Below, piece by piece: positions 1-53,643 of a stretch of DNA of 53,643 nt (positions within the stretch are counted from its first letter, which is position 1; every line of letters begins with the position of its first letter). The translations under genes were made by a program, and so were the position numbers. The stretch is from an uncultured Alphaproteobacteria bacterium (lineage in GTDB: Bacteria > Pseudomonadota > Alphaproteobacteria > CAAGCB01 > CAG-977): NCBI GenBank assembly GCA_944393745.1, contig CALYBD010000013.1, positions 1-53,643 of the forward strand, given 5' to 3'. The notes beneath the pieces are model-generated. The model was not told the DNA's origin. It saw only the letters and a list, made by a program, of their open reading frames with translations, and made no database searches.

Positions 1-2
1 GC

Positions 3-422
3 ATAAAGGAATTGTTATCTAAAATAAACATACCTTGTTCTGAAAAAGAATTAAGAGAGCAGTTTGACAATTTAAAAGATTACGATGGAGAAATATCATC
101 AGAACCGATATATGGTCAATATGTATATGCGACAGATCCGAAAGGGAGACCTATGATAGGGGGGACAAATATACAAGTCTATAATGGGATGTTTCTTTTT
201 GAGATGAATGAAAAAACATGTGAATTATCATCAGATTACCTCAAAGATGCGGTATATCTACAAGATGTTTACTTTAACTTTTATATTAATGGCCAAAGAT
301 ATCTCGCTTATCCCAGATACGGGAAAATAATTAGTTTGTCTGTAAAAGAAAAAGACGGGAAAGGCTATCAAAACATTAAAGATTGCGTCTTTATAAAAGA
401 AGAATATAAAAGCAGAATATAA
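3..422 (+). CDS. Unknown protein, 5' end cut by window edge
   Basis: The frame is open to the left edge, so the start probably lies outside the window; a TTG at 12 is too close to the AAGGA at 6-10 to be a convincing start. The visible 136+ residues show no family I recognise: a soluble protein with an acidic N-terminal part, aromatic beta-like segments and a basic C-terminus. It is much more AT-rich than the genes from 715 on. It ends 12 bp before a lysozyme-like fragment with a good ribosome site, so the two probably formed one accessory operon. No function assigned. Confidence 0.55.
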   Translation: MKELLSKINIPCSEKELREQFDNLKDYDGEISSEPIYGQYVYATDPKGRPMIGGTNIQVYNGMFLFEMNEKTCELSSDYLKDAVYLQDVYFNFYINGQRYLAYPRYGKIISLSVKEKDGKGYQNIKDCVFIKEEYKSRI

Positions 423-434
423 AGGAAGAAAAAA

Positions 435-713
435 ATGAGCAATAATAATTTGGGTGAAATTTTTTATAATTTTTTAAGGGCGCCTGAAGCATACAAGAAT
501 ACCGTTTATGTGGATTCTCGCGGGATTCCGACCGTCGGATTGGGGTATGCGTTTTTAGAAAAGAATAAAAACAATTCTTCATCAATTGCTAAAGCGTCTG
601 GAGATTCCCTTTTTTGTCGGTGAAAAGCTAAAATTTTATTAGGCGGAATCGACATCTTATCGGCCATATGCGCACGGCAGATTGATCATAAAGGCGATAA
701 AATGCCCGAATAT
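435..713 (+). pseudogene. Truncated lysozyme-like (GH24-like) gene
   Basis: An ATG with AAAGGA upstream opens a frame whose first 35 residues look like the start of phage-type lysozymes: a Glu in the first helix (PEAYK), then YVDSRG and PTVGLGYAF, like the E...Y.D..G..T.G.G core of T4-like enzymes. The frame then runs through a low-complexity stretch and stops at TGA 621-623. The same frame continues after the stop with KAKILLGGID, which could be the interrupted lysozyme body, and fades before the convergent gene at 715. I read it as an inactivated, 3'-truncated gene. The family assignment rests on a short motif. Confidence 0.5.
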
Positions 714-714
714 A

Positions 715-1836
715 TTATTTTTTTTCAATCATTAATAACGGGACGCACATTTCCTGTGCCGTCATGCCGGAATGATTGGCTGTAAAACGGATCGGCGCTC
801 TTTCGCCGGTAAAATAGCGCAACGCCCGTTTGCCATAAGCAATCGCAACGAAATCCCCTAAGAAATCGGGAACCATAAAGTGCATTTTGCCGTTGCCGAT
901 TATGCCCGTTTTTAAAAATGCGTCTTTGGTAAACAGGCGAAAATCATCACAAAACAAACGGTTAAAGTAGTTCTGAAAGTCATTCAGATACGCTTCTTTC
1001 ACAAAGAACGTAATAAATCTGGATTCCAAAGCCGGCGGCCGTATCAGCATTTTGCAAAATTCGGGATAGTCGTTTAAGGAAATTTCTTGCACATCAGTTT
1101 CTCCGTGATCTGCGGTGATAATCAACAAGGCATTTTCAAGCTGATTTGCCAATTTCTTTAAATTCGCGTCCAGATCGGCCAGAATATTTTTAATTTCTGC
1201 GCAACAGGTTCCAAATTTATGGGCGCTGGCATCGGGTTCTTTCCAATACGCCGAAAACAGCTTTGAATGGTCGTTTTGTTTGGACAGGAAGAGTATTTTT
1301 TCACAAAAATCTTTAAAATCAAAAGGATCATTTCTGTTGATTTTATGAATTTTATGAAATTCGACGGACGGATTGGCGGCGGTTATTTTTTCATAGATCG
1401 TTTCATATTTCAGAATACCTTCTGCCGGCGGCGGCGTATCCAGTTTTTTCCCGCTGTAACAGGCGGTGTTTAAAAAATTTTCGATAATTTCATCATACTG
1501 CTTATAATAACTTGACCAGCCCAGCCATCCGCTTTCGAACGGAGTCAACCCCGAATGACAGGCCGTTGTCGCCGCTGTCGTTGTCGGCGGAAAAACGGAA
1601 AAGATCTGTGTCGAAATATGCTGACGGATAAAACTTGTTTCGGGCAGATTTTTTTCGATCAGATCCGTTCCCATGCCGTCAAGAATCATAAAAATGACAT
1701 TTTTATAATTTTTTGCCAGTTTCTCGTCCAAAAGCTTTAAGGAAGGGTGGTAGGTTTTAACGTTATAATACTTCAATAAAGAATTACTGACGGAAACAAG
1801 ACTGCGGTCATAATCAAAGCGAAACGTTTTTTGCAT
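715..1836 (-). CDS. Alkaline-phosphatase superfamily phosphodiesterase
   Basis: A 373-aa protein of the nucleotide pyrophosphatase/phosphodiesterase branch of the alkaline phosphatase superfamily. Visible metal-site motifs in order: ILDGMG (D53), PPTTTAA (nucleophile Thr about 85-87), PDASAH (D202, H206), TADHGE (D243, H244) and ANHSG (H355). Together they form the expected two-metal hydrolytic centre. No signal peptide is evident, so a cytoplasmic role is likely. The substrate cannot be read; nucleotide or phospholipid diesters are typical. It lies downstream of the flavin-reductase-like gene on the same strand, and AGGA about 11 nt ahead of the ATG is a weak ribosome site. Confidence 0.8.
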   Translation of the reverse strand: MQKTFRFDYDRSLVSVSNSLLKYYNVKTYHPSLKLLDEKLAKNYKNVIFMILDGMGTDLIEKNLPETSFIRQHISTQIFSVFPPTTTAATTACHSGLTPFESGWLGWSSYYKQYDEIIENFLNTACYSGKKLDTPPPAEGILKYETIYEKITAANPSVEFHKIHKINRNDPFDFKDFCEKILFLSKQNDHSKLFSAYWKEPDASAHKFGTCCAEIKNILADLDANLKKLANQLENALLIITADHGETDVQEISLNDYPEFCKMLIRPPALESRFITFFVKEAYLNDFQNYFNRLFCDDFRLFTKDAFLKTGIIGNGKMHFMVPDFLGDFVAIAYGKRALRYFTGERAPIRFTANHSGMTAQEMCVPLLMIEKK

Positions 1837-1884
1837 TCGGGCGTGTTCCTGTCATTTTGTGGCAGTTTTTCTGTTCGGTGTTTT

Positions 1885-2529
1885 TTATTTTTCCCATACG
1901 TTAATGATTTCCCCGATATACATGCTGTGGATTCCCGTGCCGTTGTCATAAAAGCGCTTGGCTTCTTTATCAATAAAATCCGGATTAAACGGCGCTTTAT
2001 AGATCGTTTTTGCTTCTATAACCAGATTTGCTTCTTTGAAAAAAGGATTGCCCAATTCGGTAAAGACGGGTGTCAAACCGGCATTTTGCACTTTATTTTT
2101 TTCGTCCCGGCCGGAATGAGTGCCAAGGTACGTCAATGCGGGACGCATTTGTTCGGGAAAAACGGAAACGGTGAAATACGGATAACGTTCCATAAAACCG
2201 TAAGTATACCGGCTGGAGGACACGTAAACGGTAATGATATGCTTTCCCCACAGTTCGCCCAGCGTACCCCAGGCGATTGTCATGGCATTCATGTCGTCTT
2301 TTTTCCCGACACCGAGAGCCGCCCAATCTTTGCTGAACAGCGTTACCGGATTTTTTATTTCAAAAGGGGTGATTTTTTTCCATTCGTTCATTGCGTTATC
2401 CTTCGTCTTTTGTTCTTGTTTCTGAATACCTTCGTTTGCCGCGTTGCTTGGCGGAACGATGTATATGACAAGTACTGAAAGAACAAGCGCGGCAGCAAAA
2501 AAAACACTTAACTTTTTTGGGATATTCAT
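1885..2529 (-). CDS. Membrane-anchored flavin-reductase-like FMN-binding protein
   Basis: A 214-aa protein. Residues 7-30 form one hydrophobic segment ending in NAA, either a signal peptide or an N-terminal anchor. The rest resembles the flavin reductase-like split-barrel domain that binds FMN: MNAMTIAWGTLGELWGKH, then VYVSSSRYTYGFMERYPYFTVSVF, matching the usual order of core strands. Most members are cytosolic, so the export or anchor segment is unusual. A periplasmic FMN protein would need exported flavin or flavinylation. It sits between the sstT and phosphodiesterase genes on the same strand. Confidence 0.7.
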   Translation of the reverse strand: MNIPKKLSVFFAAALVLSVLVIYIVPPSNAANEGIQKQEQKTKDNAMNEWKKITPFEIKNPVTLFSKDWAALGVGKKDDMNAMTIAWGTLGELWGKHIITVYVSSSRYTYGFMERYPYFTVSVFPEQMRPALTYLGTHSGRDEKNKVQNAGLTPVFTELGNPFFKEANLVIEAKTIYKAPFNPDFIDKEAKRFYDNGTGIHSMYIGEIINVWEK

Positions 2530-2567
2530 GACGACGTTCCTTCCTAAAAAGCTTCTTTCAAATATAG

Positions 2568-2604
2568 GGCTTTTTCATGATAAAAAAAATAAAAAAGCCT
2601 TTTT
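2568..2604. terminator. Possible terminator hairpin
   Basis: GGCTTTTT at 2568-2575 pairs with AAAAAGCC at 2592-2599, with a 16-nt A-rich loop; TTTTTG follows on the plus strand. It lies between the end of sstT (2674, minus) and the start of the next minus-strand gene (2529). The U-tract is better on the plus strand than in the direction of sstT, so its use is uncertain. Confidence 0.35.
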
Positions 2605-2673
2605 GCCAAAACAATTCCGTTTCCTGTTGCGAATAACGGCATACGGATAACGTTTTTATGTTAACGGTTGATA

Positions 2674-3903
2674 CTAAATTTTCGGAATATCTCCGCCGGA
2701 TTTTAAGCGATCGGCATATTCGGCCGTTGCCGTAAACAAGACATCGCTGGACGAATTCAAAGCCGTTTCAACCGAATCCTGTATTACCCCCAGCGTAAAT
2801 CCGACGGCTACCACCTGCATGGCGGTTTCGTTGTCAATGCCGAACAAAGCGCAGGCCATGGGGATTAATAAAACGGATCCGCCGGCCACCCCCGATGTGC
2901 CGCAAGCGCCGATGGCAGCCAGAATACTCATCAAAGCCGCCGTCAATAAAGTCACGTCAATGCCTAATGTATGCACGGCCGTCATTGTCATGACCGTAAT
3001 TGTTACGGCGGCGCCTTCCATATTGATGGTGGCGCCCAACGGTATGGAAACGGAATAGACTTCTTTGTTCAGATCAAGCTTTTCGCATAATTCCATATTA
3101 ACGGGGATATTTGCTGCGGAACTGCGGGTAAAAAAGGCGGTAATACCGCTGTTTTTCAGACATTTAAATATCAGCGGGTACGGATTTTTGCGCAAACAGG
3201 CAAAAACGATCAGCGGATTAATCACCAACGCGACAAAGACCATTGTACCGACCAGCAATCCCAATAATTTTCCATAAGATGTAAAGATGCTTAACCCGTT
3301 TTGTGCAACGGTTGTAAAAACAATGCCCATAATTCCGACGGGGGCAAGGCAAATTACCCAACGCACAACGATTGTCAGGGCATCGGCAAACTGAGCGATA
3401 ACGTTTTTTGTTTCGTCTGAAGCCGTCTTTTTTAAGGCCAATCCGAAAATAACGGCCCAGGTCAGAATACCGATATAATTTGCTTTCAGCAAAGCATTGA
3501 CGGGATTATCAATCAGGCTGTTTAGCAAGGAAAGCGCGATTTCCTTTAATCCGCCGGGCGCGTTTTCGGCGGCGGCCTGAATGAATTGTATTTCGACGGG
3601 GAACATAAAGCAGGCACCCACGGCAATGACAGCGGCGCACATGGTGCTGAATAAATATAAAAAGATGATTTTCCGGAAACGTCCCGATGCACCGCCGGCA
3701 GCGTTGACCAGAGCGCTTAAAACCAATAAAAAGACCAATATCGGCGCGACAACCTTTAACGCATTGATAAATAAAGTTCCGAACAACGCAATAAATCCGG
3801 CCTGAGGAACATATAAGCCAAGCACGGTCCCGATACATAATCCGATAATAATGCGTTGAACCAACCCGATGCGTTTAAAGAAAGCTATTATGCGTCCGAT
3901 CAT
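2674..3903 (-). CDS. sstT: Serine/threonine:Na+ symporter SstT
   Basis: A polytopic DAACS-family transporter, close to E. coli SstT along its whole length, that imports serine and threonine with Na+. Diagnostic stretches are LLGTLF-like GTLFINALKVVAPILV, FFTRSSAANIPVNM, VSIPLGATINM, CGTSGVAGGSVLLIP and VQD-type VIQDSVETALNSSSDV near the C-terminus. The ATG at 3903 is preferred over an upstream in-frame TTG (3924) because AGGGG lies 8 nt ahead of it and the family begins near this point. It uses the Na+ gradient that the decarboxylase pump at 17.9-21.3 kb could build. Confidence 0.93.
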   Translation of the reverse strand: MIGRIIAFFKRIGLVQRIIIGLCIGTVLGLYVPQAGFIALFGTLFINALKVVAPILVFLLVLSALVNAAGGASGRFRKIIFLYLFSTMCAAVIAVGACFMFPVEIQFIQAAAENAPGGLKEIALSLLNSLIDNPVNALLKANYIGILTWAVIFGLALKKTASDETKNVIAQFADALTIVVRWVICLAPVGIMGIVFTTVAQNGLSIFTSYGKLLGLLVGTMVFVALVINPLIVFACLRKNPYPLIFKCLKNSGITAFFTRSSAANIPVNMELCEKLDLNKEVYSVSIPLGATINMEGAAVTITVMTMTAVHTLGIDVTLLTAALMSILAAIGACGTSGVAGGSVLLIPMACALFGIDNETAMQVVAVGFTLGVIQDSVETALNSSSDVLFTATAEYADRLKSGGDIPKI

Positions 3904-4039
3904 GATTTTTCCCCTGAAAAGCAAACAACGAAAGCAGTATACAAAAATACGGCCGGCAGGGAAAGCGGCATATTTTTTTCATGGCTGTACAAAACGATAA
4001 CAGAGGTCTATAGTCCCCGAATCCGAAAGGGGGGACTTT

Positions 4040-5404
4040 ATGTTATTAAAGTCAAAAAAGATAAATATGACGGACGGTGCCTTGCTGCCTTCAATGCTGT
4101 TGTTTGCTTTGCCGTTGATGGCGTCAAGCGTTTTGCAGCTGTTGTTCAACGCTTCCGACATTGCGGTGGTCGGTCATTTCGGATCGACACATTCTTTGGC
4201 GGCGGTCGGGTCAACAACGACTTTAATCAGCCTTTTGACCAACTTTTCGATCGGGTTGAGCATCGGGACGAATGTCCTGGCGTCCCGTTGTCTGGGGGCA
4301 GGGAATCTAAAAGGATTGCGCCATGTCGTGCATACATCAATTGCTTTGGGACTTTGTTCGGGGTTTTTGGCTGCATGTGTCGGATTGCTTTTTGCCCCGG
4401 ATATTTTAAGATTAATGCAGACCCCCGAAATCGTTTTCCCGTTATCCGTTCTGTATACAAGGGTTTATTTTTTCGGTACGATCCCGACCGCGGTTTATAA
4501 TTTCGGCGCGGCAGTCCTGTATGCGAACGGAGATACCAGAAAACCGCTGCTGTTTTTAATTATTTCCGGCGTAACAAATGTCATTTTAAATCTGGTATTC
4601 GTCATCGTGTTTCATATGGATGTTGCCGGTGTTGCTTTGGCAACCGTTATTTCCCAGACGTTGGCGATGTGTTTGGTTTTGCGTTGCCTGATGCGCCGTA
4701 AAGATGATTCCCGCGTTTATTTAAAATATATTCATTTGAAAACGGATATTGTCGTTAATATCTTAAAACTCGGGATTCCTGCCGGTTTCCAAAGCTTTGT
4801 CTTCAGCCTGTCCAATATGGTTATTCAATCGGCGGTGAATTCGTTCGGTCCCGTTTATATGGCTGGGACGGCGGCGTCTCAGAATGTGGATTGTTTTATT
4901 TGGATCGCCATGAATGCTTTTCAACCGACGGCAACGACCTTTATCAGTCGTAATATCGGTGCAAAAAATTATGCCAGAATTAATAAAATTACACGGTGCG
5001 CCTTGATGTGCGCCTGCGTTACCGGTGTCGTGCTGGGGTCTTTGGCGGTTTCGTTCGGGGCGGTTTTGTTAGGGATCTATACGTCTGATCCGGCCTCGAT
5101 TTCAGCAGGTCTGATTCGTTTGCGTATGGTCGGTGTCCCGTATGCTTTGTGCGGCTTTATGGACGTTATGACCGGCGCTTTGCGCGGTTTGGGGTCTTCT
5201 TTGTTGCCGGCCGTTATCGCTTTGACGGGTGCTTGCGGTTTGCGCTTGGTTTGGATCGCAACCGTTTTCCAAATACCGCAATATCATACGTTTGAATGTC
5301 TGTTTCTCTCTTACCCCGTTTCTTGGGTGGTGACGTTCGCCGCATTAAGCGTGGCTTATTACTTTATTCGCCGCAAATATCCGAAAGAAACGTCCGCGGT
5401 ATAA
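4040..5404 (+). CDS. MATE family efflux transporter
   Basis: A 454-aa polytopic protein with about 12 membrane segments and the MATE pattern: an N-terminal half with PLMASSVLQLLFNASDIAVVG and a repeated second half starting GIPAGFQSFVFSLSNMVIQ. These pumps exchange Na+ or H+ for cationic drugs or metabolites. AGGGGGG lies 5-6 nt before the ATG. It is transcribed away from sstT and ends in a bidirectional terminator shared with kdsB. The substrate is not predictable. A second MATE gene lies at 48738. Confidence 0.9.
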   Translation: MLLKSKKINMTDGALLPSMLLFALPLMASSVLQLLFNASDIAVVGHFGSTHSLAAVGSTTTLISLLTNFSIGLSIGTNVLASRCLGAGNLKGLRHVVHTSIALGLCSGFLAACVGLLFAPDILRLMQTPEIVFPLSVLYTRVYFFGTIPTAVYNFGAAVLYANGDTRKPLLFLIISGVTNVILNLVFVIVFHMDVAGVALATVISQTLAMCLVLRCLMRRKDDSRVYLKYIHLKTDIVVNILKLGIPAGFQSFVFSLSNMVIQSAVNSFGPVYMAGTAASQNVDCFIWIAMNAFQPTATTFISRNIGAKNYARINKITRCALMCACVTGVVLGSLAVSFGAVLLGIYTSDPASISAGLIRLRMVGVPYALCGFMDVMTGALRGLGSSLLPAVIALTGACGLRLVWIATVFQIPQYHTFECLFLSYPVSWVVTFAALSVAYYFIRRKYPKETSAV

Positions 5405-5409
5405 AAATA

Positions 5410-5432
5410 AACGGCGTGAATAACACGCCGTT
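5410..5432. terminator. Bidirectional intrinsic terminator
   Basis: A perfect 9-bp stem AACGGCGTG/CACGCCGTT with a 5-nt loop between convergent genes (MATE ending at 5404, kdsB ending at 5453). On the minus strand TTATTTTTAT follows, and on the plus strand a weaker AT-rich run follows. Confidence 0.75.
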
Positions 5433-5452
5433 CAGATATTAAGGTTTTTGAA

Positions 5453-6226
5453 TTACAGATCCAATTTTCTGAATTCTTCCAGTTCTTCAACGGTATTGAT
5501 ATCGGCCGGTGCGGCTTCGTTTAATTTGATTTTGTCAACGATCAGCGCCTGCATGTGGTAACCGTTTTGCAGGAATCTTAACTGTTCCAGCTTTTCACGT
5601 TTTTCCAAAACGGCTTCTTTCATCGTCAGGAACTTTTTCAATACGTTCGTTTTGAACACATAAATGCCGATATGATGATAATAATCCTGATACGCGCACG
5701 TGTCCGGATCACGAATATAAGGGGCCAAAGCACGCGTAAAGTAAACGGCGCGACCTTGCGTTTCGCCTTTTTCCAATCCCATGACGATTTTAACGTTATT
5801 GGGGTTTTCGGCGTCTTTTAAAGATTTAAAGACCATTCCGCAGGTCGCAATATCACAGTTTGTTTCTTCGATAATTTTAATCAGCCGGTTGTTGATTGCC
5901 GGATCGACATTGATATTGTCGCCCTGAAAGTTAACGGCGATATCGTATTTTGTGCCGTCGGGATCAATCTGTTTTAAAGCCGTGGCGATTCTGTCCGTTC
6001 CGGACGGCAGGTTCGGGTCGGTCAAAACGCACTGAGCCCCGAATTTTTCGGCTTCTTCCATAATTTTTTCATCGCCGCAGGCAATGCAGACGTCGCCGTC
6101 AATAGCGGCTTTGACGTTTTCATACACACGCTGAATCAGGGGTTTTCCGTTAATGTCCAGCAACGGTTTGTTCGGCAGACGGGTCGCGGCCAGTCTGACC
6201 GGGATCATGGTAATTACTTTGCTCAT
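5453..6226 (-). CDS. kdsB: 3-deoxy-manno-octulosonate cytidylyltransferase (CMP-KDO synthetase)
   Basis: A 257-aa KdsB that transfers CMP from CTP to KDO before it is added to lipid A in LPS synthesis. The N-terminus carries the nucleotide-binding signature VITMIPVRLAATRLPNKPL; later VLTDPNLPSGTDRIA and the metal-binding AVNFQGD are typical of the family. Length is normal. It implies a KDO-containing outer membrane. It lies 16 bp downstream of a HAD phosphatase gene, and the two probably share a transcript with rimO upstream. Confidence 0.93.
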   Translation of the reverse strand: MSKVITMIPVRLAATRLPNKPLLDINGKPLIQRVYENVKAAIDGDVCIACGDEKIMEEAEKFGAQCVLTDPNLPSGTDRIATALKQIDPDGTKYDIAVNFQGDNINVDPAINNRLIKIIEETNCDIATCGMVFKSLKDAENPNNVKIVMGLEKGETQGRAVYFTRALAPYIRDPDTCAYQDYYHHIGIYVFKTNVLKKFLTMKEAVLEKREKLEQLRFLQNGYHMQALIVDKIKLNEAAPADINTVEELEEFRKLDL

Positions 6227-6242
6227 TTTTTCCTCTCGTGTG

Positions 6243-6899
6243 TTATTTTTGCGCCAGAAGCCATGTTTTGAATTCCTCCAGACTGTGCACTTCGGGAATC
6301 CATTTCATGTCATCGGGCAGATCGGTCGTAAATTCACAGCGATAACGCACCGGGTGCGCGCCGACGTTAATCGCGGCATGCTGATTGTAAATTCTGTCAT
6401 CAACCAGGACGGTTTCTTCGGCTTTCAGCCCGTATTTGTCAAAACAGGCTTTCAACATGTCTTCTTTTGCCGTGTCGTGCATGAATTTGCCGTGTTGTAC
6501 ACATTCGATCGTTAAGAAATCCGTGACGTCTTTTAACAGCTCGTTTAATAATTTTTTCTTTGTTTCCACGTCAAAAGTGGCTGACATTGTAAATTGCTTA
6601 TACCCCAGTTGATTAAGTTCCCGCAAAGTTTCAACGACATGGGGATAAAGCGGACGATTATTAAAAAATTCCGGCGAATGACAGAAATCATAATCCATTT
6701 GCGTTCCCATGGTCGGGTGCGTTTTTAATTCCAGTGCGCCGTATTTGGGTTGGATCGGCAGGACTTTCGGCAGATCTTCCCATTTCAGACCGGCATAAGT
6801 GTCTTTGTAGTTCGGGTGCTTTGTCAGAAAATTAAAGTAAGCATAATTTAAATTTGCCAAAACGCCGTCAACGTCCCAGAAAATATTTTTAACAGCCAA
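6243..6899 (-). CDS. HAD-superfamily hydrolase
   Basis: A HAD phosphatase with motif I DVDGV (about residues 9-13), a Ser/Thr in MSAT for motif II and VLVDDR for motif IV. I chose a TTG start at 6899 because CAGGAG lies 8 nt upstream and the family fold begins at once (AVKNIFWDVDG); an in-frame ATG at 6959 would add a 20-residue tail without a ribosome site. Its place between rimO and kdsB suggests an operon. A role in KDO-8-phosphate dephosphorylation is conceivable, but it does not look like standard KdsC. Confidence 0.75.
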   Translation of the reverse strand: MAVKNIFWDVDGVLANLNYAYFNFLTKHPNYKDTYAGLKWEDLPKVLPIQPKYGALELKTHPTMGTQMDYDFCHSPEFFNNRPLYPHVVETLRELNQLGYKQFTMSATFDVETKKKLLNELLKDVTDFLTIECVQHGKFMHDTAKEDMLKACFDKYGLKAEETVLVDDRIYNQHAAINVGAHPVRYRCEFTTDLPDDMKWIPEVHSLEEFKTWLLAQK

Positions 6900-6962
6900 T
6901 TTTTTTCTCCTGATAAAAGTTAACAGGGTTAGGATAAACGCGGCTTTTGATGAATGCAAGTA

Positions 6963-8282
6963 TTAAACGGTTTTGCCGAACAGATCGTAATCGTCGGCAT
7001 CGGTGATTTTAACGCGTACGAAATTGCCGGGGGTCGCGGGGTGTTCGGCAGTGAAAAAGATTTTGCCGTCAACATCGGGGCCGTTCGAAAAATCGCGTCC
7101 GAAATACATGTTTTCTTCGGCATCAAAACCTTCGCATAAAACATCACGGATCTGCCCGATGCAGCTTTGCTGACAATTTCGGCTGATTTCCATTTGCCCC
7201 GACATCAAAGCATCAAAACGCGCCTGTTTGATTTCTTCGTCAATCTGATCCGCAAAATCAAAAGCCGGCGTGCCTTCTTCGCGCGAATAAACAAAAGCCC
7301 CTAAACGGTTGAATTTTGTTTCCCGAATAAAATCAAGCAGTTCTTCAAATTGTGCGTCCGTTTCGCCGGGGAATCCGACAATGACGGTCGTGCGAATGAC
7401 TATATCCGGAATTTCGCGGCGCAGCTTTTCAATAACGGTTTTGATTTGCGCTTTGTTCCCGTGACGGTTCATGCGTTTTAACACAGGGTCGCTGACGTGT
7501 TGAATCGGCATGTCGATATAGGGTAAAACACGCGGATTGTCACGTATTTCCGCAATTAATTCGTCCGTGATTTTATCCGGATAACAATAAAAAAGCCTGA
7601 TCCATGGAATTGTTGTTTCTTTTCCCAAACGGCGCAGCAGATCCGCCAGCATTGTTTGATGGTATAAATCAATGCCGTAACGCGAAGTATCTTCCGCAAT
7701 CAAATTCAACTCTTTTGCGCCGGCGGCTTCCAGATCCTGTGCTTCTTCAATAATGCTTTCAATCGAACGGGAACGATAACGGCCGCGGATTTTCGGAATC
7801 GCGCAATAGGAACAGCGGTTGTCGCAGCCTTCGGAAATGCGCAGAAAAACACCGGGATTGTCATCGGAAAGCATACGTTCGCCCTCAATCGGCGTTTGTT
7901 CGTAATTATTAAAACTCTGATACTTTTCCGTTTCAAAAGCTTTGTTGATGACATCGACAATCCGGTGAATGCCGCCCAATCCCGTCACCGCATCGATTTG
8001 CGGCAGTTTTTGCATGATCCGTTCGCGCCAGCGTTCGGCCAAACAACCGGTTACAATCAGCTTTTTTAACTTTCCGGTTTTTTTTAATTCGGCAATTTCC
8101 TTGATTGTTTCAACGGATTCTTCTTTGGCGTCACCGATAAAGCCGCAGGTGTTGATTAAAATGACGTCCGCTTCAAAGGCGTCGCCCGTCATTTCGTATC
8201 CCGCATTGTCCAGATGCGCCAGCATCATTTCCGTATCAATGGTATTTTTGGAACACCCTAAAGAAATAAATCCGATTTTCAT
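6963..8282 (-). CDS. rimO: Ribosomal protein S12 methylthiotransferase RimO
   Basis: A 439-aa radical-SAM methylthiotransferase that modifies the conserved Asp of ribosomal protein S12. The N-terminal domain carries one cluster on C10, C46 and C80. The radical-SAM triad is C153, C157 and C160 (CDNRCSYC), followed by IPKIRGRYRSR. A C-terminal TRAM region is present. The start KIGFISLGCSKNTIDTE is characteristic of RimO rather than MiaB. It begins divergently from nothing obvious, 58 bp from the end of the Rrf2 gene on the same strand. Confidence 0.93.
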   Translation of the reverse strand: MKIGFISLGCSKNTIDTEMMLAHLDNAGYEMTGDAFEADVILINTCGFIGDAKEESVETIKEIAELKKTGKLKKLIVTGCLAERWRERIMQKLPQIDAVTGLGGIHRIVDVINKAFETEKYQSFNNYEQTPIEGERMLSDDNPGVFLRISEGCDNRCSYCAIPKIRGRYRSRSIESIIEEAQDLEAAGAKELNLIAEDTSRYGIDLYHQTMLADLLRRLGKETTIPWIRLFYCYPDKITDELIAEIRDNPRVLPYIDMPIQHVSDPVLKRMNRHGNKAQIKTVIEKLRREIPDIVIRTTVIVGFPGETDAQFEELLDFIRETKFNRLGAFVYSREEGTPAFDFADQIDEEIKQARFDALMSGQMEISRNCQQSCIGQIRDVLCEGFDAEENMYFGRDFSNGPDVDGKIFFTAEHPATPGNFVRVKITDADDYDLFGKTV

Positions 8283-8339
8283 GCAATCCTGCCGTTCAAA
8301 GTTGTCATGTCGGTATAATGCGGCGCCGTGATCGTGAAG

Positions 8340-8771
8340 TCAAACCGATAAACGGGCAATTCTGTTTTTTTCCGATTTCAGCAAATCTTTTAACGTAATG
8401 TCCTGCATTTGTTTTTTTATTTTTTTGTTTAAACCGGACCATATCCGGCAGGCTGAACAATCGTTTGATTTCGGGCAAAACATCTTGTCAAGGACGCATT
8501 CGACGATACAAACGGGGCCTTCCATGGCCTCAATGATGTCCAGCAGCGTTATTTCTTTGGGAGGAAGAGCCAATTTTAATCCGCCTTTTGCGCCGCGCAA
8601 AGAAATAATCAGGCCGGCTTCGTTTAAATTTAAAATCAGTCGGCTGATATATTTTTCCGAAATTTGCTGAGATTGCGCGATTTCTTTCATCTGGCGCGGG
8701 CCGTTCCCGGCATATAAAGCCAGATCCAGCAAAATGCGTAATCCGTAACGTCCTTTTGTCGATATTTTCAT
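8340..8771 (-). CDS. Rrf2-family transcriptional regulator (CymR/IscR-like)
   Basis: A 143-aa winged-helix regulator. MKISTKGRYGLRILLDLA starts the DNA-binding domain and QISEKYISRLILNL is the recognition helix. The C-terminal part has C88, C92, C99, C105 and C108, close to but not identical to the three-Cys Fe-S site of IscR, so it may hold an Fe-S cluster or sense thiols. Divergence from cysK by 224 bp and an IscR-like dyad between them suggest control of cysteine or Fe-S supply, as CymR and IscR do. AAAGGAGC precedes the ATG. Confidence 0.88.
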   Translation of the reverse strand: MKISTKGRYGLRILLDLALYAGNGPRQMKEIAQSQQISEKYISRLILNLNEAGLIISLRGAKGGLKLALPPKEITLLDIIEAMEGPVCIVECVLDKMFCPKSNDCSACRIWSGLNKKIKKQMQDITLKDLLKSEKNRIARLSV

Positions 8772-8831
8772 GCCTGCTCCTTTTTGTTAATTTATGATTG
8801 TTTTTTTTAACGGCCAATCTGATACAAAGGT

Positions 8832-8844
8832 AACTGATTTAGTC
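8832..8844 (-). promoter_or_regulatory. Candidate Rrf2/IscR-type operator
   Basis: The minus strand reads GACTAAATCAGTT, matching 12 of 13 positions of the IscR type-1 core GACTRWWWYAGTC as I recall it. It overlaps the palindrome AGTCGACT (8841-8848) and lies in the shared promoter region of the Rrf2 gene and cysK. A weak TTTACT/TTACCT promoter for the regulator would enclose it. This is a motif match only. Confidence 0.5.
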
Positions 8845-8995
8845 GACTTTAGTAAAATATTTTTTTAATTAATGTTTTTACTTGCACAAAAAAGGACGTA
8901 AAATAAAGCGGCAGTCGGGCTGTCATGAAAGGTTTTTCGGTAAACGGCTTTTTTTAACGGCAGCAAACAGCCTTTTTGAAAAAGAGGAAAGAGCA

Positions 8996-9928
8996 ATGGC
9001 AAAAATTTATAAAACGGTTTCCGAATTAATCGGTCGCACTCCTTTGATGGAATTGTCAAATTATGAAAAGGCCGAAAATCTCGGCGCGGTTGTTTTGGCA
9101 AAACTGGAAATGTTCAATCCCGCGGGATCGGTCAAGGACAGAGTCGCCAAAGCCATGATTGACGATGCGGAAAAGAAAGGGCTGTTGAAACCGGGATCTG
9201 TCATTGTCGAACCGACCAGCGGCAATACGGGCATCGGTCTGGCCTGTGTCGGCTTGTCCCGTGGTTACAAAGTTATTTTGACAATGCCTGATACGATGAG
9301 CGTTGAACGGCGCAGCCTGTTAGCGGCGTACGGTGCCGAAATTGTCCTGACCGAAGGGGCAAAAGGCATGGCGGGCGCGGTGGAAAAAGCGCAGGAAATT
9401 GCACAAGAAACGCCGGGCAGTTTTATCCCGGGGCAGTTTTCCAATCCGGCGAATCCGGCCGTGCATGAAGCAACGACGGGTCCGGAAATTTGGCAGGATA
9501 CGGACGGCAAGGTCGATATTTTTGTTGCCGGCGTCGGGACGGGCGGGACTTTAAGCGGTGTCGGCCGATATTTAAAATCTAAAAATCCGGCCGTACAAGT
9601 CATTGCCGTTGAACCTGATGAATCGCCTCTTTTATCCGAGGGGCGCGCCGGTCCTCATCCGTTGCAGGGGATCGGGGCGAATTTTATTCCGGAAACGCTG
9701 GATCGTCATATTTATGATGAAATTATCCGCGTTACGGGGGCGCAGGCTTTTGAAACCGGCAGAATGCTGGCGCGCAAAGAAGGCATTTTGGCGGGTATTT
9801 CCGCCGCAGCGGCCGTTTATGCCGCGGCGCAGGTCGCAAAACGGCCTGGAAACAAAGGAAAAACCATTGTCGTCTTACTGCCCGATACGGGGGAAAGATA
9901 TTTATCAACGCCGATGTTTTCCGAATAA
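8996..9928 (+). CDS. cysK: Cysteine synthase A (O-acetylserine sulfhydrylase)
   Basis: A PLP enzyme of 310 aa that makes cysteine from O-acetylserine and sulfide. The PLP lysine is K47 in NPAGSVKDR, the phosphate and substrate loop is PTSGNTG (73-79), and GVGTGGTLSGVG is the glycine-rich PLP-phosphate loop. The ATG at 8996 has GAGGAAAG upstream and matches the family start; an upstream frame extension to 8882 lacks support. The divergent Rrf2 regulator probably controls it. Confidence 0.95.
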   Translation: MAKIYKTVSELIGRTPLMELSNYEKAENLGAVVLAKLEMFNPAGSVKDRVAKAMIDDAEKKGLLKPGSVIVEPTSGNTGIGLACVGLSRGYKVILTMPDTMSVERRSLLAAYGAEIVLTEGAKGMAGAVEKAQEIAQETPGSFIPGQFSNPANPAVHEATTGPEIWQDTDGKVDIFVAGVGTGGTLSGVGRYLKSKNPAVQVIAVEPDESPLLSEGRAGPHPLQGIGANFIPETLDRHIYDEIIRVTGAQAFETGRMLARKEGILAGISAAAAVYAAAQVAKRPGNKGKTIVVLLPDTGERYLSTPMFSE

Positions 9929-9931
9929 AGT

Positions 9932-10960
9932 TTAAAAAGTCGATTTTTCAAGTGTTACGGTTGTATCCAGACGCAACAGCAAATCGACAACGCGACGCAG
10001 GAAAGTACCGTTCAATACGCGCAGAGGAACCTCTTTTCCCGGTTTGCTCTGAAAACTGATTTTGTCTGGAGATTTAATAAAGGCGGCAATCGTCTGTGCG
10101 ATATCTGCGTTTCTTTGCCGATGTGCGTTTGAAAAAGACAGATAGGAAACGATTTTTTGAATGTCTCTGTTGTCCGGTTCTGCCGGGCTGGGTGTGTCCG
10201 GCTGACGCAGATAAAGCGTATCGATATAGCGTTTATATCCGTTCACCAGCGCAGATTCCGTATAGGAAAAGGACAAAGACGTTACCGCGGCGCCGTCAAG
10301 GAATTTTTTTAAATCCGTCAAAGGGCTGCCTTTTTGTACCAGATGTTTGAACGCCAAAATCAGTTGTCCCTGCTGGGCGTTGGAAATATTGTTCAGGGAA
10401 ACGGATATTTTCCAGCGTCCCAGACAGTTATCGGATATATCCGCGGCCAAAGTCATTTTTTTTGCCGCCGGAGAATAGGAATAGTCGCCTTTGACATCAG
10501 CCGAAATCGTGTTGCACCCGGCCAGCAGGACGGCATACAGCGGATAATTTAAAATATCGGCCGAAGGATTAAAATAGGCTAGGGTTTCGATAACGTTTTC
10601 ATCTGATTTTTTCAAAATCCGGGCAATGTCAACCAGACGAAAATCGACTTTTTCGGCACTGAAAGACAGCCTTGCGGCAATATGATTGGATTCTTTATAA
10701 TGATGAACGCTAAATTCGCCGATGTTGTTCGTTAATCCCGGCAGATCGTTTAATCGGACGGAAACATCTTTTAAAACGGCGACATCGGAAACGGATAAAG
10801 ACAAATCCCGATATGAAATAGCGGTGTTTAAACGATTCCTGGTTAAAAAATAGTGGATGTTTTTTTCTTCTTCGTCTTTTTGCAATAAGACCATAAATAC
10901 GCCGCAGGCGGTAAACAGCAAAAATAAAATCGTAACGGCGACCCACATACTTTTTGTCAT
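9932..10960 (-). CDS. Unknown membrane-anchored protein (AsmA/DUF945-like character)
   Basis: A 342-aa protein that I do not recognise. Residues 5-27 form a single membrane segment; the remainder is a beta-rich periplasmic body (alternating phrases such as LSFSAEKVDFRLVDIA and LSLSVSDVAVLKDVSVRL) like AsmA or DUF945 envelope proteins. Its start overlaps the stop of the upstream secreted-protein gene by 4 bp (ATGA), so the two are translationally coupled and probably work together. An envelope role is inferred from topology alone. Confidence 0.65.
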   Translation of the reverse strand: MTKSMWVAVTILFLLFTACGVFMVLLQKDEEEKNIHYFLTRNRLNTAISYRDLSLSVSDVAVLKDVSVRLNDLPGLTNNIGEFSVHHYKESNHIAARLSFSAEKVDFRLVDIARILKKSDENVIETLAYFNPSADILNYPLYAVLLAGCNTISADVKGDYSYSPAAKKMTLAADISDNCLGRWKISVSLNNISNAQQGQLILAFKHLVQKGSPLTDLKKFLDGAAVTSLSFSYTESALVNGYKRYIDTLYLRQPDTPSPAEPDNRDIQKIVSYLSFSNAHRQRNADIAQTIAAFIKSPDKISFQSKPGKEVPLRVLNGTFLRRVVDLLLRLDTTVTLEKSTF

Positions 10961-12669
10961 AATTCGTCCTCCTGTTTATAGGGGGCGTGATAAGGCAGCC
11001 AATTCGGTTTTTCATGACGCCGCCGGATCAGACCGATCAAATCGGCCACTTCACCGCAGGCTTCCTGTTCACAGGCCGCTGCCGAAGACAATTCCAAAAC
11101 GCCTGCGGTAAACGGATCTGTTTTTTTGTGTTGTTTTCGTTCTTCGGGCGTCATTAAACGCAGACTTCCGCTGACGATATGCCACCCCGGTTTGTTCAAC
11201 AGGCCGCTGGTCTGCGTAATTAAAAATTCGGCCGGCCAGCCGACCCAGGCTTTGTCCAATCCCAGCGAGGCAACATTTACCAGCATATTAACGCGTACCG
11301 GTTTTTGCGTAATCGCCGCTGCCGTCAGCATGGCGGGCAGCGTATCAATTCTGTCCACACCGATCATATATGCCAGCCGTCCCAGATAATCCGATTTTGT
11401 TAATTCATTGTAGTCCGCCATCATTAATTGATGTTCGCGCAGATCTTCGGCACGTCGGGCGTTTTCCCGCAGTTTTGCCAGGTTTTGCGTTTTGTCCGAA
11501 ACAATTTTCCATTTTTTTCCTGGCTTTCTTTCCAAAACGGCCGCATAAATCAGCTGAGATTCCGGATCAACGGTTTCGTCCGGATTTTTCCTGACGGTTT
11601 CGGGGATATCCATACCGGGAATGCCCTGCGGGACAGTCGTTGCGAAAAATTTCATTTGCCTGGCCCCCTGGCAAAAGATATCGGCAAAGCTTTCGGCCGT
11701 ACGCAGTATGTTATCGGTAACGGTGTTTTCCAAAAACAATTCTTCATTTTCCGTTACGGCGGCGATCGTAAACGGCGAACACCCCGCCCAGGGGGAATAA
11801 AATCCGGTTCTGCGGTTGCGACTGCTTTTTAAATAACCCAGATAATGAATTCTTAATTCGGGATCCGAATCGATCAGATAGCTGAGAATCTGATTGTTTT
11901 TTCCGGCGCCGTAACGATTCAGCAAAACAACGTTTAAATTTTTTCGTCCGGTAAAGCGTCCTTCCGTAAAGTAACCGTCCAGAGTTGTTTCCAGATTTCC
12001 TTTTTCATTAAAGACAGAGACTTCCGCCCGGCCGTAAATCAGATTTTCCGAACAGGAATTTCTGCCCACGCCGATGAACCAGTCTTTGATTTTGTCGGCG
12101 GGTTTGTCGGTTGTGTATAAAATAGAGCAGTTTTTGTCTTTGGAATAGATTCTGTATTCCAAAGCGGTCTGAGGATCGATATGTGCGACGATTCTTTGTT
12201 TTCCGGCCGGCGGTGCCCATTCTTTGACAGGAAAACCGTCTTTGGACACGGCCGCATTTGCCGCGGCGGCCTGCAGCTGGCGGATTTTTACTTTTAGTGT
12301 TCCTTTTTCGGGTTTCCAGTTGTTTGTTGCCGATGCAGATCCCTGAAAGACCAAGGTATTAGCGCTGTATCCGTCAATAACGGCCTGTAAAGCGGCGGGG
12401 CATTCGCTGTTTAAAACCAAAGCAACCTTTGCCATCAAAGGATTTAAAGCGGTGTCTTTGAACGCCGTTTCGTCCTGGGCAAAAATTTTTAAATTCAAAA
12501 TATCTTCACACCATTTGCCGTCGGATGCTTCGGCAAAAACTTCCACGCCGGCTTTGGCCGAATAGGCAATTCGTTTCATTTCATGGCCGGTCTGTATGTC
12601 AAACGTCTGCGCGCCCGCTTCGGACGTCAGTAAAAAAAATAAAGCAGCCGTTTTGAAAAAACTGTTCAT
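10957..12669 (-). CDS. Unknown exported protein
   Basis: A 570-aa protein with a clean signal peptide (MNSFFKTAALFFLLTSEAGA, cleavage near residue 20). The mature part contains several Cys that could form periplasmic disulfides (WCEDIL, DKNCSILYTT, RNSCSENLI, EQEACG), a basic patch LKSSRNRRTGF and no repeat or enzyme motif I know. It is coupled by a 4-bp overlap to the anchored beta-rich protein downstream. It diverges from the DUF2157-like gene across 61 bp. Confidence 0.65.
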   Translation of the reverse strand: MNSFFKTAALFFLLTSEAGAQTFDIQTGHEMKRIAYSAKAGVEVFAEASDGKWCEDILNLKIFAQDETAFKDTALNPLMAKVALVLNSECPAALQAVIDGYSANTLVFQGSASATNNWKPEKGTLKVKIRQLQAAAANAAVSKDGFPVKEWAPPAGKQRIVAHIDPQTALEYRIYSKDKNCSILYTTDKPADKIKDWFIGVGRNSCSENLIYGRAEVSVFNEKGNLETTLDGYFTEGRFTGRKNLNVVLLNRYGAGKNNQILSYLIDSDPELRIHYLGYLKSSRNRRTGFYSPWAGCSPFTIAAVTENEELFLENTVTDNILRTAESFADIFCQGARQMKFFATTVPQGIPGMDIPETVRKNPDETVDPESQLIYAAVLERKPGKKWKIVSDKTQNLAKLRENARRAEDLREHQLMMADYNELTKSDYLGRLAYMIGVDRIDTLPAMLTAAAITQKPVRVNMLVNVASLGLDKAWVGWPAEFLITQTSGLLNKPGWHIVSGSLRLMTPEERKQHKKTDPFTAGVLELSSAAACEQEACGEVADLIGLIRRRHEKPNWLPYHAPYKQEDEL

Positions 12670-12730
12670 ATCGGCAACTATAAAATATAATTTAAAAAAT
12701 TTGTAGTCTTAAAACAAAAAGGAAAAAAGA

Positions 12731-13732
12731 TTGATCGTTCCTGATAAAAAAACAGAAGCCTATTTAAACGAACCTGTTTCACCCAAAGGGGTTTTGCGGC
12801 TGTGCCGGGCGGGCGTTCTGCCGTCTTCGGATTTTCTGCGGGCGGCGGCATTATGTCGTTGCGATAAAAAATGGGGCAAATTCATTGCGTTGATTTTGCG
12901 TTTTTTTGCGGGATTGAGCTTTTTGGCCGCCGCTTTTTTTCTGATGATCGCAAAATGGGCGTTTTTTTATCGGACGGGCGGATTTGTCTGTTTGGTTCTT
13001 TTGCTGATTTTCTGTATGTGTCTGCGCCGTAAATCGGCCGTTGCCGATTATGTCGGTGCCGGATTGACGGGAATATTGGTCTTTTTGCCGGATACGGTTT
13101 TTGCAACGAATTCTTTTTTGTATGAACAATTCTTTTTGTGGTTTGTGCTGCTGTTGTTCTGGAGCCTGTCTTCATCTCGCGGCGGACTGAGGCTGTTGAC
13201 GTTTGTTGTGTTAAATGCGGCAATCTGTTTGTACGGTGTTTTGTTTGCGTTGCCGTCATTTGTTTTTTCGGCCATGACTTTTTTTGTTTTGGCGGCGGTT
13301 TTTGATCTGAGCTGCCTTTTGTTTTGGGAAAATTTTCCTTTTAAAACGCCCGAAGGCAAACAAAAATGTTTTCGTCTTTTTGCGCTGGCGGGGGCAATGT
13401 TGTTTTTAACGGCGGCGGCCGGCGCACAGTGTTTTTCCGCACGTTTGCCGAATTCGGGGGATTTGGCCTTTCTTTTTTGCTTTTTGTGTTCGGGTGCCGT
13501 CGGATATCTGTATGTCGTACGGTTTTATGATCAATCGGTACGTCGTTTGACAGAGCTGTTTTCCGTATGTTGGATTTGTTTGCTGTTGTATCGTGTTTTT
13601 TATGCGTTTGATTGTTCGGACGAACTTCGCTTGGCTTTATTCTGCACGGCCGTATCCGTTTTGATTGTCGTGACGTTGATCGGCGAACGTTTGTTTGTTG
13701 CCCGGGTAAAAGGAGACAAAAATGTCCTCTGA
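12731..13732 (+). CDS. Polytopic membrane protein, DUF2157-like
   Basis: A 333-aa protein: about 50 soluble N-terminal residues (LCRAGVLPSSDFLRAAALC), then about nine hydrophobic segments. The short N-terminal helix before a string of membrane helices, and the two genes that follow, match DUF2157 proteins, which commonly occur with DUF4401 and GDYXXLXY partners. The start is a TTG with AAAAGGAAAA 4-8 nt ahead. It overlaps the next gene by 11 bp. Function is unknown in the family. Confidence 0.65.
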   Translation: MIVPDKKTEAYLNEPVSPKGVLRLCRAGVLPSSDFLRAAALCRCDKKWGKFIALILRFFAGLSFLAAAFFLMIAKWAFFYRTGGFVCLVLLLIFCMCLRRKSAVADYVGAGLTGILVFLPDTVFATNSFLYEQFFLWFVLLLFWSLSSSRGGLRLLTFVVLNAAICLYGVLFALPSFVFSAMTFFVLAAVFDLSCLLFWENFPFKTPEGKQKCFRLFALAGAMLFLTAAAGAQCFSARLPNSGDLAFLFCFLCSGAVGYLYVVRFYDQSVRRLTELFSVCWICLLLYRVFYAFDCSDELRLALFCTAVSVLIVVTLIGERLFVARVKGDKNVL

Positions 13733-14750
13733 TTTTTCATTGCGCCAGGTGTTGGCCTGTTTAAATATTTCGGTATTTGATCCTTTGGTTGAACCAGCTT
13801 TGAAAAAAGCCTGCCGGATTGACGCCGAACAAAAGGCGGAAAAAAGAGACCCCTTTCATAATGTTTTTTCTTTGATTGTTTTGCAGGTTGCGGCTTTGAT
13901 TTGTTTTGCGGGGCTGCGCCCGTATGCATTGCCGGCCGGCATCGGTTTGGTGTTTTTCTGTGCAATCGCGTTAAAGAAAGCAACGATATCATCATGGGCT
14001 TTTTTCTTCAGAGTTTATTTTTTGGCAGGTCTTTTTTTGCTGGCGGAAATCTTGTTTCGTTCATTTCCTTTCGTGGTGCCGGTAATTCTTTTGATGTTTT
14101 TGGTGCGCAGCGCTTTTGTTTTTAAAAGCAGAGAAACAAGAACGCTGCTGGCTGTTTGGTTTTTTATATCTGTTTTTGCGCTTTGTCGGACGGAATCTTC
14201 CTTTTTCCCGCTGGTCCCGGCGGCTGTTTTTTCCGTTGTCGGCGTCACGGGACTGTTGTTTCCGTTAAAAGGCCTGTATTGGCGGGAACCGTCGGTTGTT
14301 TTTGCGACTCTGCCGCTGTTTGTCGTGTTGGGCTATGATATTTTTTTGCTGGTCACGCAAACGGTTTTTGTTCTTTATCCCCGGGGAACAACCGTTATGG
14401 CCGTTGCTTTTACGGCAGAGGCTCTGATGCTGATCTGTTGTCTGCGCAAGGATTTGGAATTAGGAGAAATCGTTTTGTCTTGTCTGGCGGCGCTGGCGTT
14501 GTTTTTATGCGCTTTTTTGCTTTCGGGCGGATTGGCCGGAACAATCGTGTTGTTTGTAACGGCTTATCTGACGGATGCGCGCGTTATGGGACGAACGGCC
14601 GCCGTTTTGTTTTCCTGTTTTTTGACGGTATTCTTTTTATCTTTACCGATTTCGCTGTTTTCGGCCGGGTTGATCTGCGCTTTGTCCGGGGCGGTTTTCG
14701 GGTGGTTTTATTTGCGTTTAAAACGTTCTTTTGTGCCGGAGAAAGCCTGA
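13722..14750 (+). CDS. Polytopic membrane protein, DUF4401-like
   Basis: A 342-aa protein with a short cytoplasmic N-terminus and about ten membrane segments from residue 50 on. It overlaps the DUF2157-like gene by 11 bp and the next gene by one base (TGATG), so the three are tightly coupled. AAAAGGAGAC precedes the ATG. The trio composition points to DUF4401; I see no transport or catalytic signature. Confidence 0.6.
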   Translation: MSSDFSLRQVLACLNISVFDPLVEPALKKACRIDAEQKAEKRDPFHNVFSLIVLQVAALICFAGLRPYALPAGIGLVFFCAIALKKATISSWAFFFRVYFLAGLFLLAEILFRSFPFVVPVILLMFLVRSAFVFKSRETRTLLAVWFFISVFALCRTESSFFPLVPAAVFSVVGVTGLLFPLKGLYWREPSVVFATLPLFVVLGYDIFLLVTQTVFVLYPRGTTVMAVAFTAEALMLICCLRKDLELGEIVLSCLAALALFLCAFLLSGGLAGTIVLFVTAYLTDARVMGRTAAVLFSCFLTVFFLSLPISLFSAGLICALSGAVFGWFYLRLKRSFVPEKA

Positions 14751-15301
14751 TGCGTCGTCTTATTTCTTTTTTCTGTTCGTTGTTGATACTGATTATTTTG
14801 GCCGGGCGCTTTTTTTACGATCAGCATACGGCTCAATCCGGCGTTGAATTGCTGCTGGCGGTATCGGTGCAGGAATCGGGACGAGATTCTTTTTCTCCGT
14901 TCATTCGGCTGCGCTATTATAATTTTATACCGGTTTACCGTTTTGCCGATGAAAAGGGCACCGTTGTCGTTGAACGTCGGGACAACGGCCGGGCCGGGTT
15001 TGTTTCCGAATTGTCGGATCAGCCGCTGCGGCCGCGGGAATTGCGGCTGAAATATGTGATTGCGCCGCCGTTGCCGTTTGAAAGCGAATCTCAGGGGCCG
15101 AATATTCGTTTTGCTTCGGATTTTTTCCGTTATTCTCCGTTGAAAAAGTTTCGTTTGTCCGCCGTGCGTTATGCCGTTATCCGCGTTGACGGCGCCGGCA
15201 ACGCCTTGTTAACCGGTCTGGCCGACAGCAACGGTGTTTTGCTGGTCAGGGGGTTGGTTTTTGCAGCTCTTCGCACGCCGAAAAATCAACATGGAGGATA
15301 A
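14750..15301 (+). CDS. GDYXXLXY-like periplasmic anchored protein
   Basis: A 183-aa protein with an N-terminal membrane segment (residues 4-20) and a periplasmic domain. The stretch PFIRLRYYNF stands where family members have the GDYxxLxY motif, here degenerate (RLRYYN). The ATG overlaps the preceding TGA and is the natural start, although the frame stays open to 14438 inside the previous gene. Its last 56 bp overlap the end of the convergent STT3-like gene. It forms an operon with the two polytopic proteins. Confidence 0.6.
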   Translation: MRRLISFFCSLLILIILAGRFFYDQHTAQSGVELLLAVSVQESGRDSFSPFIRLRYYNFIPVYRFADEKGTVVVERRDNGRAGFVSELSDQPLRPRELRLKYVIAPPLPFESESQGPNIRFASDFFRYSPLKKFRLSAVRYAVIRVDGAGNALLTGLADSNGVLLVRGLVFAALRTPKNQHGG

Positions 15302-17084
15302 AATATTTCTGCCGTACTTTTTCAGGCGGATCTTCCGGCGGTCTTTTTAAAAAGCAGGGTTCATAGTGCTGTGTTAAAAGCTTTCCGATAAAAGTTGTGG
15401 AATTGAAAACAAGCTTTTTCCTGAGCCGTACAGGGATATAGTAAAACGGATTATCCAACAGAATGGTTTTTACCTGATGTTTTTTTAACAATTCCTGAAC
15501 TTTGATCGGATCCTTTCCGTATAAGATATTATAGGCGTCCAAAATTCCCTGTGCATTGGAATGATAAGGCGAACCGACTACCGGGATACCCGATCCCCAT
15601 GCCGTTTCCGGCCCGCGGGAAGAAGAGGTTAAAATACTGCCCTTTTCTTTGGAAAGATAAGGGACGTATTCTTCGGGAATCGTTGTGATCAGCTGGGCTC
15701 CGATTTGAAGGTCGTAAGAGATCGTTATCATGAACAAAAGAGCGGACAAAGCATAAAAGGCGGCGGACATTTTCAGGTAAAAACGTGCACAGTCTTTTTT
15801 CAGCAGGGAACTTTTATCATAAAGAACGGCCAAAGCCGCAGTAATCATTATTGCGGCAAAAACAGAAGCCGGGCGCCCGAACCGGCGGCTGAGCAAAGTT
15901 GCCAAAGCAAAAAACAACACCGGTACGCCGACGGTTATGATCAATTTTTTATAACGCACGGGCGCAAAGAAAAAAACAACCGCACCCAGCAGGCAGGCCA
16001 ATAAAGGCCCGCCGTCAAATTTGATAATGGCGCTGTTTGATGAAAAAGCCGGGTATAATTCCGTAATGTGCTTTGTCCAGACGTCATATAATTCCGGAGG
16101 AATAGGCGAACCGAAAACCGTTTTTGATCCGAACAGAAACAGCGTAAATCCCAAAGAAAACAACAATAAAAACGAAATGCTCAGGCATCGGCGGAAAAAA
16201 GAAGAAAGGATTCCTCTTTTTTCAAAAAAGTCTTCTACATAAAAAACAAGCGTTATCAGACCTGCGATAAAAACAAGCAAAACGGATAATCGCCCGTTAT
16301 CGGGGAAAAACAGTCCCTGCATCGGCGGGTTGGCGATCAGACAGCAGGCTGAAGAAATAAAAAAAGACAGGCAAAAAATCTTGATTTGCCGCATATTTTG
16401 ACATCTAAACAGCCAGTTTAAAATCATTCCCCCCATTATTAAAAAGGTGGTCAAAAAACCTTCGGGCGTGGCCCAGACGGATAATCCGGCAAATATGCCG
16501 GCCGTTTTAAAAAAAGCAAGACGCTGTTTTTTAATTCCGTGCATCAAAGCACCCGTCAGAACTATCAGCAACAAGTTTAACAGAACATGATGATCGGCTC
16601 TGCCGGCCGTGAACAAAGACAATATCGGATACTGACAAAAATAAAGCGTCATCATCAAAAAACGCAGGGAAGGGCCGAAAAAAGCTTTTCCCGCCCAGAT
16701 CAGGGCGCCCGCCGATAATCCCGCCAGCAACGGCTGATATAAAAAACAGCCCAGAAAAACAGCTTGTTTGACATCGGTAAACGGTAAAAACGGCAGGCTG
16801 GCCGCAAATAAAAACATATCGGTAAGGCGTGTAAAATGCAGGATCTGCCCGAAGGGGTAATTATCGTGCATATACATAATTTCGGCCCAGGATCCGGATT
16901 GAATAAAATCAACCAAACGCAACGCGTGCGTAAAGTTATCCGTTTCCGATAAAGTCGGCAAAGACTGACAGATCAGGTACAGTTGCCAGATTAAGACAAA
17001 ACAAACGGCAAAAACATATTCATGTCGCAGATAAAAATCAGGAATTTTTTTTACGGAAAAGTTTTTAAAAATCAAAGAGGTCAC
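15246..17084 (-). CDS. STT3/PMT-like polytopic glycosyltransferase candidate
   Basis: A 612-aa protein with about 12 membrane segments and a C-terminal soluble domain of about 130 residues. SETDNFTHALRL in the first loop puts an acidic residue (D49) where GT-C enzymes have their metal-binding Asp, and FTAGRADHHVL (D164-H165-H166) resembles the loop motif DHH of STT3/AglB-type oligosaccharyltransferases and related bacterial proteins. It probably transfers a lipid-linked sugar in the periplasm; donor and acceptor are unknown. Its start overlaps the tdk end by 20 bp. Confidence 0.65.
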   Translation of the reverse strand: MTSLIFKNFSVKKIPDFYLRHEYVFAVCFVLIWQLYLICQSLPTLSETDNFTHALRLVDFIQSGSWAEIMYMHDNYPFGQILHFTRLTDMFLFAASLPFLPFTDVKQAVFLGCFLYQPLLAGLSAGALIWAGKAFFGPSLRFLMMTLYFCQYPILSLFTAGRADHHVLLNLLLIVLTGALMHGIKKQRLAFFKTAGIFAGLSVWATPEGFLTTFLIMGGMILNWLFRCQNMRQIKIFCLSFFISSACCLIANPPMQGLFFPDNGRLSVLLVFIAGLITLVFYVEDFFEKRGILSSFFRRCLSISFLLLFSLGFTLFLFGSKTVFGSPIPPELYDVWTKHITELYPAFSSNSAIIKFDGGPLLACLLGAVVFFFAPVRYKKLIITVGVPVLFFALATLLSRRFGRPASVFAAIMITAALAVLYDKSSLLKKDCARFYLKMSAAFYALSALLFMITISYDLQIGAQLITTIPEEYVPYLSKEKGSILTSSSRGPETAWGSGIPVVGSPYHSNAQGILDAYNILYGKDPIKVQELLKKHQVKTILLDNPFYYIPVRLRKKLVFNSTTFIGKLLTQHYEPCFLKRPPEDPPEKVRQKYFILHVDFSACEELQKPTP

Positions 17085-17682
17085 CTTGCCTTAAATCAAT
17101 GTTATCTTGTGTTTCAAACGGTTCATAAACGGGGCTGAACGGATAATGGCGCGCGCATCTGGGTTCATAGATATCCGCCGCGCCCAGTTCTATATTCGAT
17201 TTTGATCCGCCGCGTTTGTATGTAAAGATGGCCGGTTCGCCGCAAAGAACACATTTTGCCTGCAACGCCGTATATCTGTCGGCAATGGTTTTCAGTTTTG
17301 AAATAATTTCAAACGGTTCGGCTTTCCAGTTCATATCCAATCCGCAACATACGATATGCAACCCTCTGTTCCTCAGCGTATTGATGCAGGCGATCACGTC
17401 GCCGCCGAAGTAAGGCTCGATAAAAAACTGAATTTCGTCAAAGAAGACGGCCTGCGCTTTTTCAACGGCATCTGATTCCAAAATTTCGCGAGTGTTTGTC
17501 AGATTAAAGGCCGCGGCGGCAACGCCGTCATGGGTTTTGATTTCACAAATGCCGTAACGCGTATCAAAAGACGGCTTGATTAAAACCATTTCCCCGTCAA
17601 ACGATCGTGCTTTTTTCAGCAAGGCAGAGGTTTTTCCCGCAAACATGGGGCCGGCGATAACTTCCAGAGTTCCTTTTGGCAT
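17065..17682 (-). CDS. tdk: Thymidine kinase
   Basis: A 205-aa type-II thymidine kinase that phosphorylates salvaged thymidine. The P-loop GPMFAGKTSALL is at residues 11-22, FFDEIQFF is the Walker-B region, DMNWKAEPF is the lasso or substrate region, and CVLCGE with a later CARH supplies the zinc site. Length is standard. With the phosphorylase at 43011-44516 it indicates pyrimidine salvage. Confidence 0.93.
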   Translation of the reverse strand: MPKGTLEVIAGPMFAGKTSALLKKARSFDGEMVLIKPSFDTRYGICEIKTHDGVAAAAFNLTNTREILESDAVEKAQAVFFDEIQFFIEPYFGGDVIACINTLRNRGLHIVCCGLDMNWKAEPFEIISKLKTIADRYTALQAKCVLCGEPAIFTYKRGGSKSNIELGAADIYEPRCARHYPFSPVYEPFETQDNIDLRQGDLFDF

Positions 17683-17759
17683 ATCGAATATCCCGAATTA
17701 ATAACGACAGCTTTTATACGTAGCTTTGCCCGGATCTTTTCGCCGTGTCCAGCAAAAAA

Positions 17760-17779
17760 GAAAAAACCGCGGTTTTTTC
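17760..17779. repeat. 20-bp perfect palindrome upstream of oadG
   Basis: GAAAAAACCGCGGTTTTTTC is fully self-complementary. It lies 120 bp upstream of oadG and 78 bp upstream of tdk. It could be an operator or a minimal bidirectional terminator; the CCGCGG centre leaves little room for a loop. The rest of 17683-17898 is AT-rich and must hold the oad promoter, which I cannot place firmly. Confidence 0.45.
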
Positions 17780-17898
17780 CTGTTTTGAATCGCCGATAAA
17801 AAGTTAACGCGAAACGGAAATATTTTGAAAAATTTTCCGGTTCATTATATAAACGATTAAGTAAGAGTGTACTGTAATTAAAAAAACAGAGGTTTTCG

Positions 17899-18096
17899 AT
17901 GTGGATAGTAGGCTTGGAATTAACGCTGATCGGAATGACGGGCGTTTTCTTGTTTTTGTTGCTGTTGGTCGCATTGATGTATGCGCAGGCGGCAATTTTT
18001 CAATATCTGGGAATATCGGACGAAACCGAAGAAACCGCCGACGAAGATGAAGCTTTGGTTGCGGCGGCCATTGCGGTCAGATTGAAAAACGGCTAA
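17899..18096 (+). CDS. oadG: Na+-pumping decarboxylase gamma subunit OadG
   Basis: A 65-aa small membrane protein: one helix at about residues 3-30 (LELTLIGMTGVFLFLLLLVALMY is characteristic of gamma subunits), then an acidic linker (ETEETADEDEALVAAA) and a short tail. It anchors the alpha subunit to the membrane beta subunit. It is short compared with enterobacterial OadG and lacks an obvious His-rich zinc tail. AGAGG precedes the ATG. It is first in a G-A-B operon, 21 bp before oadA. Confidence 0.88.
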   Translation: MWIVGLELTLIGMTGVFLFLLLLVALMYAQAAIFQYLGISDETEETADEDEALVAAAIAVRLKNG

Positions 18097-18117
18097 ACAG
18101 TTTTAAGGTGAAAGAAA

Positions 18118-19896
18118 ATGGCTAAAAAAGTTGTTAATTTTATGTGTACGGCATTTCGTGACGGGTTTCAGTCCGTTTTCGGAATGCGTGTTCTTCCCAA
18201 AGATTATTTTCCGGCAATAGAAATGGCGCGCGATGCCGGGATCCGGTATTTCGAAGCCGGCGGCGGCGCGGCATTCCAGTCGGCTTTCTTTTACTGTAAC
18301 GAAAACGCTTTTGACGTCATGGATAAATTCCGTGAACTGGCCGGCCCGGACGCCAATCTGCAGACGTTGGCTCGCGGTATCAATGTCGTCGGATTGGATT
18401 CCATGTCCACGGATCTGATTAAACTGCATGCCAAATTGTTTAAAAAACACGGAATGACAACGATTCGCAACTTTGATGCGCTGAATGATCCGAATAACCT
18501 GGTCATTTCGGGACAGGCCATCAAAGAAGCCGGTCTGCAGCATCAGATGACGATTACGATCATGTCTTTGCCGCCCGGCTGCGAAGGCGCTCATGATCCT
18601 GATTTTTATGAACAGCGTTTGCGCGCGGTTTTGGACGCGGATGTCCCGTTTGATTCCCTGTGTCTGAAAGATGCGTCCGGCACTTGTACGCCGGCGATTG
18701 TGCATGAAACGATTAAACGTATGCGCAAACTGACGGACAAGCCGATTTCTTTCCATACGCATGAAACGGCGGGAACGTCCGTTCTGTGCTGCATGTCGGC
18801 GATTGAAGCCGGCGCCGATACGATTGATTTGTCTTTGGCGCCCGTTTCCGGCGGCACCTGTTCGCCCGACGTTTTAACGATGTGGCACGCTTTGCGCGGA
18901 ACGGATTACGTTCTGGACGTTGATCCGCAGAAGATTTTGGAAACCGAAGAATTTTTGAAAAACGCTTTAAGCGAGTATCTGTTGCCGCCCGAAGCAACAA
19001 AAGTCGAACCGCGTGTTCCTTGGTCACCGCTGCCCGGCGGCGCTTTGACCGCGAACACACAAATGCTGCGCGATAACGGCATTATGGACAAGTTCCCCGA
19101 AATCGTCAAAGCGATGGAGGAAGTCGTGCGCAAAGGCGGTTACGGTACGTCTGTCACGCCGGTGTCCCAGTTTTATTTCCAGCAGGCGTTTAACAACGTC
19201 ATGCAGGGGCCCTGGAAAAAAATTGCCGAGGGGTATGGCAAAATGGTTTTGGGATATTTCGGGCGCACGCCGCACGAACCTGATCCGGAAGTCGTTAAAA
19301 TCGCGGCCGAACAGTTGGGATTGGAACCGACAAAAGAATCTCCTTTGGCGATTAATGACCGCAATCCGAAAAAGCAGGTGGCTTATTTCCGTGAAATGTT
19401 AAAGGAAAACAATCTGGCGCAAACCGATGAAAACATCTTTATTGCGGCGGCTTGCGGGGAAAAAGGCATTGCGTTCCTGAAAGGCGAAGGCAAGATCGGC
19501 GTTCGTTATAAAGAAAAACCGCGTGCGACATCCGGTAATTTTGATGTGACCGTGGACGGCAGAAATTACAAGGCGTCTTTAAACGGCGATACGGTTGTCG
19601 TTAACGGAAAATCCTTTAACGTTGTTGTCGGCGCTGCGGGGCAGGCTGTGCAAAAATCATCTGCTGCCCCGGCGAACGGAACGCAGACGGACGTCATTTC
19701 GCCCGTTCCGGGAACGGTGATGAAGCTGTTGGTAAACGAAGGCGATCATGTTGCCAAAGCTCAGCCGATTGCAATTTTGGAAGTCATGAAAATGGAAAAC
19801 CCCATTCCGGCGCCGGCTGACGGTGTCGTTGAAAAAATTGCGGTGCATCAAGGGGATCAGGTCGTTACCGGCCAGCTGTTGATGACGCTGAAATAA
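18118..19896 (+). CDS. oadA: Oxaloacetate decarboxylase alpha subunit (biotin carboxyltransferase)
   Basis: A 592-aa protein. An N-terminal carboxyltransferase TIM barrel has the metal ligand in FRDGFQS, the carbamylated-lysine region LCLKDASG and the FHTHETAG His pair; a PYC/OadA conserved region follows, then a Pro/Ala linker (about 505-520) and a C-terminal biotinyl domain with EVMKMEN (K558 biotinylated). It moves the carboxyl group of oxaloacetate to biotin for decarboxylation by OadB. The N-terminus [12 protein letters not shown] differs from the common RDAHQS form, so a related beta-keto acid substrate is possible. Confidence 0.9.
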
Positions 19897-19907
19897 AGGG
19901 GGCGGAA

Positions 19908-21266
19908 ATGGAATCCAATCATCAGATTTTTAAAGCTCAAAGGCGCCACATGTTCATTATGTGGACGGTGGTTATTTTGTGTGCTTTGTTTTCGTTGGCC
20001 AATATTTTGGCGGCGGCATTCGGCGGACGAATCGGACAGGCTTTTGCCGAATATATGGATAATCACGAATCCTTTGCGTTGTTGGTCAAATCGACCGGTC
20101 TGTACGGATTTTTTGCGGATACGGGGACCGCGGTTTCTTCAACGGGCAAAGAAATGCTGGTTTCTATGGGATTAGGGCAGCTGATTATGATCGGTGTTAG
20201 TCTGATACTGATTTACCTGGCCATTGCCAAAGGATTTGAACCGCTTTTGTTGATTCCGATCGGATTTGGCGGATTATTGTCGAATGCGCCGGGAGCGGGC
20301 GTTGCCGAAGTTCTTGACGGCGTAACGGGATTTTTGCTGTACATTTATGATATAGGCGTTGCTCCGCCCAGTATTTTCCCGTTGATTATTTTCATGGGAA
20401 TCGGCGCCATGACGGATTTCGGGCCGATGATTGCCAACCCCAAAGTGACGCTGTTGGGCGGTGCGGCACAGTTCGGTATTTTTGCAACAGTGCTGGGAGC
20501 TCTGGTCTTAACGGATATGGGGCTGGTTGATTTTTCGCTGAAACAGGCGGCGTCCATTGGTATTATCGGTGGTGCGGACGGTCCGACGGCAATTTTCCTG
20601 ACGGGACGTTTGGCGCCCGAATTGATGGGAGCAATTGTTGTTGCGGCGTATTCGTATATGGCTTTGGTGCCGATTATTCAGCCGCCGATTATGCGCGCGT
20701 TAACAACGGTTGAAGAACGCAAGATCAGAATGAAACAGCTGCGTGAAGTTTCGCGCAAAGAAAAGATTATTTTTGTCTTTTTGGTTGTTTTGTTGTGCAT
20801 TGTTTTTGTTCCGTCTGCGGCGCCTTTAATGGGAATGCTGATGTTCGGCAATCTGTTGAGGGAAAGTAAAGTCGTTGATCGTTTAGCGAAAACGGCGGCC
20901 AATGATTTATGTAATATCATTACGATTTTCCTGGGGCTGACGGTCGGGTCAAAGCTGTCGGCGGATAAGTTCCTGGCCAAAGAAACGCTGGGGATTTTGG
21001 TGCTGGGGCTGTTGGCTTTTTCGATAGCAACGGCGGCCGGCGTACTGATGGCAAAGTTGATGAACTGCTTCAGTAAGGAAAAGCTGAATCCTTTGATCGG
21101 CGCGGCCGGCGTTTCTGCCGTTCCGATGGCGGCGCGCGTTGCCGATAAAGTAGCAAAAGAAGTTGATCCGACGAACTTTATTTTAATGCACGCTATGGGG
21201 CCGAATGTTTCAGGCGTGATCGGTTCGGCCGTTGCCGCCGGTATTTTACTGGTAATGTGTAACTGA
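19908..21266 (+). CDS. oadB: Na+-pumping decarboxylase beta subunit OadB
   Basis: A 452-aa polytopic subunit that decarboxylates carboxybiotin and exports Na+. The membrane Asp required for pumping is D224 in [16 protein letters not shown]. The distal conserved region [18 protein letters not shown] supplies other ion-site residues, and [14 protein letters not shown] is the typical C-terminus. GGGGGCGG precedes the ATG. Its TGA overlaps the ATG of the next gene by one base, coupling the pump to the TPR-methyltransferases. Confidence 0.93.
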
Positions 21267-22918
21267 TGACGGGAAAAAACGTTTTAAACAGCAACAATGC
21301 CGGCGGGGCGGGGCAATCCCGCGCCGTCGGCCTGTTTCTTTTAAAGCGTTATGAAGAAGCCGTTGAGGCTTATGACGATTTATTGCGCCGGGATCCGGAC
21401 AATATTGTTTTCTGGCTGAATAAGAAAATCTGCCAGATTTATCTTTCTCCGCCGGACGCTGCTTTTTTCAACGATATGTTGCAGCGACTGAATGATTTGC
21501 CGGCGCAGGGGTATTTGTGCCTGGCCGATGTTTTATCGGATCTGCAACGGTATGAAGAAGCCGTTGTTTTTGCAAACAAGGCCATAGAAAAGGATCCGGA
21601 TAACGTTGACGCCTGTTTGTTAAAAAGTATTCTTTTGGATAATTTGGACCGTTTCGATGAGCAATACGACTTTATCTGCACTTTTTATCCCAGATTAAAG
21701 CGGGACGAACGCGTTTTATGTTTTTTATCTTATTATGCCGTTTTGTTTTGGAATATGCAGCAGGCGGATTATTTTTTAAAAAAGGCATTAAAACTGAACG
21801 AACCGTTTGTTTTACAAAATAATTTCTTTTATGTCACGCTGGAAGCAAAAAATCGGGAAGAAAAAATTATCACCTACGGGGCGCAGGCTTTGGATGACAG
21901 AACCGATAATCCGACGGTATGGCTGGCTTTGGGAAAGGCTTATGCCGTTTTAGGGCAGAATAAAGCCGTTGATGAGACTTTCGAAGCATTATCCCGGCTG
22001 GCAACAATACCCGATGATATCAAATTGCAATGGATCGGATGCCTGATAGAAGAAAAAGAATTTGAAAAAGCGTTTGATTTATTAAGTCAAATTTCTGATT
22101 TTTCAGAAGAATATTTTTTATTAGTTTACAGTTTTTTATATGAAATGCACCGTTCGGGACAGACGCAGAAAGCGCGGGAAAAGGCGTATTTCTGGCTTTC
22201 CGAAGATGATCCGGATCCCAGTATTGATTTTTTGTGTACGGCTTTTCTTGGCGAACAAACGGATATGCCGGCGCCGTTGTTTTTTGTAAAAAAGATCAGT
22301 GAAATTTTTGCTGTAAGGCGGCTTGATCAGACGAAGAATAAGAAAAAATATTTCGGAACGGATTTGTTGGATCAGGCGCTGCAGTCTGTTAAGTTGCCGA
22401 TCGGCCGGTCAATGTCTGTTTTGGATATCGGGTGCGGAACAGGGGCGGCGTCTTCGGTTCTGACGGATTTCAGCCGTCCTTCGGGTGTTTTGACGGGTGT
22501 GGATATTTCTGATTTTATTTTGGACTTTGCGTCTGACAGACAGACGTATAATGAATTGGAAGAATCCGATATTATTTCGTTTTGTTCCGAAAATACCGAA
22601 AAGTATGATCTGGTTGTCGGATTGGATTCGTTGTTTTTCTTTTCTGATTTAATGCCTGTTTTTCAATCGGTCAATCAGGCCCTGAAGCCGAAGGGGCTTT
22701 TTGCTTTTACGGTTCGGGCGTCAGAAAGCAAGGATGATTTTATTGAAGATTTTTCTTTGGATTTCCACGGTTATTTCAAACATAACCCGGATTTTGTTTC
22801 GGCCTGTTTGAACGCCGCCGGTTTTGAAGAATTGTATCGGGCAGACGGCCTGTTATACAGAATATCTAAAACACAGGAACTTCACGGTCATGTTTTTGTC
22901 GCGCAGAAAAAAGCATGA
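21266..22918 (+). CDS. TPR-repeat methyltransferase (first of a pair)
   Basis: A 550-aa protein. About 340 residues of TPR-type helices (YEEAVEAYDDLLRRDPDN, YEEAVVFANKAIEKDPDN) precede a class-I SAM methyltransferase beginning near residue 385 with VLDIGCGTGAA, then GVDISDFIL. It resembles the predicted TPR-containing methyltransferases of COG4976. The substrate is unknown; TPRs suggest a protein partner. It is translationally coupled to oadB (TGATG) and overlaps the next gene by 4 bp. Its sequence is similar to that gene, so the two probably arose by tandem duplication and diverged. Confidence 0.8.
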   Translation: MTGKNVLNSNNAGGAGQSRAVGLFLLKRYEEAVEAYDDLLRRDPDNIVFWLNKKICQIYLSPPDAAFFNDMLQRLNDLPAQGYLCLADVLSDLQRYEEAVVFANKAIEKDPDNVDACLLKSILLDNLDRFDEQYDFICTFYPRLKRDERVLCFLSYYAVLFWNMQQADYFLKKALKLNEPFVLQNNFFYVTLEAKNREEKIITYGAQALDDRTDNPTVWLALGKAYAVLGQNKAVDETFEALSRLATIPDDIKLQWIGCLIEEKEFEKAFDLLSQISDFSEEYFLLVYSFLYEMHRSGQTQKAREKAYFWLSEDDPDPSIDFLCTAFLGEQTDMPAPLFFVKKISEIFAVRRLDQTKNKKKYFGTDLLDQALQSVKLPIGRSMSVLDIGCGTGAASSVLTDFSRPSGVLTGVDISDFILDFASDRQTYNELEESDIISFCSENTEKYDLVVGLDSLFFFSDLMPVFQSVNQALKPKGLFAFTVRASESKDDFIEDFSLDFHGYFKHNPDFVSACLNAAGFEELYRADGLLYRISKTQELHGHVFVAQKKA

Positions 22919-24321
22919 AATCTTCTAATCATTTAATTGCTCGGATTAACAGGGAAAACGAAAGCGCAGCTTATCAGGCTGCGTTGGATATTGCTTTGTC
23001 GGCACAGGAAGAATACAAAGACGATTATGCTTTTTGGATTGCCGTCGGAAACGCTTATTATGGCTTAAAACAGTTTGAATCGGCGCAACAGGCTTATTTA
23101 AAAGCGGCGGATTTGAATCCTCGGGACGTTATCGCGTTATCAAATTTGGCCGGTGTTTATTTCGAAACAAATCGATTTAAAGACGGCCTGTCGGTGTGTG
23201 ATCAGGCTTTGCGACGTTGTCCGGATTATGTGAATGCGCTGATCCACCGCGGCAATATGCTTTCTTCTTTGAATCGGTATGAAGAAGCCGTTGAAACATA
23301 TGGCAGGGCTTTGGCCAAAGCCGGCGAAGATCCGTTGGTTTTGTTTAATTTGGCGTATGCTTTGGTGATGACGGAAAAGTATGACAAAGCGGCGGAAATT
23401 TATCAACAATTGCTGACGTTGGTTCCCGATGATCCGGAATATTTGTTTGCGTATGCTTCTTTTTTGGAAAAAAAGGAAGATTTTGAATCGGCGGCGGAGG
23501 TTTATCTGCAACTGTTAAAAACAGAAGAAACGCCGACGACACACATCACGTTGGGCGGGTGTTTGTACAACTTGTTGTTATCGGATCAAACCGAAGCCGT
23601 ATGGCGCCTGACAGACAACTGGCTGACGGCGTTTCCGGATAATCCGGTGGCACGTCATACGCTGGAAACGCTGAAAAATTCGCATGAGGCGACAAGGGCA
23701 TCGGCCGAATACGTTCGGGAATTGTTTGATGCTTTTGCAGATTCTTTTGATTCCGTTTTGGAAGGCCTGTCTTATCAAGCGCCGGTTTTAGTGGCCAAGG
23801 CCGTTAAAAATCAAACATTTTTAAATCTGCCGTCGGTGCTTGATCTGGGTTGCGGCACGGGATTATGTGCAGCCGCGCTGATCCGCGAACAAGTGCTTTT
23901 TCATGATTTGGCCGGTGTTGATTTGTCCGCGGCCATGTTGGAAAAAGCAAAACAACGGGGAATTTATACAAAACTGGAACAAAGCGATATTTTATCTTTT
24001 CTGCCGCAACATCGGGATTTTTTTGATTTAATTATTTCCGCCGATGTTTTTACCTATTTGGGCGATCTGTCCGAATTGTTTGCGGGAATATCCGCCGCTT
24101 TGAAAAAAGGGGGAAGAATTATTTTTACCGTCAGTGAAAACAGGGACGATCCGGACGGTTATGCTTTGAAACCTTCCGGCAGGTTTGTTCACGGGCGGCA
24201 ATACGTTTGCCGGGAACTGCAAAACAAGGGTATGACAATTATTGATTTATCTGCCGTCGAGCTGCGTCAGGAATTAGGAAAACCGGTTTATGGCCTATTG
24301 GTTACAGGAATAAAAACTTGA
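22915..24321 (+). CDS. TPR-repeat methyltransferase (second of a pair)
   Basis: A 468-aa protein with about six TPRs in residues 20-270 (FWIAVGNAYYGLKQFESAQQ; YVNALIHRGNMLSSLNRYEE) and a C-terminal methyltransferase with VLDLGCGTGLCAA near residue 308, GVDLSAAML, and the late SGRFVHGRQYV motif seen in COG4976-type proteins. The 4-bp ATGA overlap couples it to the first copy. The TPR part is shorter than in its neighbour. No known substrate. Confidence 0.82.
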   Translation: MKSSNHLIARINRENESAAYQAALDIALSAQEEYKDDYAFWIAVGNAYYGLKQFESAQQAYLKAADLNPRDVIALSNLAGVYFETNRFKDGLSVCDQALRRCPDYVNALIHRGNMLSSLNRYEEAVETYGRALAKAGEDPLVLFNLAYALVMTEKYDKAAEIYQQLLTLVPDDPEYLFAYASFLEKKEDFESAAEVYLQLLKTEETPTTHITLGGCLYNLLLSDQTEAVWRLTDNWLTAFPDNPVARHTLETLKNSHEATRASAEYVRELFDAFADSFDSVLEGLSYQAPVLVAKAVKNQTFLNLPSVLDLGCGTGLCAAALIREQVLFHDLAGVDLSAAMLEKAKQRGIYTKLEQSDILSFLPQHRDFFDLIISADVFTYLGDLSELFAGISAALKKGGRIIFTVSENRDDPDGYALKPSGRFVHGRQYVCRELQNKGMTIIDLSAVELRQELGKPVYGLLVTGIKT

Positions 24322-24386
24322 TCTTTTTCAATTCTTCCTGCTAAAAGTAGTGTAATTATTTTTTGTTTTTGATGGGATTAAAAGGA

Positions 24387-25658
24387 ATGACTGAAACAAT
24401 GGAAGAAACCGCCGGAAAGGAACTTCCCGAAAAGAAAAGAATACGTCTGTTTTCCAAAGCGTGGTTTGAAAAACTGTTGAATAACGAAGCAACCAGCGGG
24501 CTGATTATGATTTTTGCCATGATTGCGGCAATTATTTGCGCCAATACGGCTGCGCGGGAACCTGTTCATCATTTTTTGCAAACAACGATTACTGTCGGAA
24601 TCGGGGATAAAATGTTTCCCAAATCCATTGAATGGTGGGTAAACGATATTTTGATGGTTTTCTTCTTTTTACAGGTGGGGCTGGAATTAAAACGCGAAAT
24701 GAAAGAAGGCTTTCTTTCCGATATTCGCCAGGTTTTTGTTCCCTGTATTGCAGCTTTATGCGGTATTTGTTGCCCGGCTGTCATTTATGCGATTATCAAT
24801 AATTCATCGCCGCAGTATATGCACGGCTGGGCCATTCCGACGGCGACGGATATTGCTTTTGCGGTCTGCGTTTTAATGCTGGTCGGACGGCACGTTCCCC
24901 AAGCGGCAAAGATTTTTTTGCTGGCCATTGCGATTTTTGATGATTTGGGGGCGATTATTATTATTGCTTTGTTCTATAATCAGGGGGTTCAGCTGGCGTT
25001 GTTGGGATACGCCTGCATCGCAACGTTTGCTTTGTACCTGCTGAACAAAATGCAGGTTTCGAATTTTCTGCCGTATCTGATTTTAGGCGTTGTTTTGTGG
25101 TTTTGTTTTTTAAACGGAGGCATACATACAACAATTGCCGGCGTTGTTGTCGCAATGGCTTATCCCATGCGTATTAAAGGGGCGCAGGAATCCCCTTTAA
25201 ACAGATTGATGAAGATCTTAAAACCTTGGGTAGATTTCTTTATTCTGCCTGTTTTTGCGTTTGCCAGTGCGGGATTGTATTTTGGCGGCGTTACGGCGGA
25301 AACGTTTACGCATACATTGACGCTGGGAATTATTTTCGGTCTGTTTTTAGGAAAGCAGATCGGCATTTTCGCATCGACCTGGCTTTTGATTAAATTAAAA
25401 ATCGCGGCGTTCCCGAAAACGGTGACAATGCTGGATTTGTACGGGGTTGCCGTCGTTGCCGGGATCGGGTTTACAATGGCGCTGTTTGTCGGGAAACTGG
25501 CTTTGCCCGGCGAGACCATGCAACAGGAAATTCGTTTGGGCGTTATTTGCGGATCGGTTATTTCCGCTTTGTGGGGCGCCGTTGTGTTCCATTACGGCCG
25601 GCGCTTAAAAAGCTGGTTTATGGTTAAAGTGTTAAAACGCGAAAACGTTCCGCTTTAA
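24387..25658 (+). CDS. nhaA: Na+/H+ antiporter NhaA
   Basis: An NhaA-type antiporter with 12 expected membrane segments that extrudes Na+ in exchange for protons. The paired aspartates of the ion site are in AIAIFDDLGAIIIIALFY, with the earlier AIPTATDIAFAV and later GVAVVAGIGFTMALFVGKLA typical of the family. The start is uncertain: the ATG at 24387 follows AAAAGG directly, an ATG at 24399 has AGGA 12 nt ahead, and the frame opens with TTG at 24363. It complements SstT and the Oad pump in Na+ handling. Confidence 0.92.
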   Translation: MTETMEETAGKELPEKKRIRLFSKAWFEKLLNNEATSGLIMIFAMIAAIICANTAAREPVHHFLQTTITVGIGDKMFPKSIEWWVNDILMVFFFLQVGLELKREMKEGFLSDIRQVFVPCIAALCGICCPAVIYAIINNSSPQYMHGWAIPTATDIAFAVCVLMLVGRHVPQAAKIFLLAIAIFDDLGAIIIIALFYNQGVQLALLGYACIATFALYLLNKMQVSNFLPYLILGVVLWFCFLNGGIHTTIAGVVVAMAYPMRIKGAQESPLNRLMKILKPWVDFFILPVFAFASAGLYFGGVTAETFTHTLTLGIIFGLFLGKQIGIFASTWLLIKLKIAAFPKTVTMLDLYGVAVVAGIGFTMALFVGKLALPGETMQQEIRLGVICGSVISALWGAVVFHYGRRLKSWFMVKVLKRENVPL

Positions 25659-25699
25659 GCCGGCATAATCGGCATTGAAAATAAACAAAAAGCCCTGCC

Positions 25700-25965
25700 T
25701 GAGCTGTCTTTCAAGAATTAGACAAGTAAAAAGTTCCGTAGGGTAATTCACAGGGCGTTAAGCAAATGGCATCGGCGTTGAGCCGGTGTCATTTTGTTTA
25801 GGTTCCATTGATAATGTTCATTATTATAATAACAGATATAATTTTTAACTTTACCTTTGACCTCCTCCAAGCTTTGGCAAGATTCATGGCGATCTCGTCT
25901 TTCAGATGTCCGAAAAAGCTTTCAATCAGCGCATTATCAGCAGGACTGCCCTCAAGCGAAAATAA
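25700..25965 (-). mobile_element. IS3-family transposase 3' remnant, frameshifted
   Basis: The minus strand encodes EGSPADNALIESFFGHLKDE, the DDE-domain tail with the catalytic Glu of IS3/IS150-type OrfB. Near 25866-25873 the frame shifts by one: the second frame continues with EEVKGKVKNYICYYNNEHYQ, then MTPAQRR, and stops at 25748. Beyond it, TGAGCTGTCTTTCAAG at 25700 looks like the terminal inverted repeat. Only about 250 bp remain; the 5' part is absent, so the element is dead. It fills most of the gap between nhaA and the metallopeptidase gene. Confidence 0.75.
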
Positions 25966-25977
25966 AGTCAAACAAAA

Positions 25978-25998
25978 ACCCCCGCGCAAGGCGGGGGT
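25978..25998. terminator. Intrinsic terminator of the metallopeptidase gene
   Basis: ACCCCCGC/GCGGGGGT stem with 5-nt loop. On the minus strand TTTTTGTTT follows directly, ending the gene that stops at 26017. The plus strand has AATTTTTTG after the stem, so it can act both ways. Confidence 0.85.
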
Positions 25999-26016
25999 CA
26001 ATTTTTTGAAATACCG

Positions 26017-27036
26017 TTAACGGCCGTTTCCTTTTTGCGCGGCAGCTTTAACCGCGGCAGACTTATTTCTTTCTGCTTTAACTTGCTTTAATATCTCAGC
26101 GCAGGTTGTCTTTTCGCCGTCCGGACGGGTAACGGTGATTTTATCTAATCCCAGCTGATCAGCCGTACGTCTGTATTTTGTCATATACGGGATCAGGGCA
26201 CGGGATAACTTTCTGGCCTGTTTTTCATTAATTGACAGTTTTTCAGGCTTTTCCAAATCAGAACCGTCTTTTAAGAACTGCTTGCCGTCATAGTCCTTGC
26301 ACAAAGTATCGACAATTAATTTTGTCGATCTGTTTTCGGCGAAATACTGCGGTTCGAGTTCTTTTTGTTTTTTCAATTCCTTTGCGACTTGCGACATATA
26401 ATCGACATACGTATCGGCATAGCTAGATTTGACTTTTAAATCATACCATTTCAACAACGCATCGGCGCGGGCTTTTTCGGCATCGCCGGTTTCTTTGAAC
26501 GTTTTTTCAAAGGCCGTGCTCATCGGTGCATAATTGGATTTTTGATGTGCCGCCCAGATTTTGGGATTTTTTTCGCGCATTTCATGGGCATACATGACTT
26601 CCGCGGCGCAGGCGTCGGCTTCAATGGCAAACCCGCTGACAAAGAAAGATTTCGGCGTCATTTCCGGAGAAGTCGTATCCATCTGTGAATCCTGCCAAGC
26701 GTGGCGCATTTCATGAACGAAAGTTACGGCCAGATCTTCGTCTGACATTGCCGGATTTAAAGCGACCAGATTGTTGTCAGGAGAAAAATAACCGTAATAA
26801 TTCATTTTTTCGAAAATAATTTTCGATCCTTTCTGTTCCAGAAAATCCAGGGTCTGCTGTCCCGTTTTGCTTTCGGACAGCATTTTTTTCAGCCGTTCCA
26901 AGCGTGCCGGAGACTGATCAACCCGTTGTTTTTTAAATGCTTTAGCTAACGGACGATGATTGGTCGCACTGCGTTGACCGCTGGGAAAACGGGTGATATT
27001 TCCTGATGCCAAAAATTCGTGATAACTTAAAACCAT
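26017..27036 (-). CDS. Putative HExxH zinc metallopeptidase (DUF6782-like)
   Basis: A 339-aa soluble protein. VTFVHEMRHAWQD has the HExxH zinc motif at residues 108-112, and FAIEADACAAE about 30 residues on offers E139 as third ligand, as in gluzincin-type sites. The remaining sequence is charged and helical (KSSYADTYVDYMSQVAKELKKQKE), with no signal peptide. It resembles the DUF6782 putative metallopeptidases. Substrate unknown. AGGAGAAAAC precedes the ATG. A strong terminator follows, so it is a single-gene unit beside an IS scar and a nuclease-like gene. Confidence 0.7.
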   Translation of the reverse strand: MVLSYHEFLASGNITRFPSGQRSATNHRPLAKAFKKQRVDQSPARLERLKKMLSESKTGQQTLDFLEQKGSKIIFEKMNYYGYFSPDNNLVALNPAMSDEDLAVTFVHEMRHAWQDSQMDTTSPEMTPKSFFVSGFAIEADACAAEVMYAHEMREKNPKIWAAHQKSNYAPMSTAFEKTFKETGDAEKARADALLKWYDLKVKSSYADTYVDYMSQVAKELKKQKELEPQYFAENRSTKLIVDTLCKDYDGKQFLKDGSDLEKPEKLSINEKQARKLSRALIPYMTKYRRTADQLGLDKITVTRPDGEKTTCAEILKQVKAERNKSAAVKAAAQKGNGR

Positions 27037-27112
27037 AATTGTTTTCTCCTGAAAGAACTAAAGAGAAATATGAACGAAAAAAATATTTTTGTCAACTTTT
27101 TTGTACACGATT

Positions 27113-28363
27113 TTACAAATAGAGTTCTTCGGGGGTACCGATTTTTCCGCCGGTTCCGTTATTCACGACATGAAGGTAAAGCTGGTAAAGCTTTTGAGCC
27201 TTTTGCAAAGCGAAACCGATTGTTTCTTTTTGCGGTTCAAATCCCTGTTGCGGATCAATCAGGGGCACCATGATTCTGATGACGGCTGTTTTTCCGTTTT
27301 CTTTAAAAACCATATCGTTGTCCATATAAGGTTGATACGGGGGCCGGATCATGGCCAGTGTTGTTAAGGCAAACGACAGATCCATAAATCCCTGCGGCAT
27401 TTTGTGAATAATTCGGATTTCCCGCGGGAATTCTTCGGGGGCAAATTCCACCCAGGCGGCTTCTTCGGCGCTGCCGGTCGGTTTTTTCATGCCCAGTTCG
27501 GGATAATATTGTTTTACAAAGTTTTGCATATCGGCAAAAAATTTACCGGTAATTGTATCTTCTGCTTCGCGATATCCGGGGGGCAAATTGAATACCCCGC
27601 CGGGGAAGACCCGGAAATCAGAGGCTGAAACCGTTTTTTTAGGCTGACTGAGGGGAACGGGAGTTGGGGCAGACTTTGTTTCCGCCGGCAAAACGGGATC
27701 CGATTTTTTTTCAGGTTGCGGTGTTCCGCCGGCAAAAGGCCTTTCCTTTGTGCCGACGGCCGGCTGTTGAGCGGGCGGTGCATAAACCGGTGCCGCTGCC
27801 GTCATCTGCATTTGGCGACGCATAACGCCGGTACCTTGTTCAATGGCCTGGCGGATCAGTGTTTTTTTATAGGCAGACCGTTCCGGTGTGGCACTGTGCG
27901 ATTCGGCAGCTGCTCGGGAAAACCAGTTTTCGATTTCTTCATAACTTAAGTAACTGGAAAAGTATTCGGACGGTTCCAGGCTGGAAAAATAGGCTTGCGG
28001 GGAAAAAAGGCAGGTCAGGTATTCGTCCCAGTAACCGTCTTCGATTCCTTTTTCTCCGAATTCGAAATAACGCTGCGCCTGCAGATTTTGTTTGGGTTGA
28101 TCAATTTTGTTTTCAATGAGAATGGCGCATTTATGCCGGGCGGCCATTTCTTCAAAGACGAACAGAATATCCACGGATCCCAGCGGTTCCAAAGACGGCG
28201 TGTGCCAGGCGCCGATCATGCGGCGAAACAGGCGTGTTCCGTTATAAAGTTTGCCGACCAGCCATTTTTTAAACGGGTCCGAAGACAGCATTTCTTCCAA
28301 CACCAGCAGGTCCATATCCCTTTCCGCCAGCAAGGTAAAAGGCGGGGAAGCCAAATCAATCAT
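27113..28363 (-). CDS. PD-(D/E)XK nuclease superfamily protein
   Basis: A 416-aa protein with a nuclease-fold core: D65 in SVDILFVFEE and the E84-x-K86 pair in AILIENKIDQP, followed by QNLQAQRYFEFG, the arrangement of the PD-(D/E)XK_4 family. Residues about 190-260 form a Pro-rich linker (PPAQQPAVG, PLSQPKKTV), then a separate C-terminal domain of about 140 residues without a known signature. It could be a defence or repair nuclease; nothing nearby fixes its role. Confidence 0.7.
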   Translation of the reverse strand: MIDLASPPFTLLAERDMDLLVLEEMLSSDPFKKWLVGKLYNGTRLFRRMIGAWHTPSLEPLGSVDILFVFEEMAARHKCAILIENKIDQPKQNLQAQRYFEFGEKGIEDGYWDEYLTCLFSPQAYFSSLEPSEYFSSYLSYEEIENWFSRAAAESHSATPERSAYKKTLIRQAIEQGTGVMRRQMQMTAAAPVYAPPAQQPAVGTKERPFAGGTPQPEKKSDPVLPAETKSAPTPVPLSQPKKTVSASDFRVFPGGVFNLPPGYREAEDTITGKFFADMQNFVKQYYPELGMKKPTGSAEEAAWVEFAPEEFPREIRIIHKMPQGFMDLSFALTTLAMIRPPYQPYMDNDMVFKENGKTAVIRIMVPLIDPQQGFEPQKETIGFALQKAQKLYQLYLHVVNNGTGGKIGTPEELYL

Positions 28364-28429
28364 GTGTTTTTATCCAACAAAAGCCCAAACTCTGTCTTTT
28401 ATATACTGAACTGTTTTTATTATCAAACG

Positions 28430-29167
28430 TTAAAAGAGCAAAGCCTTTCCCCGGCGCATAATTTCTTCGGCCGTTCGGCTGCGGGATCCGTCGGCATGCA
28501 TCAGTAAAATGCCGGGGGTTAAAACGGCGGCGGAACGTACTCCTTTTCGCCCGATGACAATGACACGTTTTGCCGGCTCGCCTTCTTTGGTCCAGATCGG
28601 AATGATTTTCAGTGCTCCCAGCCGTTTGTAAAGGACAGACAGAATTTCCGCCAGCCGATCCGCTCGGTTGATCAGGGCAAAATACCCTCGCGGTGCGACA
28701 TAGCGCAGACAATGAAAGATCCATTCTTCTAACGAACAGGTTGATTCTCGGTGGGCGATGTCTCTTGTTTTATCGGGCGAAGGTTGATTTTCCAAAATAA
28801 ACGGCGGGTTGGACACGACCCAGTCAAAGGATCCCGTCGGCAACGCATCAATTTTTTTTGTTCGAATGTCGGCCAAAGTAATATGCACACGATGCGAAAG
28901 GCGGTTCAGACGGATATTTTCATTGGCCAGTTCAACCATTTCCGGCTGAATTTCGATCCCTTCAACCGTGATTTCCGGGCATCTGGCGGCCAGACACAGG
29001 CTGACGGCGGCGGTACCGGCACCTGCGTCCAGAATTTTTTGTCCCGGGCGGGGATCTGCGGCGGCAGCCAACAGAACGGCGTCGCTGGTGGCTCTGTATC
29101 CGTGCACGGGCTGGCGCAGTTTGATTTTTCCGCCTAAAAAATCATCGGTTGTAAAAGATTTTTCCAT
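28430..29167 (-). CDS. TrmN6-like N6-adenine methyltransferase
   Basis: A 245-aa class-I methyltransferase: QPVHGYRATSDAVLLAAA at the start, the SAM loop DAGAGTAAVSL (47-57), IEIQPEMVELANEN for ribose binding, and SNPPFI (NPPF at 120-123), the motif of amino-methylases acting on adenine. This fits the tRNA1(Val) A37 N6-methyltransferase family (TrmN6/YfiC). A rRNA or protein target is less likely. It ends 66 bp before the nuclease-like gene start and diverges from tRNA-Ala. Confidence 0.8.
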   Translation of the reverse strand: MEKSFTTDDFLGGKIKLRQPVHGYRATSDAVLLAAAADPRPGQKILDAGAGTAAVSLCLAARCPEITVEGIEIQPEMVELANENIRLNRLSHRVHITLADIRTKKIDALPTGSFDWVVSNPPFILENQPSPDKTRDIAHRESTCSLEEWIFHCLRYVAPRGYFALINRADRLAEILSVLYKRLGALKIIPIWTKEGEPAKRVIVIGRKGVRSAAVLTPGILLMHADGSRSRTAEEIMRRGKALLF

Positions 29168-29227
29168 AAGACACCTGCTTTATTTACCGGCAGTTTACAT
29201 TTTTTAAAACAAAAAGTAACTTTTTTC

Positions 29228-29255
29228 TTGCAGAGGCGGATTTTTATGATATTCT
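29228..29255 (+). promoter_or_regulatory. Candidate promoter of tRNA-Ala
   Basis: TTGCAG at 29228-29233 and TATTCT at 29250-29255 with a 16-nt spacer lie about 21 bp before the tRNA 5' end. Spacing and position fit a sigma-70-type promoter for a short leader. Confidence 0.5.
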
Positions 29256-29276
29256 CTGCGCAGTATCGAATGGTGT

Positions 29277-29334
<58 letters not shown>

Positions 29335-29352
<18 letters not shown>

Positions 29353-29833
29353 TAAAAAAGATCCGCCGATAAGGCGGTTTTTTTTATGGGAAAGAAAAAG
29401 TAGGGGAATCGAACTCTGAGAGGGCGCGAAGCGAACAGCAAACAGCGAAGACTGTTTGCCGCGAAGCGCGGTGAGGATCAGAGATCCGAGCCGACCCGTC
29501 CGAACGACGTTCGGGCGTTCCCCTCAGCTCCACCATAAAAAAGATCCGCCGATAAGGCGGTTTTTTTTATGGGAAAGAAAAAGTAGGGGAATCGAACTCT
29601 GAGAGGGCGCGAAGCGAACAGCAAACAGCGAAGACTGTTTGCCGCGAAGCGCGGTGAGGATCAGAGATCCGAGCCGACCCGTCCGAACGACGTTCGGGCG
29701 TTCCCCTCAGCTCCACCATAAAAAAGATCCGCCGATAAGGCGGTTTTTTTTATGGGAAAGAAAAAGTAGGGGAATCGAACCCTGAGAGGGCGTGAAGCGA
29801 ACAGCAAACAGCCGAAGACTGTTGCGGTGAGGG
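29335..29833 (+). repeat. 183-bp tandem repeat carrying the tRNA-Ala 3' end
   Basis: Units start at 29335, 29518 and 29701 (period 183). Each begins with TTCCCCTCAGCTCCACCA, the last 18 nt of the tRNA. Then come a terminator hairpin, AGGGGAATCGAA (reverse complement of the T-arm side), and a GC-rich part with hairpins GCAAACAG/CTGTTTGC, GGATC/GATCC and CCGAAC/GTTCGG. Units 1 and 2 look identical; unit 3 carries substitutions (CTCT to CCCT, GCGCG to GCGTG), an insertion and a deletion, and stops at about 29833. No coding sequence is apparent. Confidence 0.92.
29363..29385 (+). terminator. tRNA-Ala terminator, repeated in each unit
   Basis: CCGCC/GGCGG with a GATAA loop followed by eight T residues, 10 nt after the tRNA CCA. 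Exact copies lie at 29546-29568 and 29729-29751 in the later repeat units. Confidence 0.88.
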
Positions 29834-29897
29834 ATTGGTTTATACGCTTTTAAAACAGCAAAAAAAGTTGATTTTTTTGTGCCGAATGCGGAGTCTT

Positions 29898-29940
29898 AAA
29901 AAAGTCCTTTTTGTTTCCGGAAACATAAAAGACTTTTTTT
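29898..29940 (+). terminator. Hairpin with U-tract ahead of the CsoR-type gene
   Basis: AAAAAAGTC (29898-29906) pairs with GACTTTTTT (29931-29939); inside is the palindrome GTTTCCGGAAAC. It ends in seven T residues 51 nt before the regulator ATG. It may end transcripts coming from the repeat region or act as a leader attenuator. Confidence 0.55.
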
Positions 29941-29943
29941 ATT

Positions 29944-29954
29944 CTGTTAAACAG
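29944..29954. promoter_or_regulatory. Small dyad, candidate operator of the CsoR-type gene
   Basis: CTGTTAAACAG is an 11-bp odd palindrome, followed by GTGTTACAG, a partial second copy of the half-site. It lies 37 nt before the ATG of a self-standing repressor gene, where autoregulation is usual. It does not resemble the GC-rich CsoR/CstR boxes I know. Confidence 0.3.
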
Positions 29955-29990
29955 TGTTACAGTAAAGAAATGTTTTTTAAGGAGGAAAAC

Positions 29991-30299
29991 ATGGAAAAAG
30001 AAAACATAAAAACAGAAAAAAAAGATTTAAATGCTCCGGATCATCTCAAAGAACTCGGTCGTTTAAACAGAATTACGGGACAGTTGGAGGGAATAAAAAA
30101 AATGATTGCCAAGCAACGCGACTGTTCTGAAATATTATCTCAGCTGCGGGCTGTCCGATCGGCTGTGCGGGCAGTCGAAGCCAATATTTTAAAAGAGCAG
30201 TTAAAATTCTGTGTTGAACAAAGTTTTAATTCACCGCAGGAACGTCAGCAAAGAATTGATGAGCTCAGAGATTTGTTTGACAGATTTCATGAAATATAA
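29991..30299 (+). CDS. CsoR/FrmR-family repressor, CstR-like Cys pattern
   Basis: A 102-aa all-helical regulator of the DUF156 family (LGRLNRITGQLEGIKKMI, QLRAVRSAV). The ligand positions of CsoR (Cys, His, Cys at spacing 25 and 4) are here C45, Q70 and C74: the His is replaced while both Cys remain. That matches persulfide-sensing CstR rather than copper-sensing CsoR or formaldehyde-sensing FrmR. AAGGAGG 5 nt ahead fixes the ATG at 29991. It is followed 9 bp later by an MnmA-type gene, its likely target. Confidence 0.88.
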   Translation: MEKENIKTEKKDLNAPDHLKELGRLNRITGQLEGIKKMIAKQRDCSEILSQLRAVRSAVRAVEANILKEQLKFCVEQSFNSPQERQQRIDELRDLFDRFHEI

Positions 30300-30308
30300 A
30301 GGTTGAAA

Positions 30309-31385
30309 ATGAAGGTTCTGGTCGGTTTAAGCGGCGGCGTCGATTCTGCCGTTGCGGCATATCTGATGAAAAAAGCCGGCTGTGACGTCATTGCGGCAAC
30401 AATGTCAATTTGGGATAAAGAACGTCCTTTTTCGGCTTTGTCCGGCGGACGGGGGTGCTTTTCTTTGCACGAAGAAAAGGATATTGAATCCGCACGGGAA
30501 ATTTGTAAAATTCTGGAAATTCCTTATTTTGTCATTGATTGCGCGGCGGCGTACAAACGAATCGTTTTGGAAAATTTTAAAAATGAATACAAATCCGGAC
30601 GGACGCCGAACCCCTGTATTTTATGCAATGCTGCAATTAAATTCCGCGCTTTTCCCGATGCGGCAAAACAAGCCGGACTGGACTTTGATAAATTCGTTAC
30701 GGGACATTATGCGCGTATTGTTTTTGAAAAAGAAACAAATCTGTTCCGGCTGCTTAAAGGCACGGATTTAAAAAAAGATCAATCATATTTTTTGTATCGT
30801 TTAAACCAAGAACAGCTGGCGCATACTTTGTTGCCGTTGGGGGACAAAACAAAGGCGCAAATTCGCCAAACGGCTTTGGATGCCGGATTGCCCGTCGGTA
30901 ATAAGCCGGACAGCCAGGATTTTTATACCGGTGATCTTAATGATATTTTGCAGTTTCCTGCCAAGCCGGGGCATTTTGTGACAAAAGACGGGAAAATCCT
31001 GGGAATGCATTTGGGGTTTTGGAATTATACGGTCGGGCAAAGAAAAGGTTTGGGGATCAGCGCCGAAAAACCTTTGTACGTTTTGGGCTTTGATAAGGAA
31101 AAAAATAACGTTATCGTCGGGTTTGAAGATCAAAATGTTTGTCACGGGCTGACAGCGTCCATGTTAAATTGGACATCAGGAAAAGCTTTGACCCGTCCTG
31201 TTCGGCTGACGGCAAAAATTCGTTCTGCGCAAACTCCCGTATCTGCGACGGCGGCCGTATCGGGTCCGGATGAAATCAAAGTGGATTTTGAAACGCCTCA
31301 ACGCGGGATTGCCTGCGGTCAATCAGTGGTGTTATACGACGAACAACTGGTAATCGGCGGCGGCATTATCCGCAGTGTTTTTTAA
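30309..31385 (+). CDS. MnmA-type tRNA thiouridylase, variant active site
   Basis: A 358-aa protein with the MnmA layout: PP-loop LSGGVDS (7-13), EYKSGRTPNPCILCN with C103 and C106, TGHYARI, KKDQSYFLY, and the C-terminal barrel YTVGQRKGLGIS. MnmA uses two Cys to put sulfur on U34 of tRNA. The first is present, but where MnmA has DSQ(E/D)IC this protein has DSQDFY (Y206 for Cys). It is therefore a paralogue or mechanistic variant. The ATG at 30309 follows AAAGG. Pairing with the CstR-like gene suggests sulfur-linked control. Confidence 0.82.
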   Translation: MKVLVGLSGGVDSAVAAYLMKKAGCDVIAATMSIWDKERPFSALSGGRGCFSLHEEKDIESAREICKILEIPYFVIDCAAAYKRIVLENFKNEYKSGRTPNPCILCNAAIKFRAFPDAAKQAGLDFDKFVTGHYARIVFEKETNLFRLLKGTDLKKDQSYFLYRLNQEQLAHTLLPLGDKTKAQIRQTALDAGLPVGNKPDSQDFYTGDLNDILQFPAKPGHFVTKDGKILGMHLGFWNYTVGQRKGLGISAEKPLYVLGFDKEKNNVIVGFEDQNVCHGLTASMLNWTSGKALTRPVRLTAKIRSAQTPVSATAAVSGPDEIKVDFETPQRGIACGQSVVLYDEQLVIGGGIIRSVF

Positions 31386-31437
31386 TTACTGCAGCAGAGG
31401 GGTGTTGTTCTTTGTAACAAAAACGTGCTGCCGACGG

Positions 31438-31881
31438 CTAATTAATGAGTGTTTTTGAAAATAAAACGCAATCGTTTTGTTCTTCAAATCCGTTTTTTTG
31501 ATAGAAAAAATACGCCGGAACCGATCGTTTGGTCACAAGAACAAAAGCAGAGATTCCTTTATCCGTCAAAATTTTTTCCAGTTTTTTTAAAAAGCGGGAT
31601 CCCACCCCTTTTCTTTGCTGTTCGGGTAAAATGCCGAATTCTTCAATCCAATATTCCGTTCCTTCGTACCAGTGTTTTATCTTTCCCAAAGCAATTCCGA
31701 TTAACGTCTGATTTTCATACAACCCGAAAGACAAAGAATTTTTATCGGCCATCAGTTCCCGGACATATAAATGCAACTGGTCGTCCGTCCATGTATCATT
31801 CCAGGGCGGTCGTGAAAAAATATTCAAAATAACCGTTTCTATATCAGAAATATTTTGACGGTTTAAAGGGCGTATATCCAT
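31438..31881 (-). CDS. GNAT-family N-acetyltransferase
   Basis: A 147-aa GNAT enzyme. The acetyl-CoA pyrophosphate loop is QQRKGVGSRFL; IEEFGILPEQQ is the preceding strand and YFFYQKNGFEEQ the typical C-terminal strand-helix. The acceptor (small molecule or protein N-terminus) cannot be inferred. It is convergent with the MnmA-type gene and separated by 52 bp without a clear terminator. Confidence 0.85.
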   Translation of the reverse strand: MDIRPLNRQNISDIETVILNIFSRPPWNDTWTDDQLHLYVRELMADKNSLSFGLYENQTLIGIALGKIKHWYEGTEYWIEEFGILPEQQRKGVGSRFLKKLEKILTDKGISAFVLVTKRSVPAYFFYQKNGFEEQNDCVLFSKTLIN

Positions 31882-31996
31882 GTTATTTGCTTGTTGTTTT
31901 CATAAATCCGCACAGTATAACGTTTTGCTTGATTCTTTTGTTATCAAGGCTTTTTTATAAAAGTGGTATTTCCCGGACAGATCGTTTTTTAAAAGT

Positions 31997-33193
31997 TTAG
32001 ATGGCCCCTTGTTCTTTCAACGTCGCAATTTCGGTGTCATTTATGCCCAGATCGTGCAGAATTTCAACCGTATTCTGCCCCAATGCCGGTGCGGCGGGAC
32101 GAGAATCCTGCATTTCGGCCGAAGATATTCTGATCGGACAGGCGATCATTTTGACGTCTTTTAATTCCGGTGCCTGAGAATCAATCAGCATATGACGCGC
32201 CTGCACCTGCGGATCGCGGCAGACTTCTTCCAGATTTTGAATTAAAGAAACGGGAATGGCGTTTTCTTCCAGCAAAGCGACCCATTCGGCGGCTGTTCTT
32301 GTAATGAAAACGTCCTGCAGAACGCTGCCCAGTTCTTCAACATGATCGTGTCGGGCGGTGATGGAGGAAAATCTGGGATCCGTTCCGATTTCGGGGTGTC
32401 CGATCGTTTGACATAAGCGCTGAAACATTGCTTCGCCGGCAATGGCAGCCAGAACAAACGGGCGATCGGAAGCTTTAAAAGATTGAAACGGTGTTTCTGT
32501 TGCATGACGGCAACCGACGGCTTTAGGCGGAATTTTTGTTGCCTGATAACGCATCATGGCGCTTTCCAGCAAAGCCACCTGACAATCCAGCATGGAAATA
32601 TCGATATAGGCGCCTTGTTGCGTTTTTTCGCGCTGATAAAGTGCTGTCGTAATCGCCGTAACGGCAAAAACACCGGCATTCATGTCGCTGAATGAAACGC
32701 CGATCATCATCGGATCGCCGTCCGGTGCGCCGGTCAGGCTCATAATACCGCCGCGCGCCTGCGCCAAAATATCATAAGACGGCTTTAACGCGTCCGGTCC
32801 GTCCTGTCCGAAACCGGAAATGGAGGCGTAAATCAGTCGGGGATTGATTTTTTTTACATTTTCATAATCCAGCCCGAATTTTGCCATAATGCCCGGACGG
32901 AAATTTTCCACCAAAACGTCTGCTTTGGCAATTAATTGCTTTAAAATATCGATCGCTTTGGGGTTTTTAAAATTCAGTGTCAGGCTTTTTTTCCCGCCGT
33001 TGACCGATTCGAAATACAGGCTTTTGTTTTCTTTAAAGGGCTGGAACAAACGGGAATCGTCACCGTGCGCCGGATTTTCAATTTTGATGACATCGGCGCC
33101 TAAATCAAACAGCATCTGTGCACAAAAAGGACCGGCCAGAACACGGGTAAGGTCTAAAACTTTTACGCCTGAAAGCGGTTTTGTCTGCGTCAT
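31997..33193 (-). CDS. CaiB/BaiF-type (class III) CoA-transferase
   Basis: A 398-aa class III CoA-transferase that moves CoA between carboxylic acids. LDLTRVLAGPFCAQMLFDLGADVIKIE starts the fold, and the catalytic Asp is D170 in SFSDMNAG, at the place of Asp169 in formyl-CoA transferase. The substrate is open: formyl/oxalyl-, succinyl- or carnitinyl-CoA types share these motifs. The ATG at 33193 follows AGAGG by 6 nt; a GTG at 33199 is less likely. It follows accD by 11 bp in one operon. Confidence 0.87.
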   Translation of the reverse strand: MTQTKPLSGVKVLDLTRVLAGPFCAQMLFDLGADVIKIENPAHGDDSRLFQPFKENKSLYFESVNGGKKSLTLNFKNPKAIDILKQLIAKADVLVENFRPGIMAKFGLDYENVKKINPRLIYASISGFGQDGPDALKPSYDILAQARGGIMSLTGAPDGDPMMIGVSFSDMNAGVFAVTAITTALYQREKTQQGAYIDISMLDCQVALLESAMMRYQATKIPPKAVGCRHATETPFQSFKASDRPFVLAAIAGEAMFQRLCQTIGHPEIGTDPRFSSITARHDHVEELGSVLQDVFITRTAAEWVALLEENAIPVSLIQNLEEVCRDPQVQARHMLIDSQAPELKDVKMIACPIRISSAEMQDSRPAAPALGQNTVEILHDLGINDTEIATLKEQGAI

Positions 33194-33204
33194 AAACACC
33201 TCTT

Positions 33205-34104
33205 TTATTTTGTTTCTTCTGCTTTACGCAGGAAAGGCAGCGGTTCAATGGCCGGATGCGGATTGCGCAACATTCCGATCAGCCTGATGACGGTCTGGCG
33301 CATTTGCCGACGGTCAACGACCATGTCAAGCATGCCGTGTTCCATCAGGTATTCGGCTTTTTGGAATCCTTCCGGCAGGCTGGCGCGAATCGTTTGTTTG
33401 ATCACCCGTGCTCCGGCGAAACCGATCAAAGCATCGGGTTCGGCGATGGCGATATCCCCCAGCATGGCGAACGAAGCCGAAACGCCGCCCATGGTCGGGT
33501 CGGTTAAAATCACGATGTAAGGCAGTCCTTTTTCTTTTAATTTTCGTACGGCCATTGTTGTTCTGGCCATTTGCATCAAAGACAGAATACCTTCCTGCAT
33601 ACGTGCTCCGCCGGACGCCGGAATTAAAATCAGAGTAGCGTCCTGCAAAACGGCCAGTTCAACGGCGGCCACGATGCTTTCGCCGACGGCTGTTCCCATG
33701 GATCCGCCCATGAATGCGAAATCAAAAATACCGATAACGACGTTCATGCCGTCCATTGTGCCGGACGCAACCAGAATCGCATCGTTTCTTTTGGTTTTTT
33801 TACGTGCTTCTTTCAGGCGGTCCGTATAATCTTTTAAATCGGAAAAATGAAGAGGATCTTCTTTGACTTCGGGCAGTTCGATCAAGGTGTATTTGCCTTC
33901 GTCAAACATCATTTCCAGCCGTTTTTCGGGTTCCAGACGCATATGATGGCTGCATTGCGGGCATATTCTGAAATTCTGTTCCAGCTCGCGGTGATAGATC
34001 ATCGCACCGCAGGAAGGGCATTTTTCCCATAAATTATCAGGAATTTCCTTGGCGCCGACCAGACTTTGCAACTTTGGGCGCACATAGCTTGTCAACCAAT
34101 TCAT
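33205..34104 (-). CDS. accD: Acetyl-CoA carboxylase carboxyltransferase beta subunit
   Basis: A 299-aa AccD. The zinc ribbon is C29, C32, C48 and C51 (KCPSCGAM; RICPQCSHH). The carboxyltransferase core contains FMGGSMGTAVGE, IPASGGARMQEG and DPTMGGVSASFAMLGD. With AccA elsewhere it moves CO2 from biotin to acetyl-CoA, giving malonyl-CoA. AAGAAGGTG precedes the ATG. Upstream are lapA and ihfB; the trpFBA genes often found here in alphaproteobacteria are missing. Confidence 0.95.
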   Translation of the reverse strand: MNWLTSYVRPKLQSLVGAKEIPDNLWEKCPSCGAMIYHRELEQNFRICPQCSHHMRLEPEKRLEMMFDEGKYTLIELPEVKEDPLHFSDLKDYTDRLKEARKKTKRNDAILVASGTMDGMNVVIGIFDFAFMGGSMGTAVGESIVAAVELAVLQDATLILIPASGGARMQEGILSLMQMARTTMAVRKLKEKGLPYIVILTDPTMGGVSASFAMLGDIAIAEPDALIGFAGARVIKQTIRASLPEGFQKAEYLMEHGMLDMVVDRRQMRQTVIRLIGMLRNPHPAIEPLPFLRKAEETK

Positions 34105-34197
34105 ACAAACACCTTCTTCATTACGATCGTTACGAACACTCTTTTAGCAGAATTCGATCAGGAAAGCGACTGAAAAAGTATATTCGCGACACTTAAT

Positions 34198-34491
34198 TTA
34201 TTGTTCTTTTTGCGAATCGGTTTCCAATTCGGTTATTTTTTTTGTCAGTTCTTTGATTTTTTTTGCCTGCTGATAGCGTTCGTTGCGCACGGGAATGGTT
34301 AAAATCCAGCTGTAGATGCCGCCGAACACGAAAAACAACAAGGCAAAAGCCAAAACAATAAAGCTGACCGGCAATGTAATTTCGAACGGAAACGGCCATA
34401 ACGTCAGTGCGAATTCCTGTTTGTTCGAAACGGCAAACGAGATCGTAAAAAACAAAACGACGCAACTGAAAATAAAATGAATGATTTTCAA
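34198..34491 (-). CDS. lapA: LapA-domain inner-membrane protein
   Basis: A 97-aa protein with two membrane helices (about 5-22 and 40-65) around a short loop with the typical LTLWPFPFEITLPV phrase, then a cytoplasmic coiled-coil tail (KKIKELTKKITELETD). This is the DUF1049/LapA family, which in enterobacteria helps control LPS synthesis. Its place just after ihfB is the usual alphaproteobacterial arrangement. The next gene, accD, starts 93 bp on. Confidence 0.83.
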   Translation of the reverse strand: MKIIHFIFSCVVLFFTISFAVSNKQEFALTLWPFPFEITLPVSFIVLAFALLFFVFGGIYSWILTIPVRNERYQQAKKIKELTKKITELETDSQKEQ

Positions 34492-34502
34492 AAATTTTGT
34501 CC

Positions 34503-34787
34503 TTATTCTTCGGCGTTCAAGCGGTCTTTTAATTTTTTGCCCGCTTTAAAAAAAGGAACATTTTTCGCTTCAACGCTGACTTTTTCACCGGTTCTGGGAT
34601 TACGTCCGGCGCGGGCATTTCTGGCCCGTACGGAAAACACGCCGAACCCGCGCAATTCAACACGGTGTCCTTCGGATAAAGCGGCCGCGATTTCATCGAA
34701 AATTGTGGTGACGATTTTTTCGGCATCGCTTTGATACAAATGCGGATTAAGTTCGGCAATACGCGCAATCAGTTCAGATTTTGTCAT
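34503..34787 (-). CDS. ihfB: Integration host factor beta subunit
   Basis: A 94-aa HU/IHF-family DNA-bending protein. [17 protein letters not shown] and [26 protein letters not shown] with the DNA-intercalating NPRTG arm are diagnostic. The Arg-rich arm and the lapA-accD neighbourhood favour IhfB over HU. It probably heads a transcript ihfB-lapA-accD-CoA-transferase. Confidence 0.9.
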
Positions 34788-34949
34788 TTTAACCCCCGCT
34801 GATAAAAATAATCTTTTTTATGATGCCAAAGCTGAAGCAAGCCGTCAATTTAAAATTTTTTCAAATAACGCAGTCTAAAGATTGAATTTTTCGTGTTTTT
34901 ATTTTAAAAAAAGTATTAATCGGGTGGAACTGTTTTAAGGATAAAGACG

Positions 34950-36671
34950 ATGAGTGGTGATCAGGTCTGGGAACTGTTGGCTTTTTTGGCGGCTGTCGTT
35001 ATCTTTATTCCTATTTTTTACCGCTTAAAAGTAAATCCTCTGCTGGCTTTTATCGTTGCGGGGGTTATTTTGGGGCCGCATATGCTGGGGCTAATCAAAG
35101 ACACCCATGTGACCGAAAATATCGGGGAACTGGGGCTGTTGTTTTTGATGTTTACGATCGGCCTGGATTTGTCGTTCCACCGTTTCAAGGCCATGCGTTT
35201 GTATATTTTCGGCTTTGGGCTGCTGCAGCTTTTGATCACGGCGCTTGTTTTGGGCGGTGCGGCATTTTTAATGCACAAATCGCTTAATGAATCGATTATC
35301 ATCGGGTTGGGGCTGGCAATGTCGTCAACGGCCATTGCGTTGCGTTTGATGCAGGAACGCGGGGAAATGCATACCGGTGCCGGTCGCGCGACCGTCGGTA
35401 TTTTGCTGATGCAGGATCTGGCCGTTATCCCGATTATGGTGCTGTTGCCTCGGATGGCGCAGACGGACACAACGGCAATCGGAAATCTGGGTCAGGCCTT
35501 TACGCAGGCCACCGGCGCGGTGACGCTGATTATGGTCATCGGGCGCATGGTTGTTAAACCGTTATTCCGTATTGTTGTGTCAACAAAAAATACGGAAGCC
35601 TTTACCGCCGTTACTTTTTTTACGTTCTTGGCAACGGCTTGGGCAACCAATGTGGCAGGGTTGTCGATTTCTTTAGGGGCTTTTCTGGCCGGAATGCTGA
35701 TTGCGGAAACGGACTTCGGCCATGAAGTCGAAGCGGAAATCGCATCGTTCAGCGGTATGCTGCTGGGTATTTTCTTTTTGTCCGTCGGCATGATGATCGA
35801 CATTCATTATGCGTGGACGCATATTGTTCAAATTCTGCTATTAACCGCGGGCGTCATGGTGGCCAAGTTCTTTATCGTTTATTTGATTGAACGAAAAATG
35901 AAGGTCAGTCACGACGGTTCGGCGATGTCTTCGGTATTTTTGTGCCAGGCCGGGGAATTCGGCTTTGTTGTGTTCAATCTGGCGGCGCAGAATTTCCATT
36001 TAATGAGCGTGCAGACCTCTTCATTGTTGCAGGTGGTGATTGCATTGTCCATGTCTTTGACGCCTTTTGTCAGCACGTACGTTTTAAAACTGCTGGATAA
36101 GAAACGGGCGGCCGAAGACGCGGCAAAAAATGAAGCCGTTCCCGATGAAATTGAAGAAGAAAAAGAAATGGAAGGCCATGTCCTGTTGATCGGTTACGGC
36201 CGTGTCGGTCAGGCGGCGGCGCGTATGATGGCGCGAAACGAAGTGCCTTTTTTGGTGATGGATACGGACGTGCCGCATATTGAACGGGCAAAGAAAAACA
36301 ACAGAGACTATCTGTTCGGAAACGCCGGCAATATCCGTATATTAGAGGCCGCCAACATCTCTAAGGCCAAGGCCGTCATGATTTGCATCAGCGGACTACC
36401 CTCGGCGATTCGTGTTTTGCAGGCCGTTCGGGAGGTTTCTTCGACAATTCCCGTTTTTATTCGCTGTAATGACGATACTCGTTGGGGAGAACTGGTTCGC
36501 TTGGGGGCCACGGGGGTCATTTCCGAAACGCAGGAATGCGGTATTCGTTTGGCGGCTGCGACAATTCTCAGCCTTGACGGTGATGAAGAACGGATTCGCG
36601 AAACGGCGGCGGTTTTACGTCAGGAAAATACATTAAACGCTTCTTTGCCGACCGCCGGTGCCGGCGTTTGA
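34950..36671 (+). CDS. Kef-type monovalent cation:proton antiporter (CPA2)
   Basis: A 573-aa protein: about 12-13 membrane segments (residues 1-390) with VAGVILGPHMLG and LLMQDLAVIPIMV, then a charged linker and a C-terminal Rossmann TrkA-N domain (HVLLIGYGRVGQAAARMM) that binds nucleotides and gates the channel. It probably exports K+ or exchanges Na+/K+ for H+. Glutathione gating as in KefC is not shown by the sequence. AAGGATAAA precedes the ATG. Its stop abuts the stop of convergent ccmI with no spacer. Confidence 0.88.
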   Translation: MSGDQVWELLAFLAAVVIFIPIFYRLKVNPLLAFIVAGVILGPHMLGLIKDTHVTENIGELGLLFLMFTIGLDLSFHRFKAMRLYIFGFGLLQLLITALVLGGAAFLMHKSLNESIIIGLGLAMSSTAIALRLMQERGEMHTGAGRATVGILLMQDLAVIPIMVLLPRMAQTDTTAIGNLGQAFTQATGAVTLIMVIGRMVVKPLFRIVVSTKNTEAFTAVTFFTFLATAWATNVAGLSISLGAFLAGMLIAETDFGHEVEAEIASFSGMLLGIFFLSVGMMIDIHYAWTHIVQILLLTAGVMVAKFFIVYLIERKMKVSHDGSAMSSVFLCQAGEFGFVVFNLAAQNFHLMSVQTSSLLQVVIALSMSLTPFVSTYVLKLLDKKRAAEDAAKNEAVPDEIEEEKEMEGHVLLIGYGRVGQAAARMMARNEVPFLVMDTDVPHIERAKKNNRDYLFGNAGNIRILEAANISKAKAVMICISGLPSAIRVLQAVREVSSTIPVFIRCNDDTRWGELVRLGATGVISETQECGIRLAAATILSLDGDEERIRETAAVLRQENTLNASLPTAGAGV

Positions 36672-37388
36672 TTATAAAACGGGGGCTTGCGGCTTAATCG
36701 TACGCAGATCAATTTGCAACGTTTCCTGCAAAGCGGAGATGCGTTCGCGAATCACCATCAGCCACGGATCATCGGCCGATAAAATTTGTTCCAGATAACG
36801 CCACAAGGCCAGGGCTTTTTGCGGTTCTTGGTTTTGAACCCTGGCCAATCCCAGAAAATAAACGGCTTTCGGATCATCGGGACGATAGCGCAGAACATTT
36901 TCCAATGCTTTTTGAGCTTCGCCCGTAATGCGGCCGTTATTTGCCTGTATCAACGTTTCCGCCAACGCGTGCCAGTTGGAAATATCCTGCGGAATCCCCC
37001 AGGCAATCGCGTTGCGGTAAGCTGCCGTTGCTTCGTCGTAATAACCGGCCTTTCGATACGTTTGCGCAAGATGTTCCCAAGCAACGCCGTCATCGGGGGC
37101 GGCGTCCAGATAACGTTCCATACGTCTGATCTGAGCCATATAACGCGGCAAAGCTTCGGATTCCAGAATGTCTCTGCGTGCCAGAGGATAATCCGGCATC
37201 AGCATTTTTCCCTGGCGGCCGTATAAAAAAGGAACCAATACGGCAAAAAGAAAAAACACAAAACAGATATAAATCAGTTTTGCGGATCCGGATGATCCGT
37301 GTCCGCGGCTTAAAGGCAGGATCGGAAAGATGAACAGGCTTAGTGCGCCGATAGTCAGTAACAGCAGAGCCGTCAAAAATAAAATCAT
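36672..37388 (-). CDS. ccmI: Cytochrome c maturation protein CcmI (CycH-like)
   Basis: A 238-aa protein with two membrane helices (about 3-22 and 38-58) and a periplasmic TPR domain (VAWEHLAQTYRKAGYYDEATAAYRNAI), the layout of the CcmI/CycH chaperone that brings apocytochrome c to the heme ligation complex. It is shorter than classical CcmI (about 400 aa). It is last in ccmF-G-H-I and follows ccmH by 9 bp. Confidence 0.82.
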   Translation of the reverse strand: MILFLTALLLLTIGALSLFIFPILPLSRGHGSSGSAKLIYICFVFFLFAVLVPFLYGRQGKMLMPDYPLARRDILESEALPRYMAQIRRMERYLDAAPDDGVAWEHLAQTYRKAGYYDEATAAYRNAIAWGIPQDISNWHALAETLIQANNGRITGEAQKALENVLRYRPDDPKAVYFLGLARVQNQEPQKALALWRYLEQILSADDPWLMVIRERISALQETLQIDLRTIKPQAPVL

Positions 37389-37397
37389 ACGATCCCC

Positions 37398-37784
37398 TTA
37401 AACGTTGAAATTTTTTGAACGCCGGAAAATATAAAAAGCCATGGCGGCAAAACAAAGCGCCGAAGAAACCAGAGAAAATGTCTTTTCATTTTCGGCCGTC
37501 GGTGTCGGTGCGTCTTCCAAAGAAATCATATCGCCGTATTGCGCCAGCAGCAAATGAACCACCAGATCCTGCGGTTTGCCGTCCGTTAAGTGTTTGCGAA
37601 TGAAAAAGCGCATGTCTTCGGCCGTTTCGTCTCGGGCCGCTTCAATATTTTCATCGGAACAAACCAGACAACGCAGACGGTCTGCGATTTCCAATGCTTC
37701 CGTTTCGACCGAAGCCGCATCGTTTGCCGCTGCCGGAGTGCCAAGGATCAAAAAAACAACCAGAAAATTAAAGAGGTTTTTCAT
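37398..37784 (-). CDS. ccmH: Cytochrome c maturation protein CcmH
   Basis: A 128-aa protein with a signal segment (1-20), the redox motif DRLRCLVCSDENI (C39, C42) in a three-helix domain, and a C-terminal membrane anchor (about 101-120). CcmH keeps the apocytochrome CxxCH thiols reduced for heme attachment. LRCLVC replaces the common LRCPVCQ. It overlaps ccmG by 17 bp. Confidence 0.9.
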   Translation of the reverse strand: MKNLFNFLVVFLILGTPAAANDAASVETEALEIADRLRCLVCSDENIEAARDETAEDMRFFIRKHLTDGKPQDLVVHLLLAQYGDMISLEDAPTPTAENEKTFSLVSSALCFAAMAFYIFRRSKNFNV

Positions 37785-38313
37785 TTTTCAGCTCCTGTAA
37801 GAAAGGCACAACGGTTTGCAAATAAAACTCTTCGGTCATTAATCCTTTGATTCTGGCGGCGACGGCTCCGTTGGCATCTATAATAAAAGCGGTCGGCAGC
37901 TTTCCGGCATTCATCGGTTTTGCCCATATAATTTCCGGATCCAGCGCAATCATTTGAAACGGATTTCCCGTATTTTTTAACAAAGTACGGATTTCTTCGG
38001 GTTTGTCATGGACGGCAATGCCGATAAAAGGCACATCATGCCGGGCAGACAGTTTGACCAGTGTGGGCAGTTCAATCCTGCAGGGACGACACCACGACGC
38101 AAAGAAGAATAAAATTAAAGGCTGTTTTGGCATGGTCTGAACAGAAAAAACGGATTCGGCAGGACGGTCCAACAACTGCAGTTGTCCTTCGGGCAGCGCA
38201 AAAGAATGTTTGATCAGCATGTTTTCCGTCGTGAAGTCAAGCCGTACCGTATATAAAAAATTGGAAAAAAGCAAAGTTGCCAAAAAAATCAATAAAAACC
38301 CGTACCATTTCAT
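37768..38313 (-). CDS. ccmG: Thiol:disulfide oxidoreductase CcmG/DsbE
   Basis: A 181-aa thioredoxin-fold protein anchored by one N-terminal helix (residues 3-22). The active site is WCRPC (C75, C78) in FFASWCRPCRIELPTL; a cis-Pro region is near LPTAFIIDANG. It reduces CcmH or apocytochrome c in the periplasm. The start at 38313 has AAAGGAAC about 8 nt ahead and overlaps the ccmF stop by 4 bp; a longer frame to 38364 lies inside ccmF. Confidence 0.9.
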   Translation of the reverse strand: MKWYGFLLIFLATLLFSNFLYTVRLDFTTENMLIKHSFALPEGQLQLLDRPAESVFSVQTMPKQPLILFFFASWCRPCRIELPTLVKLSARHDVPFIGIAVHDKPEEIRTLLKNTGNPFQMIALDPEIIWAKPMNAGKLPTAFIIDANGAVAARIKGLMTEEFYLQTVVPFLQELKNEKPL

Positions 38314-40226
38314 GATGTCTGTTCCTTTTTGGTTGAAAAGATCAAAAACAGCAATCCCAGGCACATCAGGGACAATCCCGTCGCCGCCGATGTCAGCAGC
38401 GGATAATGCTTTGTACGGATATCCAGACGGTTTTCTTGTGTTTGTTCCGCTTTGATCAGGCGCGGCGTAAATTTGTCCGTTTGCAGTAAAGTGACGTTTA
38501 GTTTTTTATCCTGCCAGCGGAATACGGAATTGCCGTCCAGCAAAGCGGCGCCGGGGGCATCGGCGGTTCGGGTGCAGATCAGGCGGTACTGCGCTGCCGC
38601 CGCATCGTTTTTTTTCGCCAAAGATTCAATTCGGCAGGGCAAAGATCCGGCGCTGTTTGATTCTTGTATGTTTAAAGTCAAAGACGTTTCTTCGCCGTTA
38701 AAAAGGCAATACGCCAAAGAAAAAGAAAAAATCAGGAAGCCCGCCGCGCTGAAGAATGATCCGTAAGCAAGGGCGCTTGTTGTCTTGATCTTTTTGAACG
38801 CTGCCGAAAACGATGTCGGAAGTCTGACGGGTTTTGCCGTAAAGACGGTATTTAAAATAAGGACGGCCGGCAAAAACGATAAAACAATTTTCAAGCCGTT
38901 ATTTACTTCCAACAGGCAAAAACAAATCAGTGTTAAAGCAATTCCCCAAAAACACAGGTCCGTTTTCCAATCGGTTTTTATCCACCCTTTGCCCAGCGAA
39001 CGTCTTTTAAAGGCCAGAAAGAAAAAGAAAGTAAAAACAATGCCGGCAATGGCGGAAATTTCTTTAAACAAAGCCGGCAACAGTCGCAACGGCAAATCAG
39101 GCAGGAACATGAACAGCATCGGCAGCAAAGATAACGCGCCGATGTTTAATCCGGCCGCCAACAAAGCAGCCGCAGCCAAACCGATAAAGCTTTCCCGCGA
39201 AAGGATAAAAAAGTTGTTTTCCGGCAGCGACTTTTTAATCATGGCCGAGCTCAGAAACAATAAAAAACAGCTTGTTGCGGCAAAAGCGCTCAGCGCCGTA
39301 ACGGGATTGGGGAAATAAACTTCATCGGCGGACAAAGAAAACAGCCTGTATTCCGCGGCAAAAAAATCGGCGCTGAAAAAAGCCAGGCCGATTACGGCGA
39401 ACACAATGATCCAATTTGTAAAAACGCGGGAATAACGGCAAAAGAACAACAATAAAGTCTGTCCGGCCGTTAATATCAAAACCGATATCAGCAAAGCATT
39501 GTTCGGCGTCCATTGCCACAAAACGCCCTTTTCCGCCGTTGTAAATCCCGTCATCAGCTTTGACCCCAGCGCACAGATCAAACAGATCAAAGCAATCAGA
39601 CAGCCGCGCAGCGCCGGTTCGACGAATTGGCGGCCTTTGGAATACATACTGACCGTTTTTATAAAAGAAACGGTTAAAGCCGCATACGCTAAAAACAAAA
39701 ATAATATTTCCAACGTTTTGTGCGGCGGGCGCCATTCCGGATTGAAACCGACGCCTTCAAACGGCGGATTTTCAATTCTGATAAACGGATCCGCCGTCGT
39801 CAGCATCAGTCCCAGCAGACAAAAAATCAAAAATCCGCCGGCAAACAAATAGCGTCCCCGTTCCTGATAAGTCGGCAGATCTTTTTTGGAAAAACAAAAC
39901 AGAATACAGGCCGTCAAAATAACAATAAAAGTAAAAAAGAATCCTTCGCGCGATGAACAAAAAGCCTGCAGAGCGTAAAACAAACTGCTTTGGGAATCAA
40001 AAGTTTCAAAGACAACGGCCAAAGAAAAATCATGCGTGGCGTAACCGTACAGCAAAACGCAAAAAGAAAACAACAACAGCGCCGATGTAAAACAAGCCCC
40101 TCTGAACCCCAGTTTGATCGCAACGGCGGATCCGCCGGACCACAAGGTGGGCGCCAGCAGAAAAGTCTGCAATCCGACAGCCGTCAGAGCAAATATGACG
40201 GTATAATGAGCCAGTTCAATCAGCAT
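38310..40226 (-). CDS. ccmF: CcmF-like heme lyase subunit lacking the WWD motif
   Basis: A 638-aa polytopic protein that aligns with CcmF by eye over its N-terminal 250 residues (HDFSLAVVFETFDSQS; SSREGFFFT; TADPFIRIENPPFEGVGFNP) and again at LSRESFIGLAAAALLAAG. In the WWD region it reads VLWQWTPNNALL (236-247) instead of WWxWDPVENxS. The HPP heme-ligand His is gone (PPHKTLEIL), the SVHxF segment is lost, and LAH near the C-terminus is LAY. The operon is intact, so the gene is probably functional in an altered way. Confidence 0.8.
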   Translation of the reverse strand: MLIELAHYTVIFALTAVGLQTFLLAPTLWSGGSAVAIKLGFRGACFTSALLLFSFCVLLYGYATHDFSLAVVFETFDSQSSLFYALQAFCSSREGFFFTFIVILTACILFCFSKKDLPTYQERGRYLFAGGFLIFCLLGLMLTTADPFIRIENPPFEGVGFNPEWRPPHKTLEILFLFLAYAALTVSFIKTVSMYSKGRQFVEPALRGCLIALICLICALGSKLMTGFTTAEKGVLWQWTPNNALLISVLILTAGQTLLLFFCRYSRVFTNWIIVFAVIGLAFFSADFFAAEYRLFSLSADEVYFPNPVTALSAFAATSCFLLFLSSAMIKKSLPENNFFILSRESFIGLAAAALLAAGLNIGALSLLPMLFMFLPDLPLRLLPALFKEISAIAGIVFTFFFFLAFKRRSLGKGWIKTDWKTDLCFWGIALTLICFCLLEVNNGLKIVLSFLPAVLILNTVFTAKPVRLPTSFSAAFKKIKTTSALAYGSFFSAAGFLIFSFSLAYCLFNGEETSLTLNIQESNSAGSLPCRIESLAKKNDAAAAQYRLICTRTADAPGAALLDGNSVFRWQDKKLNVTLLQTDKFTPRLIKAEQTQENRLDIRTKHYPLLTSAATGLSLMCLGLLFLIFSTKKEQTS

Positions 40227-40366
40227 TTCGGTCCTTTGTTTGAAACAATTCTTCAGTCAGGTTAGAAAACTCTGTCTCTTTTTGCAAGAATCAAAAGACG
40301 GCTTTTCTTTTTTTTCAGACTGTGATAGCATAATTAAAATTAAAAAGTTTGATAAGGAAAACTTTT

Positions 40367-40615
40367 ATGAATAAAGAAGCAACGCCTGTACGCAGTTTTA
40401 CGGGATTAAAGGCCGGGGATAAGGCGGTTATCGCCGGATTTTTAAAGGGAAATGCGGCTTATCGCAAAAAGCTGCTGGCCATGGGGGTTACACCCGGTAC
40501 GCCGTTTGAAGTTGTTCGCATTGCTCCGTTCGGCGACCCGGTCGAAATTATGATACGCGGCTATTTGGTTTCTCTGCGCCGCGAAGAAGCTTCTTTGATT
40601 TCTGTATCCGACTGA
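40367..40615 (+). CDS. feoA: Ferrous iron transport protein FeoA
   Basis: An 82-aa SH3-like protein, the small cytoplasmic partner of FeoB: LKAGDKAVIAGFLKG, LLAMGVTPGTPFEVV and DPVEIMIRGYLVSLRREEA are the family core. AAGGAAAA 7 nt before the ATG at 40367 fixes the start; the frame is open further up without a site. It is first in feoABC. The AT-rich leader (40300-40360) may hold a Fur or Fnr site, but I cannot name one. Confidence 0.92.
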   Translation: MNKEATPVRSFTGLKAGDKAVIAGFLKGNAAYRKKLLAMGVTPGTPFEVVRIAPFGDPVEIMIRGYLVSLRREEASLISVSD

Positions 40616-40637
40616 CAACAAGGATAAGTAACGTCAG

Positions 40638-42773
40638 ATGCCATCTTATAAAACAGCAGCTTTAATCGGCAATCCGAATTGCGGCAAAACGACGCTTTTT
40701 AATGCGTTGACGGGGGCGCATCAATATGTGGGTAACTGGCCGGGGGTGACGGTTGAAAAAAAATCGGGTTTTTTTGAATATGACGGCGTGAAAGTCGAAG
40801 TCGTCGATCTGCCGGGCGTGTATTCTCTAAGCGTTGTTTCCAGCGCGTCCGAAGACGAAAAGATCACACGGGATTATCTGCTGTTTAACAAACCGGACTG
40901 CGTTGTCAATATTCTGGACGCGTCCAATCTGGAACGCAATCTGTATATGACGGTGCAGCTGTTTGAAATGCATCTGCCCGTTATTTTGGTCTTAAACATG
41001 ATGGATACGGCCGCGGCGGCAAAAATAAAAATTGATGTTTTGGCCTTAGCGCAGATTTTTAACGTCCCCGTTATTCCGATGGTGGCTTCCAGGGTCAAAG
41101 GCGTTGAAGAATTAAAAAGGCAGATTGTTCAGTCTGATCTGCGGATTAATGAAAATTTTGTTATTCCGTATTCGCCGCATATCGAAAGCGCTGTCGGCGA
41201 ATTGCTGCCGTATATTTCCCGGACGGCGGAATCAAATGACTGGCCTGTTCGTTGGCTGGCCGTTCATCTGTTGGACGGGGATATTGATCCGCGGTTGTTC
41301 GGTTCGCCCGAAAATAAAAAACGAATAGAAAAAATCACGGCAACTTTTCCCGATAAGTATCATGAAGATGCCGATACGATGATTGCCGACGGCCGTTACG
41401 GCTTTATTACGCAAATCAGTCGCCGCCTGATTACGCGTTCCGACCGGTTGTCAAAAACGGTAACGGAAATGATTGATCGGGTCGCTTTGGGAAAATATAC
41501 GGGTATGCCGTTGTTTTTTCTGGTGATGTATTTGATGTTTTTATGGACGATTTCACTGGGAAATCTGCTGATTGATCCGATTGCAGAATTTGGCGACGAA
41601 TATCTGGTGGCCGGCTTTTCGTCCCTGCTGGCTTCTTTGAACGTGCCGCATTGGCTGAATGTTTTTTTGTCCGAAGGGGTCGGGCGCGGTGTCAGTACGG
41701 TAGCGACTTTTGTGCCGCCGATCGGGTTTTTGTTTTTATTTCTTTCGGCATTGGAAGATTCGGGATACATGGCACGCGGTGCTTTTGTTATGGATAAACT
41801 GATGCGCGGGTTTAATCTGCCGGGGACGGCTTTTGTGCCGATGATTGTTGCTTTCGGCTGTACGGTTCCGGCCGTGATGGGGACGCGGATTTTATCGTCC
41901 CGGCGTGATCGGTTGATTACGCTGATGATGACGCCGTTTATGTCCTGCGGCGCCAGACTGCCGGTTTATGCGTTGTTTGCAACGGCATTCTTTGACGAAT
42001 GGGGGGCGGATATTGTTTTTGCGCTGTATCTGTGCGGGATTTGTATTGCCGTCGTAACGGGCATTTTATTTAAAAAGACACTGTTTAAAGGAAAGCCCGT
42101 TCCGTTGATTTTGGAAATGCCGCCGTATCATTTGCCGACAATTAAAAACATGGCCGTCAGGACATGGGACAGACTGCGCGGGTTTATTATTCGTGCCGGT
42201 GCCTTGATCGTGCCGTTGGTTATTGTGTTGAATTTGCTGAACGCCGTTGATTTTAAGGGAAACTTTATTCCGCAATCGCCGGAAAAATCGATTTTGTCTT
42301 CTATCGGCAAGGCTGTTACTCCGGCGTTTGAACCGATGGGAATTACGGAACAAAACTGGCCGGCGACCGTCGGGTTGTTTACAGGCGTAATGGCCAAAGA
42401 AGCCATTATCGGCACGTTGGACGCGTTATATGCCGGTTTATCCGAAGGCGCAACGTCAACGGATCGTTTGGTTGTTTTGTTTGACGGAAAAACGGGCGCT
42501 TTTGCATATTTGCTGTTTGTTTTGCTTTATATGCCCTGTTTGTCGGCAATGGGTGCGATTGCCAAGGAATTCGGTCTGCGTTGGGCCGGTTTTGTGATGG
42601 TCTGGACAACGGGGCAGGCGTATCTGCTCTCGACACTGTTTTATCAATCTGCTATCATTCAACGTGGTATGTCGTATTCCGCCGGCTGGATTATCGGAAT
42701 AATTCTGGCCGAGCTGATTATCTTTACGGCTTTGTATTTGATCGGGAAAAGGAGGCCGTATGATTCTTTCTGA
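40638..42773 (+). CDS. feoB: Ferrous iron transporter FeoB
   Basis: A 711-aa GTP-dependent Fe2+ permease. The N-terminal G domain has GNPNCGKTTLFNALTG (11-26), VDLPGVYSL and LNMMD; two Gate-type transmembrane blocks follow, with CTVPAVMGTR and MSCGARLPVY carrying Cys of the putative metal path. Its end overlaps feoC by 14 bp. Fe2+ is the form available in anoxic habitats. Confidence 0.95.
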   Translation: MPSYKTAALIGNPNCGKTTLFNALTGAHQYVGNWPGVTVEKKSGFFEYDGVKVEVVDLPGVYSLSVVSSASEDEKITRDYLLFNKPDCVVNILDASNLERNLYMTVQLFEMHLPVILVLNMMDTAAAAKIKIDVLALAQIFNVPVIPMVASRVKGVEELKRQIVQSDLRINENFVIPYSPHIESAVGELLPYISRTAESNDWPVRWLAVHLLDGDIDPRLFGSPENKKRIEKITATFPDKYHEDADTMIADGRYGFITQISRRLITRSDRLSKTVTEMIDRVALGKYTGMPLFFLVMYLMFLWTISLGNLLIDPIAEFGDEYLVAGFSSLLASLNVPHWLNVFLSEGVGRGVSTVATFVPPIGFLFLFLSALEDSGYMARGAFVMDKLMRGFNLPGTAFVPMIVAFGCTVPAVMGTRILSSRRDRLITLMMTPFMSCGARLPVYALFATAFFDEWGADIVFALYLCGICIAVVTGILFKKTLFKGKPVPLILEMPPYHLPTIKNMAVRTWDRLRGFIIRAGALIVPLVIVLNLLNAVDFKGNFIPQSPEKSILSSIGKAVTPAFEPMGITEQNWPATVGLFTGVMAKEAIIGTLDALYAGLSEGATSTDRLVVLFDGKTGAFAYLLFVLLYMPCLSAMGAIAKEFGLRWAGFVMVWTTGQAYLLSTLFYQSAIIQRGMSYSAGWIIGIILAELIIFTALYLIGKRRPYDSF

Positions 42774-43005
42774 TATTAAAGATTATATTCAGGCCCAGGG
42801 TCAGGCTTCATTAAAGGATATTGCCGCAAAGTTTGATTTGCCGGAATCGGCCTTGCAGGAAATGCTGGCCCATTGGGAACGCAAAGGAAAGATTAAACGT
42901 TTGGATCAATCGCGCTGCGTTAATCCCTGCGGGCAGAAATGTACGTCCTGTCCGCTGCAGTGTCTGATGATTTATCAGTGGCGTTGGCCGGATCAAGATT
43001 CTTAG
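42760..43005 (+). CDS. feoC: FeoC-like [Fe-S] winged-helix protein
   Basis: An 81-aa protein with an N-terminal winged helix (ILSDIKDYIQAQGQASLKDI) and a Cys-rich tail with C53, C57, C61, C64 and C68, the cluster-binding type of FeoC. FeoC is thought to adjust FeoB stability or feo transcription to iron and oxygen. It overlaps feoB by 14 bp and shares its ribosome site AGGAGG. Confidence 0.85.
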   Translation: MILSDIKDYIQAQGQASLKDIAAKFDLPESALQEMLAHWERKGKIKRLDQSRCVNPCGQKCTSCPLQCLMIYQWRWPDQDS

Positions 43006-43010
43006 AGTTT

Positions 43011-44516
43011 CTAATACGTTACGCCGGACGACATGATTTTGTAACCGCAGTCTCCTTCGGCCAGACCGTTGGCAAAGGCGAATGATGTCGGTTTGCAGGC
43101 ATAAATGCGGTAAAGGACTTCGCCTTGTTCGACCTCGTCCCCGACTTTTTTCAGCAAGTCTATGCCGGCGCCTTTATCGGCAGGTGCTCCGGCAGTCATG
43201 GCAATCCGGTTTAAAATCTGCCCGTCGATTTCCGAAATAATGCCGGACGTTTCGGCGGTGATATCACGCGTCAGCTGTCCCAACGGCGGCGGAGTCTGTT
43301 TACCCTGTGCGTGGACGATTTGGCTCATGACTTCCAGCGCGCGCCCGGAATCCAAAATGTCCCGAGCCTGATAGTATCCTTGTCCGCCGCGCAACTGCGG
43401 ATCGAATTCCAGAACTTTTCCCGCCATAAACAGAGCCTTTTCGCGCAGATCCTGCGGCGCATCTTCACGACAGCGCAAAACTTTCATGACATCGCGCGCT
43501 TCCAATACGGGACCGATGCCGTTACCGACCGGTTCGGATCCGTCCGTCACAATGACATCAATTTTGATCGACAGCATATCTCCGACATATTCAAAAAGTT
43601 TACGCAGACTCATTGCTTCGCTCATATTGCGGATTTTTGCCGTTTTGCCGACGGGTATATCTACCAGTAAGTGCGTAATACCCATGGCGATTTTGCTTGA
43701 TAAAATCGATGCGACGATCTGCTGGGGCGTGCTGATACCCAAAGCGCGTTCCAAGCTCATCAGCAGGTCTTCTGTCGCCGACATGGCCAGACGCTGTCCG
43801 TCCAAAACCATGCAGCCGCCGATTTCATTGACGGTTGCCGCGGTTTCTTCTTCGGATAATTCAACGTTGGCCAGGACTTCCATGGCATCGGCCGCGCCGG
43901 AACAAGACGTCACGCTGCGCGTCATGGTACTGGGCATACATAATCCGTATGCGATTGCAATCGGTACAACAATCATTGTCGTTCGGTTCGCGGGAATACC
44001 GCCGATGCAGTGTTCGTCAACGACCAGATCAATGCCCCAGTCGGCCGGTCTGCGGTATTCGATTAAGGCTTCGGTCATGGACAGAACTTCCTGCGGGGAC
44101 ATAAAACTGGCGTTGGATACCAAAAAGGCCGCCAGTTCAATCGGGGTATAACGGTATGCGGCCAAATCGGCAATAATGCTGCGGTATTCTTTGGCGCTGA
44201 GGATCCCGCCGTTGATTTTTCGCCGCACGGAATCAATGCTGGCCGGCGGCGGTGCCGGAGAAATAGCCACTTCGGATCCTTCGGGCATGCTGATTAAGTG
44301 GAACGCCTGATCTGTCAAAGCGATTTCATCGGGTTTGACCAGTGTTTCGTCTTCGCATATATAGACGCTGGCAAACAGCGGCTGCAATCCGCCGTGAATT
44401 TCGACGCGGTTTGCGGTCATGTTGGAATCTTCTGTCTGGAATTCCGGACACCGTTTATGAATAAAGACGATGTTTTCTTTGCCCGTATCAATCGGCAGAT
44501 GTTTTAAACGCAACAT
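43011..44516 (-). CDS. AMP/thymidine phosphorylase-like enzyme (archaeal-type DeoA)
   Basis: A 501-aa pyrimidine-phosphorylase-fold protein with the extra N-terminal domain of about 85 residues (LPIDTGKENIVFIHKRC) seen in archaeal AMP phosphorylases and the bacterial 'putative thymidine phosphorylase' group. Core motifs are DEHCIGGIPANRTTMIVVPI, TSCSGAADAMEVLA and DGSEPVGNGIGPVLEA. It should split a nucleoside or nucleoside monophosphate with phosphate; which one cannot be read. It is convergent with feoC at 6 bp. Confidence 0.82.
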   Translation of the reverse strand: MLRLKHLPIDTGKENIVFIHKRCPEFQTEDSNMTANRVEIHGGLQPLFASVYICEDETLVKPDEIALTDQAFHLISMPEGSEVAISPAPPPASIDSVRRKINGGILSAKEYRSIIADLAAYRYTPIELAAFLVSNASFMSPQEVLSMTEALIEYRRPADWGIDLVVDEHCIGGIPANRTTMIVVPIAIAYGLCMPSTMTRSVTSCSGAADAMEVLANVELSEEETAATVNEIGGCMVLDGQRLAMSATEDLLMSLERALGISTPQQIVASILSSKIAMGITHLLVDIPVGKTAKIRNMSEAMSLRKLFEYVGDMLSIKIDVIVTDGSEPVGNGIGPVLEARDVMKVLRCREDAPQDLREKALFMAGKVLEFDPQLRGGQGYYQARDILDSGRALEVMSQIVHAQGKQTPPPLGQLTRDITAETSGIISEIDGQILNRIAMTAGAPADKGAGIDLLKKVGDEVEQGEVLYRIYACKPTSFAFANGLAEGDCGYKIMSSGVTY

Positions 44517-44678
44517 AAGACAAACAAATTCCCTGATGGTGATTTTTTTTCAATTTAACAGGAGGGCTGCCGGATTTCTACTGTTTTTTCCGAATAAAAT
44601 GAGGAGTGCAGATGTCTTGAAAAGTAATAACGTTTGTTTTATTCTGAATGAAATTTATTTCAATATGGGTGATGAAAA

Positions 44679-45272
44679 ATGAAAAAAGCGTTTCGTATTT
44701 TTTATGTTTTTGCCGCGGCGGCTGCTTTGTCTGCCTGCGCTTCGACTTTAAAGGACACGGTTTTGGCGCGTTCCGATGATTTGTCGTCGCGTCCCGAATG
44801 GGCAACCGAAGAGGAAACCTTTAAAATTGAAAAAGGGACGGTGTATATGCTGGGGACGCATGAAATGCCTGTTGCCGGCAAACGGATTTCGACGGGATAC
44901 AGAATTGCGGAAAACAATGCCAAGGCGGGATTGTCCGGTGCCATTGAACAGCGTTTGAACTTTATTTTCCAAAATGCCGAAGAAGGGGATGCCATGGGGG
45001 CCGATCAGACGCGTTTTATCGGCGGAGAAACCAGCAAGCTGGTCGCGTCGTCAATTCGTCCGGCCAATCGTTACTGGGAAAAAGTCGCGATTGTTGTTGA
45101 TGCCGAAGGAACACGTGACGTAATTTATCGTATTTTTGTTCGTGTCTCGATGCCCGAAGCCGACTTTAAAAAAGCGATTCAGGAAGCGATTAAACGCAAT
45201 TCCGGCAAAAAAGGAATTTCCGCGGATTTCGCGAAGAAAGTCGATGAACACTGGGATCAGATGAGCGAGTAA
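44679..45272 (+). CDS. Lipoprotein, LPP20-like character
   Basis: A 197-aa lipoprotein: signal peptide with lipobox LSAC (C20). The mature part (GTVYMLGTHEMPVAGKRIS; ENNAKAGLSGAIEQRL) recalls small outer-membrane proteins with LPP20/FlgT-like domains that assist surface assembly. No enzymatic motif. It is 5 bp ahead of a PEGA-domain gene, whose N-terminal domain has a similar 'A..DQA..DAY' character, so they probably act together at the envelope. Confidence 0.65.
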   Translation: MKKAFRIFYVFAAAAALSACASTLKDTVLARSDDLSSRPEWATEEETFKIEKGTVYMLGTHEMPVAGKRISTGYRIAENNAKAGLSGAIEQRLNFIFQNAEEGDAMGADQTRFIGGETSKLVASSIRPANRYWEKVAIVVDAEGTRDVIYRIFVRVSMPEADFKKAIQEAIKRNSGKKGISADFAKKVDEHWDQMSE

Positions 45273-45277
45273 TCTCC

Positions 45278-47206
45278 ATGATTTGTTTGAATAAGCTTTG
45301 GGCCGCGGCTCTGATTGTTGTTTTTTTTACCGTTCAGGCGGCCGGCGGCGCTCAGCCGTGGACGACATCAACGCCCAAGGCGGATTCAAACTATAAATAT
45401 TACGTCGGCCGCGGTGAAGCCGATTCCGAAAAAGCGGCTTTTGACCAGGCGGTCAAGGATGCTTATGACCAGGCGGCCAGGGAAAATTTCCCGGCCGAAT
45501 ATTCTTATCAGGCGGATATTTATCAGACGGAAAGTTCTTCGTATCTGACCGAACGGACAATTGTCTCCGGTATTTCCGCACGCTTTGACGGCTTTGAAAA
45601 AGAAGACGAATTTATTCAAAAAACGGATGACGGCTACAGCGTCAAGTTGCTGTATCGTTTTTCCAAAAAAGCCATTGCGCAGGAAAAAGCACGCCTGAAA
45701 AAAATAGCCGATACCCCCAAGAAAAGACAAATGTCCGTTGTCGGCAGCAAATCCGATGCGGCCAAAGGCGTGCTGATCGTTGAAACGGATCCCGTTGACG
45801 GGGCGGCGGTATATGTTGACGGAGATCGGTACGGTCAGACGCCGATGACGTTGTACGGTTCTTTGTCTGCCGGGCGACATACGTTACGGATTGACCACCC
45901 GCGCTATCAGACGGTCAGCGAAGATATCATTACGGTACCGGGAAAAACGGTCAGCGTTAAAAAAACGTTGTTGCCGGCTTTTGCCTCTGTTTCCGTAACA
46001 ACGGAACCCGTTAATGCGGACGTTTATCTGAACGGCCGACCGGTCGGAACGGCTCCGCTGACATACGACAGAATTCCTGTCGAGGAAGAAATCACGATCA
46101 GCCTGCATCATGCGGAAATGGAAAAAATGTCCGTGCCGGTGACTTTGAAAAAAGGGGAAGTCCGGCCGATCAATATTGTATTGCCTGAAAAATCGGCAAA
46201 GATTTCACTTTTTTCTTTTCCGCAAGGGGCGGAGGTCTATATTGATAAACGACGTATCGGCGTAACACCCGTTCGCAATTACACGATTGCCCGCGGATCG
46301 CATACGTTTACCGTTGAAAAGGCCGGCTATGAACCCGTGACACGGTCTTTTGCCGCAAAAGGCGGTGAAACGATCAGCCAAACGGCGGAATTAAAACCCT
46401 TAAACCGGACGCAGACGATTGTTTCCGGAAACAGACCCGTCGTTGCCGTCGGCGGTGTGGATAAGTTTCACCGTTATGAAGAAATTCGTCCGGCCAAAAA
46501 ACACCTGAGTCTGTCTTCTGCCGCGACGGGAGAAGATATTCTGCTGGCGGCAATGCAGTGGTCGTATCCGTCCAATTTTATTCGGGCACGCGTTTCGTAC
46601 GGCCAGCGCAGGTCGGGCGGAACGACGTTTTTTGTCTTTTTGTCTTTTGACGAAAAGAGTTATCAGGATTTGTTCGTCAGACCGCTTCGGCGGGTATTGA
46701 AAAACGTTTCCGACAGCGCATACAGCCGCAAAAAAAATCTGGATTGTTTCTATGAAGCCGAAAAAGAAGGACAAGTCAGTTGCGCCTTTGTTTTTAACAG
46801 AAATCTTTCCGATACGGTTTTTGTAAAAACGGCTCCGATTGAACACGGTTTTTTCAGGGACAAGGCGGATTTTGACGCTTTTGTTCTGATGACGCAGGAC
46901 GACGGGCGGCGTCAGAATATTAAACCGTATGAACGCAGAAAACTGATTTTATCGATTTACGATCGTTCGGGACAAAAACACCAGATTAAAAATGTTCCGC
47001 TGCATATCGGAAAATTCACAACGGATAAAAACAGAAATGTCGTCTTTATGCCGTGGTTTGAAGACGGTTATGAGTCTTTGGTGCGCGTATTCCAGATGCC
47101 GAATCTGGATCCGTCAAACATCAGCCGTGTCGAAGTTCAGCTGACACAGGGTGTCCCCGTTAATAATCCGTATCCGCCGAACCGGAGAAGAAAGAAAAAG
47201 CTGTAA
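45278..47206 (+). CDS. PEGA-domain envelope protein
   Basis: A 642-aa protein with a signal peptide (cleavage near AGGA, residue 25), an LPP20-like N-terminal domain (YYVGRGEADSEKAAFDQAV), and three PEGA repeats at about residues 165-235, 236-305 and 310-375 (AAVYVDGDRYGQTPMTL; ADVYLNGRPVGTAPLTY; AEVYIDKRRIGVTPVRN). The last 250 residues are of unknown fold, ending in a basic RRRKKKL. PEGA repeats are surface or carbohydrate-layer modules. It lies in an operon with two lipoproteins. Confidence 0.78.
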   Translation: MICLNKLWAAALIVVFFTVQAAGGAQPWTTSTPKADSNYKYYVGRGEADSEKAAFDQAVKDAYDQAARENFPAEYSYQADIYQTESSSYLTERTIVSGISARFDGFEKEDEFIQKTDDGYSVKLLYRFSKKAIAQEKARLKKIADTPKKRQMSVVGSKSDAAKGVLIVETDPVDGAAVYVDGDRYGQTPMTLYGSLSAGRHTLRIDHPRYQTVSEDIITVPGKTVSVKKTLLPAFASVSVTTEPVNADVYLNGRPVGTAPLTYDRIPVEEEITISLHHAEMEKMSVPVTLKKGEVRPINIVLPEKSAKISLFSFPQGAEVYIDKRRIGVTPVRNYTIARGSHTFTVEKAGYEPVTRSFAAKGGETISQTAELKPLNRTQTIVSGNRPVVAVGGVDKFHRYEEIRPAKKHLSLSSAATGEDILLAAMQWSYPSNFIRARVSYGQRRSGGTTFFVFLSFDEKSYQDLFVRPLRRVLKNVSDSAYSRKKNLDCFYEAEKEGQVSCAFVFNRNLSDTVFVKTAPIEHGFFRDKADFDAFVLMTQDDGRRQNIKPYERRKLILSIYDRSGQKHQIKNVPLHIGKFTTDKNRNVVFMPWFEDGYESLVRVFQMPNLDPSNISRVEVQLTQGVPVNNPYPPNRRRKKKL

Positions 47207-47217
47207 GGAAAAAACAA

Positions 47218-47859
47218 ATGAAAATAAAGTATCTTTTTTCGGCCGTTTTGTTTTTTTGCCTGAGCGCCTGTCAATATCAGAAGCCGCAGATCGTCATTAT
47301 CGATTCCAATGTTTCGGCTTTTGTTTATCAAGGGGAACGAAGAATCGGCGAAACACCGTTTGCAGGGAAAATTCCCCGTTCCGAAATCGGTAAAGTTTTT
47401 TTGAAACGATCCGGTTATGAAACGGTAAAACTGCCGGCGAAAAAAGTGTACAGCCGGGCTTTGCCGTCTTTTTCCAGTTTGTATACGGACGTGACGTTTA
47501 ACAAGGATTCTTCCAAAGATGATATTCTGGCGGCCATTACGTTGCTGCCGTCGTTGCCGTTGTTTGTCGTAACGGACGCAACGATTTTTTTGAACGGTTC
47601 CTGGATTGAATATATTCCCAATTCGTTTTACGTCGAAATGGTGCCTGTCGGTCAAAAAACGGTTTCCGCGGATTTTCTGCGCAGACTTCAGATTAAGAAT
47701 TTTGCTTTAAAGCTGTATCCCGATATGGCGGCGGGTGATCGGGAAACGGTTATGGCTTTTGCCGAATTGTCGCGGTCTTCCGCGGAAAATGTTGCTGATC
47801 TGCTGATGAAAAACAAAGATCCCGTTTCCTTTGCCGAAGCTGCGGCCGCGGCTTTTTAA
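47218..47859 (+). CDS. Lipoprotein with PEGA-like segment
   Basis: A 213-aa lipoprotein: lipobox LSAC with C18. Residues about 30-62 (VSAFVYQGERRIGETPFAGKI) match the start of a PEGA repeat. A membrane-like stretch near residues 105-125 (LLPSLPLFVVTDATIF) is unusual for a lipoprotein. AAGGAAAA 6 nt ahead supports the start. It overlaps the convergent MerR-type gene by 4 bp. Confidence 0.65.
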   Translation: MKIKYLFSAVLFFCLSACQYQKPQIVIIDSNVSAFVYQGERRIGETPFAGKIPRSEIGKVFLKRSGYETVKLPAKKVYSRALPSFSSLYTDVTFNKDSSKDDILAAITLLPSLPLFVVTDATIFLNGSWIEYIPNSFYVEMVPVGQKTVSADFLRRLQIKNFALKLYPDMAAGDRETVMAFAELSRSSAENVADLLMKNKDPVSFAEAAAAAF

Positions 47860-48656
47860 AAGATCAGACAACGTAATTCATACAACGGATTTGAAAAATT
47901 AAAATCACCGGTAAACAGTTCGGTTTCAAAAATTCGGGCATTATTTTGTTCGTTTAAAATGTTTCCGAAAATCTCGGCGGCTTTGCCGGTTGCGCTTTTC
48001 GGGACGGTTTGACAAATATAATCGGCCGGCGGCAGGACAAGAACATTTTTTTCTTCAGGCGGTATTTTTTCGTCCTGCGGCAAAAATTCCGCATAGACGA
48101 ACTGTTTTGTCTGCCCTTTTTTCCAGACGGTCAAGACACCGTTTTCATAACCGTTCTGCCAGCCGTTATGGGAAATTTGCATTAAAAGATTTGCCAGATT
48201 TTTATTGTAAGACGTCGTGTTTCGATTGCCGTCATACGGGGCGGTCAGGCAGTATTTTTTTGCTAAAAAATGCCGTTCGGGCTTTTTTTGACGCAGGCAG
48301 ATTTCGGATCTTTGTATTTCCCGGCGGACGTTTTTCAGCATAGCGATTTGTTTGTTCAGCTTTTTTAATTTTTGTTCGGCAACGCCGAACCCGTATTCGA
48401 TCAATTTGTTATAGTAAATGTGCGTTTTGTCTTCGGATAAAAAGTTTTTAAGCGTTTTTAACGCGATATCAAGCTCCAGACAAAATTGGATCGCGTCAAT
48501 AATATAGATTTGGGAAAAAGAATAATACCGATATCCGGTCTTTTCGTCCGTATAGGCCGGCGGTAAAATACCGATTTGTTCATAATAACGCAACGATTTA
48601 ATACTGACGTCGGTAATTTTCGATAACAGTCCGATTGTTAAAAGCTTTTGTTTCAT
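47856..48656 (-). CDS. MerR-family regulator with effector domain
   Basis: A MerR regulator: winged helix LLTIGLLSKITDVSIKSLRYYEQIGIL, Y-rich wing GYRYYSFSQIYI, a coiled-coil dimer helix (LKKLNKQIAMLKNVRREIQ) and a C-terminal domain of about 150 residues of the BmrR/GyrI-like ligand-binding type. The ATG at 48656 fits family starts; an ATG at 48677 is possible but would lie over the divergent promoter. It is 81 bp from a MATE pump gene, which it probably activates on binding a drug. Confidence 0.82.
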   Translation of the reverse strand: MKQKLLTIGLLSKITDVSIKSLRYYEQIGILPPAYTDEKTGYRYYSFSQIYIIDAIQFCLELDIALKTLKNFLSEDKTHIYYNKLIEYGFGVAEQKLKKLNKQIAMLKNVRREIQRSEICLRQKKPERHFLAKKYCLTAPYDGNRNTTSYNKNLANLLMQISHNGWQNGYENGVLTVWKKGQTKQFVYAEFLPQDEKIPPEEKNVLVLPPADYICQTVPKSATGKAAEIFGNILNEQNNARIFETELFTGDFNFSNPLYELRCLIF

Positions 48657-48682
48657 TTTATTTCTTGACTTTGCCATAAGGG

Positions 48683-48712
48683 TATACTTTATCTGATAAT
48701 AAGAAGAGTATA
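48683..48712. promoter_or_regulatory. Candidate MerR operator ahead of MATE gene
   Basis: TATACT (48683-48688) and AGTATA (48707-48712) are inverted arms 18 bp apart in the divergent gap. TTGACT at 48665-48670 with TATCTG at 48690-48695 gives a 19-bp spacer, the long spacing MerR activators act on, though the -10 match is poor. Confidence 0.4.
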
Positions 48713-48737
48713 AAAAATAATCAACGGGTTAAAGGAA

Positions 48738-50069
48738 ATGATCAATTCTCTGGACAGGAAAATATCACCGGGCTCTTTGTTAAAATTTGCGTTGCCGACG
48801 ATAGCTTCAACACTGTTAACGGAAGTGTACGGTATTGTTGACGGATTATTTGTCGTTCATTTAGTGGGGACGGACGCTTTATCCGCCGTAAATATTACAT
48901 TCCCGTTGATTTTGGTAACAATTGCGATCGGCATGATGTTCAGTTCCGGCGGCAGCGCTTTGGTGGCCAAACAACTGGGACAGAAAAGAGAACAGGCGGC
49001 ACGTCAAAATTTTTCCTTGATTATACTGGTCGCTTTGATTGCGGGGGTTTTGTTTTCGGTTCTGGGGTTGATCTTTTTAAAACCGTTGTTGTTTTTTTTG
49101 GGCGCTAATGACCAGTTGTATCAGTATTGTTACGAATACGGTCATACGTGTTTGCTTTTTATGCCGCTGATGCTGTTTATGGGCACATTTTCCATGTTTT
49201 ATATTACGCGCGGTAAAGCTGTTTTGGGCTTGATCGTTTCTTCTGTCGGCGGGATCACCAATATTGTTTTGGATTATGTTTTTATCGCCGTTTTTGACAT
49301 GGGGTTGCGCGGGGCGGCTTTGGCAACAGGGATCGGATATGCTTTGTCCGGGATTATCGGCTTTGTATATTTTGCGGTTAACCGAAACGGCAGTCTGTAT
49401 TTTGTCCGTCCGAAATTCAGGTCGTACGTGATTTCCAAAGTCTGCATTAACGGTTCGTCCGAAATGGTAACGAATTTGTCGATTTGTTTTGTGACCGTTT
49501 TGCTCAATAACATTGTGATTCGTCTGGCCGGATCGGACGGTGTTGCCGCGATTACCGTGGTTTTATATATGCAGACGCTGTTGATGTCTGTCTGTTTCGG
49601 GTATTCGATGGGGATTGCGCCGCTGACCAGCTATAATTACGGCAAACGGGAAACGCCGCGTTTAAAAAAGATTTTTTCAATCAGTACGAAAATGATCGGC
49701 GCGATTTCCGCAACGGTGTTCTTTTTATGTGTGTGGCAGTCAAGGTTTTTGATCGGATTGTTTGTCGATGCCGGGACGCATGTTTATGAAATGGCTTTGT
49801 CGGGTTTTAAAGTATTTTCGATTTGTTTTTTGTTTATGGGATTAAATATATATGCTTCGGCGTTGTTTACGGCTTTGTCGGACGGCAGGACATCAGCTTT
49901 GTTATCGTTTTGTCGGACGTTTGTTTTTGTCGTCGGTTTTTTGCTTTTGCTGCCGATTTTATGGCAGATGACGGGGGTTTGGCTGGCTATTCCGTTGGCC
50001 GAAGCGATATCTTTTTTAATGACGCTGTATTATTTCAGGAAATATAAAGATGTTTATAAGTTTGCCTGA
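48738..50069 (+). CDS. MATE family efflux transporter (MepA-like)
   Basis: A 443-aa 12-helix MATE protein: IASTLLTEVYGIVDGLFVVHLVGTDALSA and SSGGSALVAKQLGQ in the first half, with a matching second half. It is of the MepA/DinF side of the family, and unlike the copy at 4040 in most positions. The divergent MerR-type regulator suggests inducible multidrug efflux. AAAGGA is directly before the ATG, and no other start is near. A strong terminator follows. Confidence 0.9.
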   Translation: MINSLDRKISPGSLLKFALPTIASTLLTEVYGIVDGLFVVHLVGTDALSAVNITFPLILVTIAIGMMFSSGGSALVAKQLGQKREQAARQNFSLIILVALIAGVLFSVLGLIFLKPLLFFLGANDQLYQYCYEYGHTCLLFMPLMLFMGTFSMFYITRGKAVLGLIVSSVGGITNIVLDYVFIAVFDMGLRGAALATGIGYALSGIIGFVYFAVNRNGSLYFVRPKFRSYVISKVCINGSSEMVTNLSICFVTVLLNNIVIRLAGSDGVAAITVVLYMQTLLMSVCFGYSMGIAPLTSYNYGKRETPRLKKIFSISTKMIGAISATVFFLCVWQSRFLIGLFVDAGTHVYEMALSGFKVFSICFLFMGLNIYASALFTALSDGRTSALLSFCRTFVFVVGFLLLLPILWQMTGVWLAIPLAEAISFLMTLYYFRKYKDVYKFA

Positions 50070-50072
50070 AAG

Positions 50073-50100
50073 AAAAACCCCGCTGTTCGGCGGGGTTTTT
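50073..50100. terminator. Bidirectional intrinsic terminator (MATE/aspS)
   Basis: AAAAACCCCGC/GCGGGGTTTTT with a 6-nt loop between convergent genes. T-runs follow on both strands. Confidence 0.88.
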
Positions 50101-50111
50101 TATAAGTCAGA

Positions 50112-51899
50112 TTATTTCTTTTCGACTGTTTTGGGCAATTCAACCCGGATATGCAGTTCTTTTAACTGTTTCGGCGTGACTTCGCAAGGTGCCTGCATCA
50201 TCAGATCCTGCGCCATACCGTTCATCGGGAACAAAATGACTTCGCGAATATTCGGTTCGTCTGCCAGCAACATGACCATACGGTCAATTCCCGGAGCAGA
50301 TCCGCCGTGCGGAGGAGCACCGTATTTAAACGCATTAAGCATACCGCCGAATTTTTGTTCAACGACTTCGGGGCCGTATCCCGCGATTTCGAAAGCTTTG
50401 TACATAATATCCGGACGATGGTTTCTGATCGCGCCGGAAGACAGTTCAATGCCGTTGCAGACGATATCGTACTGATACGCATTGATTTCCAGCGGGTCTT
50501 TGTTCAACAAAGCGTCCATTCCGCCCTGCGGCATCGAGAACGGATTGTGCGAAAAGACGATTTGATTTGTTTCTTCGTCCAGTTCAAACATCGGGAAATC
50601 GGTAATCCAGCAGAATCTGAAAGCATTTTTTTCCAACAAATCCAACTGTTCGCAGATTTTTGTGCGTACCTGGCCCGAGAATTTTTCGACTTTTCCTTTC
50701 TTTTCACAGACAAAAAAGATAACATCGCCGTCTTTGACATCGACGGCCGATTTCAAAGCATTAATTCTGTCTTCGTCCAGATTTTTGGCAATTGCGCCTT
50801 TCGGTCCTTCAGGCGTGTAGGTAATAAAGCCGATACCGGGCAGGCCGATTTCACGCGCCCAGCCGTTCATTTTATCGAACCAGCTGCGCGGTTTTGTCGC
50901 TGCTCCCGGAGCCGGAACGGCACGCACAACGGCACCGCGTTCAATCGCATTGGCAAAGATGCCGAACCCGGATCCCGTAAAGATATCGGTAACGTCGGTA
51001 ATGATCAACGGGTTACGCAGATCGGGTTTGTCTGATCCGTATTTCAGCATGGATTCTGCGTAAGGAATACGAGGGAACGGAGCCGCCGTTACGGCGCGCC
51101 CGTTGGAAAATTCTTCAAAGACCCCTTGTAACACGGGTTCAATGGCAGCGAAAACGTCGTCCTGCGTGACAAAGGCCATTTCGAAATCCAGCTGATAAAA
51201 TTCGCCCGGAGAACGATCCGCGCGACTGTCTTCGTCACGGAAACACGGCGCAATTTGGAAATAGCGGTCAAAACCGGAAACCATCAGCAGCTGTTTGAAT
51301 TGCTGCGGCGCCTGCGGCAGAGCATAGAATTTTCCCGGATGCAGCCGTGAAGGCACCAGAAAATCTCGTGCGCCTTCGGGACTGGAGGCTGTTAAAATCG
51401 GTGTTTGGTATTCAACAAACCCTTGTTCGATCATACGTCGGCGGCATGACGCGATGATCTGGGAACGCAACAACATATTTTTATGCAGTTTTTCGCGACG
51501 CAGATCCAAAAAGCGATAACGCAGCCGCGTTTCTTCGGGCTGTTCAAAATCAGCAGCCACCTGCAACGGCAGCATTTCGGCTTCGGATAAAACTTCGGCT
51601 TCACTCACAACCAGTTCTATTTCACCGGTCGGCAGGTTCGGATTGGCATTGTCGTCTTTGCGGACAACAACTTCGCCCGTGACGCAGATCACGCTTTCGG
51701 GACGGCATTTTTCCAGGATTTTAAAAACCGGACTGGAAATATCAACAACACACTGCGTAATACCGTAATGATCGCGCAGATCAATAAAAACCAGATTGCC
51801 GTGGTCGCGTTTGCGATGAATCCAACCGGATAAACGCGCCTGTATGCCGGCGTCCGATGAACGCAGCTGACCACAAGTATGCGAACGATATGTATGCAT
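50112..51899 (-). CDS. aspS: Aspartyl-tRNA synthetase
   Basis: A 595-aa class-II synthetase of the bacterial type: N-terminal OB fold for the anticodon ([23 protein letters not shown]), motif 2 [10 protein letters not shown], the GAD insertion, and motif 3 with [19 protein letters not shown]. It charges tRNA-Asp, possibly also tRNA-Asn if the organism lacks AsnS. Normal length. Confidence 0.96.
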
Positions 51900-52004
51900 G
51901 AAGATGAACCCTTTTGAAAATAAAAATAACTTAGAGCATATTGATTTTAGGCGTGTTTTTTGTCAACAGAAAAACTGTTGTTTTTCAGACAAAACGGACT
52001 TTGT

Positions 52005-52730
52005 TTATTCTGTTTGTTCTTCGACGTTTTCCGAATCGGCCGGCGCTTGGGAATCAATAGAATAACCGGCGGCGCGGACGGTACGGATCAGATCGGGTTC
52101 GCCGCCTTCGTTCATGGCCTTGCGCAGTCTTCGGATATGAACATCAACCGTACGCAGTTCGACATGGATATCGGCTCCCCAGACTTCTTTTAATAATTGT
52201 TCGCGCGGAAAAACATGGCGCGGCTGTTCCATTAAAAACTGCAACAGTCTGAATTCCGTCGGCCCCAGATGAACGCAACGATTGCCGCGAAAGACGCGGC
52301 AGGTCGCCAGATCCATTTTGATATCTTCGAAAACCAGTTCGCCTTTGGTCTTTATCGGCTGAACGCGGCGCAACAAAGCGCGGACACGGGCGATTAATTC
52401 AGGCACGGAAAACGGCTTTGTCATATAATCATCCGCCCCGATTGTCAGGCCTTTGATTTTATCGGCTTCTTCGCCGCGTGCCGTCAGCATGATAACCGGT
52501 ACGTTGCGCAGATCATTGTCGTAACGCATTTGTTTACAGATTTCGATGCCGCTGATGCCCGGCAACATCCAGTCCAGCAAAACCAAAGTCGGTTGATTGA
52601 TCTTTATGGCGTTCAAAGCTTTGTCGCCTTCTGTCACGGAGCAGGTTTCAAAACCTTCTTTTCCCAGATTATAACGCAAAAGAGTAACGATATCTTCTTC
52701 GTCTTCGACAATCATAATCTTATCAGTCAT
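52005..52730 (-). CDS. phoB: PhoB-like OmpR-family response regulator
   Basis: A 241-aa response regulator. The receiver domain has the phospho-acceptor D53 (VLLDWMLPG), T83 and K105 (MTKPFSV); the C-terminal winged helix (LGPTEFRLLQFLMEQPRHVF, VDVHIRRLRKAM) matches PhoB, which controls phosphate-starvation genes. It ends with an acidic tail of about 15 residues. No histidine kinase (PhoR) adjoins it here. AAAGGAGAT before the ATG is strong. Confidence 0.85.
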   Translation of the reverse strand: MTDKIMIVEDEEDIVTLLRYNLGKEGFETCSVTEGDKALNAIKINQPTLVLLDWMLPGISGIEICKQMRYDNDLRNVPVIMLTARGEEADKIKGLTIGADDYMTKPFSVPELIARVRALLRRVQPIKTKGELVFEDIKMDLATCRVFRGNRCVHLGPTEFRLLQFLMEQPRHVFPREQLLKEVWGADIHVELRTVDVHIRRLRKAMNEGGEPDLIRTVRAAGYSIDSQAPADSENVEEQTE

Positions 52731-52799
52731 CGGATCTCCTTTGTTTTGTGGACAATGCCAGTATAATGAAAAAAAAACGCTTTGTGTGTTACAAAAAAG

Positions 52800-53441
52800 T
52801 TATGCCTTCAGTGCCAGGATATTTTCGGCGTATTGACCGTTTGCAAAAACGGCGCTGCCCGCGACCAGGACATCGGCGCCGGCCGAACGACATTGCCGTG
52901 CCGTTTCGGCGTTGACCCCGCCGTCAACTTCCAGTTCTATGGGGCGCGATCCGATCATTTTCTTAATCCGTTTCATTTTTTCAAGCTGAGACGAAATAAA
53001 ACTTTGCCCGCCGAATCCGGGGTTAACGGTCATGACCAGGATTAAATCAACCTTGTCCAGAATATATTCCAAAACATTTTCCGGCGTTGAAGGGTTAAGC
53101 GAAACACCGGCCTTAATACCGAAAGATTTCACATATTGCACCAAACGATCCAGATGTTTATCGGCTTCGGCATGAACGGTGATAATATCGGCGCCGGCCT
53201 TGACAAACGGTTCGATGTAGGCCGTTACCGGTTCAATCATCAAATGAACGTCAAAAACTTTTTGCGTATAGGGGCGAACAGCTTTGACGACGGCGGGGCC
53301 GAACGTAATGTTCGGCACAAAATGACCGTCCATAACGTCAATATGAATATAGTCGGCGCCGGCTTCATCAACCGCTTTGATTTCTTCGCCCAGCCGGGCA
53401 AAATCAGCCGAAAGAATACTGGGGGCGATTTTAACGCTCAT
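52800..53441 (-). CDS. rpe: Ribulose-phosphate 3-epimerase
   Basis: A 213-aa TIM-barrel enzyme interconverting ribulose-5-P and xylulose-5-[35 protein letters not shown] (metal ligands His/Asp) and [14 protein letters not shown] are diagnostic, and LEVDGGVN holds the second Asp. TAAGGAGT precedes the ATG. It is upstream of the phoB-like gene on the same strand with 69 bp between. Confidence 0.95.
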
Positions 53442-53510
53442 GAATAGACTCCTTAGACACTTTACTTTGATCTTATTTTAATTTGCCGTTTGGCGAATAC
53501 AAGTAAAAAA

Positions 53511-53560
53511 CTCTGAACGGTCAAATTTATCGGCAGCCTTTGTCGCGGCTTTTGTTCAGA
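53511..53560. terminator. Long bidirectional hairpin terminator
   Basis: ACTCTGAAC (53511-53519, extended by A/T pairs) and GTTCAGAGT (53552-53560) enclose a 32-nt loop that can form a smaller GCC/GGC stem. Minus-strand tail is TTTTTTACTT, plus-strand tail ATTTTTTTC. It would end the gene entering from the right edge, before the rpe promoter. A small structured RNA is the alternative reading. Confidence 0.6.
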
Positions 53561-53643
53561 GTATTTTTTTCTTTACAGGGGGGGGGGGGGGGTATGACTC
53601 TGAAGGGGACGCAGCGGATCCGATTTTCGTGGTCACGGTTTTT
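53527..53643 (-). CDS. 3' end of an unknown gene with poly-Pro tail
   Basis: A minus-strand frame open to the right edge reads ENRIRCVPFRVI, then five Pro codons made by a C15 run, then CKEKNTLNKSRDKGCR and TAA at 53527. The RIRCVPFR phrase is the only part with protein-like character. The terminator overlaps the last codons, so the true end may be just after the Pro run if the run length differs. The family is not recognised. Confidence 0.4.
   Translation of the reverse strand, partial: KNRDHENRIRCVPFRVIPPPPPCKEKNTLNKSRDKGCR
53578..53592 (+). repeat. 15-G homopolymer
   Basis: Fifteen consecutive G (C on the coding minus strand). Such a tract is prone to slippage in replication and to errors in sequencing. 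It falls at the 3' end of the partial minus-strand gene. Confidence 0.9.

Follow-up and report, generated by a model that had tools for sequence, protein, structure and literature searches.

How can a tRNA 2-thiouridine synthase transfer sulfur when the cysteine proposed to carry it has been lost, and what does a regulator of the CsoR family do immediately upstream of its gene? The question is raised by two adjacent genes of an uncultured gut alphaproteobacterium, found in the window, the stretch of 53,643 nucleotides that was analysed. Both genes lie on its + strand. The textbook route of E. coli MnmA uses a persulfide on Cys199 together with Cys102. A route by way of a [4Fe-4S] cluster has also been put forward and challenged, the Fe-S dependence of this enzyme being disputed (PMC11784392). 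The CxxC-C MnmA of Thermus is cluster-dependent (PMC8584467). The overall account favoured here, which we consider probable on balance, is that the window codes for the sole MnmA of its host, an enzyme devoid of Cys199 and probably relying on cluster chemistry, that a CsoR-type autorepressor is encoded in front of it, and that this type of enzyme spread horizontally.

The csoR-mnmA gene pair

The first gene (29991-30299; ATG at 29991, TAA at 30297-30299) codes for a CsoR/RcnR-family (DUF156) regulator of 102 amino acids. A gap of 9 bp (30300-30308) separates it from mnmA (30309-31385; ATG at 30309, stop at 31383-31385), whose 358-amino acid product is a tRNA 2-thiouridine(34) synthase of the C199-less type with a DSQDFY motif. 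The earlier note had described a CsoR-type gene 9 bp before a DSQDFY-type MnmA, and its coordinates and residues proved correct. A tRNA gene is found upstream of the region (29277-29349).

The pair is present in five of seven congeners (G000, G001, G003, G004 and G005). G002 and G006 have no csoR-mnmA pair and no CsoR gene in their genomes at all, showing that regulation by csoR is dispensable, with the proviso that many of the compared genomes are metagenome-assembled and that the absence of a gene may be an assembly loss. Where they can be compared, the flanks of the pair vary among congeners while the intergenic gap stays short, which supports an operon; csoR and mnmA probably form one. A co-occurrence of CsoR and DSQDFY-type MnmA across genomes, raised in the earlier note, thus holds in these five species but not outside the genus, where an iterated HMM search found no CsoR gene adjoining mnmA at any other DSQDFY locus. 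In other genera of the same family the CsoR genes sit elsewhere, and several of their products lack Cys. The occurrence of the DSQDFY form in 79 distinct proteins and of the gene pair in five species of the genus shows that the observation is not due to chance. A search of the open literature for CsoR associated with MnmA, or for MnmA without Cys199, found no relevant paper; an earlier mention is possible.

A single MnmA in the genome

The window protein is recognized by the NCBIfam equivalog models of MnmA (PRK00143, 371 bits for a cut-off of 284; TIGR00420, 323 bits for a cut-off of 237), and Pfam PF03054, PF20259 and PF20258 match all three MnmA domains. These general models call it a plain MnmA, so that the C199-less class carries no label of its own. 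The AF2 model (pLDDT 92) superposes on the E. coli MnmA-tRNAGlu complex 2det with a Z of 41.9 and an rmsd of 2.0 over 345 residues. The loop of residues 41-50, which includes C50, is poorly predicted (pLDDT 56). In one other locus, L101, the MnmA frame (an open frame of 643 amino acids) runs across an ambiguous base (X) and takes in about 260 amino acids of unlike sequence upstream, representing either a fusion or an assembly artefact.

The genome, 99.0% complete, has a single full-length MnmA match (PF03054), and also encodes MnmE, TusA and three strong matches to PF00266, the family that includes cysteine desulfurases. A canonical mnmA elsewhere in the genome, which would have left room for an altered or repurposed enzyme as envisaged in the earlier note, was not found. 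Being the only MnmA next to MnmE and TusA, the window protein is, as judged from gene content, very probably the housekeeping s2U34 synthase and not a repurposed paralogue. The opposite reading, a PP-loop sulfurtransferase diverted to another role and with no action on U34, would explain why the catalytic Cys is lost and its loop remodelled. We consider it very improbable, far behind the housekeeping role: it is the sole MnmA of a genome that has MnmE, all three domains and the fold of the tRNA complex are retained, and in Elusimicrobiota, where the type was read from the position at which the profile match stops, the two types of MnmA occur largely in different genomes. A second full-length MnmA is likewise missing from 25 of 26 other genomes with the C199-less type. 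The Lentisphaeria genome G067 has a DSQDFY and a Cys199-type MnmA together (L182, L183), which could be due to two functions, a recent transfer or contamination of the bin.

Cysteine pattern of MnmA proteins without Cys199

Alignment to E. coli MnmA and comparison of the classes place the DSQDFY motif at residues 201-206 (30909-30926). Y206 stands where the catalytic Cys199 (E. coli numbering) would be and is followed by a deletion of three residues. Further upstream are C50 (30456-30458), the sole remaining Cys of an amino terminal CC motif, C78 (30540-30542), directly after a strand predicted at residues 73-77, and the CxxC motif C103-I-L-C106 (30615-30626) within PNPCILC. The earlier note was right in reading an intact PNPC..C and a DSQDFY in place of DSQ(E/D)IC; it did not include the near-invariant Cys78, the reduction of the CC motif to one Cys or the three-residue deletion after Y206.

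The first alignment comprised 100 distinct MnmAs, namely 54 DSQDFY proteins, two Chloroflexota proteins with DSQDFI and 44 proteins whose motif ends in Cys. C50, C103 and C106 are found in all 100. C78 is present in 53/54 DSQDFY proteins versus 0/44 of the Cys199-type, while the second Cys of the CC motif, found in 42/44 of the latter, is gone from the former, in which F205, R164 and W238 are near-fixed. A held-out set gave the same picture: all 24 new DSQDFY proteins have C50, C78, C103 and C106, and none of 11 new Cys199-type proteins has C78, three of them missing C50 as well. Over both sets C78 occurs in 77 of the 78 DSQDFY proteins covering the position and in 0/55 Cys199-type proteins, while the CxxC pair is invariant throughout. 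The guess in the earlier note that C50 matters gains from these counts, for C50, C103 and C106 are invariant among all C199-less proteins that cover them.

The C199-less proteins without C78 are the DSQDFY protein L125 and both Chloroflexota DSQDFI proteins, which implies that a protein that has lost Cys199 can do without C78. From these alignments, the minimum set kept in the absence of Cys199 is C50 with the CxxC pair, and C78 is a clade-specific addition. The DSQDFI proteins (L065:5977-7071 and L066:6001-7044), lacking both Cys199 and Cys78, are possibly the product of an independent loss of Cys199 that left C50 and CxxC alone. The mirror image of the class is also found: three Cys199-type MnmAs (L173, L174 and L188) lack any amino terminal Cys motif.

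Sulfur transfer in the absence of Cys199

The known cysteine classes of MnmA are C-DxxC-C, typified by E. coli, and CC-CxxC-C, typified by Thermus (for the latter, Shigi et al. 2020, as summarised in PMC8584467 and PMC11784392). Beside these, the window protein falls by its residues into a third class, C50-C78-CxxC without Cys199. With the E. coli enzyme (DxxC-C; structures 2der, 2det and 2deu) it shares the full-length fold and the same predicted reaction; E. coli MnmA differs in having Asp99 at the first Cys of CxxC, Cys199 as the proposed persulfide carrier and no Cys at position 78. The resemblance to the CxxC-C MnmA of Thermus thermophilus comprises the three domains, the PP-loop SGGVDS, PNPCxxC, the DSQ box and an amino terminal Cys, and by analogy both are likely to be oxygen-sensitive cluster enzymes. 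The window protein departs from it by a Tyr at the last Cys (199/200) with the ensuing three-residue deletion, by the reduction of CC to one Cys and by the extra Cys78. Because Y206 occupies the end of the DSQxxC box it is not filed under the CxxC-C class, even though it has the CxxC pair.

A third point of comparison is offered by the [4Fe-4S] PP-loop thiolases NcsA, TtuA and TtcA, which also combine a PP-loop domain with CxxC and for which cluster-activated sulfur is proposed, while their flanking domains differ. In NcsA, Cys 142, 145 and 233 hold a [4Fe-4S] cluster with one iron open (PMC10067955). Its third ligand, Cys233, is a late Cys and probably corresponds to the residue that the window class has lost.

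For proteins with this residue pattern the Cys199 persulfide route is impossible, and, there being no Cys199 to form the persulfide, a [4Fe-4S] cluster probably delivers the sulfur. In the mechanism that we infer for product, cluster and ligands, the second gene would provide the ordinary and only MnmA of the cell, forming s2U34 in tRNALys, tRNAGlu and tRNAGln. As in all MnmA enzymes, U34 would be adenylated with ATP within the pocket of the PP-loop, a [4Fe-4S] cluster would probably be bound by C103, C106 and one of C50 or C78, and the open iron of the cluster would bind the incoming sulfide. A cluster-free enzyme is a competing possibility, with the persulfide relocated to C78 or C50 and C106 acting as resolving Cys. 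It draws on the appearance of C78 in the same group that lost Cys199 and on the reported activity of E. coli MnmA without a cluster (reviewed in PMC11784392). The invariance of CxxC, as in the cluster-bearing CxxC-C type, and the existence of L125 and of the Chloroflexota proteins, which do without C78, argue against it, and we regard it as rather unlikely. The best-supported arrangement is probably a cluster on C103 and C106 with C50 or C78, or else the relocated persulfide.

Distribution and origin of the class

In a tree computed without the columns of the loop and of the box, the 54 DSQDFY proteins form one group (SH-aLRT 98) that covers Alphaproteobacteria, Elusimicrobiota, Melainabacteria/Gastranaerophilales, Verrucomicrobiota, Lentisphaerota and Kiritimatiellota, and also holds one protein labelled Deltaproteobacteria. 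Twenty alphaproteobacterial MnmAs of the Cys199-type form a separate group (100). The existence of one DSQDFY clade indicates that the residue switch was essentially one event and not many independent ones. In the tree and alignments the C199-less MnmAs appear as a little-noticed but coherent cross-phylum class. The Chloroflexota DSQDFI pair is placed outside the DSQDFY group, and for this reason one origin for all losses of Cys199 was not adopted, yet a single clade of all 56 proteins is not rejected (p-AU 0.35).

The exact DSQDFY motif was found in 12 of 385 alphaproteobacterial genomes, a count made with a strict pattern that misses close variants such as KKDSQDFY, and this low number fits an import of the class. 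The distribution fits horizontal spread with replacement of the resident enzyme, in a presumed direction: the class would have passed between phyla chiefly among host-associated anaerobes, and the imported C199-less enzyme would have displaced a resident MnmA of the Cys199-type.

The CsoR-type regulator

The regulator matches PF02583 with 81.9 bits (cut-off 22.8; E=4.3e-23) and is the only CsoR/RcnR-family member in the genome. The closest solved chains are 7mq1 and 7mq3, followed by InrS and CsoR; 7mq1 is presumably the pneumococcal CstR, though the entry is labelled csoR. As the earlier note had read them, C45 and C74 are present and Q70 takes the position of the metal-binding His. C45, the first effector Cys (30123-30125), is kept in all five syntenic orthologues. 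Q70 (30198-30200) and C74 (30210-30212) delimit the segment 30198-30212. With Gln at the His position, the Cys-His-Cys set of Cu(I) ligands is absent from the window protein.

Residues 45, 70 and 74 of the syntenic orthologues read C-Q-C, C-H-C, C-H-C, C-Y-C and C-Q-N (G000, G001, G003, G004 and G005, respectively). Two Cys without the metal His are thus found in the window protein and in that of G004, the His is present in G001 and G003, and G005 has one Cys. An Asp precedes the first Cys in four of the five, resembling the 7mq1 chain. Comparison of these residues reveals neither a stable copper signature nor a stable CstR signature. Since the residues that suggest CstR are not kept among orthologues, persulfide sensing is weakly supported; the regulator is real and probably not a dedicated sulfur sensor. 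CsoR-family proteins from sister genera of the window's family (L083:1489-1824, L084:1264-1743 and L085:1408-1743) lack Cys at both sensor positions (N/L, I/Y and F/L). With neither a thiol nor a metal ligand, a CsoR fold must respond to some other effector. The gene in L083 lies about 25 bp before one that by eye resembles tgt, coding for queuine tRNA-ribosyltransferase.

The first gene is most likely that of a repressor controlling its own operon, and autoregulation by csoR is likely. At 29957-29964 a TTACAGTA element probably supplies the -10 region (TACAGT) for the promoter of csoR-mnmA, and possibly also part of an operator. TTACANTA is found in all five csoR-mnmA leaders versus none of six mnmA leaders of the same family without csoR, and has a frequency in the window of about 0.05 per kb per strand; this shared element may simply be a -10 box. 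CsoR-type operators are pseudo-palindromes, and a run of at least four G/C is expected in most of them (PMC10318464). No run of at least four G or C exists within 130 bp upstream in four of the five species, and the G/C runs of G005 begin over 80 bp before the start codon, partly within a terminator-like hairpin; an operator may lie elsewhere or be of another type. An inverted repeat at 29902-29935 (GTTTCCGGAAAC core) was set aside, not being common to all species.

The effector of the presumed repression could be a thiol oxidant or persulfide, or Cu(I), and may differ among species. According to the first possibility the regulator is a true CstR, in which persulfide cross-links C45 to C74', freeing the promoter so that tRNA thiolation rises with sulfane sulfur. 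The window protein has in its favour C45, Q70 and C74 without the metal His, the Asp that precedes its first Cys in the manner of 7mq1, and the precedent of the CstR dithiol switch between C31 and C60' (PMC5480029). The CstR-like assignment of the earlier note is weakened by the syntenic orthologues with His70 (G001, G003), with Tyr (G004) or without the second Cys (G005). The CstR proteins of S. aureus and E. faecalis also differ by their genomic company: sulfide- or persulfide-handling genes are often near CstR (PMC10318464), whereas no sulfide-detoxification gene adjoins csoR-mnmA, the rhodaneses of the genome lie on other contigs, and among linked genes mnmA alone, coding for a tRNA thiolase, is retained from one species to the next. 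True CstR function is therefore doubtful.

The alternative of a Cu(I) sensor is, in our judgement, unlikely. Copper damages Fe-S clusters, and a regulator that is a copper CsoR by origin could induce fresh MnmA when exposed clusters are attacked. The window protein shares with copper CsoR the family and both Cys positions, two of the syntenic orthologues have C-H-C, as do most of the class's Cys-bearing relatives, and the relative in L077 adjoins an apparent multicopper oxidase gene (judged by eye). Against this reading, the window protein has Gln for the His ligand, G005 lacks the second Cys and no copper gene was recognized adjoining the pair. The more detailed proposal of a third U34 thiolase class, whose last cluster ligand moved to C50 or C78 and which in one genus is placed under a thiol-reactive CsoR-type repressor, is put forward tentatively.

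Significance

How MnmA transfers sulfur to the tRNA wobble base U34, by a Cys199 persulfide or a [4Fe-4S] cluster, is openly disputed (PMC11784392). The C199-less enzyme, being the only MnmA of many species, provides a natural and direct test of the reaction. If it does make s2U34, the family does not need Cys199-persulfide chemistry, and mapping of the roles of C50 and C78 would reveal how the position of a cluster ligand or of a sulfur carrier can shift.

Follow-up and report, generated by a model that had tools for sequence, protein, structure and literature searches.

A CcmF-like protein that lacks the heme-site residues is conserved with CcmG, CcmH, and CcmI in an order of gut-dwelling Alphaproteobacteria

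In an order of gut-dwelling Alphaproteobacteria, the CcmF-G-H-I complex has probably been kept intact under selection and put to another job. We consider repurposing probable because the heme-site residues of CcmF, the genes for heme delivery, and the cytochromes all appear to be gone. The analysis started from a single stretch of 53,643 nucleotides (the window) and was extended to a sample of 12 genomes from three genera of the order, the window's own genome included. Judged from its sequence, the operon carries CcmF-G-H-I, which make up the second (synthase) half of the System I machinery for cytochrome c maturation, without CcmE or CcmC of the first half, and its CcmF-like protein has very probably ceased to act as a heme lyase.

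The ccmF-like gene (38310..40226, minus strand) encodes a 638-amino-acid protein with a CcmF fold from which the heme-site residues are absent. It runs from ATG to TGA with no internal stop, and its 638 codons agree with the intact frame given in a preliminary description of this DNA. The NCBIfam model of CcmF/NrfE (TIGR00353) matched residues 54-634 with an E value of 1.3e-16, at a score of 60.6 bits that lies below the curated cutoff of 569.05. A Pfam search of the protein matched no family, PF01578 included, and a search of the PDB with its sequence alone returned no match. The 12 order proteins align to the window protein at 32 to 68% identity, and when their profile was compared with 27 canonical CcmFs using hhalign, the probability was 99.95 over residues 1-633. 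An AF2 model built from the 12 sequences (pLDDT 81.4, pTM 0.85) is a multi-helix membrane protein. Its only match below E = 0.001 was the CcmF of T. thermophilus (6ZMQ; E = 1.2e-14, TMq 0.69), with 551 of 589 residues aligned at a Z of 32.1. The open reading frame (ORF) is a true CcmF homologue, and the full-length profile alignment and structure prediction bear out the earlier claim of a kept CcmF fold.

The protein is homologous to the CcmF fold family, yet in alignment it fails the residue tests of a working heme lyase. We aligned 40 sequences jointly with MAFFT: the 12 order proteins and 28 canonical CcmF/NrfE proteins. The canonical set consisted of E. coli CcmF, E. coli NrfE, and 26 class proteins that were the best scoring among the 204 genomes outside the order with a match, a choice that favors the most similar sequences. 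The P-His1 column (E. coli H173) falls at codon 173 of the window protein (Glu; 39708..39710) and the P-His2 column (E. coli H303) at codon 302 (also Glu; 39321..39323), both on the minus strand; each is His in 28/28 canonical and 0/12 order proteins. The TM-His1 column (E. coli H261), at codon 258 (Leu; 39453..39455, minus strand), is His in 27 of the 28 canonical proteins and in none of the 12 from the order, where it is Leu, Val, or Ile. We take TM-His2 to be E. coli H491, because residue 461 of E. coli CcmF is a Trp and the conserved AHxG motif has its His at residue 491. That column, at codon 494 (Ala; 38745..38747, minus strand), is again His in 28/28 canonical and 0/12 order proteins. 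For TM-His2, the AF2Complex paper prints His461 (PMC8975832). The earlier claim that the conserved His ligands had been lost, the HPP His included, agrees with these four columns; its detail that LAY replaces LAH does not, as the window protein has Ala494 in the H491 column and not the Tyr of LAY. Only four His occur in the window protein (residues 7, 65, 169, and 607), none of them in a ligand column. His169 (RPPHKTL), close to the site of the lost HPP, is variable among relatives, and among the 12 order proteins no alignment column is invariant for His or Cys.

The stretch equivalent to the WWD domain (E. coli W229-S249) corresponds in the joint alignment to codons 226-246 (39489..39551, minus strand; positions counted by codon from 40226, where the ORF starts). 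Seven of its columns (W229, A230, W236, D243, V245, E246, and N247) are conserved in 28/28 canonical proteins vs 0/12 order proteins. W242 and P244 of WWFWDP survive in 11 of the 12 order proteins each (QWTP in the window), and the motif is therefore gutted, not wholly gone. The preliminary description had called it lost, which is right for W229, A230, W236, and D243 and too strong for the two survivors. In a text search, WDPVEN, HPP, and S-[VI]-H-x-F were found in all 26 canonical class loci. Misalignment that hid the His or WWD residues was rejected, since neither the 40-sequence MAFFT alignment nor a separate hhalign alignment placed them elsewhere in the protein. As aligned, the CcmF fold has been kept, while the His ligands of heme, all four of them, and the greater part of the WWD domain have been lost.

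The residues that stand in for the heme ligands are, by the same alignment, not random. In the P-His2 column, 10 of the 12 order proteins have Glu, one has Asp, and one has Gln. The neighboring residue, a Phe in canonical proteins, is Tyr304 in all 12, and the FPNP that comes next is invariant. The His of the canonical HEG (E. coli H92; codon 93, 39948..39950, minus strand), present in 28/28 canonical proteins, is Arg throughout the order, where the motif reads REG. R93, Y304, F305, P306, and N307 are fixed in 12/12 order proteins and absent from the 28 canonical ones, which argues for new constraint and not drift. Codons 292-311, a conserved stretch around the P-His2 column (EYRLF..EVYFPNP in the window, EYxLF..YFPNP in the order; 39294..39353, minus strand), are one of the three best conserved stretches, together with residues 111-127 (the TYQERGRYL region) and 367-384. 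Among the least constrained regions by modal fraction are the WWD-equivalent loop (0.55), residues 385-505 (0.46), and the C-terminal domain (0.34), the last being mostly lost in three of the four g3 genomes. It is conceivable that a cofactor other than protoheme is fastened to, or inserted on, the cysteines of exported proteins by way of a site formed by E302, Y304, and R93. The nonrandom replacements (Glu, Asp, or Gln in the P-His2 column, the Tyr beside it, and REG, each in 12/12) and the positions of the best conserved stretches would suit such a site. Yet such a site lacks a known cofactor and a known client, and the operon is not accompanied by any additional gene shared by all 12 genomes, so that we regard this possibility as quite unlikely.

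The partners of CcmF have retained their active sites. The ccmF stop codon overlaps, as ATGA, the ATG at 38313 of a gene for a CcmG-like thioredoxin (37768..38313, minus strand; WCRPC; TIGR00385 [CcmG/DsbE], E = 9.3e-21). Also on the minus strand are a ccmH-like gene (37398..37784; LRCLVC; PF03918, E = 2.6e-16) and a gene for a CcmI-like TPR protein (36672..37388; PF23914, E = 7e-13), and the gene order ccmF-G-H-I is the same in all 12 genomes. The cysteine motifs pointed out in the preliminary description, WCRPC in CcmG and LRCxxC in CcmH, were confirmed. Both CxxC pairs are kept in 12/12 genomes, that of CcmG as WCxPC in 11 and as KCKAC in L026. Just after its Cys pair, CcmH has SDEN vs QNES or KNQS in canonical class proteins (L080 and L081), and the AETLIQ...YFLGLA region of the window's CcmI is recognizable in comparison with the same two loci. 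Models of TIGR03145, NrfF, and NrfG match the locus proteins weakly. Scans of the locus for promoters, terminators, and inverted repeats gave nothing informative.

Divergent from the operon, on the plus strand, ORF reading placed two genes that we take from their sequences to be feoA (40349-40615) and feoB (40638-42773). They adjoin the operon in 10 of the 12 genomes. In the two exceptions (L025 and L026, both g3), a gene like that at 43011-44516 of the window, presumably thymidine-phosphorylase-like, adjoins it in their place. Because feo is missing beside the operon in 2/12 genomes, it is probably context and not part of the system. This arrangement bears on the idea that CcmF has turned into a transporter or channel, with CcmG, CcmH, and CcmI kept by operon context only. 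A multi-helix membrane protein in the model and a feoAB neighbor in 10 genomes would be in keeping with transport, but two g3 genomes have no feo beside the operon, CcmG and CcmH keep their Cys, and CcmI is well conserved. We hold a transporter to be highly improbable.

The gene content of these genomes, as far as family searches report it, fits a heme-free system. Searches over the 12 genomes covered CcmE, PF13442 cytochrome c, PF01578 (the heme-handling domain of CcmC/CcsA), ferrochelatase (PF00762), and cytochrome bd subunit I. Each of the five searched families was found in 0/12 order genomes and, in the same run, in 5 to 10 of 14 control genomes. A sample of about 20% of the window's own genome, made up of the window and 20 further stretches of 20 kb each, contains a single exported ORF with CxxCH, which encodes a TPR protein carrying two CxxC knuckles. 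The preliminary description had proposed searching for ccm genes and CxxCH cytochromes; CcmE and CcmC had no match in any of the 12 genomes, and for CxxCH the outcome is a single exported ORF in that 20% sample. DsbD, the reductant donor of CcmG, was found in 11/12 order genomes, including the window's own, where its N-terminal, membrane, and thioredoxin domains are present. It was not found in G002, a 95% complete genome.

Heme could still be handled if it came from the gut or from a route other than PF00762, were bound by other residues, and went to unusual protein targets. Other c-type cytochromes, heme routes, and heme importers belong to families outside those searched, and two WWD residues, W242 and P244, are kept. 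Against this stand the lack of an invariant His or Cys column in the 12 proteins, the absence of CcmE, CcmC/CcsA, and PF13442 cytochrome from every order genome, and the nature of the sole exported CxxCH ORF in the 20% sample, and we consider continued heme handling very unlikely. An earlier suggestion that heme is attached by another route is disfavored by the same absences, together with those of ferrochelatase and cytochrome bd.

CcmH without CcmE was also sought across the class. Among 289 class genomes, whose CcmH and CcmE lists were compared by eye, CcmH was present in 216 and CcmE in 224 (208 with both and 16 with CcmE alone). CcmH occurred without CcmE in 8 of the 216, and 4 of these are all four sampled genomes of this order. 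In two of the others (G122 and G236), canonical CcmF pieces lie beside CcmH on short contigs. A third (G202) is 64% complete and has a CcmF match, and the fourth (G013) has a lone CcmH-like ORF (LQCSVC) on an 11-kb contig without CcmF, CcmG, or CcmI. By these features, at least three of the four genomes outside the order look like cases of gaps or a lone gene.

Within the order, a protein search recovered an uninterrupted ccmF-like ORF in 12/12 genomes, and CcmF-like sequence occupies exactly one place per genome (12/12 by protein search; four class-sample genomes). A pseudogene or frameshift was rejected on the stop-free ORFs and on dN/dS ratios far below 1, an assembly artifact on the agreement among 12 genomes from three genera, and a second canonical ccmF on the 0/12 count for PF01578 and the single CcmF-like place in each genome. 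The two outcomes that the preliminary description had named as fatal to its case, WWD and His residues placed elsewhere by a proper alignment or a second canonical ccmF with pseudogenized copies in relatives, were accordingly not encountered.

We calculated pairwise dN/dS by the Nei-Gojobori method for four pairs within genus. The ratios were 0.08 to 0.15 for ccmF, 0.05 for ccmG (two of the four pairs not computable), 0.04 to 0.13 for ccmH, 0.04 to 0.09 for ccmI, and 0.03 to 0.10 for three neighbors; they are rough, because dS is saturated, at >1.2 throughout the operon. Lying far below 1, they nevertheless speak clearly for purifying selection on the operon. Both ccmF and ccmG change faster than neighboring genes, and ccmF is 68% identical to its nearest relative vs 85 to 93% for the three neighbors. 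Of the four operon genes, ccmI evolves most slowly in three of the four pairs; its identity is 81 to 85% across the four within-genus pairs.

These rates allow for a relict, in which synthase genes inherited from a respiratory ancestor drift slowly without function, ccmF fastest of all. Such decay would account for ccmF and ccmG being the fastest-evolving genes at the locus, for the C-terminal domain lost in three genomes, and for the vanished heme site. It is hard to square with the state of the order as sampled: ORFs and operons are intact in 12/12 genomes of three genera, dN/dS stays at 0.04 to 0.15, the catalytic Cys are kept in all 12, ccmI retains its high identity, and new invariant residues have appeared. 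We therefore regard a relict as unlikely. The fast change of ccmF and the C-terminal loss in three of the four g3 genomes are, for their part, observations that count against a functional reading, as a relict would show both.

We favor, at roughly even confidence, a heme-independent function for CcmF-G-H-I, as a thiol reductase or holdase complex. The lineage would have given up heme-based respiration, and the apoprotein-handling side of the system would have stayed and lost its heme. Electrons would pass from DsbD to CcmG (WCxPC), and CcmG and CcmH (LRCxxC) would reduce or hold the cysteines of an exported client bound by the TPR protein CcmI. CcmF may serve as the membrane platform on which CcmH and CcmG dock, its former P-heme pocket rebuilt around R93, E302, Y304, and PNP. 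With heme removed, the rest of the cycle could run, from DsbD to CcmG and from CcmG and CcmH to a client that CcmI would bind on the CcmF platform.

CcmFH of E. coli, according to one study, takes up heme from holoCcmE at its WWD domain, where P-His1 and P-His2 flank it; TM-His1 and TM-His2 hold a b-heme proposed to reduce the WWD-domain heme, and CcmG and CcmH reduce the CxxCH cysteines (PMC10746174). All WWD alanine variants described there copurify with CcmH and holoCcmE (PMC10746174), so loss of the WWD motif need not break the complex. The published AF2Complex model docks CcmG and CcmH on CcmF around a groove for a substrate that bears CxxC, the apoprotein (PMC8975832). The preliminary description had raised a scaffold or thiol-handling role; the kept CxxC pairs and DsbD in 11/12 genomes fit it, and it is from these that we infer it. 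The KCKAC form of CcmG in L026 and the failure to find DsbD in G002 count against a thiol role.

Candidates for an exported client come from Cys-rich ORFs that were picked by a crude hydrophobic-N-terminus rule. Ten were listed in the order genomes, and eight were kept after reading, in about 1.02 Mb; L087:7335-9236 was dropped as NuoF-like by eye and L107:10415-11227 as a multi-helix membrane protein. Four of those kept are from the window's own genome (G000), one is from G001, and three are from G010, with none kept in the samples of G004, G008, G009, and G011. Four control genomes, sampled over 0.35 Mb, yielded none. Sampling is thin, and if the rate were equal, an empty control set would have P = 0.065; the excess over controls is therefore not significant. 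The four proteins from the window's genome carry 20 to 60 cysteines and CxxC repeats, and their Pfam matches are below threshold or lacking. We treat such exported CxxC-repeat proteins as candidate clients and as a weak lead. A more specific version of the thiol reductase or holdase would have the synthase half rewired for exported CxxC-repeat proteins at the membrane, with recognition of CxxCH turned into recognition of CxxC repeats and a rebuilt non-heme site at R93, E302, and Y304; in this full form the proposal is doubtful.

Known systems resemble the order's operon in part. System I CcmF, as in E. coli and T. thermophilus (6ZMQ), shares its full-length homology and fold, and its operon partners recur in the order: CcmG and CcmH, each with the Cys pair of the active site, and the TPR protein CcmI. 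It differs in that the CcmF of the order has lost the four ligand His and W229, A230, W236, and D243 in 12/12 genomes and that these genomes lack CcmE and CcmC. NrfEFG, the heme lyase for the CxxCK site of NrfA, is similar as an E-F-G type module with a TPR partner. Unlike the CcmF of the order, however, NrfE of E. coli carries the WWD and His motifs, and no gene beside the order operon was recognized as NrfA by reading ORFs. System I* of archaea and Desulfovibrio is, like the order operon, a trimmed Ccm system; it is without CcmG or CcmH and retains a CcmE in which Cys replaces His (PMC3601427). With CcmF, CcmG, CcmH, and CcmI kept and CcmE and CcmC absent, the order system is nearly its mirror image. 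The heme-handling core fold is also that of the System II synthase CcsBA (7s9y, Z 15.2, 286 residues), but the 12 order genomes have no match of the CcsA/CcsB type (PF01578). The reductive branch from DsbD to CcmG is likewise represented, with the CcmG CxxC in 12/12 and DsbD in 11/12 genomes. Elsewhere, in the sources at hand, this branch serves apocytochromes c, of which a PF13442 search found none in the order. Among titles and abstract openings of open-access papers, which cover the literature incompletely, none points to a CcmF or a Ccm module that does without heme.

For annotation, the lesson is one of caution: CcmG and CcmH, or a loose similarity to CcmF, do not imply cytochromes c. In the literature consulted (PMC3601427), the roles of CcmG, CcmH, and CcmI apart from attaching heme have yet to be made clear, because heme and thiol chemistry are inseparable in working systems. 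The system of this order would offer a clean natural experiment, in which whatever activity remains must be the heme-independent part.

The CxxC pair is retained in CcmH, both in the window (37398-37784) and in its relatives on loci L016-L026. The residues that follow differ from those of canonical CcmH: the class loci L080 and L081 carry QNxSI after CxxC, whereas the CcmH proteins of the order diverge there, with SDENIE in the window. L024, L025, and L026, from three genomes of one genus, encode truncated CcmF-like proteins of 520-538 aa in which the C-terminal periplasmic domain is mostly gone. In another family of the class, genome G013 encodes an LQCSVC-bearing CcmH-like gene that stands alone (L079:6474-6974); F, G, and I are absent from its 11-kb contig, and neither CcmE nor CcmF was matched in this genome (81% complete).

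Weak leads for clients of the putative thiol-handling complex come from extremely Cys-rich proteins with CxxC motifs that are predicted to be exported; their exported portions each hold between 20 and 96 Cys. They are encoded in the window's own genome (L087:82-2211, L096:24-701, L098:1418-2329, and L101:18089-18808) and in two other genomes of the order, G001 (L114:950-2887) and G010 (L135:1-5111). Pfam searches of the four own-genome proteins returned nothing or only subthreshold matches, such as Giardia VSP. At L068:4992-10049, the own-genome DsbD gene is surrounded by Sel1-repeat-like proteins, as judged by eye, and DsbD is similarly placed in G011 (L074).

Because neither ferrochelatase nor cytochrome bd was matched in any of the 12 order genomes, the order may live wholly without heme.
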